A stretch of DNA of 64,000 bases, taken from Owenia fusiformis. Taxonomy: Eukaryota > Annelida > Polychaeta > Sabellida > Oweniidae. The stretch's first letter is position 1, and every line of letters starts with the position of its first letter. The notes below the pieces were generated by a model, which was not told the DNA's origin, ran no database searches, and saw only the letters and a list, made by a program, of their open reading frames with translations. Below, in pieces: positions 1 through 64,000 of the stretch. The translations under genes and the position numbers were made by a program. Where the stretch lies: NCBI GenBank assembly GCA_903813345.2, contig CAIIXF020000007.1, positions 26,027,564 to 26,091,563 on the forward strand, in the 5' to 3' direction.

Positions 1-780
1 AGCCTGGGCCTCGTTTTTTATCTAACATGTCTTATGGCCCCGGCTAGGTCTAACCTCCATGATCATTCTGCCCTTAATGCGTTAATTTAACCGTTCCACA
101 GGTTTCGACGAGCGGAACTAATTAAACTCTGAAAACATGGTAATATTACATAAATAATGTGATTCAAGCATGCATACATACCTAATAAATACATACACAT
201 CATCCCGTATCCCCTTAGACCCTATTGGTGCATAATTACGAAAATATTGGAGACAGGTTTGGTATTTTACGAAAATGTCGGTCAGCTCCGGTAACATCGA
301 AATTGCAAATCGTATCAGGAATTAACCGTCATTGCGACACTGCATCAACGAACAGTAGGTTATGTGTTTTTATATTGTTGTCGAGTATCAGTTGCATGTT
401 ATCGCGGAAAAATGATGGATCCAGAACTTGCATCAAAGGAAAGAATAGTAAGGAGGTTAAACTCATTAATGGCCAAGAAAATTCCTAATAGTAAAGAACG
501 CCGTTATTGAGTTTAACGACTTTGAACTAATTACAATATAGCACCTTAGGGTGCGATAAATAAAACAGTTGAATAACATACTAGAAAACGTATCTACATA
601 TAACACAATGACACGCAATATAAACTAGACATGTAAATTGAACAAGTTCAATTTAAGACTCCAGATTTCAAACTTTTTCTAAGCTGAGTCATCCAGAACT
701 TGTAAGCTGAGTCATCCAGAATAAGCTTAGTCAGCTAGAATATAGACATTTAGACAACTCTTAAGAATGTTATCTTCGAC
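1..780. other. No gene recognised
   Basis: AT-rich non-coding sequence. The only structure seen is a short degenerate duplication of a CTGAGTCATCCAGAA word near 680-730. The short open frame at 225-488 has no recognisable motif. Confidence 0.5.
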
Positions 781-782
781 TC

Positions 783-2445
783 CATTGGCTTAACATGGGG
801 ATATCATCATATCGACTTTTCGAGACTTCAAACTGCAATTACTACCTAACCAGTAGTTGGATTGAAATTTGCTTTAAAGATTCGGATTCCTGAGAAAAAT
901 CTACCCTTAATTCATAACTCATATGTTAAATTGGGAGAACTTTTTATTTTGACCTACATTTCGGACACCATATCTCAAAAGTGGGTCAAAATACTTTCTG
1001 ACGGCAAAAGGCTGACACTATAAGTACACTCTTTGCTACCTGTATACAAAATTTCGGAGCAAATCATTAAAGTGTAATATCAGAATCGCAAAAATAAGGA
1101 AAAACTATGAATTTGACCTAGATTTTGAACTAGGCATTTTGGTGTCCAAATTTTAAAGCTAAATAGCCTTCGAGGTCTCCTTCTTTTATAGGCTTTCAGA
1201 ATGTTAAGCTGTACTCAGTCTATATCTGGTATTTTACACTTCAAAAAAATCTTTTTTCTCATTGACATAACATGGGGTAAAAATTTAGCGATTTTTGAGC
1301 TTTCAAAACGCCATAACTTCCAAAACCGAAAGTCGGATTGAAATTTGATTTGCAGATTCGGATTCCTGAGAAAATTCTACCCTTAATTCATAACTCATAC
1401 GTTAAATTTGGAGAACCTTTCATGTTGACCTACTTTTCCGACACTATATCTCAAAAGTGGGTCAAAATACTTTCTGACGGCAAAAGGCTAACACTGTTAA
1501 CACACTCTTTGCTACCTGTATGCAAAATTTTGAAGCAAATAATTAGAGTGTAGTGTCAGAATCTAAAAAATAAGTTAAAACTATAATTTTGACCTAGATT
1601 TTGACCTAGGTATTTTGGTGTCCAAATTTTGAAGCTAGATAGCTTTAGAGGTCCGTTTCGTTTATAGGCTTTCATTATGTGAAGCTGTACTCAGTCTATA
1701 TCTCGTATTTTACACTTCAAAAAAAATCTTTTTTCCCATTGCCATAACATGGGACACCAAATTTAGCGATTTTTGAGCTTTCAAACCGCCATAACTTCCG
1801 AACCAAATGTCAGATTGAAATTTGGTTTGCAAATTCGGATTCCTGAGAAAATTCTACCCTTTATTCATAACTCAAACGTTAAATTTGGAGAACCTTTTAG
1901 TTTGAAATACTTTTCGGACACCATATCTCAAAAATGGGTCAAAATACTTTCTGACGGCAAAAGGCTAACACTATTAGCACACTCTTTGCTACCTGTCTAC
2001 AAAATTTGGAAGCAAATCATTGAAGTGTAGTGTCAGAATCGCAAAAATAACTTAAAACTATAAATTTGACCTAGATTTTGACCTAGGCATTTTGGTGTCC
2101 AAATTTTCAAGCTAGATAGCTTTTGAGGTCCCTTTCTTTTACAGGCTTTCATTATGTTAAGCTGTATTCAGTCTACTTTTAGTATTTTGCACTTCAAAAA
2201 AATCTTTTTCCCATTGACTTAACATGGGGCACCAAATTTAGCGTTTTTTAGCTTTCAAAATGTCATAACTTCCGACCGGGAAGTCGGATCGAAATTCGGT
2301 TTGCCGATTTGGATTCCTGAGACAATTCTACATCTTTTTCATAGCTCACACATTCAATTTGGAGGATGTTGAGTCGTGACCTACATTTCGGACGCCATAT
2401 CTCAAAATCGGTAAGAGTAATCAAAATTCTGATGTCATACCTTTG
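783..2445. repeat. Tandem array of ~476 bp units, about 3.5 copies
   Basis: Units begin with a CATTGACTTAACATGGGG-like phrase at about 783, 1260, 1737 and 2212, giving periods of 477, 477 and 475 bases. Each unit carries an ATTCGGATTCCTGAGA block and a GACGGCAAAAGGCT block. The 71- and 85-residue open frames at 1338-1553 and 1773-2030 are the same stretch of neighbouring units and differ only by point changes, so they are by-products of the array and not genes. The last unit is truncated and diverged. Confidence 0.85.
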
Positions 2446-2867
2446 ATTCGCCTTTTTCTAAGCTACACGATGAAAAAAAGATGAAGGAGGTACGAAGAAT
2501 ATTGACGAAGATATGATGAAGAATGTTGAAAATGTAAGATTTGACCTAATAACTCGTAGGTTTTTTGTTACATGTACATACCAATATCAAAAGAAGTAAT
2601 ATATTCGAAGTGAAACTTACACGCTCCCTGTACGTTAATAGATTGACTGAAATGTATCTTGTATTGCTTTCAATTTTTACTTCACTGCGCCCACTTTTCT
2701 CTAATATTTGCCTAGATATGTTTTAGTGCCAACAATATTTAACAAACTGCTTGATGAATCTATTATATGTCTGGCAGAACATTGGAAGTAAATGTAAAAT
2801 TTATTTTACGTTCAGAAATATGGAAATAAATCCACGTCTTCCATTTGCAACTTAACCAGGGGCAGTC
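2446..2867. other. No feature seen
   Basis: AT-rich intergenic sequence with no credible open frame or repeat. Confidence 0.4.
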
Positions 2868-3080
2868 TGGGAACCAACAAGGGGGGGCCCAAATTTCAGG
2901 TCAGAGAAAAAAACTTCTGCACATGCGCGGAAAATATTTTGGGCCCCTAAAACCCAAAAGTGGGCCCAAATTTTGAAATTTTGAGGCCCATTTTCTTCAA
3001 AATTTGGCCTTAAGGGTCTTAAGGCCTTTTTTACACGGGGGGGGCAGGGCAGGCCCCAACCCCCAGATCCGCTAATGTTA
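2868..3080. repeat. Dispersed G/C-homopolymer element
   Basis: A stretch beginning with a G run, followed by several copies of a GGCCCAAATTTTGAAA-like phrase, and ending with a long G run and CCCCCAGATCCGC. Related copies with the same GGGCCCAAATTT and GGATCCGCCAGTG phrases lie at about 9920-10060 and 56937-57130. It looks like a short dispersed non-autonomous repeat. Confidence 0.6.
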
Positions 3081-3557
3081 ACTGTACCCTGTTTCCCTTT
3101 TAAACGTGGTCACGTGGTAGCTAGGTAGTGTGATAATAGGTGATTATCCTCTCCGTACACATTTTTATTTCTATTCGGTGTCAAATACAAATACAGTGTA
3201 TGGGTGCTTGTTGGCTTAGTTTTCAAAATATCATGAATTCAAATCACAAGAAGCGTTGACCCAAGCGTTCATGATCATTTGGTTATCAACGCATCCGACC
3301 TTCCCTTTGGTCAAGTCAGAAACCGGCATTAATTATCCTTAAATGTCGCATGTATTGGTTACTATAGTATGTGTACTCTAGACTAGGAAGGAAATGGTAC
3401 CATAGCCTAATTGAAATAAACCATTGCTTGTTATAAACTGATAGCTAGTCTCTACTTTAGAATGTTGTTGAAAACATTACCAATTCGCTATTTGGGTTTT
3501 TTAATTCTATAAAAATGAAATAAAACACAGACATTACATTTATAAACATGTCAAGAT
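3081..3557. other. No feature seen
   Basis: Non-coding, AT-rich; no supported gene or repeat. Confidence 0.4.
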
Positions 3558-4602
3558 TAGTATCACGCCTGGTGATCGTGAAAATGGGACGGAGGGGGAG
3601 CAGGCAATTTCCGCTAGAAAATTCAACAAATCTGGTAAAATTATTTTTTCAAGACAGAGTTTACGATTGAATTGCAAATTGAATAAGCGCACGGTATGAT
3701 AAAATATGTTAGGTATTCTAGGATTTTTTTTCAACCGATACTCTTTTAAGATATAAGATCTATTAAAAAAGGCGCAACGCAACCAACGTGCAAAAGTCAA
3801 AGTTTTTGCTATAAATCAAGCAACAATGGACTACACGACCTGTAATAAATACTTGTAAGTGATGTTATCATAACTAAATTAATGTCATTGCTAAATTTAT
3901 AAAATAAGTTTCCATACGTAAAATAAAAAATAATCGAAAATTATTAGAATGGGGCGGAGGGGGGGAGGGGACGGAGGGGGGGAAGTAATAATTCTATAAA
4001 GTGAAACAACTTCACACGAATTCTTGTATATGTATTTGAAAAATGAACTCATTAACTTAGTAAGAAACTGGATGATATACCCCTGGAGACTGAAAAATGG
4101 GGACATTTGGAGTAAAAGGACTTAAAGTCGCGAAACATCTCTAATCATGTCTTATATACATATTGCTCCCCCCCCCCCTCCGTCCCCTCCCCCCTCCGTC
4201 CCAAATTCATTATTTTCGATTATTTTTTATTTCACATATGGAAACTTATTTTATAAATTCAGCAATGACATTAATTTAGTTATGATAACATCACTTACAA
4301 GTATTTATTACAGGTCGTCCAGACCATTGTTGCTTGATTTATAGCAAAAACGTTGATTTGTGCCTGTTGATGGCCTTGCGCCTTTTTTAATAGATCTCAT
4401 ACCTTAGATGCGTATCGTTTCAGAAAAAATCCCAGAAAACCTAACATATTCTACCATACCGTGCGCCTATTCATTTAGCAATTCAATTGTAAACTTTTTC
4501 TTGAAAAAATAAATCTTCCAGATTTGTTGAATTTCCTAGCAGAAATTGCCTGCTCCCCCCCCCCCTCCGTCCCATATTCACGATCGCCGGGCGTGAGTAT
4601 TA
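3558..4602. repeat. Foldback element, arms ~430 bp
   Basis: Long imperfect inverted repeat. The left arm (about 3558-3990) begins GTATCACGCCTGGTGATCG and the right arm (about 4170-4602) ends with its complement. Shared internal phrases include the complement pair around TTATCATAACTAAATTAATG (left) and CATTAATTTAGTTATGATAA (right). G-rich runs sit on the left at about 3955-3980 and C-rich runs on the right at about 4165-4195, and again near 4553-4570. The small open frames in the arms are fortuitous. Confidence 0.85.
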
Positions 4603-5049
4603 TGAAACTCAAAAATACTAGTAAGCAGAAAGTGATTATCCAAATTTCAAGGGGCAAAATAATATACAACTTAGGATATACTATCTTGTGATATTTTTGC
4701 ATATGACCAACAATTTAGTCGCATTTATAAGCCATAAAAAGAACGAATAAAAAAGAACGGTTTTAATGGCTTTAAAGAAACTTGGGCATTCAATGACTGG
4801 CGATAGCAAGGTGCACATATACACTGTTGCTCATAAATATGGAATATTAGATTTGGCAGCTCAGAATTCAACTTTTGGAGTAAAAGAACATTTATTTGGA
4901 GTCAGTTCAGACATTTATTTTCTAGGCAAATCATAACCACATATTTCATCTACAAATCAACATTTTTTAGAGAAAACATATTTACATTTAAGTTTAGAAA
5001 ATTACTGTTATTCAAACAGGGGTACGCTGAGAATTTTTCATTTTCAAAA

Positions 5050-6275
5050 CACCCCGATCCAAATCAATTCAATTTCAATTCAATTCAATTTATCTATTTC
5101 ATAATTCTTATAAAATATACAATATAAAAACAGACCGCTGGACACCCTAGTGGGTATACGTTGCGGTTTAACAGAAATTTTTAAAATGACATCTAGACTA
5201 CATATAAAAGAAAGCACTTATATTATGTTACATGTAGGTATATAAAATGTTATTAACAATTACTTAAAGGATGTACAATGTAGAAATGTTACAAAAAATC
5301 GGGTACCAGTAAAAAATACAGTATAAAATTGGTATTATACATTACGATAGATGAGTAGTTTTTTATATGAAGGTTTAAAAATATTTAGAGTGGAGCATTT
5401 TTTAATATCATCTGGTAGAGCATTCCAAATATTTGGACCTAGATAGCGAAGGGAAAATTTAGAGCATTTAGGGATATGAAAATAATGCAACTGTCTTGTG
5501 AAATGATGATGGACATTAATGTTGATATCAAACAAGTCTTGAAATAGATTTTTTGGAAGACTGGGGTGTTTATCAAAGATTTTATACATGAACTGACCAG
5601 TACAATATTTGTTAACATCAAAAATATTTAATATTTTAAGATCTTTAAATAGGTGAGTGGAGTGAGAAAGTCTATCCTTATTTAAAGCTAGTCTTAAGAA
5701 TTGTTTCTGCAGTTTATGTAGACAATCATAAAATGATTTAAATGTGTTACCCCAGATTATGTTGCAATAATTTAATTGAGAGTGTATCAATGAGTAGTAA
5801 ATTGTTTTGAAACTGTCTATTTGAAGGAGATGTTTAATGTGATAAAGAGAACCAATAACGCGAGAAATCTTTGTTTCAGCAGATTTTATGTGCTCTTTAA
5901 ATTTCAGGTTTTTATCAATAATAATTCAAAGAAAGTCTATTTTTCCCGGAAATTTATGTTCTCATTGCGTATCTTAAGATTCAGATTTGTTTGATTTCTT
6001 TTGGGTCCAAATAGAATAGCATTGGTGTTGCCAATATTAAGTGAAAGTTTGTTTGTTTTTATCCAGTCATCTATTGAATTCAAGTTTGCATTAGTTCTAG
6101 TCATACGTTCATTTAAATTATAATCACTATCAAGAAGATTGGTGTCATCAGCAAACATAATAAATTTTAGATTAGGGGCAACAATAAGCAGATCATTTAT
6201 GTAAAGAATAAATAATAGCGGTCCAAGTACCGAGCCCTGCGGAACACCACAATTTAGAGATCGTCTAAAAAACAG
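5050..6275 (-). mobile_element. 5'-truncated non-LTR retrotransposon (CR1/L2-like), nested
   Basis: Minus-strand reverse transcriptase fragment with GVPQGSVLGPLLF, YINDL and the catalytic FADDT box (around 6160-6240), then the thumb region and the C-terminal end to 5335. A nonsense codon near 5927 and a one-base frameshift near 5936 split the frame. The 3' tail at about 5050-5095 is a run of TTGAA/AATTG units, like the short-repeat tails of L2/CR1-group elements. The 5' end stops just before the GVPQGS motif, as expected for incomplete reverse transcription. It interrupts the Tc1/mariner element. Confidence 0.88.
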
Positions 6276-6334
6276 AACAAACAAAATAAACATCTGGTTA
6301 TGAAGATTGAAGTGTCCTCTATCCAATGATAGCA

Positions 6335-7334
6335 CTAATATGCGTTATGAACTCTTTGTGCTGCAATCAGAGCATCAACCCTACGGGACCAGCATTGAAT
6401 GAAACATCTGACCTTTCGAAGTGAAATAAGGCCCCATTCCTCAGTCTGGGCAGTGCGTAACGTGTCTAAATTTTCAGGTGGGGTCCAAGTCACGAATCTC
6501 ATTACCAAGGTTGTCCCAAATTTGCTCTGCATTTAGCCTAATTGGCTGACTTTTGTGCCCATGGTAGCTGGTCCACATTGCCTGCCCTGATGTAATCTAA
6601 CACGATGCTACTAGCATATGACACAGCATGACCATTGTGCAGTTGAATGTTGCCCCCCAAGCACCCTGTTTACATGTGGTACTTGATAGAGGTCCAAAAG
6701 GTCAATTTACTTTGAAATTATGTTTGGGAATCACCAAGGGGGTGCAACTTCTGTAGTACTGCTCCAAACAACCTCTGTAATACTGCTTCAAACATAAATA
6801 TGGACGCCTTCATGGACTGCCACATCAGTAAGTGTCCTTATTATTTCTTTCCCCTGGTCTACGACAGAAACGAACACAATTATCAACTTTGTGGAGGACA
6901 CATCTTATTTCCTCACATGCTGTCATATGAGATCAAAGATTAGGTCCAACGTTTTGCTGCTTTCCTGCCCACTGAAGGCACCTTTCTTTGTTATGATCAG
7001 TCAGCTGTGGTCTCATTTCATGGCATTGTATCTGTTCTAAAGTAATCACTGGTTGTCTATAGCTCTGGAACACGGGTTTTTAGGTGAGACAGCCATTAAT
7101 CTCGTAGATTACTGGTTGACATAAAGCGATTTTGATGACATTAATACAGAAGGTGATGGTCTTTTCTTTCTTTTTCTCTTTAGGGCTACAATTGCTGTGA
7201 CTGTGACCTGGAGTCACATTCCAGTGTCTTTGGTACCACTGCAGAATTTTAGAGACTGTTCCTGACATACCCCTAGGATCCTGGCAATGACAGTTTATTT
7301 CATGCCAGAGAGCGCCATCCCTATGACCTGCCAT
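6335..7334 (-). pseudogene. Tc1/mariner transposase, decayed
   Basis: Would cut and join the surrounding element at TA sites. The C-terminal piece (6335-6532) contains the family-typical EEW-aL block followed by a FIQ-SRRVDALI-like block. Upstream, a QLHNGHA stretch stands where Tc1 transposases have a QHDNAR-like catalytic segment, so the second Asp appears lost. The piece at 7080-7334 retains a GHRDGALWHEI and GMSGTVSKIL-like N-terminal region. Multiple frame breaks make it non-functional. The identification is by motif resemblance. Confidence 0.75.
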
Positions 7335-7759
7335 GCTCCTTTTCGCTTATTCTATGGGGCATGTCTTCTAAAAAATCTTCCAACTCTAAATTAGATATTT
7401 ATAAAATGTGCACAATCATTACAACTAAGATTTGGACACCTCTTTCAAGTTACCAATATCATGAGGTCATGGGGTCACCTGAGTGAATACAAGTTTAATC
7501 AACCATAAATGTTTTAACTTTTCATACCAATCAGTATTATATGCCAAACTGATGAGAAAATGAGAACACATTACAAATTTTCATCAAAATACTATCATTC
7601 TGTAGAAATTCCATCGAACATTTATAAATAAAATATTCCATATTTATGAGCAACAGTGTATTTCATATTTTATTTTTAACAGGTGCTCATCAGTCTGGCC
7701 TCGAACATAGTAGCAACGAAACGACAATAAGTTCATTAAACTATAAAACAAATATTTGC

Positions 7760-8338
7760 TCAGTCTTGAATGTAGTTAGTATTCATATGGTTATTCATCT
7801 TCTTGGTTTTTCTACTGTTCATTCGATTATTCCTAATCTTGCCAAAAATCAAATAAATTTCTTGGACAAGAGGGACGATGATAATGAACGCGGCAGCCAC
7901 GAATGCATACGCCATGGAGAATGTTATCCAGTGGTGGAATTCGTTCTTGTTGAAGACTTTAAAAGGAATCATAGCGCAGGGCCAGACGATGACGAATCCA
8001 AAAAATAGACTCAACCCGATAATGATCGCAGTGATCCGAGACCTTCGGAAGCGGGATTTCATTGCTGCGTATGTTGGTCGCACAAACTTTGACGTCAAAT
8101 CATGAACTGTACCGAAGTCACGTGCATATGTAATTGCCCAGGGGTGAAGCGGGTTTTCTATATTCCTCAGCTTGTTCCATTCTTCTTCCTCGTTGAATTT
8201 CTTTCTGTCTAGTGTGCACAATGAAACGACAACGCACACGAATCCACTCAAGCCCAACGAGACGGCACTGCCAACAAGAGTGGGTACATCTTTGCCGGTG
8301 TTCTCCAAAGTCACTCCACCTTCGTAAGTGGACGCAAT
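7760..8338 (-). pseudogene. Copy A last exon, 5'-truncated
   Basis: Encodes the last two or three membrane helices with the conserved block RNIENPLHPWAITYARDF and the end QEIYLIFGKIRNN, then an extra ~18 residues before the stop, because the stop used in copy B is read through. Homology to copy B begins abruptly at ATTGCGTCCA. The 44 bases upstream in copy B (helix start TLSGCLCGLSLWLG) and the splice acceptor are absent. A CATCTAG just upstream would splice out of phase. Confidence 0.85.
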
Positions 8339-8344
8339 AGACTA

Positions 8345-8766
8345 GATGCGAGTAGATATAATATTGATTTACGTCATTATAAATTCAAAATTCAGTCAAA
8401 GTGATGTCATATTTGAAATCTACATGTAAAAGTACATCTAAATATATGTTTTCGAAAATTGTTTATCAACTTTGAAAATTAAATATTTTTTGAAAATGTG
8501 ACTTCTAGTTCGGGTTGATTCCCCATAGACCCCATGTTACAAAGTCACAAAAAGTAAAATATCTTTGATTGTATTAAACAGATAACATTTTCCTTGACTG
8601 GACACATTATAATTTGCATAACTATTAAAATCATAAGGGTTATATGAAAATTAAACCACTAAAACAGATGTAATCTAAGTTAAAGGGAACTTTCTTCTAT
8701 ACCCGCCATGCTATCTGACCCGAGCGAGCCACCTGGTGGTGAAACTGTTAACTACCTACTCGCACA
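8345..8766 (-). repeat. Dispersed repeat, second copy at 37587-37990
   Basis: Read on the minus strand, it shares GTTTCACCACCAGGTGGCT, AGAAAGTTCCCTT, GAAGTCACATTTTC-like and AATGACGTAAATCAA phrases in the same order with 37587-37990. The two copies lie in different introns of copies A and B, so this is a mobile or dispersed repeat and not shared ancestral intron sequence. Its end abuts the truncated last exon of copy A. Confidence 0.75.
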
Positions 8767-8972
8767 AGCGTTATTCCCAACCATAAGGTTATGCCACACA
8801 GACAGCCAGATAGAACACCTGCCAACCACATAAAATTATTCTAACAAATGGATGTGTCTTCAAACATAAGTTTACAATTGGATTCTGTTGTCATCACTGT
8901 ATGGATATTTATCCCTTAACACTAAATTCTACTATCTAAGGTTTTGATATTTTTTTCATAGACAGTGCATAC

Positions 8973-9424
8973 CTGATATCATACCAGCAGCCGTTACCTT
9001 GCTCCAGAGGACGCTGAGAGCCACGGGGATGGAAAGACCACCTAGCAACACTCCATTGAAATAGAAAAGCCATCCTAGGTTCAATCCAACCCAATTTGAG
9101 AACAACACCAGTGGAATCGTGAAAAGCGTAACCCAAAGAATGCACCAATTCTTTAAATTCAGCAGATCATCTTGGTATTGTTGGTACAATCCGTGGACTT
9201 TGCATTTATATGGCTTTCTAACTCCGAGGTTAGATTTCTTTAAAGATCTCATTTCTTTGTCTTCTGCACATCCACTGCATTCAACAACTGGTTTGCAGGA
9301 GCATGGATTGCTTTTATCATTATCTGTAATTGTATCTATAGCAACATTGCGATCCTCGTAGATATCAGTTGGAGGCCTGGAGGATTTACCACAAAGTATA
9401 CACTCACTCTCTTTTAAATTCTTT
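8973..9424 (-). CDS. Copy A exon 6 (Cys-rich loop plus helices)
   Basis: 452 bases, acceptor TTACTTCAG and donor CAGGTATGC, open throughout. Begins KNLKESECILCGK, then CSCKPVVECSGC, then two hydrophobic helices ending WSKVTAAGMISG. Matches exon 6 of copy B in length and phase. Confidence 0.85.
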
Positions 9425-9577
9425 CTGAAGTAAAAAAGACATAGCTATCAATCATGGGTCTATCCCATCATTAAATTAATTAATTATTAAGCCTGCGCAA
9501 AATCCTAAATTAGTATTCGCTTCCTGGATATTTTCCATAAGATATGAGACAAACATATCATATCAAACATATCAAAC

Positions 9578-9743
9578 CTGAAGGGATTTATGTATGGCTG
9601 ATAGACATCATACACAATCAGCGATGCAACAGCAATAACCTCAGCTGACCCTGTTGACATTACCGCCATCAATATGGCAAGGAATAACATGTACTCCCCT
9701 GTTCTTCCAAGTACTGCTTGAACAACAACTGGAACCGCCAACC
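9578..9743 (-). CDS. Copy A exon 5
   Basis: 166 bases, acceptor TTTTTAG, donor CAGGTTTGA. Encodes LAVPVVVQAVLGRTGEYM to YDVYQPYINPF, the helix carrying the GSAEVIAVASL motif typical of DUR3-type symporters. Confidence 0.85.
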
Positions 9744-9919
9744 CTAAAAACCACCACTACATATCAGGAAATTAGAACACAGTATATATTATTCTATATT
9801 TTCCAACAGAAAGGTGTTACCTTTTAGAAATGGTAAAATTGATTAATCTAATCAGTATTATAATCTCAAGTTGGCAATTCGGACTTCTGCTCTCATTCAA
9901 AGTATCATACAAAACCCTT

Positions 9920-10060
9920 TAAAAACGTTGGGCTCCTAAGACCAAATATTGGGCCTAATTTTTGAAAATTTGGCCTAAGAATTGAAGAATAAGACCCTAA
10001 GAGACCAAGTAATGCCCATCCGAGGGGGAGACAGCCATGCCCCCCCCCCTGGTGTCGCCA
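9920..10060. repeat. Dispersed G/C-homopolymer element
   Basis: Related to 2868-3080 and 56937-57130: GGGCCTAATTTTTGAAAA phrases followed by CCCCCCCCCTGG. Lies in the intron between exons 4 and 5 of copy A. Confidence 0.5.
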
Positions 10061-10413
10061 ACGAAGACAATTTTTAACAAAACACAAAGGGCGATCTTGA
10101 AAAACTAGAGGGGAAGGGGCACAACAATGTTAGTGTCGATTTCTTGCGCGGAGAAGAAACTGAGCCCAAATTTTGAAAAATATTGCCCAAATTAAAAGCA
10201 ATGCCCAGAAATGCTCGTTTTTGATCTATATTGCTCAGCTTATGTGTGTGAGGAAGAGGAGATTTTCATTTAAGAAAGCAAAAAGGTGGGTCCACAGTTT
10301 AATGAGATATCAGGGGGACGTAATACAGACTGCTTTTGAACGAGGAGACATGGGCTACCCCTGTCCCTCGTGAATCTGTGATTAGTACTTTTGTAACATA
10401 CATAATCCTATGT

Positions 10414-12126
10414 CACGGTGCCCATGTCAAGCTGCGCGACTACTTAGGCGCGCAGTTTGTTTCGATCACAAACTGCGTGCCTAAGAACATTGGATCATTT
10501 AAGTTGGAGTCTGTATTTTGAAACGTTATTTAAAGACATTTATCCTGCATTGTTTTCTTGTTCAATGCGTTCATTCTGTGGCGAATATACGAATCTTGCA
10601 AATACTAGCAAAAACTGTGTGCAAATGAATCTTAGTTCTAAAACATAAGCAGATTAATGGCATTTTCGTCACTGATTTAATGGGAATTTATACGTAAATC
10701 GATCTAGCACTTTAAACATAAATGACAAATACTTTAAACTCGTTTTATATTTAATTCCTTACACATTTATCATGTTTAATTCAAAATATTTCGAAATAAA
10801 ACAGATAATCAGGAGATTAAAAAGAAATAAACCACAAACTGCGCGCCTATTTTAGCCAGAAATTACAATCTGTGCGCATACACTATTAAAACTACATATT
10901 ATCATTGGAATTTCCACAGAGGTACGTGTAGGTGTTTTCGATGTAGCTTTGGAAATTTTCCTTTATCGTCAGATTTTATGAGATTTTCATATTGAAAGTC
11001 AAAATGTATAATAGAAGTGACAATTAAGTTGGGAACGAAAAAAACATTTATTTTCAGATCACCATCTTGGTGGATGGACTCTCATAGTGTTTCAATTATG
11101 GGGTTCTACTATTAGACACATATGTGCCTTGTATGGCGCTTATGTTTTCTAATAATACAAAACAAGCTTGGATAGGCAAGCAGTTTTGAAATATTAGGCA
11201 CGCAGTTTGGGAAATACATAGGATATAGTCCTGAGTAAGGACATTAGCGGTTAGTGATTTGGTTTTCTGAATAAAAAGTCATTTTCTCCTTCCCTACCCC
11301 ATTGGAGCGCCATCTAGCGTTTGGGAAGTTAATCGGGAATAAATATTTATAGGGTAGGTCCTAATTTATCTGAAAACATGTCAGAGTTCAGTGGGAAATC
11401 TCATTTTAAGCTGGCGGCGGAGTGATTTTGACCTTGGTGATTTTACCAGAATTCTCTGAGAAATCTGACGATAGAGGGGGTTAGTGTCTTCAAGTTTATT
11501 TATTTCAAAAATTCGGTGGACAACCCATGGTAAGATTGTTATAGCAGGCTAGGCGAGTCTCTCCCGAACACTGTGGTATGTTGCACTAGGCTTGGATACT
11601 AATCGTTAATAAGTTACAGGGTAAAATGTTATAATGGCCACCTATGGGAAACTCTACTGTGATCTTCAACCATAGTGAATATAGGCGCGCAGTTTGACAA
11701 GAAAAATGTTTAAATCACGTTTATGGTGTATTATCGTTTTGAACACAAACTTTGCTGTTTTAATCAGATGGAGTGATCCTATATATTGTAGCATACACAG
11801 ACACAATGGCTGAATAAACGGCAAATGACGATAAAAAGACATAGATATAACTTTACACTGTAAATTTTGAACACAGAAGTTACTTAAGACCCTTATATTG
11901 AGATAACTAGGTTTACATCGGGAAAAACATTGAGTACTATGAGTAAATTAAGTTCATCTTCACAGAATGGTACTATCTTTAGAACGAGACTAACCTTGTA
12001 TTTTTCGTATTTTGGCTCTTTTTTGGAGTCGTGTCCTCCCCGTCTCACATTTTGAAATATGCGCGCAGTTTGTCAGAGTTTCAAACTGCGTGCCAAGTAG
12101 GCACGCTGCTTGGCATGGGCAATGTG
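10414..12126 (-). mobile_element. Non-autonomous DNA transposon with CAAACTGCGCGCCTA subterminal repeats
   Basis: Terminal inverted repeats of about 45 bases: 10414 starts CACGGTGCCCATGTCAAGC and 12126 ends with the complement of CACATTGCCCATGCCAAGC. The flanks carry a direct repeat TATGT (10409-10413, 12127-12131). Further CGCGCAGTTTG words lie at about 10447, 10465, 10835, 11200, 11690 and 12060. On the minus strand its 5' half aligns with 32866-33430, including a first coding exon destroyed by a stop after the ATG and the start of the second exon, after which the coding region is missing. It is therefore a deletion derivative of the gene-bearing element at 32866. Confidence 0.85.
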
Positions 12127-12336
12127 TATGTATAAAAAAATAATCTATAAAAAATTATAAAAATACTCATTCCTTAATGAATTGAATAAATTTTGTATTT
12201 GGCATATTTTTGATGTCAAGAGAATCATTTTTCGTCAAATGTATATTTCTGAATGTATACTGAATATTTGAACATCTTGGAACACTAAGTTGTGGGTAAC
12301 TTGAGATACAAATACAAGTGCAAAGTCAGAGTTTAC

Positions 12337-12803
12337 CCTTTTCGATGTCATTTGAGGAGAGAATGGGAGACCCCTGCCAGCTTTCCATTGCTATGTATGC
12401 CAGTCCTACACTTGTTGCAAGCGACAATGGGATGGCGAACCATGTAATACCAGCAGCAATAAACCCCCAGATACCGTGACCAGGTTTTGCCGCTATGCTA
12501 CTCTGCCAATATGACTGGTCCCCAATCAGTACACCAGAAGCCAATACCAGACCGATGATTCCATACATCAAACCACCAGGGAGAGAAATGTCAGGTAGCT
12601 TCCATTGTAGTTACCGTCTGGTCCCGTTGCGTTTTGGATGTATGAATAAATAATGTCTGAATTCCCATATGGTAAATCATTCATTTCTGGTACTTTCAAG
12701 AATATTGCAACAGCCATTATAATAACGAAGCAGTATATGAGGACGCTGTTGAAGTAAGATACGTAGAAGGTTGCACCAAGGCCACCGATTAAAGTGTAAG
12801 AAC
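12337..12803 (-). pseudogene. Copy A exon 4 with 1-base deletion
   Basis: 467 bases against 468 in copy B. Homologous to GSYTLIGGLGATFYVSYFNS through GDQSYWQSSIAAKPGHGIWG to SNDIEKG. In the run corresponding to CTCTCCCCTGGTGG of copy B one C is absent (near 12581), shifting the frame within the loop before the helix that carries GDQSYWQ. Both splice sites are intact. Confidence 0.85.
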
Positions 12804-13105
12804 CTACAATATAGTATATATTATTTCAAATGAACACATAAATCGATGAGAATCCTCTTAATGAATTTAAATTGTTACACAAATATTTTAGTTACGCGTC
12901 ATGCATCATAAATCTTTTTGTTCGAAGGCTACCTGTACTTAACCAACCAGTAATGATCAGTCAACAATCAATCAACATATGAAGACTTCCTAGGAAACAA
13001 TTGTGCGAATTCAACCAGCGCTAGGGAGGAGTCAACATTGAAAGTTGTAATTTGAATCTGTGATAGTTTTAAAAATGGATTTCGTTTAGGAAAGATGAAA
13101 ATCAC

Positions 13106-13277
13106 CTATTACAGCAGCTAGTATCATGCATGCCAGTTCAATGGAAAGATCCAATGTTAAACTAGTTAAGATAACACTACCAGCCAGCAATAACATCGCT
13201 GTGACTACAATGTTAGTAAGACCAGCAAACACAGAGAACACGATGTGGGCTGGAGCACCAAACCTAGCACGGATCAC
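13106..13277 (-). CDS. Copy A exon 3
   Basis: 172 bases, acceptor CATCTAG, donor TAGGTGATT (weaker than the GTGAGT of copy B). Encodes VIRARFGAPAHIVFSVF and two helices to LAAVIG. GAPAHI-like sequence is a hallmark of the DUR3 branch. Confidence 0.85.
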
Positions 13278-13539
13278 CTAGATGAAACATAATTTTGTTT
13301 ATTCATACTCCTATTGTTTCTAGTATGTAGCATTCTGATTTATCGCATTGATTACTTCAGTGATTCCATTCTTAAAAATCAGTGGAATTCAGTGGAAATG
13401 GCCATATTTCCCTTATTACTTGCAGGAATTCTTTTTTATTTTCACATGTTGTAGAAGAAGGTCTAAAATTTATGTTAGTACCATACATTTTTCTTAGTCT
13501 TGAAATTTGCAGAAATTATAAGCCCTCAGGAAGATATAT

Positions 13540-13660
13540 TGTATATCCCTCGGGATATTCCCTGTATCCAAAACCTTCCGGTGCATAACCCCTATGTATC
13601 TCCCTCTCACCTCAGATATCAATAATATTCCCGCATGCTATTTACCTATAACACTACTAG
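13540..13660. repeat. Dispersed repeat with GATATC/CCTATATCC words
   Basis: CCTGTATCCAAAACCTTCC, GCATAACCCCTATGTATCT and ATTCCCGCATGCTATTTACC recur at 36890-37040 and 57830-57970 in the same order. Copies lie in introns of both transporters and beyond gene C. Confidence 0.6.
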
Positions 13661-13744
13661 GTATGGGATAAATCTAATTAACCTACACTTAGTGTGCTAA
13701 ATGTATAATAACATAAAAAAAATTGATATCTATTGGCAAAATGA

Positions 13745-13865
13745 ATGACTGGAGGATATCGCCACGATATACTCCGGAAAACCAATATGCGGAGGATATC
13801 TTGACGATATACTCCGGAAAGCCCAATATGCGGAGGATATTGTGACGATATACTCCGCTTGTTGA
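13745..13865. repeat. Minisatellite of ~47 bp with palindromic core
   Basis: Three units, each with GGAGGATATC-(4)-ACGATATACTCCG: an inverted pair of GGAG...CTCC around GATATC. They lie in the intron between exons 2 and 3 of copy A. Confidence 0.8.
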
Positions 13866-13955
13866 TTTCCCGCCACATTGACTCTATTTGGCATGAAATT
13901 AATTTTCAATGATATTATATATTTAGTATGTACTAATAGCAAGTGTAGGATGATA

Positions 13956-14099
13956 AGGACATCCTATAATTTTTTCAGAATATGATTTTAATCTACTCGG
14001 TGATATTGATATATGCAATCGTTCGCTTTGCTCTCTCGTGAAGATATCAATATCACCTCGTAGATAAAAATGATATTCCTAAAAATCATAGGATATCCT
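13956..14099. repeat. Inverted repeat, arms ~50 bp
   Basis: AGGACATCCTATAATTTTT on the left pairs with AAAAATCATAGGATATCCT on the right; GGTGATATTGATAT pairs with ATATCAATATCACC. Confidence 0.7.
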
Positions 14100-14260
14100 A
14101 TAAATGTATAACAATTGTCCTTTATTAGGTTCAGGACATTGGGATTACCCCGAGGTCAATATAATACTTCTATCCCGTGATACTACTACTTCCCGTAGTA
14201 TGAATAACACCCGGGAATATTATTGATATTGAAAAAATAGTTTTGTCCCGCCCAATCCCA

Positions 14261-14790
14261 AAGGACCACGTAGGTTATCGCAAACAATTTCAGAAGGTTA
14301 TATCTTGGATTATGACTATTTCTGTCAAAGAAGACAGGTTTATCTTTTAGATCAATTCATTATCTCAAAGAAAATTATATACAGTAATAATAAAGTCAAA
14401 CAAACTCGGAGATATTTAACTAGCAATCAACCCATCAACACACTTTTTCAAAGATGTTGACCCCATTTTCACCAAAAATGCAATCATTTTTTACAATGTT
14501 TAATGCATTACTATTCTTTATTTTGATGTATCAAATAGTTCTTGAGAGAAAATTGAAAAATCTCATGCTATCCATTGAAAATTAGGTCAACGTTTTTGAA
14601 AAGTATGTTGATTGGGTCCATTGCCCCTTCAATATCACTTAGGTATGATAAACTAAATTATCATTATATATACTTTTCTTGAAGATAATGAATGGATCTA
14701 AAAGATACATCTATGTTCATGATCAGAAAGTATTCATAATTCAAGTTAGAATCGTTTGAAATTGTTTGCCATAACCTACGTGCTCCTTTT
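14261..14790. repeat. Foldback element, arms ~240 bp
   Basis: The left end AAGGACCACGTAGGTTATCG pairs with the right end CATAACCTACGTGCTCCTTT. Inner phrases also pair (CAATCAACCCATCAACACAC on the left; the complement of AGTATGTTGATTGGGTCC on the right). It lies in the intron between exons 2 and 3 of copy A. Confidence 0.8.
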
Positions 14791-15174
14791 AGGTAGATAT
14801 TGCTCTCGACATTGGTATAAGGAATATCCCTTGGATGATATCAATATCCACCCGTGACTGCGTTCCCTCGGGAAATATTGGCATCGTCTTTGTGATATTC
14901 CCTATATATTATCCCTCCTGTTGAACAGCTTCTTTTTACAAACCTGCTTTTTGTACCCAAAACACGTCCAAGTATCGGATTTATGTAAAATTCATCTAAA
15001 TTGATTTGTGGGGAAGCTTAATGTTTGGCTTGAACCAAAATAAATCTTGAATCTTTAACGTATATCTAGATTTTGAATTCCAAATGCGATGAATACAACA
15101 CGTGATAAATTAATCATATCATATAACAGTAACATTTGATCCAAGAACCTAGATTTAACACATTGCCATTTTAC

Positions 15175-15288
15175 CTGGAGGAATGTTTTTGCACCCGGCG
15201 CCTTCGTCTTGAGGTGGATGGACAGGTTGGCGAACAAATATGATAACGATACAGCAATTCCATACCAAACTGGTCCACTTATGCCATA
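15175..15288 (-). CDS. Copy A exon 2
   Basis: 114 bases, acceptor TTTTTAAG, donor CAGGTAAAA. Encodes YGISGPVWYG and a helix to KTKAPGAKTFLQ. Same length and phase as the copy B exon at 37104-37217. Confidence 0.85.
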
Positions 15289-15829
15289 CTTAAAAACAAG
15301 ATTTAGTTGGAATTGCTTATTGATATCTAATGTACTTTTAATTGTTTAATATTTAGGTACATGCACATATATATACCTTGACACCTAAACAGGTTACGAA
15401 ATGGATCGCCTTGGAGTTTTTCTTTTGCAATGATTTCGCGAGATGTATGCAGAATCACCACGACCTTTTTGGTACAAAAAATGCTCATGCTAATGTTACC
15501 CCGTTTTTAAACATCCGCATACGTAACAAAAGTGAGAAATTATATCAATAATTCTCATGAATCCATCTCGTGAACTCATGGAAACAAAAATCGTACCCCC
15601 GAGGCCTCGCCATTTTGTTAACTGAGATCCGTTTTGAAGAGTTCCACTAGTGCTGCACTTCGAGTTTATACTGGATGAGCGTGGTGTAAAAGTGGTTTTG
15701 AAAAATGGCGTCTTTATATAGATTATTTGTGGTAGATTATTCTGCATTGATTCTGAAAACATTGGTGCCTTGTTTTTCACCGTTTTGGAAATATGCAGAT
15801 GTATACCCCCTGGTGTGATTTTAAGGGGG

Positions 15830-16870
15830 GTACTAGGAAAGCCATGTATAATTCTTATAATATACAACCAATCGTCTTGATATTTATAGATAATCATCTA
15901 CTTATTATGTTATACCAATTTGACAAGTTTCATCAAAGTTGGTGAACTGGTTGCTATGGTAACGGAGATCATATGTTAAAAAATTACACATTTTCGTAAA
16001 AATCTAAGACACCCCCTGAGACAAAACACATATTATTTCCATGAATTTTGGAGGAATCACCATGAAAACAGTTTAGAAAACTTATTAAATTATCAGAGAA
16101 TGTTTGCTGATATTAAATCAACTAATGTTTTATCATAGCCACACAGTGAATTCTATTTGCTGATGGTTATATGGCTATGCAAAGAAATTTAGAAAGGGGA
16201 CGTGGCACTTTTCCAAAGAATTCTTTATTTGTGTTCACATTTTTGAAGAAAACAAATAACAATTTGTCCTGATATTCACAGATATTATTTAAATTATTAT
16301 GTTTGGAATCATCCTTGGTCCAAGGGTATTTCTCTTTTTTCTATATTCAGTAAATACTGAATTCAGTAATAAATGAAGTCCTTTGAATGAAGGATGCTAA
16401 GAAAATCTTGTTATTGACAGGTAATTATCTACTCATCATGTTCTTACACTATGGCAAGTTTCATAAATGTGGGACAACTGGTTGCTATGGTAGCAGAAAT
16501 AGAATTTGTTGAAGTACACATTAAGGGGGTACTAGGAAAGCCATATATAATTCCTAGAATATCAAAACAATCATCATGATATTGACAGTAATCAATTGCA
16601 AACTACTAATCATGTCCTACCATTATGACGCTTTCATCAATGTGGGTCAAATGTGGGTCAATGTGGGTAGAAGTCATTTGTTAAAAAAGTACACAAGACA
16701 CAACCTGAGGCATTGGGCACATAAAATTTTCGTCAAATTGGGAGGAATTAGTATGAAAACATTTCAGAAAACTTATTTTGAGTATGTCTGATAATGTTAA
16801 ATCAATAGATATGTCATCTGGGCCATTTGATGCATTGCATTTGCTTATCATAATAAGACTATACAGAATG
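15830..16870. repeat. Diverged tandem repeats in copy A intron 1
   Basis: GGGGGTACTAGGAAAGCCAT recurs at about 15825 and 16528, with CTGGTTGCTATGGTA at about 15946 and 16470 and ATGAAAACA-TTTAGAAAACTTATT at about 16060 and 16755. Two to three degenerate units of a few hundred bases. Confidence 0.65.
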
Positions 16871-17014
16871 TGGCTGTCACATTATGCACATATTTGAGGC
16901 TTTACCTAGAGATGTGCTGTAAATGCATTCCAAAAACAAAAAAACGTCAATTGGTGTTATCCTAAATGAATGGACAAAAACCCATTTTTTAAACCAGCTT
17001 TTAAAACTGGTTTG

Positions 17015-17900
17015 AAAGCTCGCCTAATTTCAAAATGGCCACCAATTTTGTCTCACAAAATTCACCTTTGGACACTTTGGTAGCTTTATAAATAATTACA
17101 GGTGGCTTACAATGTAAAAATCCATGTCAATATAAAGAGTAGTTGTATAAAATAAATTTGTTACAAAAAATCGCCAAAGAATCATATCCGTTTTTCAGCC
17201 ATGGTAGTTAATATTGATTTGTCCATCTGTCTCTCAGTCAGTCCACACTAGTGGCACGTTTTAAAACCTCTGTCGATAGGATTCCCGTTTTAAGTTATTT
17301 TTGTTCAACATCAATATAGAAAAAACGTATGACTCCTGGTTCAAAAGCTCGCCTATTTTTAAAATGGCCGCCATTTTTGTCTCGCAAAATTCACGTTTGG
17401 ACCATTTGGTAGCTTTATAAATAATTTCAAGTGTCTCTATTGTGATTTTTTCATTTTCAGCCATTTTAGTTAACATTGATTTGTCCATCTGTCTCTCAGT
17501 CAGTCCACAATAGTGGTACGTTTTAAAACCTCTGTCAATAGGATTCCTGTTTTTAGTTATGTTTGTGAAACATCAATACAGAGAACCCTCTATGGCTCCT
17601 AATTCAAAAGCTCGACTATTTTCAAAATGGCCGCCAATTTTGTCACGCAAAATTCCCTTTGGACCATTGGTAGCTTTATAAATAATTTCAGGTGTCCTGC
17701 ATTGTACAAAGCCATGTCAATGGCTTTTGAGTAGTTGAATGAAATAGTATTGTTACAAAAAATTAAATCCGTTTTCTATTTTCAGCCGTCTTAGTTAACA
17801 TTGATTTGTCCATCTCTCTCTCAGTCAGTCCACAATTATGGCACGCTTTGAGACCTCTGTCGATAGGATTCCCATTTTCTACAATTTTAGCCATTATTCA
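17015..17900. repeat. Three tandem units of ~280-320 bp
   Basis: AAAGCTCGCCTA near 17018, 17343 and 17607 is followed each time by TTCAAAATGGCC, GGTAGCTTTATAAATAATT, TTGATTTGTCCATCTGTCTC and ACCTCTGTCGATAGGATTCC. The 75-residue open frame at 17261-17488 lies in this repeat and is not supported as a gene. Confidence 0.8.
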
Positions 17901-18012
17901 CTTTTCTCTTTTTGAGCAACACCATGTGAGTCCAGTACCCACGGTACTATTTTTTTATTAATTACTGCTTTTCACTTGTCTATAGATATGATGGGATATA
18001 TAATCGCTGTAC

Positions 18013-18268
18013 CTTTATCGTAACTGTAACTGACTGAAGCAGAGATCCAGCCCAAGTCATCTGAGATACAAGCGTTGTTGAGGTCAGTCCAATAGATACT
18101 TTTCCACCTGCATCAAATGATGTGTCCACGTTCGAAGCATCTCGAAAGATGTACTTTCGGATAAGATGGAACGTAACAGCAACCAATACAGAAAACAATC
18201 CAAAGCCCAGAATAAGTAGGATGGCATTTCGTAACTCTATTGTAGGTTCTACGCTAGTTATCATACCG
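18013..18268 (-). CDS. Copy A exon 1 of those recognised
   Basis: 256 bases, acceptor CTCCTTTTATAG, donor AAGGTACAG. Encodes VEPTIELRNAILLILGFG, a basic loop and SQMTWAGSLLQS, aligning to the first two or three helices of DUR3. It starts with the third base of a codon, so an upstream coding exon is required; none was found. Confidence 0.85.
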
Positions 18269-18329
18269 CTATAAAAGGAGACAATATAATCAAGGGAAAC
18301 TGCACGGCGTATTTTGAATATCTTGGGAC

Positions 18330-18480
18330 AAATTCTTGGGACGTCCCTGCGACGGCCACGTGTTTTCGATAAATGCAAAAACAGACGCAAAGGGGCCGTA
18401 AGGAACCTAGCGGCCAGTCTGACGCCACAGCATGACTACGGCGTGTCTACATGTAGTTGTCTAATTGCTACGCCGATAAA
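18330..18480. other. Conserved block upstream of copy A, also upstream of copy B
   Basis: Read on the minus strand, CATGCTGTGGCGTCAGACT, TTTTTGCATTTATCGAAAAC and ATTCAAAATACGC match 35435-35585 in order and spacing, immediately 5' of the same exon in both genes. It is either part of the duplicated segment (promoter or 5' leader) or a repeat caught by it. Confidence 0.7.
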
Positions 18481-18933
18481 TGAACATCGATCTTCCTAAA
18501 GATGCTTTTTGAATTTTGAAAAACGATAGGTGAATCTACTCAAAACATAAAAAAATGATATGCATGGAACTTTTGGGGGAAAACGGGTGCTAAATATATG
18601 TACGTTATAGGCGTTATTAGCCCTCGTAAATCAGCTCTTGTTTAAAGAAAACCTGGTTTATGTTTTGTAAAGGCTTAGCGATCAGGTCAACTACTATATT
18701 TAAAAAGTGAACACATATAGTTTCTCTTAAACCAGTCTTCAAAATATTCTGAAGAAATTACACATTGTCAATTTAATGGTCATCTTTTGAATGGTAGCAA
18801 TTAAATTAGAAAAAATGTATCTACTTTTCCATATATAATTTTAGAAAACACATCAGACACTTCTTTTGATCTTGGTACCATATGTTCGGAATGAAATGAA
18901 ACATCTATCAGAACATCGTCGAAACAAAATGAC

Positions 18934-21328
18934 GTATACAGTGGCGTAGCCAGAAATTGGTGACCAGGGGTTCGATTTTTTATGTTATCCACAACCCTCC
19001 CCCTTCATCGGTGTACCTCACATAAAAGCATTTTCTGTATTTGTCATACATACAATTCATTCTTTAGTTAGAGTTCAATCACAGATATGTCAAATTCTGA
19101 AACATGCGATTCCCACACTTTTAGCTGATTTTTGAAAAGATTCCAAATCAAAAGATGTTTATTTCATTTTGTTATAGAGGAGTTCCTAATAACCTCATGA
19201 ACTTACAGTAACTTACTGAATACTAGTATATTCAATAGCAAATATTTTTGAGAATTAATAATACTTATTTAATCATGGCGCACATTGACAGATGAAAAAT
19301 AGTAAATTGAATGGAATGAAACAGTCTGAAATTCCAAAAAGACCAAATTAAAATAACAATTGATCAACTGTGCTCTGTAACATTAAACATTTCTTTTAAA
19401 TTTTAATGCCTTGCAACAAAGAACAACTACTCCTGAAAAACCTATTCGTCCTTTCTTTGAATTGAAAATAAGTTTGGCAACCTTAGCTCCCTCCTCTTTA
19501 TTTTGAATTTTTATTTACATAACCTGCGAGGATAATAATATTGATGGAAATGTATCTTGACTTCATTTCCAATGCCACAAATTTTCCCATTTTTTTTAAT
19601 GTAAACCAAGGGGAACCAATGAGCTTTATATTTAATTAGTAGATTAGATTCAACCGCAGGCCATCTGAAATTAGGTCTTTGGAGTTTAAAAAACTCGATA
19701 ATCCGTTGACGATTATCAGTGGATCCGTTATTTTTAGAAAATAAAAAGTGATTATCAGGAAGCAATGCATATGGGTACACCACGTGATCTTTTATATTTT
19801 TTAACTGTGACAATTAAATACTCATTCGAAATAATAAATCTAGACTTATTTGATACAATCCTTCTTATGCCTTTGCTTTCCTCAGCAAAAGATGACTGCA
19901 TTTTTCTTTTTTATTTGACAGAACTTTCCACTGCACGTAATGTGTAATGTGTGTACCTTTTTAGCTTACACTTGTATTTAGTACCAGAGACATTACCTAA
20001 TTCCCTCCCTTAATCCATTTATTTGCTAAACATTTATAATTAATGACATTAACACGATCCACTAAAGTTTATCGTGGTAAGCCACGCCCTCTCCATCTCT
20101 ATCCTTCTGGAGGATCTGCGATGCAACAGAGATGCTATGAGTATCAGAATGACTAAAGTTTGATATTCGTGAAAATAGAGCGTATACTAAATACACCGAA
20201 ACAGCACTTGGCAAGATTTTTCGTTTGAAATAAAACAAAACGGAGGCGCACAGATTTCAAAGAAAATGTGTTTTCATCAGTCTTAAGACAGTTGGTTTAT
20301 TTCCCCGTAGATGGAGCAGCTTTTAGGGTGGTCAAAAAAACGCAACCCAAAGAAATCGCTATATTTTGGACAATGCTAATCTTATCCAATCGTGTTCATA
20401 TTTTCAGGAAAGAAAGGCGAGACTGTGTATGTATAGCTCCTGTTGTTAATTAGTTGAAAAACATGATGTCTGTGTGTAAAGCTCTTGTTGTTAGCAATGC
20501 CTTTGACACCTGCTCAAAAGACAATTGCACTTGGAAAATACGAAAAACGCAGTCATAGGTGATTGCACTTTTTGGCACTTCAGATTTGGCACAAATTATC
20601 CTCATTCAATGTGTGGTGAATTTGTGGACTTTTATCAAAATCACTCCAGGGACTTTACAGTCATGGTCAAAATGCCTTCTTAAGCCTGCCTGAACCAGGG
20701 CGTTTGACTGCGATTTGAAAGCATTTCCATGACTGTAAAGTCCCTGAAGTGATTTTGATTTCACCCTACAGATTTACCATACAGTGAATGAAGATGATTT
20801 GTGCCCAATTTGAAGAGCCATAGACCATGGTTAGGAAGTTATTTTATTTTTCTGCGGTTGCAGTCCTCCCTAACTGCGTTTTTCGTATTTTCCTAGTACA
20901 GCTGTCTTTTGAGCGAGTGTCCAAGGCATCATGTTTTACAACTAACTATCTACAGGAGCTATACATACACAGTCTCTTCTTTCTTTCTTGAAAATATGAA
21001 TATAATTGAACTAGTATTTTTCAAGATATAGCGATTTCCTTGGGTTGCATTTTTTAACACCCTGTAAGTTGGGCGAAATTATCGATATTTCTTCTTTGCA
21101 TAATGCTCCGGGGTTTTCCCAAAATTAGACAATCCCAACCCGTGATAAGGTTGCAAAACTTTTGGAGAGAAGTGTTACTTTACTATTTTTATCTACTGGT
21201 CATATAAATTGAATATATGTTTCTGGTTTTTGCAATAAATTTTTCCACAAATATTTTTTGGGGGAAATCGCGACCGGGGGTTCGTCCGAACCCATTGAAC
21301 CCCCGGTCCCTACGGCTATGCCGTATAC
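18934..21328. mobile_element. Candidate TIR element (weak)
   Basis: GTATACAGTGGCGTAGCC at the left and the complement of GTATACGGCATAGCCGTAGG at the right, each followed inward by a GACC-GGGGTTCG phrase. The interior at 19470-19600 resembles 44850-44990 (AAGTTTGGCAACCTT, ATTTTTATTTA-ATAACCTGCGA). No transposase recognised. Confidence 0.4.
20320..21066. repeat. Foldback element, arms ~330 bp
   Basis: The left end TTAGGGTGGTCAAAAAAACG pairs with the right TTTTTTAACACCCTG. Inside, GGGACTTTACAGTCATGG pairs with CCATGACTGTAAAGTCCC around a centre near 20690. Both arms hold ACGAAAAACGCAGT or its complement. Confidence 0.85.
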
Positions 21329-21350
21329 ATGTTGTAACGTTTTTAGGTCC

Positions 21351-21465
21351 CTCGATATTGTACAATTGTACAAAGGAAAGTTTGGTTCATTTTTTTCTTT
21401 TATATTAAAAGATACTTTTTTAATGAACAAAACTTTCCTTTGTATAACTACTGTATGATATCGAG
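21351..21465. repeat. Inverted repeat, arms ~45 bp
   Basis: CTCGATATTGTACA...AAAGGAAAGTTTGGTTCAT pairs with ATGAACAAAACTTTCCTTT...GATATCGAG. Confidence 0.7.
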
Positions 21466-22163
21466 AGATCAAAGAAAATGTTGTATATGCTATTTTGTTC
21501 CCACAAGGTTCAGTTAGATATTTCATTTCATTCTCGAGAATTGGTAGATGGTAGAACAAAAATAACAAAAAACAACAATTTTACTAATAACAAAAATTGT
21601 TCACAAAACTAATCATATAAAATATATATTTATAATTTTCACATTAAATTGTTGTCAATCAGTAACATACGAAAAGTATTGTGTTTTTACAGAATGTTTT
21701 CAATAATTGGTTTTAGAGAAAAACGATGTTGAATTCAGTTCACCATATCGCAACAAATCATTTCGGCGGATAATCTAGTGCAGTTATTTTTTTCAAATCA
21801 GACGTAAATTAGGACGTTAAATAAAGGTAAACTTTCCGTTCGCCTACTTAACCTTCAAAACCCGTATCAGCCAAAATTCCGTATCAGACCCCGTATTTGG
21901 TCGCGTATCAATTCCCATATCAGAACTATTCCCGGTAAATAGTACTTTTATATAAAATTGTCTTACCTTGTTTCATTTTGTTCGGCTTTTCCATTTGTGA
22001 ATAAACCTTGAAAAAGCACGATGAACAAAAGTGTGTTATCCTTCATCTTTGAAAAATAAAATAGTTTCAACGCACTATTGCAGTCAATGATCTAATAAGG
22101 CCAGGACAAAAAAATCATCAAGCTTAGTTTACAATTTACTATTTTGGAATCGTGTGTGCTTAT

Positions 22164-22570
22164 TATAGCATTTTTCATGTTGATTTACCGTATTGTGCTG
22201 CCATCTTTCAATGGGTTTCTTATAGGTTTTGTAGGGTAAGGGATTGCCTTTCATTTCCTATAACTTGGGGGTATTTAAGAGAAATTTTGGGCTTCATTCA
22301 GGAGAGAGTTAGATCGGGGGGAACATCACACATCATTTCTTTTCATCTTATTAATCTCATTTTCATTCTTTCTTTATCTTTGAACAGTTTTATTTTATAC
22401 TGAAGAGTGTAATTGTACATGTTTAGTCTTTTACTTGGAATAAAGTATAGTTTTATGAGTATATTAATTCTGTGTTAATCTTGTCTTTTTTACATTACAA
22501 GACCAATCCATATTATTTTATGAAGAACCCACAGAGCTATTTAAACAACAAAGCTCGAAGTTAAGCTTCA
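22164..22570 (+). repeat. 5' LTR
   Basis: About 407 bases. GTATTTAAG at 22271 is a TATA-like box; the LTR ends TTCA before the primer binding site. The upstream boundary is set by where identity with the right LTR starts, so a few terminal bases could be missing. Confidence 0.75.
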
Positions 22571-22571
22571 T

Positions 22572-22589
22572 TGGTGGCAGCGGTGGGAT
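22572..22589 (+). promoter_or_regulatory. Primer binding site, tRNA-Leu type
   Basis: TGGTGGCAGCGGTGGGAT, complementary to the 3' end (with CCA) of a eukaryotic tRNA-Leu as I recall that tRNA. Lies one base after the LTR, as in Ty3/gypsy-type elements. Confidence 0.75.
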
Positions 22590-22639
22590 TGGTGTTTGTC
22601 TTGTAAAGAGATTCTTTTCGCAGTTTTAGTGTCTTTATT

Positions 22640-22850
22640 TTCATTAAAGAGTGGAGATTAGTTCTCTTCACATCTTTAAATTTGATTAACTTTTACTGAA
22701 GAGTGGAGATTAGTTCTCTTTGCATCTTCAAGTTAGCTTTACTCTTACAAAAGAGCGGAGATTAGTTCTCTTCGTTTCTTTCTTTTAAGTTAGGTTCATT
22801 CTATACTGAAGAGTGAAGATTAGTTCTCTTCAACTCTTTCTTTAGGATTT
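22640..22850 (+). repeat. Leader repeats, four units of ~55 bp
   Basis: AAGAGTGGAGATTAGTTCTC at about 22645, 22700, 22756 and 22812 with small changes, each containing the near-palindrome GAAGAG...CTCTTC. In the untranslated leader of the LTR element. Confidence 0.8.
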
Positions 22851-23682
22851 TGTCTTCATATTCAGTTTACTTTGAATGAAGAGTATTTGTCCTCACTGTA
22901 CTATTAAGTAGTAACTTTGTCCTTATGCACAATGTTTGTTTATGCATGCATTTAAGTTGACGGTCTTCACTTAAAAGACTGATAATGATCTTGCGTTTGT
23001 GTACGCTCAGTTAATTTATGCGTAACTTTACCTTGATCTTGTGAACAAAGAGAAGACAAAGAGTCAAGAATATTTGATGTTTACACGTGCTATTGTTAAG
23101 GGAATCATCATTTAGTAATGAAGACGGGCTCCCGTTGTAGTTACTTTTAAAATTGAAATACGAAAACGCTTGCATTTCAGCGTTGTACTAATTTCTGTAT
23201 TTGCTATCAACAAGAAGCTCATGTAACAGGCTCCTGTTTTAGTTACTTCAAAAACACTTTCTTTTCATTGTGGGATCCACAGCCTTTACTATCCTTTTGG
23301 AATAGTTCATTAGTATATTCCAATTAGTTCTCTCAAAGCGTTAGGTAAAGAGGGACTCTGATAAATCAGAATGCTTTCTTTTACTTTCTTTCTATCCTTT
23401 ATTTCTACAATTATGCATGCTAAGACGCATTGCTTTAAAATTGGCAAAATCGAGCGCGTATCTATTTGTTTGGCTGTGGCTATAGTGTTAGGATTGTCCC
23501 GAATTGGTGTTAGACGAAATTATGAATTGAGAAGTATTTTATTTGAATGTTCGAGATCTAGTTTTTGGTCTTTGTATTTTGTAAAAATCCCTGTATTGAT
23601 GATAAAAGCGTACTTGATTCTGTTTGTGTTTTGATATTACGTATAGATTATAGCTCATTCATTAAATAGAAGTTGATACCTT

Positions 23683-23940
23683 GTGAATATGGAGGGGAAG
23701 GATCAATGTGAAAATGGGTGTTCTGTCGTGTTAGGTGCCGTCGGGGAAAATGAAGATGAGAAAGACGAAAATAATGAAAACTTTGATTTGATTTGGTCAG
23801 ATAAAAATGTAAGTCTCCATGACGAAAAAGACACAGATGGCAAAATCACGGTTTCACCTGAAAATCAAAATGAAGAAAAGAAATCGTCGGATGGTTTATT
23901 AAGGCGTAGTCCTGCTTCAATATTGAAATGCAAGAAATAG
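23683..23940 (+). CDS. Acidic 85-residue open frame in LTR element, uncertain
   Basis: First substantial ATG frame after the leader, in the gag position. Highly charged (GENEDEKDENNENFD, then a basic end LLRRSPASILKCKK) with no recognised motif. A +1 frame continues QEIEERLQDMDGIN just beyond the stop, so it could be the remnant of a longer coiled-coil gag-like protein. Could also be chance. Confidence 0.3.
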   Translation: MNMEGKDQCENGCSVVLGAVGENEDEKDENNENFDLIWSDKNVSLHDEKDTDGKITVSPENQNEEKKSSDGLLRRSPASILKCKK

Positions 23941-24059
23941 AAGAGCGCCTACAAGATATGGATGGGATTAATTGATTGTTTAGTCAAAGAATGTATGTAG
24001 TGTGTATAAGCAGAGACCTATAAAACATTTTATATGTCTCTGGTATAAGTAAATATAAA

Positions 24060-25100
24060 GGGGACATATTTAGTTAGCTAGTTGGTTAGTTAGGTAGTTA
24101 GGTAGATAGTCGGTTAGTAGTAAGTTAGTTAAATGTGTGCTGCATGGGTATTGTTTATCTCGTGATTATTTAAAAGGGAAAAAGTACATAATACAGAGTT
24201 AAGTAAAAGTCATCAATGCATACCTTAAAAGATCTTTTATTTCAAACTCTCAATGGAATTGCATATAGGTATATTTTAATGGCTAGTGGATGAAAACATG
24301 ACTTGCAAAAGAAATTGTTAAGGGGAGGTACAGCCTTTTAAGTATGAAAACAGGACCATTCTGTAGTATTGTATAAGTTTTCGAACATTTTTCTTTTATC
24401 AATTAAACATAAAGAGTCAAATATCAAAATTGACAAAATTGCAAGTTTTTGTGAATGCCGTGATTATCCGTTTGTGATATGTGGTGACCCGGGCAATAAA
24501 GAGTAAACAATTAGAATTAAAAAATTAGAAGTAAACAAATAACAAAAACACTGAAGAGTAACTTGTAAAATGAGATTTCTGAAGGCAATTTATGGTTTAC
24601 AGTAATTAAACGTGTGCTTGTCGAAAATACACATAGGGATCGTTTTATCTGGTTTTATTAAGAGATATGAAATTCCATGAAAATTGAGGGGGTAGTTTGT
24701 AATGCGAAATTATGATGGAATTTCATATTCCATTCGTGTAGTAAGGCCTGGCATTTTAATATGGTACTTAAATGATGAGATGTAAAGTCGGCTTTTTGTC
24801 ATGTGTTCTTGGATATTGCATCTAAGTTGATAAGTTAGCTAGACGAAGAGAGTTCATTGTTGTTAAGTTATGAGATTTGAACTAGGTTTCTTGTCATGTG
24901 TTCTTGGATATTGCATCTAAGTTGATAAGTTAGCTAGAAGAAAAGTTAAATGTAGTTTAGATGAGGTTGTGTGGTTGTTACTTATTCTTGGATATTGCAT
25001 CTAAGTTGAATCATAGGTAACAAATGGTCCACATGTAAAGCAGTGGGGTAGAATAACTGGTATTTATCCTTGGATATCGCATCTAAGTTGAATCATAGGT
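24060..25100 (+). repeat. Simple and short tandem repeats in LTR element
   Basis: A TTAGTTAG/GGTAGTTAG microsatellite at about 24070-24135, then four copies of CTTGGATATTGCATCTAAGT at about 24808, 24903, 24986 and 25068, spaced 82-95 bases. Confidence 0.75.
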
Positions 25101-25119
25101 ATCAGTTAGCCCATGACAT

Positions 25120-26740
25120 GGGCCGTCAGATGGGGGGGGTGCGATGGGTGCGACCGCACCCCCCTTTGTCACCCCCCAAAATAAATTTGAAGAAAATTTT
25201 TTTTTTTGAAAAATATTTTTTTGGGTAATTTTTTTTCCATTGACTCATACACTTTAAAAGTACCCAGAAAGCACCAAATAGCATCTTAAAATTGTAAAAT
25301 TTTCTAGGGGTATTGGCCACCCCTCACACAAAACAATGGAAAAAGTTCTAAATTTATTTTAGTGTTTTGTCTCAGACACTTTTAAAGTGCCCAGACATCA
25401 TCAAATAGCTCCTTGATAAAGTTAGTGTTTCTGGGGGACTTGCTACCCCTCTTGCATGTTGCACTTGCATACCCCCCCCCCTCTGGCGCCCCTCCCTTCT
25501 GCCCCCCCCCCCCTTGACCCCCCCCCCCCCCCCAAAAAAAAAATTGTGATTTTCTCAAATTCTTTAATTGGCTCATACACTTTGAAAGTGCCCAGAAAGC
25601 ACCAAATACAACGTAAAGTTGTAAAATTTTCTAGGGGGAGTGGGCCACCCCTCACACTCCAAACAAAACAATGGAAAAGTTCTGAATTTGTTTTATGTAT
25701 TGTCTCAGACACTTTTAAATTGCCCTGACATCATCAAATAGCTCCTTGATAAAGTTAATGATTCTGGAAAACTAACACTAACTCGCTCTCTGGCATCCCC
25801 ACTCCACCTACCCCTCTGGCAGCCCCCCCCCCCTTAACACCTCCCCCCCCCCCAATTTTTTTTATTGACTTTGAAAGTGCCCAGAAAGCACCAAATAGCA
25901 TCTTAAAATTGTAAAATTTTCTTGAGAAAAAGGCACTTTTAGGCACAGACACTTTTAATGTGCCCAAACTTCATCGAATAGCACCTTGATATTGTAAATT
26001 TTGATATCGGGGACAAACAATTGCTCCCCCTCTTGCACCCCAACCCCACCTCCCCTTCTGGCACCCCTCCCCCCCCCCCCCTTTGACACCCCCAAAATTT
26101 GAAAAGAATTGTGATTGTTTTTCAATGTTTTTATTGACTAATACACTTTAAAAGTGCCCAGAAGCACCAAATATCATCTTTAAATTGTAAAATTTTCTAG
26201 GAGAGTTAGCCACCCCTCACATCCCCCACAAAACAAAAGAAAATATTCTGAATTTCATGTATTGTCTCAGACATTTTTCAAGTGCCCAGACATCATCAAA
26301 TAGCACCTTGATATGGTCAATGTTTCTGGGGGACAACCCCTCGCTCCCCTACTGGCACCCCACCCCACTTCACCCTCTCATCCTCTTTGACACCCCCAAA
26401 AGAATTTGAAAAAAATTCACATTTTTCTTATTGACTCATAACGTACAGGCGTACCAGATGGTTGCAAATTCGTTCCAAATACAACCAAATTTCAAAATTT
26501 TCCCATACCCCCCTGAATGCTCGGTTTTTTATTCACTCAACTCTTATTCCCATGGTGGTGGCGTACTACTTAGAAACTTACACTTTGAAAGTGCCCAGAG
26601 AGCACCAAAAAGCATCTCAAAACTGTAAAATTTTCTAGGGGGAGTGGACCGCTCCTCATACCCCCCCCACAAAACAATTGGAACGTTTGGAAGTTGCATT
26701 TGTTAATTCCAAACGAATATAGGGAGTAACCCCCCCCCCC
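25120..26740. repeat. Tandem ~270-330 bp units with long C runs
   Basis: AAAGTGCCCAGAAAGCACCAAATA recurs, with small changes, near 25257, 25585, 25875, 26150 and 26586, followed by TTGTAAAATTTTCTAGGG. Between units are C homopolymers of 8-15 bases. The open frames rich in Pro or Gly here are translations of these runs. Confidence 0.85.
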
Positions 26741-27396
26741 CCCCTCTGTCTTACGCGATTTGATTTACGAGGCAAAAAATGACAATTTTATATTCTCTTA
26801 AGTAAGCTAAAAAACCGCACCCCCCTTGGAGAAAAGTGTCTTACGGGCCTGCATGTGCACTGACAGTAACATTAGTTGGAATTACTCGGTATTATGTAGA
26901 ATTAGTGCAGTTTTGTTTTAAGACTCTGCCTCATAAACCAGGGTTGGAGAATAATTTTGCTATGACTTTAAGAGGAATCAAATGGCTAATAATTTTAAAT
27001 ATTACTTACAGTGAGCAAGTTGTATCTTTTCAGGATGCGAAAAGCATAAAAGTATATCGCATGTTTTTCTGTTTGTGTATTGTGGAAATTGCATCATAAG
27101 ATTATGATGATTTTAGTCTATCAAGAAACATATTCCTGCTGGACGGGACAATGTTATCTTTGGGATATCTTGTCTTTAAGTTTCTGATCTTGCATTTTAT
27201 TGTTTTATTCCAAACTATTTGTTATGAGATTTTGCCATGTACATGCTCGAAATATTATGGTTATTTCCTGAGCGGCAACTGGATAATGTTATGATGACGA
27301 TCATAAATTGTCAAATTTAGGGTTCAATAGAGAATTGAATTGAAGCCCAGGTATGTGGTTTTCTCAGTTTTGTAAGAAAGTACAAACTGTGGATCC
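26741..27396. other. No gene recognised
   Basis: Interior of the LTR element. The 87-residue frame at 26836-27099 shows no recognisable motif. Confidence 0.4.
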
Positions 27397-28144
27397 TACA
27401 ACCACGAGGGGAAAGAGTACCCGTGTAAATACAACCTACCGCCGAGCAAAGACCCGAAGATGTCTGAAAATGTAGGGGGTGAGTTATAAACTTTTGTTTA
27501 TATCTTGAATTTCTCAATATGAGAAACAGATAAAAAACAGAATTGTGTGTAACTGATAAAGTTATTGTTCCAGGCACTCATGTTTGCAAAATAATGAGTA
27601 CTTAGCGCAATGTTTACTATCCAATCGCTAAATTCAACTTTTAAATATTTGAATGATGATTTACATCTTGAATAAGTAACAACCCTGGCTGTCTTTACTT
27701 CATTCGATTCAAAGATACAATAGGTGTAAATGTATCATATTTATTTCACTGCCATACGTTGCATATCATTGAAATCACCGGTGAAAGTTGAAAATGAAAG
27801 ACCCGATTATGTCACGAGTACGATTATATAGGACCCGAAGCTACCACCGAGCTATTCCGACTATACCGTGAGTAGAACCCGATGAGGTAGTGAGTAAGCT
27901 TTCGAATGAGCATATAATATCATGACGATATCACAAACATTCCTTTTTATTTATCATATACTCCTGGCACCGGGATATAATATAATATGATATAATTCCC
28001 GCAGCACTATACGTCAACGTCTGTTTCCGACAAAGTTCTTTAAAACATTGAACTCATGCTTACACTTGAATCACCATAATTTCCTATGTGTCTATGGTAA
28101 GTGTGCAACCCAAAAACATTTAATTCTGCATTGCAAGCGCCATT

Positions 28145-28348
28145 CTACTCAAAGAACACAACTTGAAGAATCCCAAGCTTCACAAGCTTCATATCCTCGA
28201 AACGAAAATTACCGTGATCTTTCTTTGATAATACAATACCATAGTCATAAACATTGTAAATCCATTTTTTGCCATTTAACTCAGGCACATTAACTTTAAT
28301 ACTCAGTAATTGATGGTGCTGACTGAAGTGGACCACAAAGTCATCCAT
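28145..28348 (-). CDS. 67-residue open frame of dimer unit 1, uncertain
   Basis: Contains KKWIYNVYDYGIVLSKKD and FRFEDMKLVKLGI, a protein-like composition, repeated exactly at 29830-30033 in unit 2. It may be one exon of a transposase or a captured exon. An overlapping 81-residue plus-strand frame (28048-28293) looks less protein-like. Confidence 0.3.
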   Translation of the reverse strand: MDDFVVHFSQHHQLLSIKVNVPELNGKKWIYNVYDYGIVLSKKDHGNFRFEDMKLVKLGILQVVFFE

Positions 28349-29829
28349 CTCGTGTGATTTATAACTTCAGTGGAAGCATTTGTACCGAGGACCTGAAATA
28401 CAATGTTTCGATGTGCAGTGGTAACTGGTGATAGCCATATTTTTTCAGTTTCATTTATTGTTCACAACAAAATGATTCACATGAATGATGCAGATTGTAT
28501 GTTTATTATTTTCTCATCAGCACGTCATAAACTCGACGATATAATCGGATCTCAACAGATTTTACTCAAGTAATGTTCGGATTCTGAGATCCTTTACTCA
28601 AGATATTTTCGGATCTTTATAATATTACTCGTCGATCACATCGGGTCCGATGTCCGATAACATCGGATCTTTTAGGACAAAGTTTAAGTGAAGATTTTGC
28701 TGTTCAAAAGTGCTATTTTGACCTAATATTTTGACACTTAATATATTATGCATATGCACATCCATTTACCGACCCAAGTATGTCTTATGTATGGCTCATT
28801 ATCAATTAAAGTGAGTATGAATGAGAAAAACAAATCGAAAACCATTATACGTTTACCTTATCTCTTAATTTGGACATAAAAATATATTTCAACTATAATT
28901 CTAGGCCAATTGCGCCTGCTAGAACATCTTAGTAACAATTCTAACCATCCAAAGGAATTGTTAGTGACATTATATTACTTTTATTGTCCATTTTCCTCCG
29001 AGATGACATTATCAAACATTTGCTCGGCGGTATATGCGTGTCTTGCTCGGCGGTAGGTTGTATATACACGGGTACTCTTTCCCCTCGCACGAGGGGAAAG
29101 AGTACCCGTGTAAATACAACCTACCGCCGAGCAAAGACCCGAAGATGTCTGAAAATGTAGGGGGTGAGTTATAAACTTTTGTTTATATCTTGAATTTCTC
29201 AATATGAGAAACAGATAAAAAACAGAATTGTGTGTAACTGATAAAGTTATTGTTCCAGGCACTCATGTTTGCAAAATAATGAGTACTTAGCGCAATGTTT
29301 ACTATCCAATCGCTAAATTCAACTTTTAAATATTTGAATGATGATTTACATCTTGAATAAGTAACAACCCTGGCTGTCTTTACTTCATTCGATTCAAAGA
29401 TACAATAGGTGTAAATGTATCATATTTATTTCACTGCCATACGTTGCATATCATTGAAATCACCGGTGAAAGTTGAAAATGAAAGACCCGATTATGTCAC
29501 GAGTACGATTATATAGGACCCGAAGCTACCACCGAGCTATTCCGACTATACCGTGAGTAGAACCCGATGAGGTAGTGAGTAAGCTTTCGAATGAGCATAT
29601 AATATCATGACGATATCACAAACATTCCTTTTTATTTATCATATACTCCTGGCACCGGGATATAATATAATATGATATAATTCCCGCAGCACTATACGTC
29701 AACGTCTGTTTCCGACAAAGTTCTTTAAAACATTGAACTCATGCTTACACTTGAATCACCATAATTTCCTATGTGTCTATGGTAAGTGTGCAACCCAAAA
29801 ACATTTAATTCTGCATTGCAAGCGCCATT

Positions 29830-30033
29830 CTACTCAAAGAACACAACTTGAAGAATCCCAAGCTTCACAAGCTTCATATCCTCGAAACGAAAATTACCGT
29901 GATCTTTCTTTGATAATACAATACCATAGTCATAAACATTGTAAATCCATTTTTTGCCATTTAACTCAGGCACATTAACTTTAATACTCAGTAATTGATG
30001 GTGCTGACTGAAGTGGACCACAAAGTCATCCAT
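29830..30033 (-). CDS. 67-residue open frame of dimer unit 2, uncertain
   Basis: Identical to 28145-28348 through the tandem duplication. Confidence 0.3.
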   Translation of the reverse strand: MDDFVVHFSQHHQLLSIKVNVPELNGKKWIYNVYDYGIVLSKKDHGNFRFEDMKLVKLGILQVVFFE

Positions 30034-30780
30034 CTCGTGTGATTTATAACTTCAGTGGAAGCATTTGTACCGAGGACCTGAAATACAATGTTTCGATGTG
30101 CAGTGGTAACTGGTGATAGCCATATTTTTTCAGTTTCATTTATTGTTCACAACAAAATGATTCACATGAATGATGCAGATTGTATGTTTATTATTTTCTC
30201 ATCAGCACGTCATAAACTCGACGATATAATCGGATCTCAACAGATTTTACTCAAGTAATGTTCGGATTCTGAGATCCTTTACTCAAGATATTTTCGGATC
30301 TTTATAATATTACTCGTCGATCACATCGGGTCCGATGTCCGATAACATCGGATCTTTTAGGACAAAGTTTAAGTGAAGATTTTGCTGTTCAAAAGTGCTA
30401 TTTTGACCTAATATTTTGACACTTAATATATTATGCATATGCACATCCATTTACCGACCCAAGTATGTCTTATGTATGGCTCATTATCAATTAAAGTGAG
30501 TATGAATGAGAAAAACAAATCGAAAACCATTATACGTTTACCTTATCTCTTAATTTGGACATAAAAATATATTTCAACTATAATTCTAGGCCAATTGCGC
30601 CTGCTAGAACATCTTAGTAACAATTCTAACCATCCAAAGGAATTGTTAGTGACATTATATTACTTTTATTGTCCATTTTCCTCCGAGATGACATTATCAA
30701 ACATTTGCTCGGCGGTATATGCGTGTCTTGCTCGGCGGTAGGTTGTATATACACGGGTACTCTTTCCCCTCGTGTACAAC

Positions 30781-32301
30781 GAGATTTTGTTATGACAGCC
30801 ATCAATCATCAGGTTTAGTGAAATGAATACATGAGAGATTAGTCATTTATATTTGAATATAGCAATTTGTTTGTATTTGTGCAATACATAGCGCTAAGTA
30901 TGAAAATATAGAATTCTTTGGAAAATCAAAAGTAAAATGCTATTGTGCACTGAGGTGTTACTGATTTACTTTCGGAAATAAAGTCCTAGCAAGAGGGGGC
31001 GACCTGATGAAAAGGTTTTAGTAATCTTGGCAGAGTCTGAAACCCATGTTGCATTATTGATGTTAATGTTAAATCGCTAGATATGTATAATTGTGTTATT
31101 ACTTTTTGGAATTTGTCCTGCCTATTATGGAAAACATGTTAAGCCATATTTATATTATTTCGTACTGTTCGTAAGCAATTTGCATCTTTTATTTTAAAAG
31201 ACTAACCACTCAGTGCATTTTAAAGATAAAGACAAGTTTCACAAGTAACAATCAGAGATCATTTTGAAGAATAGAGAGAAAATCTAAATAATTTCATGAA
31301 GAGTTGTAATTGAAGAGTTGAAAAACGCTCAGTCATGAAAGACAAGTCAAGTGAAAAGTTTGTATGTTGAAGAGATAGAAAGACTAGTTACTTGTCAATG
31401 AAGAGAAATTGATGTCTTGAAAAAAATTAAATTCATGAAGAGTTTAGAACACGAAGAAGACTTGTTTATGTCACATAGAAAAGCAAGTTAAAGACATGTT
31501 AATAAAAAATGTTTCTTAAAGACACTTTTGGAGAACTTTTTGAGAATTAAAAAATTAATTGCCCGGGATCCCAGTAAGCGATTTCCTATGACGACCTGAA
31601 GTAGATGACGACTACCTAACCGTGAAGAAGCGATGAAGATGACCTGTGAAGGCGATGCCTATGTCTTATGGAGATGCAGACGACGCGGATTTCGGATGGA
31701 GTGGAGCCACAGAGGATTTCGACAACTGATGAAGGAGCTGAAGATGTACGATCTCTTGTTATTATGAACAATTCTTTTCTCCAACGAAAACGTTTATTAT
31801 GAACACTGCTACAAGGAAATGGATATTTTATTATGGATTCTTCAGCTAGGATACGGACATATTCGATAATGGACACGATGCGGACGTGCATGTGATATAC
31901 GGATTGTGGATATTATTTCGACTCCTAAGACGGTGCATATTTTGGATTCGAAAACATTACATCGTGGACTAGATGCACGTATTACAGCATCGCATTGGAT
32001 CCAGGACTAGATACGCGGATTATAAAATCGGAACTTATTATGGTTTATTATAACGACGTTTATCAACAGGAACTACGTATGAAGCAAGGATATTTGCACG
32101 AACTCTGCGTGGATATTTCATATGGATATTGGATATGGATATGGATTATACACGAACTATGTATGCGGCACTGTGTTAGTAAACATTTATATGGGACTTT
32201 AAAAAAAAAATATCATATACATTTATTTAGATTTTGCGTATTTCAGTTTTTTTTAGTACGTACAATGTCAGGAGAATTGTCATTTTATTTGGGTGGGGTT
32301 G
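30781..32301. other. 3' interior of LTR element
   Basis: No pol-type coding seen. 31260-31560 is rich in GAAGAG/AAGTTGA words and 31860-32160 in GGATAT/CGGAT words, ending in GGGTGGGG before the 3' LTR. Short frames at 31616-31891 and 31995-32306 show no motif. Confidence 0.5.
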
Positions 32302-32417
32302 TATAGCATTTTTCATGTTGATTTACCGTATTGTGCTGCCATCTTTCAATGGGTTTCTTATAGGTTTTGTAGGGTAAGGGATTGCCTTTCATTTCCTATA
32401 ACTTGGGGGTATTTAAG
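32302..32417 (+). repeat. 3' LTR, truncated
   Basis: Same 116 bases as 22164-22279, then unrelated sequence directly after TATTTAAG. Confidence 0.8.
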
Positions 32418-32427
32418 GGTTCACGTT

Positions 32428-32559
32428 TAAGTTTCACTCAAATTAACATCAATAGCAGAGACATAATTTTTTCAGGTGGTAAGTTTATGAGGATAATTTA
32501 TAATGATTTAATAATTATTTATTTCTCTTAGCTATTGATGTTAATTTAAGTGAAACTTA
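32428..32559. repeat. Small inverted repeat, arms 29 bp
   Basis: TAAGTTTCACTCAAATTAAC pairs with GTTAATTTAAGTGAAACTTA, and the arms continue inward through ATCAATAGC/GCTATTGAT; one mismatch. It begins about 10 bases after the break in the 3' LTR. Confidence 0.75.
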
Positions 32560-32865
32560 AAATTGACCTCAAACGATGTACTTGATTCGCAAAAAAACGT
32601 CATTAGGCAAGGAAAAATAATTTGTTTTTTATATATTATCTCGATTTTTATCCAACATTACAATGTTATTTTCAACCAATTTCCCCGTAATACTTGAACT
32701 GATAAAATGACCGAATTGATTTAGCTTCTAGGAACAGTAAGTGTAGAAACATTAATTCACGAGGCAGTTTTGAACAAAAGCCTGTAACATTGAACTATAC
32801 GCATTAATATTTCGAGGTCAAAATAAAAAAGAGCCTACACTGATATCCCTCCACAAGACTAGTCT

Positions 32866-34470
32866 CACGGAGCGGTAGGCAAACTGCGCGCCTATTATGC
32901 ACGCAGTTTGGAACACTGACAAACTGCGCGCCTATTCACAAAATGGCAGACAAGGAGGACACGACTCCCAAGAGGATGGAAATTACTGGAAATACAAGGT
33001 TAGTTTTGGTTTTCAGACAGTACCAAGATGTGGAGACTAACTTACTTTAAATGTAGCACTCGATTATTTTCCCGATGCATATCTAGTTATCTCAAAATAA
33101 GGTTCCCCAAGAGCTTTCGTGTTCAAATTATACAGTGTTGCGTCATATAATGTCTGTTTTTCGTAGTTTGACGTTTATTCAGCCCTTGCGTTTGCATATA
33201 CTGAAAGATATAGGATTGCTGCACATGGTTTAAGTAATATAGTTTGTGTGTTAAACAGTGACAAGCCATTAACGTGATTTTTTTTCGCTGTCAAACTGCG
33301 TGCATACTTTCACGTGGATTTCACAAACTGCGTGCCTAATATTTACAAACTGCGCGCCTATATTTACAAACTGCGCGCCTAATTTGCAAACTGTGTGCAA
33401 GTTTGTTGTACACATTTTCAGAAAACGTAAACGCCACTCACTAAACCTGTCCCTATATAAAAAGAAACCAAAGTCTGACCCCATCAAAGATGTAGATAAC
33501 AACAGCGCATCTTCAAAAACCATGACACCCCCTTCAGAATTAAACAAGATGAAGAAAAGGAAACCAATCAAGAAACCAAAGAGGCGATTATTTAAAGGTA
33601 CCAGTGACTCATTTGAAAAAACATTAAAAGACTGTGAAAACCTCTTGCCTGATGTCCTCTCAAACCTTAACAATGAAAATGACAATTATAGTCCAGAAAC
33701 AATGAAATTTTGGAAGGTTTGCTGTAGACAATTCCATGGGAAGTTTCTACGATTCATGACAGGTGACAGGGAGTCCCACCACATAAATTTTGCCGTTCCG
33801 ACTGAAAAAAACATCAGAAACTTTAATGGCCTTGATCTTATAATCCCTAGAGAACTGAAGCCAGGAATAATCAAGGAAGCGTTTCCAATGCTGGAGAATG
33901 ATAAAAAGTATGTCATTAGCGTTGATGGGAAAAAGACTGCATCAGGACGTACAAAAAAGGGTGGGGACATTGATTTGTTTGGTCACGAACCAAATGGCGA
34001 CTCTCTCGCGAAAAAAGGATTCAATACATATTTACACAATTCAATTTGTTGCACCATGCATCAAATAGTGTTAGTTTGAAATAAAGTAGTAAAATAGGCA
34101 AGTTCGGCACTTCAATGGAGACTAGACAGGGGCCACCTGGGTGTCTTTTAGTAGGACCCCAATAGAACAAAACCATTTTCATGAGATTTTTGAACTCAAC
34201 TCTATATGATGAAGTCGAATCATTGCATCATACTTTTACAAAAGCATATAGACAAGAACAAAAATAAAATATGAATATGTACATTTCCACTGGTTGTCAA
34301 CTATCAACCCAATTTTAGTTTTTGATTTATTTCAACCTTTTCAATCTCTACCTTTTCAACTTACTTACGTACTCCCATGAAATCACATAGGCCTGCATTA
34401 CTGAGAAGTCATCAATAATATGCACGCAGTTTGGAAGAGTATGCACGCAGTTTGTGATTTCTGGTAATAT
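32866..34470 (+). mobile_element. Unclassified DNA transposon with CAAACTGCGCGCCTA arrays, gene-bearing
   Basis: The left end CACGGAGCGGTAGG...CAAACTGCGCGCCTA matches the ends of 10414-12126. About ten copies of the word (either strand, variants TGCGTGC, TGCACGC) lie at 32880-32930, 33295-33410 and 34422-34462, including five inside the intron of its gene. The 3' terminus corresponding to 10414-10830 is not present, so this copy is truncated. The encoded gene is given separately. Confidence 0.8.
32943..34079 (+). CDS. Two-exon transposon protein, candidate transposase N-terminal part
   Basis: Exon 1 32943-32998 (MADKEDTTPKRMEITGNT), donor AAGGTTAGT. Exon 2 33422-34079, acceptor TTTTCAG. They join in phase to 237 residues. 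After a Lys/Arg-rich start (KRKRH, MKKRKPIKKPKRR), likely nuclear-targeting or DNA-binding, comes FWKVCCRQFHGKFLRFMTGD, then a strand-like YVISVDGKKTASG with GGDIDLFGHE. The VDGKK Asp could be the first acidic residue of an RNase H-fold transposase; this is inference. The frame ends soon after, so the protein is probably truncated. The family was not recognised. The related copy at 10414-12126 shows the same exon 1, intron and exon 2 start, which supports the gene structure. Confidence 0.65.
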
Positions 34471-35434
34471 AAGCACTGACTCATTTTGAAGCTTATTGGA
34501 TTTTGTAGGTAATCGTCTTCATTTTGTCTTGGCCAAATATCATTGACTGAAATATATTATAGTTACAACTATCTTAATTATCCAAAGATGAAGGATAACA
34601 CATATGTATTCATTGTACTTTTTGGAAGTTTCTCCCAAAATGAAAATGCCGAACTAAATAGAACAAGGTAAAAAAGTATTATTATATTTTTTTCTTATAA
34701 CTAGCCAAAAACTCGGAAAAACTGAATCTGATTGAAGAAATTAATTAAGCCAAGCTTATTCAGAAAAAAAATATATATATCCGAAGCCAATAGCAGATAG
34801 AAAGAAAGATTTCTGCCATTGTAAATGAAATAAGCTACTTACCAACATATTTCTGCGACTTTTGTTATTCACATCTTATCTCTGCTGAAAAATCGTGCGG
34901 GATGTCGCGGGACATTCAAGGGATTTACGTGATTGGGACTTAATGTAAAAGTACTCAAATCAAACTTTCAGATACTGATTTATCAAATACGAGAATGCAC
35001 TGACATAAATAATCACAATCTCACACAATATGCATAGAAATATTATTAAATATAATTATTATTTTGATACCAAATAACGGCAAACTAGGTACTTGAGAAG
35101 CCAACTATTGTGTTATTTGGATCAAAATCACAGTTTTTTAAATGGACTATATGCTCTTTCCAAAAGCAGATCTGATGCACTGGGAGTTTGGCAGCACTTT
35201 TCAAATTAGATAAACTTTACTCCTCAAAAGTGCAAAAAAAACTTAGCTTCTGATCTTATATCACGAGATAATCACAACTATTTAGCCTAGGGGATTGCAA
35301 CAATTTTGGAAATTCGCGGAGGTCAGGCCGACATTCGCGGGACTTCGCGAGACATCGCGGGACACGCGAATTAGCCAAATTTTGATCAAATTCGCGGGAT
35401 AATCCCGCCATTCGCGGGACACTTGACAGACAAC
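34471..35434. repeat. AT-rich stretch ending in TTCGCGGGA-word array
   Basis: 34471-34880 has no feature. 34890-34930 and 35315-35425 are built from TCGCGGGACA-like words (at least eight), ending CGGGACACTTGACAG. Confidence 0.55.
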
Positions 35435-35590
35435 CAGATAGGCATGCTGTGGCGTCAGACTCAGGCTGGCCGCTTGGTCCCCAACGGCCCTTTCGCGTCT
35501 GTTTTTGCATTTATCGAAAACATATGGCCGTCTCAGAGTCAGGGACGCCCTAAGGTTATCTGTCTAAACAAATTCAAAATACGCAGTGCA
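35435..35590. other. Conserved block upstream of copy B
   Basis: Matches the minus strand of 18330-18480 upstream of copy A. It may be promoter or 5' leader sequence retained by both genes, or a repeat. No start codon in phase with the next exon was identified. Confidence 0.65.
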
Positions 35591-35664
35591 GCTACCCAAG
35601 TGACTGCTCCACTACACGAGCATTCATGTGCTGCGGCAATCTTTTATATTATCTCTTTTTATAG

Positions 35665-35920
35665 GGGCGCGATTACAGGCGTAGAACCTATAATAGAATT
35701 AAGAAATGCCATACTACTTATTCTGGGCTTTGGATTATTCGCTGTATTAGTTGCAATTACGTCCCATCTTATAAGAAAGCACATTTTTCGAGATGCTTCA
35801 AACGTGGACACATCATTTGATGCAGGTGGAAAGGTTTCCGTTGGACTGACTGCAGCGACTCTTGTGTCTCATATGACAACGGCGGGATCTCTGATTCAGT
35901 CAGTTACAGTTACTGTAAAG
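35665..35920 (+). CDS. Copy B exon 1 of those recognised
   Basis: 256 bases, acceptor TCTTTTTATAG, donor AAGGTACAG. VEPIIELRNAILLILGFG helix, then the DASNVDTSFDAGGK loop and VSHMTTAGSLIQS helix. Begins with the third base of a codon. The upstream in-frame extension to 35423 is not exon by comparison with copy A. Confidence 0.88.
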
Positions 35921-38900
35921 GTACAGACATTATATATCCAATCATATCTATAGGCAAGTGAAAAACCGTAATAAACAAAAAAAAATAAACAAAAACATGG
36001 AGGGCCTAGACTTACCCTGATTCAGCTTCTGTATTCTGACACGTAGACTAAACAGCATCAACTAAACTCGTACAGCACTGGCAGCATTGTTGGAACTCTT
36101 CAAAACGGACCCCTTTCAGTTAACAAAATGGCGTGGCCTCGGGGTATGATGTTTCTTTTTCAATGATTTCGCGGAGATGGATTCACGATTCTCATTATTT
36201 TGTTACGTAAGCAAATTTTAAAGAAAAAGGATGTAGTGACATCTGTTCTTATGTACCAGAAAAATTGTGGTGATTCTCGTGAAACCATGGAAAAGGAAAA
36301 CGGCATCCGAGGCGATCCATTTTCTTAGAAAGTTTGAAGAGTTCCCCCATGGTGTACAGGTATCTACATGTATCTCATATTTGAGTGTGTTTGGGGTAGA
36401 TATCATCAGGGAATATATATCATATCTGAGGAGCGGGCAGGATATATGGTATATGTCCCGCTCCAGGCTAAATGCGGGCAGATATAATATATATATAATA
36501 ATAATAATATTTATTGACACAACCTCATGTACATGTACAGTGCGGTATCGTCAGGCTAACTAAGTATAAGGAGATGCATAAAAAAATATATATATATATA
36601 TGATACAGTGTGTACATTTTTAATATTAATATAATATTATATATTTAATATATCTATCCCGCTCCCCGGCATTTTTCAAAAATTTAAAAAAGTTAAAAAT
36701 TTTAGAAATTTTGAAAGTTTAAATTTTTTAATAGTTTAAATGTTACAATTTCATTGTATTTGAACTAAAGGAATATTACGAAAATGTTAAATATAACTTG
36801 TGCTTTTTCAGTATAGGCCTATTTTGTCATTCGAAAAACTTGCATGTTTCCAATTGGAAAAGGTTATTTCTACCCCAAACCCACTCAAGTATGAGATATA
36901 CCAGTTATGCACGGTCGGTTTTGGATATAGGGTATATCCCTCGTGAAATATTTATTCCTCCTCTTGGTCCCTTCGGTCCCTCGGGTAGATTAGGATATGC
37001 CCTATATCCAAAACCTCCCAGTACATAACCCTTATGTATCTAACTATTAAACAATTAAAAGTTAGATACCAATGAGCAATTCCAACTAAATCTTGTTTTT
37101 AAGTATGGCATAAGTGGACCAGTTTGGTATGGAGTTGGTATATCGTTATCATATTTGTTCGCTAACCTATCCATCCACCTCAAGACGAAGGCGCCGGGTG
37201 CAAAAACATTCCTCCAGGTAATTTGGCAATGTGTTGAATCTAGGTTCTTGGATCCGATGTTACTGTTATATAATTCATTTATCATTTTTTGTATTTATTG
37301 CAGTTGAAATTCGTGATCTAGATATCGATATATACGTTCAAGATTAAAGCAGGTTTTTATAACCAGTGATACATTTTCATCAGCGGGCAGGATAAAAAGC
37401 TTATTTAATGGGAGGGACGGAACGTGAATTTTATTCCGTAGCCCTCGGTTAAAATGATAGTTTCCATATTGTTTGGGAATAAACAGATGTATCCTACAAT
37501 CGAACTATGGCCCTCCAGGCACATTAGTATTAGGTATGACTCCCCCACTGTTTTGCCGTTTTACTATGACTTGCAATTACCCAAATGCGAGTAAGTAGCT
37601 ACCAGTTTCACCACCAGGTGGCTGATTCGGGTCAATTAACATGCAGGTATATAAGAAAGTTCCCTTAAACTTGAATATTATCAATTTAAGTGGCTCAATT
37701 TACATATAACACTTATGTGCCTGATACTTATACTAATGAAAATATGTCCAGTAAAGCAAAATATTATCTGTCCATTAAAAGAAAAGATATTTCATTTTTG
37801 GTGATTTTATAGCATGATGTCTATGGGGAATCTCCCCGAGCTAGAAGTCACATTTTCAAAGAAAATTAATTTTTCAAAGTTGATAAACACTTTTTAAAAC
37901 CACATTTCTAGATGTATTTTTACACGTAGATTTCAAATATGCTATTAATTTTAATTTTTAATGACGTAAATCAAGATTATTTCATGGTTACCAAAGCCTT
38001 ATCGTTACCATGGCAACCGTGTAAAAGGGGTAAAAAATGGGAGCAAAAGAGCATCCAAACCCACCATTATGGCACTAATTTATAAAATATGTCTACACAT
38101 ACAAATTTCTTAAGCTGCAATATTATCTTAAACATTATTAGACAACAAAAATGTCAAAAAATTGGGGGTAGGTTTACCACTTCGATTTTTCTCGGCGTGG
38201 TCAAAGTAAAACTACGACAAAAGCACTCATTTTCACTTTAGAATCACCTATTATCGCCCAAATGGCTATATTTTTTAAGGGCAAGGTCGCCATTGTGTAA
38301 GTAGAATCACGGAGCTAAATCTGCTTTTCAGACAATGTTTGATAGTTTTTCTTTGCCACGGAACAAAGATCTTTGCACTGGTATGCCTATCTTTCCATGA
38401 GATAATTCACGGGAAAGAGGAACTATACTTTAAAATGTCATTACGTGAAAAGGCCATTTTCGCACTACTTTTGGTGTATTAATTCCATAATATTGACCTC
38501 GGGATATCCCAATATTCTGAACCTCAAATAAGACAATCGCTGTAATTTAGATATATTATCTTCCACTGTATTACATAACAACGAAAATATACACGATTTT
38601 AAAGCATGGAATCATTCAGTAACTAATGCATTACATCACCATGCTGAAGAAAACATTAGAAGTATAAATGAACAACAGCATGTATCTTAGGTGATCCGTG
38701 CTAGGTTTGGTGCTCCAGCCCACATTCTGTACTCTGTGTTTGCTGGTGTTACCAACATTGTGGTTACATTGATGATATTACTGGCTGGTAGTGTTATCTT
38801 GACTAGCCTAACATTGGATCTTTCTATTGAACTGGCCTGTATGATATCAGCTGCTGTTATAGGTGAGTATCCTATTTTCCTCTTTCCAAATGTACAAGGA

Positions 38901-41900
38901 GGATTGGCTCCAAGGATCGCAACTCGATATTTTCCAACAATGTAAACGTACGCAAAATGTCGTTATTTTTTAATTACAACCGACTATAAATTCAAAAAAC
39001 AGTCCAAAAGATTCGAACTAATATCTCCCTCTTTTCTTGTGAGTTTTGGAATTTTTCGTTTGGAAATAAGACCAAAATTCACAATTCAAATGTTGAAGTG
39101 AACAAAATGGCGGCTGTTTGAATTCGAATTTTGGAATCACGACATGCCCATAGATGGCAAAAATATAGATTTTGCACTCTGGGAGCCAATCCTCCTTACC
39201 TGACGTAATTAAGTTTTGTAAATATCACAAATTCAAATTACAACTTTCAGACTTGCCAACCTAAAATGAAAAATTTTCGGGAGATTTAAAAAAAATTGCG
39301 GTACTTTTACGGGAGTTTTTTCAAAATCCGGTAGTTTTTGCGGGAGTTTTTTGAAAAAAAGGGGGAGTTATAACGGGAGATTTTTGAAAAAACTGTAGTT
39401 TTTACGTGAGATTTAAAAAAACGGGAGTTTTTTGCGGTAAATTTTGAAAAAACGGGAGTTTTTACGGGAGATTCTGAAAAAACTGCAGTTTTTACGGGAG
39501 GTTTTTTAAAAAAGGTATTCTTCGCGGTAAATTTTAAAAAACGTGACTTTTTTTACGGAAGATTTCAGAAAAAACGGGAGTTTTTGCGGTAAGTTCTGAA
39601 CAAGCGGGAGTTTTTACGGTAGGTTTTGAAAAAACGGGAGTTATACCAAGAATACGGGAGATTTTACGGGAGTTATACCAAGAATACGGGAGATTTTACG
39701 GGAGTTATACCAGAATACGGGAGATTTTACGGGAGATTTCAGCAAAAATACGGGAGATTTTACGGCCATATTTTTTAAAAAAATTACGGGAGATTTTAGT
39801 AGAAATAAGGTACGGGAGTTTTTACGGGAGGAAACGGTACGGAAGTTTGGTATTTTTTACGGAAAAACAAAAAATTTACGGGAGATTCCCGTAAAAACGG
39901 GAGGTTGACAAGTGTTCCTCATGTGTTCATCATTACTGTTTAGTCAAGTTAGTCGAACCAAAACGATAAGATTCAGCAAGCAGTAGTATAGTGAACAAGC
40001 AATTATTTGATTACAAACTATTGTAATTAAATGCTTAATATATCCAAAAGGATATCAAGCTGTTACAATATTCTATTTAATGTATGTAATATTACTGCTG
40101 AATAAAAAAATAAATACTTGAATGTGTAACAATATAAACCCATTGAGAGGTACCTCATTGATTGTTGAGTTTTGAAAAATCAGATATTGCACTATCTTAT
40201 TTACACGTGATAATGGAACTCTGTGTAATTTTAATTTTTTCGAAAATAATAAATAAAACCGTGGCATATTACTTTCTCCCCTTATCACTGCGAGCTACCC
40301 TGTGTTCATTAATTTTTGAAAACTAAACGATAACCTTATAAATAATATATTTAGCAGTTATGTCCCTATCATTGAATATATGCCTGAGGTCTGTCACCAA
40401 TATAGCCCGAGGTTGCGAGGGTTATATTACGACAGACTGTTGTATTACATACTTTTATATCATGGCTACGTTATATCAATGACGCCACGTGTCTGTGTGC
40501 GAGTGAAAGTAGGAAGAAATGAAACATGACGTCCCGATGACGTCATAAGATTGTCATGGTAAAAGGTTTGGCGGCTATACTTAGAGGTTATGTCACTATG
40601 ACGTGAAATATGCCTGAGTTCTCCCAATATAGGCCGACCTTGGGAGGCTCTATATTTGGGCAAGTGACATAACTGATGTATTACATGCCTTTGTTCCCAT
40701 GGTTACTTTGTATCAATGACGTGACGTCATGATATTATCATGGTTATTAAAGAAATCTAATATCAAATGCTTCGCTAGGTATGTAATACATCAATGGAGC
40801 TGAAGGTCGGCTATATATTCCTGTATTACATACCTAGCGAAGCATTTGTATGGAAGTCAATGGGAAAGTTAGCGAGCTATATCCACCGATATTGCCCGAT
40901 TACCCCGATATAGCCCGCTTACCTCGTTTTGATATTAGATTTCTTTAATAACCATGATAATATCATGACGTCACGTCATTGATACAAAGTAACCATGGGA
41001 ACAAAGGCATGTAATACATCAGTTATGTCACTATGACGTGAAATATGCCTTCGTTCTTGCCCAAATATAGAGCCTCCCAAGGTCGGCCTATATTGGGAGA
41101 ACTCAGGCATATTTCACGTCATAGTGACATAACCTCTAAATATAGCCGACCTTCAGCTCCATTGACTTCAATACAAATGCTTCGCTGGGTATGTAATACA
41201 GTAGTATGCTAAATATTGTAGGTTCTTATACTTTAATCGGTGGCCTTGGTGCAACCTTCTACGTATCTTACTTCAACAGCGTCTTGATATACTGCTTCGT
41301 TATTATAATGGCTGTTGCAATATTCTTAAAAGTACCAGAAATGAATGATTTACCATATGGGAATTCAGACATTATTTATTCATACATCCAAAACGCAACG
41401 GGACCAGACGGTAACTACAATGGAAGCTACCTGACATTTCTCTCCCCTGGTGGTTTGATGTTTGGAATCATCGGTCTGGTATTGGCTTCTGGTGTACTGA
41501 TTGGGGACCAGTCATATTGGCAGAGTAGCATAGCGGCAAAACCTGGTCACGGTATCTGGGGGTTTATTGCTGCTGGCATTACATGGTTCGCCATCCCATT
41601 GGCGCTTGCAACAAGTGTAGGATTGGCTTACATAGCAATGGAAGAATGGCAGGGGTCCCCTATTCTCTCCTCGATTGACATCGAAAAGGGTATATTCTTT
41701 ATTTGACGTTCTACTGTATCTTATATTACCCACAACTTCGTTTTCAAGAAAAATGTTCTCTTGACATTGATCACATGCACATACATGTATGGAGTTGCAA
41801 AATATACTTCATCCGAATGGGATGAAGTATTATTTAAATTGCACATTAAAGAATATTTGTATATACAAGGTGGTCCAAAACAAAGTGAACTGTTGCAATT

Positions 41901-44900
41901 GGCTATATTTCCCTTAATACATGCAGGAATCCTTTCATATTTTCACATGTTGTAGAGGAAGGTATAACATTTTTGTTGGAACCATACATTTTTCGTAGTC
42001 TTGACATATGCAGCAATTGTAAGCCCTAACCAAACATCACTGAAAATCGATAAAATGCTAAAGCTACGTTCACACAACGGCGCTTTGATGGCGCTTTAAA
42101 GCATCTTGTAAAGCGGCACCAAAGCGTAACAAAGCTTGATTAAAGCGTCGGGGTCGTAATAGGTCGTAGAAAAGCTCGGAGTAAAGCGGGATATTCGGCA
42201 AGAGCGCCAAAATATTTTAAACTGTTTAAAAATTTTGGGCGCTCTGTTACGAATTGATTAAAGCGCCAAGAGCGTATCAAAGCTTAACAAACCGTAACAA
42301 AGCTCAGCAAAGCTTGACCCAAAGCGTAGGAAAGCTTAACAGAGCTTGGTTCAAAGCGGGGACCCCAGTCTCTTCACAGTCTGTTACCACTTGACACGCT
42401 TCGTTAAGATGTCTCAAGCTTTGCTACGATCTGGCATGAAGATCTGACACGAGGTCAGACGCTTTCATCAATATCTGACACTGGTTACGCTTTCATGAAG
42501 GACTCTCAAGCTTTCCAACGAATTGAGACGCTTTAATCAAGGATTGAAACGCTTTGTTAGGCTTTGTTACGCTTGACAAGCTTCCTCACGCTCTCTCACG
42601 CTCTTTCACGCCGTGCGACAAACATCATGTCTTCCTCAGGTAGGTCATGCTCTGGTCCATCTGGAATTTCTGGATATTGTTGTTCTGCCATCGTGTTCTC
42701 GAGTCAAAGATGCAATGGTTTTATGAATCTACTGCATCTTTATATAGTCATTGGATCAAAAGCGGCATGAAATTAGCGATCTTTACATTTTGCAATGCGT
42801 GGCAGAGCTTAACAGAGCGTAACAATGCACAACAGAGTTTGGCAATCGTATCAGAGCCTAATTTAAAGCGTCATAATCGCATCAAAGCGTAATAATGCGT
42901 ATCAAAGCGTGATTTTAAGCGTAACAAAGCCTGGTCGAATCGGGATCAAAGCGTGAGGAACCGTAACAAGTCGGGAAATCAGAGCTTATCAGAGCGTAAC
43001 ATTAAAGGAGATCGTGATATTTTAGGAAAAGTAAACAAAAATGACGGCGCTCTGCTCGCCAATTGAAACCGTGGCATTCGCCGTTGGTGTGAACATGACT
43101 TAACTTCAACATTTGCGATTCTTCAACCCATCAACAATCTTCCCATTGAAATTTTTTCAGCCGCAGTCTGAAAAACCTAATGTTTTCTGACTTTGTTTGG
43201 AATTGAATATTGCACATTATGGTGTAAAAATTAGCATCCTGCCTCCATTAGTTGCAAAGTTAAATGTGGTCCAAAGAAATGTTCTAAGTTTCCAAAGATG
43301 AAAACATCTTCCAGTGAAATCGCAACATACCCCTATATGGTCTTAAAATGTCAATATCTTCATCAATCATAGACCAATTCTAATGAATTATAACTCAAAC
43401 CAATGAATATTTGATTTCCTTCTGATTTTTGTAAGATATTTATATGTAGGGTACCCTTTGCATTCGTTTGACTTCACTTCTTAAAAGAGAGCTTCGTCTT
43501 CGTCTCCGTCTAGTTTAACTAGACTCTGCACGCAGGGTATATGTAGGGCTTCTCAGAGTTTGGATCACAGGGGATACCTTTGCCCCCTCTCACCGTTTGT
43601 GTAGGTAACATGCCCCTTAACTGTTGAATGGTTAAAACAGCTTCAAAATGGTCAATGAAAATGTATAATGTGTTTTCTGCTCAAACATTGTCCCATTTGT
43701 CATATGGTATGGTTTAAACTTATATCTCTCACTGAAAGCTTTTTTTAAATCATCCAATGTGTTTCAACAAAATTCAAGACTTATAATTAATTATGGCATC
43801 AACAAAAATGTTAGACCTTTCTCTATGCATAAATTAAGGAAAATATAGCCTGTGCAGGGGTTCACTTTTTTGGACCACCCTGTTCTAGAATATTACATGT
43901 ATGTACTACCCCTGCCCCTAATAAATTTTATTATCTATATTTTTATCCATATTATTGATCATTTGTTGATTCTAAAAACATTTTGAATTCAGTTTTATCA
44001 GTTCAATTTCAGTATCAATGCATTAATTGTTATTTTGTAATGATTTTAGATTTCCGTGTTTGCGATTAAAAAAGTGAACATACAAAAGTGCATTTGGGTA
44101 GAGGATTTAAACCCAAGGTTGCAAGCAGTATGTGTCTTGTATGAGACTTTGAATAAAGGCAATTTAAGATTATGATGATGAGGAATATCTATTTTCCCGA
44201 TTCTAAAAATTAACCATTCGTCTGTTGAAAAACATGGATTGATATATACAGATTGTTGTGCGGAATATGGCAGATATTCATGGTTGCGCGGTATTTGTGA
44301 TACGGGTGAACATGCCATACTCACCTTGGGTATGTTGTATATTCTGCAGGTGAGTATGGCATACTAGTATTCCGCAGTGAACATGCGATACTTTGATTAC
44401 GGTTAATACCCGATACTTACACGCGGAATATGCCATATACCGCAGATGAGTATGACATATACCGCAGGTGAAAACGTGATACAGAACTCCTCAATTTGAT
44501 TGGTCGTGAGAATCGGATCGACTCTAAATGTAAGACTACGATGGATTACCAATATTGTTAGCGCTTCGAGTACTAAATTATGAATCCTGGATTTATTGAG
44601 TAATTTTATTACGTGTGATGGCTGAGTGATACTTCTGAAAGTATGAGAAATATGGAAATCGTGGTTGCCAATACAACAATACATTGATACTCGAATTTTA
44701 TAGCTTTTGATTTCGATCTTTGTCCACTGTATATTTGGCTAAAAAATTCACTTATAACTTCACGAACGTAGGTTCGTATATTTATGTGTAATGTTTCCCT
44801 TGTGGTGTGCATTTGTCTGTGTAAGACATACACTCCCCTCCATAAGTTTGGCAACCTTTGCTTCCCCATTGAACTACGTGTTAAAGCCTCTTTACCTTTG

Positions 44901-47900
44901 AATTTTTATTTATTTAACCTGCGATGATACTACTTACTATTGATGGAAACGTAATTTGACTTTATTTCCAATACCTCCAAATTTTCTCCTCATAGTCAAG
45001 AAGATTTAGGTGAAAATATTTCAAAAATATATAGAAGCAATTTTAAGGTGGATTTCAAAACTTCATACCATTCTTTTGAAAACCTGAAGTGGCATCAAGC
45101 AATCCGTTGACCTTTTCACCGAAAATCCAAGATGGCCGTCGCGATGTATCAAAAAGTCATAAAAAATGACTTAAGTTATGATTTAATAAGTCAAAATAGT
45201 TGTATACTGATCAAACATGACTAATAATAGTACCTATCAGAAGTTCATATCCATTAAAAGTCATTGGATCATTTTTGTGTGAAAACTGGAGTCCCGCAAG
45301 GCTCAACTTTATGTCCGCTACATTTTTGCATTTTTTTGCATTGACCATGGCATTTGCACATAGCAATGCATAGAAATCCATTTTTGTAACATGTGCACAT
45401 TGGACCACATTTCACCTTGCACCCACACTTGACCAATGCTTCGCATGCTGCTTGAGGAAGGGCTGTATATAGTGGCACCAGGAGGGAAATGTCATACTGC
45501 CAGCCCCATGTTGTGAACTCTGATACCCATGTTGGATTGTGATTGTACAGTTGGCCCCAAACAATACCACCTTGGTTAGCAAGTTCTTAAAATTTTCTGT
45601 GCAAGGGCTCCTTTTGTTGGTGGCATACTATCAATGACTGTATGGCCATCACAGAACATCTGCATTTGTGCTGCATCGATATCTATCTGGTTGCTGGTTC
45701 GATCATATACATGTACTAGAGCAGTAAAACGTTTTTTGGGACTGAATGGCATTAACTGACAAAGTCAGGTTTGTTGTTACCATTTGTGCTACTTGTAGAA
45801 AAGCTGGAGTACCTTCCTTGAACACATTCTATAGCTTGAAGGGCAGATTCTTTGCTATTGGCTAAAGGATGGTGCAGTTACTAGTATATAATATAATTTA
45901 AAACCTGTATTTTTGAGAGGTCAGAAGGCAATCCAACTTGACACTTATTACACCCTAATGCCATGGCAAGAACAACTACACCAGTATCTCCACTGATTCT
46001 GTTCATGTTCATGTCTTTTTTACCCTCTGAGGTCATCTTTTTACCTGAACAAAGAGTCTAGTGTAGTATAAGCTTCTTCATGAGTACAAGGTTCAATCAT
46101 TACTGTCACTGGCAACTGAGGAAAGCACTTAGCAGATTCCACAATAGTCATAAACATCAACCTCAAAAATAGAGTTGGCCAGGAATGCTAACAGTTCAGT
46201 CTTGTTCTGGTTGTTTCTTAGAAAGCCTAACCAATTCATCACATTCTCTGCATAAACCATCCATTGCCACAATGAATCCTTGTCAGGGACTTCCTTCTGT
46301 TTTATAGGTAGACATCCCTTATAACATCTTATCTTAAAACACCTTCCATAGGCTGCCTTTACTTGGGATGAGACATTGGTACCATATACTTGGAAGTTGG
46401 TAGCCACACCAGGATGCATCACATGGACCAGTAGGATGCCATCTATTAAAATTGCATCTGCAGGTGGCTTTTCCCATACTTCAGATCCATCTGGCTTAGC
46501 TTCTTGACATTTAAGTAAGTCTGCGTTTGTTGTAGGTCTCATGGCTCCATGCTTAGGTAGGGATGGCGGGAACTCATGGTTTTCGTATTTGAAAAACTCA
46601 GACATGTCATTGTGTCTTGATTGGCATGCAATGTAGAGTTATAGCAAAAAGGCCACAATCATTTCTCAGTTCCTTGACTTCAAGATTCACTTGCTTGTAT
46701 AGTTGGTGTGGTCTAGGGAGAAAGAAACAAAGAATCAGCTGCAGTGATTCCTGAGGTCAAGAAACTGAGAGAAGAAAATTACCTTTTTGCTATGCTCTTT
46801 ATTGCTTGCCTTTTTGACAATCAAGACATAAAAACATGAAAACCATGAGTTCCCGCCGTCCCTACCTAAGCATGGAGCCATGAGACCTACAACTAAATGA
46901 CCTACTTAAATGCCTTGAAACTAAGCCAGATGAACCCAAAGGAAAAGCCACCTGCAGATGCAGTTTTAATAGACTGCTCCTTTCTGGTCCTTTCTGTTGT
47001 TTCATCCCAAGTTAAGGCAGCTTATGGAAGGTGTTCCAAGATTAGATGTTGTCTGAAATGTTTACCTACAAAACAGTGAGAAGTCTCTTACAAAGATTTA
47101 TCATGGCACTGGTGCTAGAAGGATGATCTATGCAGAGATGCACAAATGCCAAAGAATTGATCAGCCTTTCTAACAACCAATGGAACCAGACTATACTAGG
47201 CTGTTTGCATTCCTGGCCAACTTTATGTTTGATGTTAATGAAAAGCAAATGCTATAACTACGATTTGGGAATCTCTTCAGTGCTTTCCTCAATTGCCAGA
47301 TACAGCAATGATTGAACCTTTTACTCATGAAAAAGCTGACACCAGGCTCTTTGTTCATATAAAACAGATGACCTCAGAGGTTAAAAATACTTCATAATCA
47401 GAAGTGGAGATACTGATGTCCTTTTTCTTGCCATGGCTGCAGCATTAGGGCACAATAGGCGTCAATCTGGATTGCCTCATACCTCTCAAAAATTACAGGT
47501 ATTAATATTGTATTATTTAACTGCACCTTTCTTTGGCCATAGCTAAAAATCTGCTCTTCAATCTATGGAATGTGTTCAAGTAAGTTACTCCAGCTTTTCT
47601 ACAAGTGGCACAAATGGTTACAACAAACCTGCCTTTGTCAGTTCAAGCCATTCAGTCCCTGGAACATTTTACTGTTTTATTATATGATTGAACAAGCAAC
47701 CAGACAGATATCAATGCAGCACGAAGGCTAATGTTCTGTAACTGTCATACAGTCATTGAAAAAATACCACCAACAAAAAGAGCCCTTGCACAGAAAATCT
47801 TAACTTGCTTACCAAGGCGGTATAGTTTGGTACCGTAACAAAAATGATTATCGAGTTCACAAGATGTGGCTGGCAGAATGACATGTCCCTCCTGATGCCA

Positions 47901-50314
47901 CCATGTACAGCCCTTCCTCAAGCTGCTAAGGCAAAAATGCCATGGTCAATGAAAGTCATTGGACTAAAAAAGTAGGGGACATAAAGTTGAGCCTTGTGGG
48001 ACTCCAGTTTTCACACAAAAATAATCTAGTGACTTTAAATGCATATGACCATCTAATAAGTATTATTATTAGTCATTTTTGATCAGTATTTAACTATTTT
48101 GACAAATTAAATGATGATATTATAATAGTCAATTTTAGTGATTTGTCGATACATTGTGGCGGCCATCTTGGATTTTTGGTGAAACAGTCAATGGATTGCT
48201 TGGTGCCACTTCAGGTTCTCAAAAGGATGATATGAAGTTTTGAAATCCACCTAAAGATTGCTTCTATATATTTTTGAAATATTCTGTGAACTTATCTCCT
48301 CTTCAAACCTGACTATCAATTACAATTGGTCGAAAATTGATGATAAATTTTATGAATTTTTGAAAATCTTCATTCCCATGTAAACCAATGGGAAATGGCG
48401 GGTTCGGGGCAAATCAGAAATCAGGATATCTATTCAGTAAAAGATTTAGCCAAAATTATTTTTATTTAGAAAATGGAATTGTCTAACTTTTTTGTACACT
48501 TAGTGTTAAGTTAACTTATGGAGGGGAGTGTACATAAAACAACATCAATAAATGAAGTTACCACTGGGATATGTTTTTAAATGGTATTACTTGATATATT
48601 CAATGCACTGTCCTGTTGATTCATTAATCATTACAATAATTTATAAACTTTTACTCATCGTTCGTTCAATCGATGCAATTGACAATTGCGAACTTCCGTA
48701 TCACGTTCTTATTAGTTAGTGTATATACCATATACTGCGGGTGGATATGTCATACATCGCAAGTGAATATGCCATATTCGTTGCAGAATTTGCGTTATTT
48801 GTGTTATTACTGACTTCATGATATGATGTTCTTCATAGGGTTGGCGGTTCCAGTGGTTGTTCAGGTTGTACTTGGAAGAACAGGGGAGTACATGTTATTT
48901 CTTGCCATACTGATGGCTATAATGTCAATAGGGTCTGCTGAGGTTATTGCTGTTGCATCGTTGATTGTGTATGATGTCTACCAGCCATACATAAACCCTT
49001 TTAGGTTTGGCATGCTTTTTGACTCAAATCTTGACCTTATATATAATTATGAAACATTTCCATGAAGCAAATGCTGAGTAGATTGGCGTAGACGTAATGT
49101 GGTTGATAATGTGATATGCCCATACTTACTGTATAGCTTTGTCTCTATACTTCAGAAAGAATTTGAAAGAGGGTGAGTGCATACTTTGTGGTAAATACCC
49201 CTGGCCTTCAACTGATACTTACTACAAGGATCGTATTATTGCTATCGATACAATTGATAATGATGAGAGCAAAGCATGCTCCTGTAAACCAGTAGTTGAA
49301 TGCAGTGGATGTACAGAAGACAAAGAAATGAGATCTTTCAAGAAAACTAACCTCGGAGTTAAAAAGCCATATAAATGCAAAGTTCACGGGTTGTACAAAC
49401 ATTACCAAGATGATCTGCTGAACTTTAAGAATTGGTGCATTCTTTGGATCACGCTTTTCACGATTCCACTGGTGTTGTTCTCAAATTGGGTTGGATTGAA
49501 CCTAGGATGGCTTTTCTATTTCAATGGAGTTTTGCTAGGAGGGGTTCCCATCCCGGTGGCCCTGACCGTCCTTTGGAGCAAGGTAACGCCTGCTGGTATG
49601 ATATCAGGTATGCACTGTTTATTAAAAATACTAAAGCCTAAGAACTAAGTGATAATCGACAAAAAATCCACACAATGTTGACTACAGAATCCAACTGTGT
49701 AAACTTATGTTTGAAGCCATATTTAATTGTTAGAATATTTTCTGCGATTGGCAGGTACTCTATCTGGCTGCCTTTGTGGTTTATCTTTATGGCTGGGTAT
49801 TGCGTCCATGTACGAAGGTGGGGTGACTTTGGAGAACACCGGCAGAGATATACCCACTTTTGTGGGCAGTGCCGTCGCATTGGGCGTAAGTGGAATTGTA
49901 TGCGTTGTCGTTTCACTGTACACACTAGACAGAAAGAAATTCAACGAGGAAGAAGAATGGAACAAGCTGAGGAATATAGAGAACCCGCTTCACCCCTGGG
50001 CAATCACATACGCACGTGACTTCGGTAGAGTTCAGGATGTGACGTCAAGGTTTGTGCGACCAACATACGCAGCAATGAAATCCCGCTTCCGAGGGTCTCG
50101 GATTACTGCGATTGTCATCGGGTTGACTCTGTTTGTTGGATTCGTCATCGTTTGGCCTTGCGCTATGATTCCGTTTAAAGTCTTCACCAGAGACGAATTT
50201 TACCACTGGACGACGTTCTCCATGGCGTATGCATTCATAGCTGCCGCGTTCATTCTCATCGTTCCTCTTGTACAAGAAATTTATTTGATTTTTGGCAAGA
50301 TTAGAAATAATTGA
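35665..50314 (+). CDS. DUR3-like urea/proton (sodium:solute) symporter, copy B
   Basis: Membrane transporter of the SSS family, DUR3 branch; plant and fungal DUR3 take up urea with protons, so urea or a related small solute is the likely substrate (inference). Exons 35665-35920, 37104-37217, 38691-38862, 41222-41689, 48839-49004, 49156-49607, 49755-50314, all GT-AG, phases 0,0,1,1,2,1. Joined they give 728 open residues plus a missing N-terminal exon, close to DUR3 length (about 690-730). Hallmarks: YGISGPVWYG, ARFGAPAHI, IGGLGATFYVSY, GDQSYWQSSIAAKP, GSAEVIAVASL, YDVYQPYINP. Oddities: SQWTWA-type motif reads SHMTTAG; a Cys-rich loop follows YINP; introns 3 and 4 are filled with transposons. 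Inverted paralogue of copy A. Confidence 0.88.
36480..36650. repeat. AT-rich microsatellites
   Basis: ATA/ATAATA and AT dinucleotide tracts in copy B intron 1; continuing to 36750 as AAAATTT-rich low-complexity sequence. Confidence 0.7.
36890..37040. repeat. Dispersed repeat with GATATAGGGTATATCC words
   Basis: Shares CCTATATCCAAAACCT and CATAACCCTTATGTATCT with 13540-13660 in order. The inner part is an inverted pair TTTTGGATATAGGGTATAT / ATATGCCCTATATCCAAAA. Confidence 0.65.
37104..37217 (+). CDS. Copy B exon 2
   Basis: 114 bases, acceptor TTTTTAAG, donor CAGGTAATT. YGISGPVWYGVGISLSYL helix to KTKAPGAKTFLQ. Confidence 0.88.
37587..37990 (+). repeat. Dispersed repeat, partner of 8345-8766
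   Basis: Same order of phrases as the copy in the last intron of copy A, here in intron 2 of copy B. Confidence 0.75.
38691..38862 (+). CDS. Copy B exon 3
   Basis: 172 bases, acceptor TATCTTAG, donor TAGGTGAGT. VIRARFGAPAHILYSVF with two helices to SAAVIG. Confidence 0.88.
38896..39197. mobile_element. Small TIR element (MITE-like), 302 bp
   Basis: AAGGAGGATTGGCTCC at 38896 and its exact complement GGAGCCAATCCTCCTT ending 39197. Inserted 33 bases downstream of the exon 3 donor of copy B; no counterpart in the 302-base intron of copy A. Confidence 0.8.
39251..39913. mobile_element. TIR element made of ACGGGAGTTTTT words
   Basis: 12-base termini ACTTGCCAACCT (39251) and AGGTTGACAAGT (to 39913). 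Almost the whole interior is degenerate ACGGGAGATTTTGAAAAA words, some 30 copies. The flanking CAAATTACAACTTTCA is shared with the copy A intron, which lacks the insert. Confidence 0.85.
40375..41206. repeat. Foldback element next to copy B exon 4
   Basis: Arms about 40573-40770 and 40928-41147: GAGGTTATGTCACTATGACG pairs with CGTCATAGTGACATAACCTC. TGCTTCGCTAGGTATGTAAT words occur at about 40769, 40832 (complement) and 41179. Each arm contains a TGACGTCA palindrome (40722, 40966). The element ends about 15 bases before the exon 4 acceptor. Confidence 0.85.
41222..41689 (+). CDS. Copy B exon 4
   Basis: 468 bases, acceptor ATTGTAG, donor AAGGGTATAT. Four to five helices; GDQSYWQSSIAAKP and GITWFAIPLALATSVGLAY correspond to the DUR3 segment with YW and AIAARP. 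Confidence 0.9.
42068..43094. mobile_element. TIR element made of AAAGCGTAAC words
   Basis: Termini GTTCACACAACGGCG (42068) and the complement of GTTCACACCAACGGCG (to 43094). The interior is dominated by AAAGCGT/AAAGCTT/AACAAAGC words at 42090-42360 and 42780-42990, with complementary GCTTTGTTACGCTT words at 42370-42610. The open frame at 42564-42892 is in this sequence and not supported. Confidence 0.85.
43451..43541. mobile_element. Short MITE, partner at 53115-53205
   Basis: GTACCCTTTGCATTCGTTTG at the left and CGCAGGGTAT at the right; interior AGCTTCGTCTTCG and TAGTTTAACTAGACTCTGC. A reverse-oriented copy lies at 53115-53205. Confidence 0.75.
45211..46605 (-). pseudogene. Remnant of a multi-copy invertebrate transposon protein with Cys-rich tail
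   Basis: 46605-46129 reads FFKYENHEFPPSLPKHG, then DAILIDGILLVHVMHP and NWLGFLRNNQNKTELLAFL. 45478-45269 reads ALPQAACEALVKCGCKVKCG followed by further CxC pairs. In order and spacing these resemble a large, unnamed family of invertebrate proteins I recall from transposon-rich genomes, with an N-terminal ENH-WPPSL block and a C-terminal CxC cluster. Frames between are broken. Probably the transposase or accessory protein of an element; the enzyme class is not known to me. Confidence 0.5.
46840..48000 (+). pseudogene. Inverted second copy of the same remnant
   Basis: 46897-47079 contains EKPPADAVLIDCSFLVL and VSSQVKAAYGRCSKIRC, matching EKPPADAILIDGILLV and SSQVKAAYGRCFKIRC of the left half. 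It is more broken than the left half. Confidence 0.6.
48839..49004 (+). CDS. Copy B exon 5
   Basis: 166 bases, acceptor TTCATAG, donor TTAGGTTTGG. LAVPVVVQVVLGRTGEYM to YDVYQPYINPF. Confidence 0.88.
49156..49607 (+). CDS. Copy B exon 6 (Cys-rich loop plus helices)
   Basis: 452 bases, acceptor TACTTCAG, donor CAGGTATGC. KNLKEGECILCGK, CSCKPVVECSGC, KKPYKCKVHG, then NWCILWITLF and GWLFYFNGVLLG helices. About 90 residues separate YINP from the next helix. Confidence 0.88.
49755..50314 (+). CDS. Copy B last exon
   Basis: 560 bases, acceptor GATTGGCAG, stop TGA at 50312. TLSGCLCGLSLWLG helix, a second helix GVSGIVCVVVSLYTLD, a cytosolic stretch RNIENPLHPWAITYARDF, and two closing helices. Confidence 0.9.
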
Positions 50315-51051
50315 CAGACGAACAACAGTAGAAAAACAGGAAGATGAATATCCCTATGAACAGTCACTACATTCAAAATTAATTCTAAGTAAATAAGTGA
50401 CCAATTGTTTCATGAATGTATTGTAGTTTCATCACTAGTTATGTTCACAAGAAGGACATTTTGTAAATATGCCATGCAAGACTAAAAGGCTTCTCTTACA
50501 CCATTGTAAATATGATATTTTGTTTATGGGTGATCTAAAGGTCGCGTGTACCTATTGTCATGTCTACCAAGATTGCCCCATTAGCCCATTCATAAAGCAT
50601 AAAGTTTTGTCATGAAAAGACAAATCCGTAAAGTAGTGCATTGCATATGTGGTGACATCTCTGAACTACTTCATCATATACAATTTACATGCTGAATAAT
50701 TACAAAATATTGACAAAATATGGAACTATTTAGATGAGATACTCTAAAAATGACAATTCTATTACTTTCTATCATTATATTCGACTACTAGTATTCTTTT
50801 AGAATTACAGGTGTCATCCTTTTTCTGCCAGTGTCATCTTTTTTCTTAGTGTCATCCTTTTTTGGCGTCAGCCTTTTCTTACAACAGACCCTGCTGCCAC
50901 CAGTCGTTGAATACACTTTCTGCTTGTAGTCAAGTTTCATTAGAGTCATTGACACATGGCTTCTTAACATGACTTATAAATCCAAAATAAATGTTTGTCA
51001 TATTCAAAGAAATATGAATACGAAATATTCTAAATTGTTTTGTTAACCCCC
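50315..51051. other. 3' flank of copy B; no further gene
   Basis: Likely 3' untranslated and flanking sequence; no element or open frame supported. A TTTTTTC-GTGTCATCC triplicate occurs at about 50815-50865. Confidence 0.4.
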
Positions 51052-51590
51052 CTATCACACCAAACTAGTTCTTACCCGTTCTTGCCAGTCTTACGAAAAC
51101 GTCGTAAAACGGGCTCAATCTGGCTGTGGTCGGGAAATATGTCTAAAATAATTAGCTACTTCGTTCATAAACAGTCTTCAATACGTCCATCTCGTTCGCA
51201 GTTCGTTCAGGTCGCACCACGTCGGTGTGCAACGTCGTATAACGCGTCCCTTAGTCTAGAAGGTCATCATGACCTGATTACAGAACGGTATGGTCGTCAA
51301 AATTCTAAAATCACCTTCCCGTCTGAGTCTCTGAGAACGTTCATGAAGTTCGTGAATAGACCTTAGAAAGTTGCAGCTACGTTCATTCCGTTCACAAACA
51401 GTTTAGAACCAATTTTGAAGAACGCAGTGGCAACTTGTTTGGGGTGGTAGCTATATTTTTGCTAACTCGTCCTAAGCAGTCTTAAATACGTTCTTAATCA
51501 GTTTAAACTCGTTTGCAATTAGTTCTACCTCGTTCTCAATACGTCCTCAGACAGTTCAACTCGTTGTTGAAACGTCCCTAGTAGGATTGA
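51052..51590. mobile_element. TIR element made of CGTTC/CGTCC words
   Basis: CTATCACACCAAAC (51052) and the complement of CTACCACCCCAAAC (to 51450). Interior and right flank to 51590 are packed with ACGTTC, CGTCC, CAGTTC and CAGTCTT words. It abuts the third last-exon copy. Confidence 0.6.
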
Positions 51591-51593
51591 AGT

Positions 51594-52300
51594 ACGATGG
51601 TTCCGTTGGGGCTGTGGCCGTCTCATTGGGCTTGAGTGGAATCGTGTGCGTTGCCGTTTCACTGTGCACACTAGACAGAAAGGAATTCAACGATTCAACA
51701 ATGAAGTACTTCAGGGTGTTTGACTGAGTGGTCCGCAACTCGTACAAAAGGCTGTGGTGTGTACTTGTATGTCTATGTATAAGTGCACATAAAAGAACAC
51801 AGGGCTCCTTCAAGGAGTGGTTTCTGGGTCTATCTTTCATGTTAATTACGTAAATTACGACCGTATATATACGGGACATACCCAAGAGGTATTGCTCACC
51901 TTCATTGGTGGTAAACAAAATACAATACAATACTAGGAAGAAAGAAATCCAACGAGGAAAAGAATTGAACAAGCTGAGGAACATAGAGAACCCGCTCCAC
52001 CCCTGGGCAATTACATATGCACGTGACTTCGGTAGAGTTCAGGATGTGACGTCTACGTTGGTGCGACCAACATACGCAGCAATGAAATCCCGCTTCCGAA
52101 GGTCACGGATCACTGCGATCGTAATGGCCGTCATTCTTTTTATTGGATTCATCATTGTCTGGCCCTGCGCAATGATTCCCTTTAAAGAGTTCACCAGTAG
52201 TGATTTCTGCTACTGGACAACATTCACCATGGCGTATGCGTTCATAGCTGCCGCTTTTATTATCATTGTAACTCTTGTCCAAGAAATATACCTTCAATAA
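51594..52300 (+). pseudogene. Third, partial copy of the transporter last exon, interrupted
   Basis: 51594-51690 reads VSLGLSGIVCVAVSLCTLD (as two pieces with flanking changes). Then about 240 unrelated bases intervene, after which 51931-52300 resumes at the duplicated CTAGACAGAAAG-like site and reads RNIENPLHPWAITYARDF to QEIYLQ and stop. No splice acceptor in phase. Divergence from copy B is visible at many residues, so the duplication is older than the simplest tandem event. Confidence 0.8.
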
Positions 52301-53970
52301 ATTATCCGTGTGTATAGATAAACGAAGACATGCAGACTGGTGGTGGTCAAAGATAAATACAGGATGGAACTATTTCATTTAACCTTAAGTATCTGTATTA
52401 CATATATTTCTTGTTAAACTACTATTTGATTAATACCGTTCATATATATGGTATTTAAAAAAGGAAAGGGGAAATTTCTATGCTTCGTTTGCTATTCCCC
52501 AATTAGGGTATTAGGGTCTGATTTTCTTAATGTTACGTCGTAATCAATGTATGTAAGCTGATGTTTTTGGGTTAGTTTTCGTTAAAACGCAAGTAGGCTA
52601 CGTTAAATCAGTTGTGAAAGAAATGATGGTCCCCCAGGGATTATGGTCCCCTTTCTTAACGGCCCTTACTGGCCCTGAATGTGTACAAGATAATGAGGGA
52701 AAGAGTTGTATTTGGGTCACCATATAAATCAATGGAGAGTAGGACCATAATTTGATAGGACCTTCTACCCTTTTACACCTGGTCATGTAGTGACCACCAT
52801 TTGACAACAGACTTTTTTGGTTGGTTATAGATGGCGTACAAAAGTGTAAACTATTCCAAAATTATACCATTTTCTATATTTTATGTATATATTCTAATAA
52901 CATCTATAATATATACCTTAAAAACTATCTATAACTATGTAATATATATCTTAACGAATAAAATGTGTATATTTGTATCCCGATTTGTATGTAGTTATAT
53001 TGATTAATTTGGTTTTCATAAACAGTTTGTTGTCGTCTTTACGATTCTACCTTTGATCTCCAAGGTGCCACTATTTCAAAAGTGTCGTGATTTCATCTTG
53101 ATGGCATTACAGTGAGTACCCTTTGCGCAGAGTCTAGTTTTAAACTACCGACTGAAGACGAAGAACTCTTCTGAGAGGCGAAGTCGAACGAATGCAAAGG
53201 GTATACAGTGAGTATAACAGTGAGTAACATACAACATTTTCCCGTGTAGAGCCTTTGGATATAAAGGTAAATCGTATAAACGCACAGATAGAACCTTTAA
53301 ATACAAATGTGGATCATTTAATGCCTTATAAAGACGTACATCTTTTGAATAACAAGACATCACAATGTGTTGTGTATTAAGTTAACTTAAGTTCAACAGG
53401 TTATCCGCACTACGCCCTTCTTAATAACGGTATATTCTTCCGTTCACTTTTTCTTTTGAAAAAGAAATATTTTGGGCATTTTCCCAAATGGAAAGTAGAG
53501 ATGTTACCTAAACGGTGTCACGACTTTTCAGTTAACCTATACGATTCGTACGTTTATTTGTATACTTAGAGAACTATATTTTTAGTAAAAAATGTGAGAC
53601 TTTGAGTGATTAATTATCGCACATGCAGTTAAACTGGGTATAGAAACGAATTAGTATTTTGAAAATGCATTTTTCGATCTTTAGGACGTGTTTTTTTCAT
53701 TTTCGTTTACATTCCCATGGTCGTTCAAAGTAAATACCACTCTTTTCAGAAAAACCACACGCCTGGTTGGTACAAAACATTAAATCGCATTAAGTTTGTT
53801 CTACACATGAAAAAAGCCCATAAATAGGTGCGCCTTCATTTTATCGTTACATTAAAACAGTGAAACCAGGTCAAAGTTTGAACAAGTTGAGTAAAATCTA
53901 GTTTGCATTTCCTGTTAAAACATGTTGATTTAATATGCTGCTCGGAAGTAAATATGAACTTTGAGTCAAA
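52301..53970. other. Intergenic; one MITE at 53115-53205
   Basis: Mostly AT-rich. GTACCCTTTGCGCAGAGTC at 53116 to AATGCAAAGGGTATAC at 53205 is the inverted partner of 43451-43541. Nothing else is supported. Confidence 0.5.
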
Positions 53971-55490
53971 ATGGGAAATACAAGTAAGTTGCAATATTAT
54001 AGGTTTTAAGTCGTTTAAATATGCAATTGCAAGTGGATATATTGTTTCAAAACTATTTCAGAATATGGTTTTTGTCTATAATTGTCTAAATTGATATATA
54101 CTTTATGATCAGTTTTACGAATTACTTCATTTTTTCAGTCTATTTGCCGACTACAAAAGACGGAAGTAAGTTAATAGCTTTTTAGAATTTATATGGGAAG
54201 TAAAAGTATAATTTAGAGGACGGAGAAGGCTTGGAATGTGTAAAATGTTGGACAAAATCTTAAATAGCACACAAATTTTTATTTTATTTTCTGAAAGGAA
54301 GACCCTGATAAAAAATATGGGAGTTATTAAAGATTTACAACAAAGAAATTTCAAAATTCCAAAAAAGACGTCAACTTTTATGTTTTAACCAGATAATCTA
54401 AATAATAAATGAAAAATTATCCAGAAAATGGAATCAGAATAAAGGCACTGCATAGAATGATATAATTATAATTTATGAATGCTATTTTCTGAATGATGGG
54501 GGAGGGTGTTGGTCAGTGTTTATTTGTGCGTACTTGAAATTTGATGATCCCATTCTCAGAGATTTATTTCAGAACTTACCACTCGAGAGGTTGCTCTGAG
54601 TGAAGTTGAGCTTGCAGCACTCGTCGTCGGGGTCGTATTAGGGGCGATCCTCATCATATCATTGGCAGCACTCCTTATATATTCAATCAAGCAAAAGAAC
54701 AAGAGGAGGAGAAAGCGAGAGGAGGTGAAGAAAAATCTCGCTCAAAGTACGATACGTAGAGAGCTGCATATGAATAAACAAAAATATGTTCCTAATGGAA
54801 GACCGGTTGATAATGATATATCCAGTGGAAATGGAAACAGCTTTGAACAAAGGTTTGTTAATCTTTAGAATCTTCAAAAGTCATCCAACATTTTGCTGAG
54901 TATCTTTACTATTAAACTAGGAAACATAATGTTTTTCTGGACTAAACTGTTTAGCAATTGAAACATGGCCTGTCATCAAAATGTTAATATTGTGAACGTT
55001 TTTACAGTTTTAGTGTATTTAAATTAAAAATATGAGGTTTCAAACGGGTAATCTTGCATATTCTAGCTCGCCCAACTACCTGACCAACACAAGACTGGTG
55101 CAAAAGTACAAACGTCAAGCGGCACCATCTCGCGCAAGAGCAGTCGCTAGAAGCGACAATACCTCATACTATTACCAATGGTAAGCAGAGGCTTTTCTAA
55201 ACATTTGTTCACGATATGTATCAATTAAAACCCGACGGTCAAGAATAATGATTGCTCTCGACCAATCAAAATCTATTAAATGGTGTATCATACAGTCCCT
55301 GGTGATCTAGGTATAGTATTCTACCACTAAGAATGTCAGACCATGGAACTTATGTAAATTGTCATTTTCTACTTTTAGGTGGGACCCACGATCCTGGTGG
55401 TACTATTGGAATACCCGAGCTTCTAATGCCCCAGCCATGCAGTACTATGGCACACAAAATAATACATATCATACCATGACGAGATATTGA
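53971..55490 (+). CDS. Gene C: small single-pass membrane protein, MGN start, Trp/Tyr-rich tail
   Basis: Exons 53971-53983, 54139-54165, 54573-54852, 55067-55180, 55379-55490; all GT-AG, phases 1,1,2,2; 181 residues. The MGNT start (context TCAAAATGG) was chosen because it alone keeps the next exons open. Residues about 30-52 are a helix (LAALVVGVVLGAILIISLAA) followed by KQKNKRRRKREE, so the C-terminal side should be cytosolic with a short N-terminal end outside (no signal peptide). The tail holds SYYYQWWDPRSWWYYW. The start GN is also N-myristoylation-like, though residue 6 is Tyr. Family not recognised; function unknown. Gene D downstream shares its layout. Confidence 0.72.
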
Positions 55491-55595
55491 AATGACCTTT
55501 GCATGAGTGTGACATGAAAACTCAAATGACAGATAGCAAAAGTTAAATCTTATGATATTGTTAACCAAAGGGCTCCATCCATATTATGAATTATT

Positions 55596-55695
55596 GAATG
55601 ATTTGATGTGCAATGCAGGATATATTCTGCTCGAAAAATTCCGAATACCGAATATCGAGAGCAGAATATATCCTGTGTTGCACTTCAAATCATTC
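55596..55695. repeat. Hairpin, arms ~40 bp
   Basis: GCAGGATATATTCTGCTCG pairs with CGAGAGCAGAATATATCCTG; flanks GAATGATTTGA pair with TCAAATCATTC. Confidence 0.8.
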
Positions 55696-56031
55696 TCTAA
55701 CGTTTTTATCGTGTGGTCCTCGGCATTGCTATTGAGAATGTCCCCTCCGTACCAATACAATTGGTACAGCACAAGAACTGACCAATCAGAAGGCTTCATT
55801 TTACAGATCATACGATAAACCAGATTATCATCCAATGAACCAAATGAGATACTTGGATATCGTTCAATGAATCATGGTTTAAACCAAATTACGTAATGTT
55901 ATCCAATGAACCAAATGGGTTCATCCAAAGGCTGGGATTTCTTTCGAGAAATCAAATGGCTCCACCCATATCCCGGAAAACTCTCGTCATTTTAAAAAGT
56001 ATCAAGCAATGTACTACATAATTTGCCTTAT

Positions 56032-56884
56032 ACACCCTATGCAGACAGAGCCTGTGGGAAATATTGGGTGCGGCGCAAATGAGCGGAGGGTGCGGAGCTA
56101 ACGGTCATTTTTGAATTTAAAATTGGGATATTTCTGAAACTAAGCCGTTTTGGGACTTCAAATATACCAAGATATGTGTATTTGACACCAAATACCAATA
56201 AAATTGTGAAAATAGTAGTGCAATTCATTTAATAGCGACGCAGTATGCCTTAAACATTTCCTAGACCTATATATTTTGAAACTGTCCTTTTAATACTGCG
56301 TCCCCAGCATTCATAAAAAATGGTGTTCAAGATACACTACCCATGCAAATTATTTTTGCATCTTGGAAGCCAGGCAGTATCTGTGTGATTTTATAAAAAT
56401 TCGGAAATGTTCTTCAGATATGAGCCCCCACTAAATATTGGGTGCGGAGCTACGTTTATGGAGCTGCTCCGCACCCAATATTTAGAGGGGGCTCATATCT
56501 GAAAAAACATTCCGAATTTTTATAAAATCACACAGATACTGCCTGGCTTCCAAGATGCAAAAATAATTTGTATAGATAGTGTACCTTGAACACCATTTTT
56601 TATGAATGCTGGGGACTCAGTATTAAAAGGATAATTTCAAAATATATAGGTCTGGGAAAGGTTTAAGGCACACTGCGTCGCTATAGAATGAATTGCGCTA
56701 CTATTTTCACAATTGTATTGATATTTGGTGTCAAATACACATATCTTGGTATATTTGAAGTCCCAAAACGGCTTAGTTTCAGAAATATCCCAAATTTAAA
56801 TTCAAAAATGACCGTTAGCTCCGCACCCTCCGCTCATTTGCTCCGCACCCAATATTTCCCACAGGCTCTGTCTGCATAGGGTGT
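56032..56884. repeat. Near-perfect palindromic foldback element, arms ~420 bp
   Basis: ACACCCTATGCAGACAGAGC at the left and its complement at 56884. The centre, near 56458, is a TATTGGGTGCGGAGC/GCTCCGCACCCAATA pair with a short loop. Mirror-image 63-residue frames (56037-56228 minus, 56688-56879 plus) result from the symmetry. Confidence 0.9.
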
Positions 56885-56936
56885 TATAGTATAGTAGCCT
56901 TTTAATGTCTTGCAACTGCAGCAAGTGGCACTATGC

Positions 56937-57130
56937 ACTGGCGGATCAAGAAACTAACAAGGGGAGGGGCAAATTTCAAATGCTTAATTTTCGAAAATTT
57001 AAGGCCCATTTATTGAAAATGTTGCCTAAAAGGCCAAGTAATGAACAAAAAAAGCCCAGTAATCGAGGCCTTACAAATTTTTTCTGAGCCCACCCATGTC
57101 CTCCCCCCCCCCCCCTGGATCCGCCAGTGC
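56937..57130. repeat. Dispersed G/C-homopolymer element
   Basis: Bounded by CACTGGCGGATC at the left and GGATCCGCCAGTG at the right (13-base inverted ends), with GGGCAAATTTC and a run of 13 C. Related to 2868-3080. Confidence 0.7.
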
Positions 57131-57289
57131 TATGCAGCAGTGTAACAGATTGTTTGCTTGATTGTCATGTGATGAAATACAAAAATGATTCTCAGATAAT
57201 ATCTTGGTAAAAATCATACCATTTCAATGGCCCAATTTGTTTTGCTGTTTTTAGGATTTTGTTCGATTAAACTTCTCCGGTAAACTGTC

Positions 57290-57350
57290 TTGGGCAATGA
57301 AAATAATAAGTAAATAAATAAGTAAATGAATAAATAAATAATTATGTTTT
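57290..57350. repeat. AAATAAGT/AAATAAAT microsatellite
   Basis: Imperfect tetranucleotide array. Confidence 0.7.
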
Positions 57351-57829
57351 GTACTACTTGTATTTATTGGGTAAATAGATTAATTTAATAAATTTTGTTA
57401 CTTGATGGAAAATTCTATAAATCGCATTTAGAAATTACATCACCCACATATGCGTTAGCTTCAGCTACATATGTCGTTCAGTTTGGTTGATATTTTTCAG
57501 ACAAAACTGAAAATAGAGATTTTGAAACATAAGACATTTGAAATCCTACTAAACACAGGCGAATTGTAATTTCATTATCATGGAGCTGAGCAATAAACGA
57601 ATGCCCTGTAATGAACATGTATACGTATTGTTGCCTTTTTATGTTGATGGATGTGTTATGTTATATAATAACATTTTCATATTTCAAAATGTCAAAATGT
57701 TTAGTCATATTTTGTGGACAAAATATATTAGAAAGTTACGAAAGTCATGGGATGAAAAGCTTATTTACCGGTCGGGATGAAATATGGGTTTATTCCTAGT
57801 GACAACATGATATTTCGCTCTGGCCCTCT

Positions 57830-57970
57830 GGGCACTGGGAAAATATCACAGTGTCCCTCGGAATGTAATCCATATTGAATCTCTCCCAGTAAATAACCTC
57901 TATATATATTCCGCTCGCTTCAGATATCAATTATATTCCCGCATGTTATTTACCTATAACACTACTAATT
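57830..57970. repeat. Dispersed repeat, partner of 13540-13660
   Basis: CAGATATCAATTATATTCCC and TATTTACCTATAACACTACTA are shared in order with 13610-13670. Confidence 0.7.
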
Positions 57971-58391
57971 GAGTATAGGATAACGTTTCATATACTGCCC
58001 TTGGTTACGATTTCTCGGGTCACTTAAATACATTGACCTAATTCATACGTATGTTTTGATTTAAATACGAATCAAATAAGAATTCGGTGGTCTTGAATAG
58101 TTTTAATTTTTCGATGAATGAATTCTATTCAACAGTGTCCTTATTCATGGGTATTATCGTGTACTCAAATGACCTTTATAGATATTTATACAAAAAATGA
58201 AGATAGATTGTTCGAGTGATTGACGTGTAATAAATTGTTAGTAAATCCACAAAAACGTAAAAAATCATAGACATACATTTAATTTTAACCTGTCTTTTGG
58301 TATATCAAAGAAGATGTCGGTATAAATATACGAGGGGCAGTTAACAAATTGTTTTGTTTGGTGTGTCCGTTCGTTGATTAAAAAGACCACG

Positions 58392-59056
58392 TGCAGTATG
58401 GCAAGTGATTTTAGACGGTCATATCTTTCACCATGAGTACTTTCTTGGCATAAATTCAGTGGTTTTTATTAAAACAATATGTTTTCTTTCAAGTGAAGTA
58501 CCCATGATGATAAAGATATGAATAAAAAAAATGAAATAAAAATTATGAATCCTCAAAAGAGGATCTCCCTTTTCTGATTTTTATTACATGAAAAGATTAT
58601 TCAACAAGGGGTCTAAAACATTTTCAAAAATATAATTGTATTGAAAGTCTAGTTTTGAAGATATCAATTTTCGATGACCAAAATGATGCTGAAAACAATG
58701 GATAGCACGAGTTTTTCCTATGGGAAAATAACATGGGATATGTGGTTTTTAACTTTAACGCATTTCAATACGCATCCCCTTTGCAGAAATTGTTCATAGA
58801 GTGTAGAAGAAACTTTTGATATGTTTAAATTGAGAAAAGCAAGATCCTCTTTTTAGAAAATAAGCCTAACATTTTTTTAAAGTGCCAGGGTGGGGCTCTA
58901 ATCCATAATTTTTCAGAGAGTTGGATTGATATTTTACTATCATGGGGACTTCACTTGAAAGAAAACGTATTGGTTTAATAAAAACTATTGTTTTTATGGC
59001 CAGAAAGTACTCATGGTGAAAGATATGACTGTCTAAAATCACTTGCCATACTGCAC
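58392..59056. repeat. Inverted repeat, arms ~125 bp
   Basis: GTGCAGTATGGCAAGTGATT pairs with AATCACTTGCCATACTGCAC; CTTTCAAGTGAAGT pairs with ACTTCACTTGAAAG inside. The loop is about 420 bases of AT-rich sequence. Confidence 0.85.
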
Positions 59057-60256
59057 ATGGACCTTTGTTTGTTTTCGTTTTACCTGATAGAGTCAATCAT
59101 TCAATCACATAGTCTAAGTCTTAAGACCCTGTACCCTTTCTCCTCTGATCAATTTTCTCACCAGTTAGTAAGTCAAGGTGAACTACATGTATTGACATTG
59201 GGGGGGGGGGTCACCAGTTGACACAGTCAATATAACATGGTCTTGAAGCAAGAATATCAATCACCTCAAATGAAATATCTAGGCTCTGCAACATCTCGCT
59301 TAGTCTCGATTAATCTCGCTTTAAAAATGAATGTCATAATCTCTGAGAAAAGTACCTATAGTCTTGCTTCAATGAATGATATAGTCAAGCCCGAATAAAG
59401 ATTATATTCACGCTTCAATCTAGGACTCAAAATCTTATTGCATTATTGAGTGGCGAATTGTAGCAACCTCACACACCTGACAAGAAGGGGGGCTAAGAGT
59501 AAAGCCAGGTAACGAACACAGCCGTCTCAACACTCACTGCCCCATAAAGGTAAACTAAAAGTAAGATTGGGCAACTAGATCGCTATATAAATCAAAAGGA
59601 GAATGATCCGATATAAGCCCACGGGATCTACATTTCTACCACATCGACTGTACGCCCATATAACCATTCTGCGCATGTGTATATTCATGTAGGCGTTGAG
59701 TTATTCTCCGGAAACGAATATAAAAGCTTTTAATATAAAAACCTGCTTTGAAAATATCAAAGGAGGTTTACTCTGTTCGACCAAATAATGACCATAAAAA
59801 CCACAAACATCATATTTTCACATCTGTCATTGTGCTACGTTGAATATGTCAAAAATGTATTCAACTGCACAAGCAATTTAGAAAGTAGTTAAAAGAATGA
59901 TATCAGTCGTCTACGGTAGTGATAAATATAGCTGGATAAAATAGAATTGTATTATCCGTCATAATTAAAACATTTAAAAAGTAAAACGGGTCGCTATTTA
60001 CGATCTTCTGAATGCTGGGGAGATGAGAGAATAGTAATATCTTTATTTTCTGTTTTAGTGATGTGAGCGTAGCGGAACAAAATCAATGGATGCATAATAT
60101 GAATACTAAAAAAGGAAACTTGGTGCTTCTTCATATATTCACGAATAAGCCTCGGAATTATAATTGTTGGAATATTCAATCATTACAGGTTGCCTTGTGA
60201 AAAACCCAATCGAAAATACTACATAGGAACAATTACCTGAGCTGATTATCCTAAGC
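59057..60256. other. No feature seen
   Basis: Intergenic between C and D; only a short G run near 59203 and a CTCGCTTAGTCTCGATTAATC near-duplication at 59290. Confidence 0.4.
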
Positions 60257-63200
60257 ATGGGAAACTCAATCACGCGTGAGTTTATATTTAATTCGAAGTC
60301 TAGTTTTGGAATGTAAAATCTTATTTTATAAAATCATTAGTTTTCATAGCAAATATATGAAAAGAACGCAATTTCACTTAACCGTATGTATTTACTTTGT
60401 TCACTGTTCGTTGAAAGAGATATATTTTAAAAATGCACATACAAATAAAGCGAGACAAATAAGACAAAACAAACTTGAGCTGAAAATATATATATGTATT
60501 CCAGTATAAATACTACTAATAGTGCATATGTGACAGAATTTTCACTTTTCAGCATAAATACGTGAGAAAAATATTTTCTATAATGTTTTGGGTGAGGCAG
60601 TTGTCTAGCTTGCCTCACCGTTATCTAAGCCCAATATAGGTGTAACCAAAATTACTCAAGCTTTTCAATTCTTGTTTTGAATATTTATTTTGACATCTTT
60701 GACAATACAAAAAGTGTTAACTATTCAATTTAACAGTATTTTCATATCTTTGCTGTTTATATAGCGTTTAAATAACTTGTGTGACCGTGTTAAATGGCAT
60801 TTCACCTTTTTTAGGTACCGAATCAGAGAGGCTTGCATCGAGTAAGTATTTCAGTGATATCCAGATCCTTATACAGGGTGAGGCAAAAAAGATGACCCAA
60901 ACAAAGATGATAACTCAGTCATCCATTATGAGTTTTATATTATACTTTGCACAATTGATCCTTGTTCAATATTCTTTTATTCAATTAGTTTCATCTATTT
61001 CAAATAGTCATGATTTTATAGCCATTTTACAAAACACACTCCAAATCACCCAATATGAGCCCCTATACTTTATGTCTGGGGCTATTTCAAAGATAGCGTT
61101 TACACTAACAACCCTAAAAGCATCAGAGAGTCGAAACAACAGAATAAAAAGGAAATTGAGGGCCATTACACACGATATCTTCAGAACAACATCACCTGAT
61201 GCATTCAAATTTGCCCCTAGAGAGAAGACCTGCATTTTAAGCATGTATTATAAAATGGCCACAAAATCTTACCCATTTGGAACAGACCAATGAAACTTAA
61301 TAAAATGAAAGAACGTTTAACAAGGCTCATCTGTGCTAAATTTGACGTTAAACCCATGCTAGATAACTAGTTATTTACTTTTGTTTGGGTTACCTTTTTT
61401 GGCCCGCTCTATATTTAAGCCTTCTAAGTTAACTGGCTAATAACCTGAAAGTAAAAAAGAAATCATTCGAGAATTAATGCTCATTGAGGATAGATGTATA
61501 TAGCTGAAACATTTGTTGGGCGGAGTTCGGGCTCCAAAACAATTACAACTCGACGACCCCGAAGTCCAAAGGCTAGTAGCGAAGGTCATACAACTCTTTA
61601 ACAATCCCGTAGTCAGGGAGTCATGCAGTTTCTAACCATTTTGAGCACGGTCCACGTGATTTTGGGCCAAGATTGTCAGATTTAACTCCCTCCCACTCCC
61701 GGAACTTTTTAAAAACTGAACTCTTTAAAACTGAACTGTACTTTTAAAAAACTGAACTCCCTTGGCAAGAGCTTGTTTGTGCGGGCCTCAAAATGGTACA
61801 GCACGACTACTTTCCACGCTAAAATGAATAATGGCATTCCTTGAGATCCAATAGTATAGTTTCCATATAGCTTTTGAAATCTCGCTAAATCTCGTTTTTC
61901 GTGAGATTTTAAGAGACTTGCATATTAGACCTCTAATGACTTACATTACCTTCTTTTAAATGGTATATTTGAATTCAGTGGAATGTTTTCTCCTAAAATA
62001 GCTTTGATTTACACAGTTATGTAATTTGAATAATTTTCTATGACAATTTAAAAAAAGTTGGGCCAAATGTCCATAGATGCAATGCTAAAATTCTTTAAAA
62101 CCGTGGATTATTTGTATGTCAATCAACATTAGCATGTTTAATCACAACATGTTCATAAACAGGGTCATCATGTGGTATATCATTCAAGTTTTATACAGAT
62201 TCAACAAACACACTTTGATAAATCATGAAATTAAGCCACTTTTCCAAGATTTTAGCATGTAAGTGAATGGAGCTCTAGCCAGAGTTAAAAGCTGAATAAA
62301 AGATGGCAGCACGAGATTTCATTGATTTTTCTGCTATTTAGAAACTATCCTATTAGTCCCCATCAGGTCCATCAAGGTTTTACCTTGGCAAATGGAGACG
62401 GTCATGTCTGGAAAACATATCAAACAAATGCACATGTATAATAACAACCTTGACTAATCCCTTTCAAATGCTGACTGATATGATAGTTAGATATGATGTT
62501 CCATCAGATCAATCTGCCTTTGAAAGAAGCAAGCCTTGATTACATTGCTTTAATTTTGATCACTTTCAGTTGAACTGACTGGCGGGCAAATTGCTGGTAT
62601 TGTCATTGGAATCATATTTGGAATCCTAGTGATCGCTGCGCTGATTGCATTCTTTGTGTACTGGACGAAAAAGAGATCAAAAGTGAAGTCAAAGACGTAT
62701 TACAACAAAACTTACCTCACTCAGAGTCACCCCAAGACCTCAACTGGCCAACCGTTGCAAAGTGACAGTAGAAAAAGGTTAAAGGGTCGTACGTAGTTAC
62801 CGTAGGCAACGGTTTTATAGTTCACTCTTGAGTAGAGTAGAGAGAGAGAAGCTCCAAGGCTACTACGGACTAAACTCTAAAACCCAAGCCTATGGTAGTT
62901 AATTGTGTAGTACTACTGTAACCCATTCCTAACAATGGAAGTGTTAAATATGTTCAAGGGTTACGCAAGGTTACTATTCTAGTAGTTCATTTCTTACAAT
63001 GGAAGCATATATTAATGTAAAATGTTCATGCGTTGTTACTAGTGTATTTCATTCCCGACAAAATGAGACATAGACAAAAAGTTAAGGAGTTTACGCGGGA
63101 ACCAGTATATTTCATTCACTACAAAATGATACATAGACAAAAATTTAAGGAGTTTACACGGTTACCAGTGTATTTCATTCCCGACAAAATGATACATAGA

Positions 63201-64000
63201 CAAGAGTTAAAGGGTTTTACGCGGTTACCAGTGTATTTCATTCCCGACAAAATGAGACATAGACAAAACGTAAAGGGATTTACGCGGTTACAAGTGTATT
63301 TCATTCCCTACAAAATGAGACATAGACAAAACTTAAAGGGTTTTACGCGGTTACCAGTGTATTACCTTCCCTACAAAATGATACATAGTTACTCGTGGAT
63401 AAAAGTTTGCAGTTCTTGACTGACAAAGAATTACGTTTTTTATCACGAATGAAGACTAAACAAAGATAATTATCCAATTTTAAGCCAAATCCTTATTTAA
63501 TCCATACAAAGGTTGATTTGTTCTATTCATGTTCTGCTCGTGTTTCAGAAACCATGATGACAGGCGCCCACGACAACAAATGGACGGATTATATTCCTAC
63601 GTATTCCCATCACATTCATCTGGTTCACGGACAGTAATTGAGCCACCGCACCGAGTTCAAACTGTCCCAGTCCAGAATTTCCCGGTACAGAACGTCCCAA
63701 TACAGTCTGTTCCAGTACAAACCCTACAAGCACATAGTGTTCCTGTCGAGACCGTTCCTCTGCAAACAGTTCAAGCAGTAAACACAGTTCCGAAAATGAT
63801 CCAAACAGTTCGGACTGTTCCAGTACAAACGGCTCAAGCAGTACAGGGTGTTCCTGTACAAACGGTTCAAACAGTACAGGGTGTTCCTGTACAAACGGTT
63901 CAAACAGTACAGGGTGTTCCGACACAAACGGTCCAAACATTTCAAAGAGTTCCAGTGCAAACAATGCCTGTCCAAACACTCCGAGTTGAAGCACAAACCT
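60257..64000 (+). CDS. Gene D: single-pass membrane protein with VPVQTVQ repeat domain, partial
   Basis: Exons 60257-60275, 60815-60841, 62570-62777, 63549 to beyond 64000; GT-AG, phases 1,1,2. Start MGNSIT fits the MGxxxS/T myristoylation rule. Exon 2 is 27 bases, as in gene C. Exon 3 encodes ELTGGQIAGIVIGIIFGILV, a helix with GxxxG-like spacing, then KKRSKVKSK. Exon 4 begins RNHDDRRPRQQMDG and enters at least a dozen degenerate VPVQ(T/N)V/F-type repeats, including three near-exact VPVQTVQTVQG units, and is still open at the window end. Paralogous to gene C by architecture. The repeat domain is extended and Gln/Val/Pro-rich; function unknown. Confidence 0.7.
60874..61411. mobile_element. MITE-like element with mariner-type ends
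   Basis: CAGGGTGAGGCAAAAAAGAT...CCCAAAC at the left and GTTTGGGTTACCTTTTTTGG at the right, TA at both sides. Lies 33 bases after exon 2 of gene D in intron 2. The 170-residue open frame across it (60781-61293) starts in exon 2 sequence and has no transposase motif. Confidence 0.65.
61412..62569. other. Gene D intron 2, remainder
   Basis: No gene or element recognised. Confidence 0.4.
63043..63390 (+). repeat. 63 bp minisatellite in gene D intron 3
   Basis: Units at about 63045, 63108, 63171, 63234, 63297 and 63360, each with TATTTCATTCCCGACAAAAT, ACATAGACAAAA and TTTACGCGGTTACCA. 63 bases equals 21 codons, so one frame is open over all units. More diverged copies seem to extend left to about 62880. 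Confidence 0.9.

Follow-up and report, generated by a model that had tools for sequence, protein, structure and literature searches.

The stretch of Owenia fusiformis DNA analysed here (64,000 nucleotides; hereafter the window) contains members of two related DNA-transposon families, A and B, which are marked by a common 15-base word, CAAACTGCGCGCCTA. Both copies probably represent a non-autonomous, cut-and-paste group of transposons with CAC(GG) ends and a set array of word copies, whose lost autonomous element encoded a P-related DDE core with an inserted YqaJ nuclease. The gene in the window is an internally deleted remnant that ends shortly behind the first aspartate block of the transposase; the architecture that we propose for the complete protein is deduced from eight longer relatives elsewhere in the genome.

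Families A and B and the layout of their ends

In the 498-Mb genome, the word CAAACTGCGCGCCTA has 881 exact occurrences (431 on the plus strand and 450 on the minus strand), while the reversed pattern used as a control is found nowhere. Within the window, 17 places match the word with up to two mismatches, where 0.03 would be expected; nine of them are located at 32880-34454 and the remaining eight at 10428-12096. The initial annotation had recognized a transposon family with its own two-exon gene at the first of these locations, and this assignment is borne out by the number of words, and by the ends and their 5-bp target site duplications (TSDs). The features of the window are as follows.

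10414-12126, no strand assigned: family B element, complete at both ends, between copies of the TSD TATGT at 10409-10413 and 12127-12131
32866-34474, plus strand: copy of the family A element whose left end is intact and starts with CACGGAGCGGTAGG and whose right end is truncated (placed by the ends and TSDs of 17 other copies and by the end of the alignment)
32866-32935, plus strand: inverted repeat at the left terminus, some 70 bp long; its identity with the opposite end in ten other copies is 87-92%
32880-32894 (plus), 32896-32910 (minus) and 32920-32934 (plus): outer word array, with the layout 15+, 31-, 55+ from the end
32943-32998, plus strand: coding exon 1, ATG at 32943, GT donor after 32998 (from splice signals and reading frame)
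32999-33421, plus strand: intron, GT...AG, the AG acceptor ending at 33421
33292-33381, plus strand: inner word array of the left end, inside the intron, with words starting at 33292, 33324, 33346 and 33367, all in plus orientation
33422-34079, plus strand: coding exon 2, internally deleted, stop codon at 34077-34079
34080-34085, plus strand: AATAAA, directly 3' of the stop codon
34419-34454, minus strand: remaining part of the right-end inner word array, with words at 34419 and 34440, both in minus orientation

The left end of the family A copy at 32866 agrees with the bounds proposed at the outset, but position 34470, then taken as the right bound, is no terminus: alignments with other copies extend no further than 34474, and the window copy lacks the outer right end, a part of about 0.4 kb where the element is whole. 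Comparison of flanks between copies placed the termini at CACGG; for the group as a whole, the ends begin with CAC(GG). Perfect 5-bp TSDs surround all 17 family A copies tested (nine whole loci and eight pairs of short end stretches) and both of the B copies with two ends, including the one in the window; this count for family B leaves out nine other loci, for which the fetched stretches were too narrow to hold both ends. Inverted ends of about 45 bases had been reported initially; inverted ends are indeed present, but they are imperfect, begin with CACGG and extend further, with an identity of 87-92% over 70-73 bp in family A. In the longer alignments, the ends of A and those of B share 70-78% identity. 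Genome-wide, at least 71 A-type ends and at least 204 B-type ends were found as exact matches, both numbers being lower bounds because no mismatch was allowed, and the reversed control gave none for either type. Twenty-six pairs of A-type ends face each other at a spacing of 1.8-3.6 kb, as counted by hand from the list of exact ends.

Two observations on neighbouring structures are recorded here in their own right. At C9:13044664-13044749, two facing A-type ends stand only 86 bp apart, and they possibly delimit a minimal element. An imperfect inverted repeat to the left of the family A element of the window (agtttcactcaaattaacatcaatagc ... gctattgatgttaatttaagtgaaact; recognized by eye, at about 32425-32560) resembles another small foldback repeat.

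The words occupy set places relative to the termini. On the gene side of the family A consensus they are found 15(+), 31(-) and 55(+) bp from the end and then at 431, 463, 485 and 506 bp, and on the gene-free side at 15, 31 and 55 and then at 422, 453 and 474 bp; the first three fall within the inverted repeat proper. Family B has distances of 15, 31, 55 and 431 bp at one end (one copy) versus 15, 32, 56, 422 and 453 bp at the other. In one A copy (L012), the gene-side inner array is shifted inward by about 330 bp because of an insertion. The inequality of the two ends is small (431 versus 422) and common to A and B; unequal spacing at the two ends is also described for P elements (PMC7776569). 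When the two ends of family A are compared, identity is 85% within the words (89 of 105 positions) and 45% in the remainder (193 of 431), with corresponding values of 84% and 44% in family B; this high word identity arises partly by construction, since the words were picked by their likeness to one motif, and the matching of word distances at both ends is the stronger point. Between the families, identity on the gene-free side amounts to 85% in words versus 67% outside them, and on the gene side to 64% in words versus 69% outside, where the inner words of A have no partner in the one B copy compared.

Set places, together with an end inequality shared by both families, are the pattern expected of transposase-binding sites, and the words are most likely such sites. 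Within 70 bp of the end they comprise an inverted pair and one further site, and a second cluster follows farther in. The idea, voiced at the outset, that the arrays bind the element's own transposase is thus in keeping with where the words stand, which is where such sites would be placed and at like distances from both ends. The special link between array and intron that had been read into their position does not hold up. According to that proposal, the intronic array couples transposase binding to the expression of the transposase's own gene; the gene-side inner array does fall in the intron, and a protein bound there could affect transcription or splicing. However, the intronic array is simply the inner array of the left end, it has a mirrored counterpart at the gene-free end in all nine A copies with both ends examined, and family B likewise possesses inner words at both ends. 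Since the array recurs where there is no gene, and in family B as well, its purpose does not lie in the intron. We consider such a coupling quite improbable as its role, while a side effect of the intronic array on expression may exist.

The truncated gene of the window and its longer relatives

The two-exon structure of the gene was recovered as initially described, with start codon, splice donor and acceptor, stop codon and AATAAA all in place, and its product has 237 amino acids. Exon 2 encodes the N-terminal part of the transposase to just past the first aspartate block (VISVDGKK...GGDIDLFGHE), followed by a short tail and the stop codon. The homology of the window protein to its relatives stops after GDIDLFGHE, the remaining gene being deleted, and relative to the loci L004 and L007 the window copy lacks an additional stretch of exon 2 (break at query positions 1070-1078). 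Many copies related to the window gene carry stops in its region, and the window copy is the one open copy. Several weaker matches to the window gene were noticed, for example at C2:1317141, C8:28688987 and C356:12892.

One might ask whether this single frame has remained open because its 237-aa product is a working repressor akin to the KP protein. Both exons are open, the stop codon and the AATAAA are present, the N-terminal part is kept, and small P elements can encode repressors, for instance the 207-aa KP protein (PMC7776569). As a guess, the truncated product could compete for the words through its N-terminal part. Nevertheless, only one copy is open while many related ones have stops in the region, and a functional repressor hence appears to us to be a very doubtful interpretation.

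An autonomous copy of the window family was not found in the genome; the autonomous partner may be lost, may lie in an assembly gap, or may have been missed. Three longer A copies (L035-L037; 3.0-3.6 kb) have N-terminal coding matches only, and the A copies contain no convincing C-terminal coding remnants at E <= 0.5. The recovery of a full-length protein, suggested as a check in the initial annotation, has succeeded for relatives but not for the window's own family. By searching the genome with the window gene plus one relative of it, eight related loci with longer frames were reached (L001, L002, L003, L005, L006, L024, L025, L026), among them frames of 1438 (L001), 1467 (L002) and 1221 amino acids (L024). 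Genome searches gave 11 matches to the nuclease/D2 part and 10 to the C-terminal one; all of them fall in these eight loci, and no copy of the window family with nuclease or D2 was detected. The nearest relative of the N-terminal part of the window gene is L003, with 62% identity over 76 amino acids.

The relatives share a characteristic order of blocks. On the N-terminal side, a block with YS..T..FW and F.GKF.RFM.G precedes the motif VDGKK..G..GDIDL.G.E (D1); about 200 amino acids, helical in a low-confidence model, then lead to the YqaJ nuclease, which is followed by a block with DGQ[WF] at its end (D2), a linker that varies, and the motifs DFHHLL.N.R and SE.FFG near the C-terminus. The order D1-YqaJ-D2 is present in seven of the eight relatives, L025 being without D1 in the stretch examined, which leaves its 5' part outside. 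In L001, L002 and L024 the three parts are contained in one frame, and in the others they are spread over exons. L003 is without the DFHHLL part, and the C-terminal part of L005 is located at C7:16369086-16369766.

The inserted domain matches the YqaJ profile PF09588 at E <= 1 in four of six members (best value 1.4e-9; above the cut-off in L001 and L002), and a lambda-exonuclease model matches all three long relatives scanned, each time below the cut-off. The PD-(D/E)XK nuclease residues E65, D107, E130, K132 and Q154 are invariant in all six members. By profile match and residues, the inserted domain of the relatives belongs with the nucleases of the YqaJ/lambda-exonuclease type. Furthermore, D2 (DGQ) is invariant in seven of seven, and the C-terminal E is found in all six members holding that region. 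L002 and L025 are 58-66% identical in their nuclease, D2 and C-terminal parts, with dN values of 0.27-0.36 and saturated synonymous sites, a sign that selection has acted on these parts.

Neither family ends nor a word with fewer than three mismatches were found in the examined stretches of the eight relatives, and a search for terminal inverted repeats and TSDs in the flanks examined gave best scores that were inside or close to the range of shuffled flanks. Given this lack of ends above chance level, the relatives may be host genes or old relics. Among 154 and 165 candidate stretches from viral and genome contig sets, respectively, no relative was confirmed. Two features of individual loci deserve mention. 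The N-terminus of L001 (1273-1420) has weak zinc-finger matches, to SUZ12-like and C2H2 models and under the cut-off, and may possibly belong to a host gene; frames resembling a tyrosine recombinase and an RNase H adjoin the L003 gene (174-2192, minus strand), and these possibly represent a DIRS-like retroelement.

Full-length relatives that are single loci without detectable ends, and the fact that a window-family copy with the rest of the gene was not found, would also fit the capture of a host-gene fragment by an unrelated transposon, in which case the gene would be uninformative on the transposase that mobilises the elements. Such a capture is hardly likely in our view, because the captured gene would need to be transposase-like by chance, and because the gene predates the split of the two families. 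The gene-side end of family B matches exon 1 of family A through the splice donor (11973-12059, minus strand; score 81, compared with 31 or less in 300 shuffles), and such a match, despite an end identity of only 70-78%, means that the gene was already present in the common ancestor of A and B.

Probable relation to the P-element transposases

The initial annotation was unable to place the protein in a known transposase superfamily. We can place it, distantly and with moderate confidence, by comparing an insert-free profile, that is, the protein of the relatives with the YqaJ nuclease left out, with P-element-type transposases of the same genome, in which the P-type domains PF21787 and PF21788 are present at 13 and 11 places, respectively. 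Against the profile of seven P-type proteins, the insert-free family profile aligns over 406 columns with a probability of 88 and a score of 56.3, whereas 60 column shuffles reach at most 22.1, the reversed profile reaches 17.9, and four control profiles (YqaJ frames, hAT, and two other parts of L073/L074) score between 13.8 and 18.3. The alignment brings MRYSP, D1, HLL.N.R and the C-terminal E.FF into the same register, and sets DFHHLLTNxR on the P-type motif PHLLKTxRN. These data argue for a core that is distantly P-related.

The strength of this signal is uneven along the protein and among its members. By segment, it is carried by the C-terminal part (44.7 versus 22.6 or less in shuffles); the D1 segment alone scores 20.8 versus 17.0 or less, over 14 columns only, and the D2 segment alone scores 14.1, a value reached by 11 of 60 shuffles. 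When members are dropped, the probability ranges from 5 to 92 and the score from 30.6 to 62.0, still above the controls; the probability falls to 5 without L073 and L074, to 7 without L024 and to 15 without L032, and the weaker of these alignments cover roughly the C-terminal half only. As single P-type sequences, L073 (31.4) and L074 (23.8) are clearly above the best of 24 controls (21.1), L032 (21.4) equals it, and four of the seven remain below it. PF21787 matches one of seven D2 segments (L005; 2.9e-4, under the cut-off). The idea that removal of the nuclease extends the PF21787 match to D1 failed, with a match in one of four composites that still covered profile positions 65-128. Three conserved acidic residues had been named at the outset as a property to look for; D1, D2 and the C-terminal E are conserved among the relatives, but the D2 of the family is not aligned with the D2 of the P-type proteins in the full profile alignment.

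Several hallmarks of the P superfamily were not found. The GTP-binding insertion domain PF21788 has no match at E <= 10 in the three C-terminal parts scanned. A THAP domain was detected neither in the window product (E <= 10) nor in seven N-terminal parts nor in L001 and L002, the first exons of most relatives lying outside the stretches scanned. A TSD of 7-8 bp is characteristic of the superfamily, and 5 bp are duplicated in all 19 copies tested. On account of its TSD, and because THAP and GTP-binding domains were not found, we refer to the system as P-related and not as a P element.

These discrepancies invite a different reading, namely a DDE transposase of a superfamily that is not specially related to P, with a P-like score that reflects general RNase H-type patterns and with the YqaJ nuclease as a feature of its own. 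The weak scores of single sequences, the restriction of PF21787 to one of seven segments, the out-of-register D2, the sensitivity of the profile probability to dropped members, the 5-bp TSD and the poor structural models are all consistent with it. It has to be set against a profile alignment that stands far above shuffles and control profiles, including a small hAT set, and against the register of MRYSP, D1, HLL.N.R and E.FF that is common with the P-type proteins; we judge it to be rather unlikely. No Pfam match to a Harbinger-type DDE domain or to the hAT C-terminal dimerisation domain PF05699 was obtained in the frames scanned, and the hAT control profile (four frames) accounts for the score of 18.3 mentioned above. 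Transib, which is characterized by a 5-bp TSD, was considered on this account, and no Pfam match pointed to it. KDZ, Academ, Kolobok and others were covered by whole-Pfam scans only.

Structure predictions added little. AlphaFold models of L024 (1199 aa, 14 rows) and of L002 from D2 to the end (780 aa, 13 rows) reached a mean pLDDT of 52.8 and 54.6, respectively, and Foldseek comparison of both with the PDB gave no match at E <= 0.001; both models are too poor and were not used as evidence. A sequence search of the PDB with four profiles yielded a designed PPR protein as the best match (E 4.6e-4), whose repeats contribute about 1-5 bits each and which is not believable.

Proposed mechanism and comparison with known systems

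We suggest that the lost autonomous element would have encoded a large protein like those of the relatives, with a basic, helical DNA-binding part at its N-terminus and an RNase H-type DDE core distantly related to that of P, into which a YqaJ nuclease (lambda-exonuclease-like PD-(D/E)XK) would be placed between D1 and D2. The residues D1, D2 and E presumably form one RNase H-type active site, and, to judge from the relatives, the window family's own full-length protein presumably had the nuclease as well. Multimers of the transposase would occupy both the outer triplet and the inner cluster and pair the ends; in what is most likely an ordinary DDE cut-and-paste reaction, the ends would be cut and then joined 5 bp apart in the target. 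Since the catalytic residues of the nuclease are kept and apparently under selection in the relatives, it probably acts on DNA during transposition. It could cut the strand that the DDE core leaves, by analogy with TnsA beside TnsB (PMC8188705), or it could resect or trim the donor break and thereby favour repair by copying. A two-nuclease eukaryotic transposase, in which the P-related DDE core shares strand cutting, or cutting and resection, with a nuclease of the lambda-exonuclease type, is on present evidence an unlikely version of this scheme.

YqaJ nucleases accompany animal transposons, and the position of the nuclease between D1 and D2, the presumed catalytic aspartates of the transposase, makes its role testable in a single protein in which the active-site residues of both enzymes are conserved. 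The system would extend the P-related transposases to a 5-bp TSD, and it would offer a clear example of unequal ends that are recognized through several sites at fixed spacing. What had been rated initially as the best candidate for an undescribed system becomes a P-related variant: no description of YqaJ and a P-type transposase in one chain was found in the open literature searched, and as subscription papers and Repbase reports lay outside the search, a prior description is possible.

P elements (including THAP9 and Pdre2) are the closest point of reference, as the insert-free profile aligns with P-type transposases. They, too, have transposase sites inside their ends, at unequal spacing, and internally deleted copies, of which small ones can encode repressors (PMC7776569). 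In contrast to the 5 bp of families A and B, P elements duplicate 8 bp (PMC7776569, PMC10983969). Further differences are the window product without a THAP domain, the GTP-binding domain that was not found, and the YqaJ nuclease that the window-gene relatives have between their two aspartates.

Galileo has a TSD of 7 bp. It resembles families A and B in having multiple sites per end, comparable to their outer and inner arrays: several THAP-binding sites are described, at about 70 bp, 561-577 bp and 701-718 bp from the end (PMC3688188). The inverted repeat of A and B, however, comprises only about 70 bp, and farther in their ends share the words but not the DNA between them.

ISL2EU of the PHIS/Harbinger group likewise combines a DDE transposase with a YqaJ nuclease (PMC4482050, PMC9179366). 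There, YqaJ is a second open reading frame, whereas in seven of the eight window-gene relatives it is part of the transposase chain itself and separates D1 from D2. The functions of the additional open reading frames of PHIS elements, ISL2EU included, are given as unknown by the authors (PMC4482050). In the open literature consulted, YqaJ appears as this separate open reading frame or is named in passing.

Within the same genome, L073 (C331:9000-18500, 1-6915) and L074 (C3:16785500-16794500, 2077-9000, minus strand) resemble the relatives in combining a P-type transposase and YqaJ in one chain. Their frames exceed 2300 amino acids and comprise a P-type transposase, zinc knuckles, a C-terminal YqaJ and a long unplaced C-terminal part; in L073, PF21787 and PF09588 are over the cut-off and PF21788 is just under it, and in L074, PF21788 and PF09588 are on one frame. 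They differ from the window-gene relatives in that YqaJ follows the whole transposase and the zinc knuckles, instead of interrupting the presumed catalytic core, and the two architectures were not joined with support in a YqaJ tree (0.104). A third frame of the L073/L074 kind was seen at C486:31968-34076. In total, 40 YqaJ places were counted in the genome; several are equal in score and frame length (217, 223, 241, 376, 511 and 588 aa), and these repeated places probably represent other mobile elements.

In Tn7, TnsB is a DDE enzyme and TnsA has a restriction-type PD-(D/E)XK fold; where the two are fused, TnsA is attached at one side and is not known to be set within the DDE domain. Like the protein of the relatives, the Tn7 TnsA-TnsB pair and its natural TnsAB fusions join a transposase with a second nuclease, sometimes in one chain (PMC8188705). 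Tn7 is bacterial, and it serves here as a working analogy to the relatives' protein and not as a claim of kinship. Should the two-nuclease transposase prove true, it would be an animal counterpart of TnsA-TnsB that came about through the insertion of a nuclease into an RNase H core.
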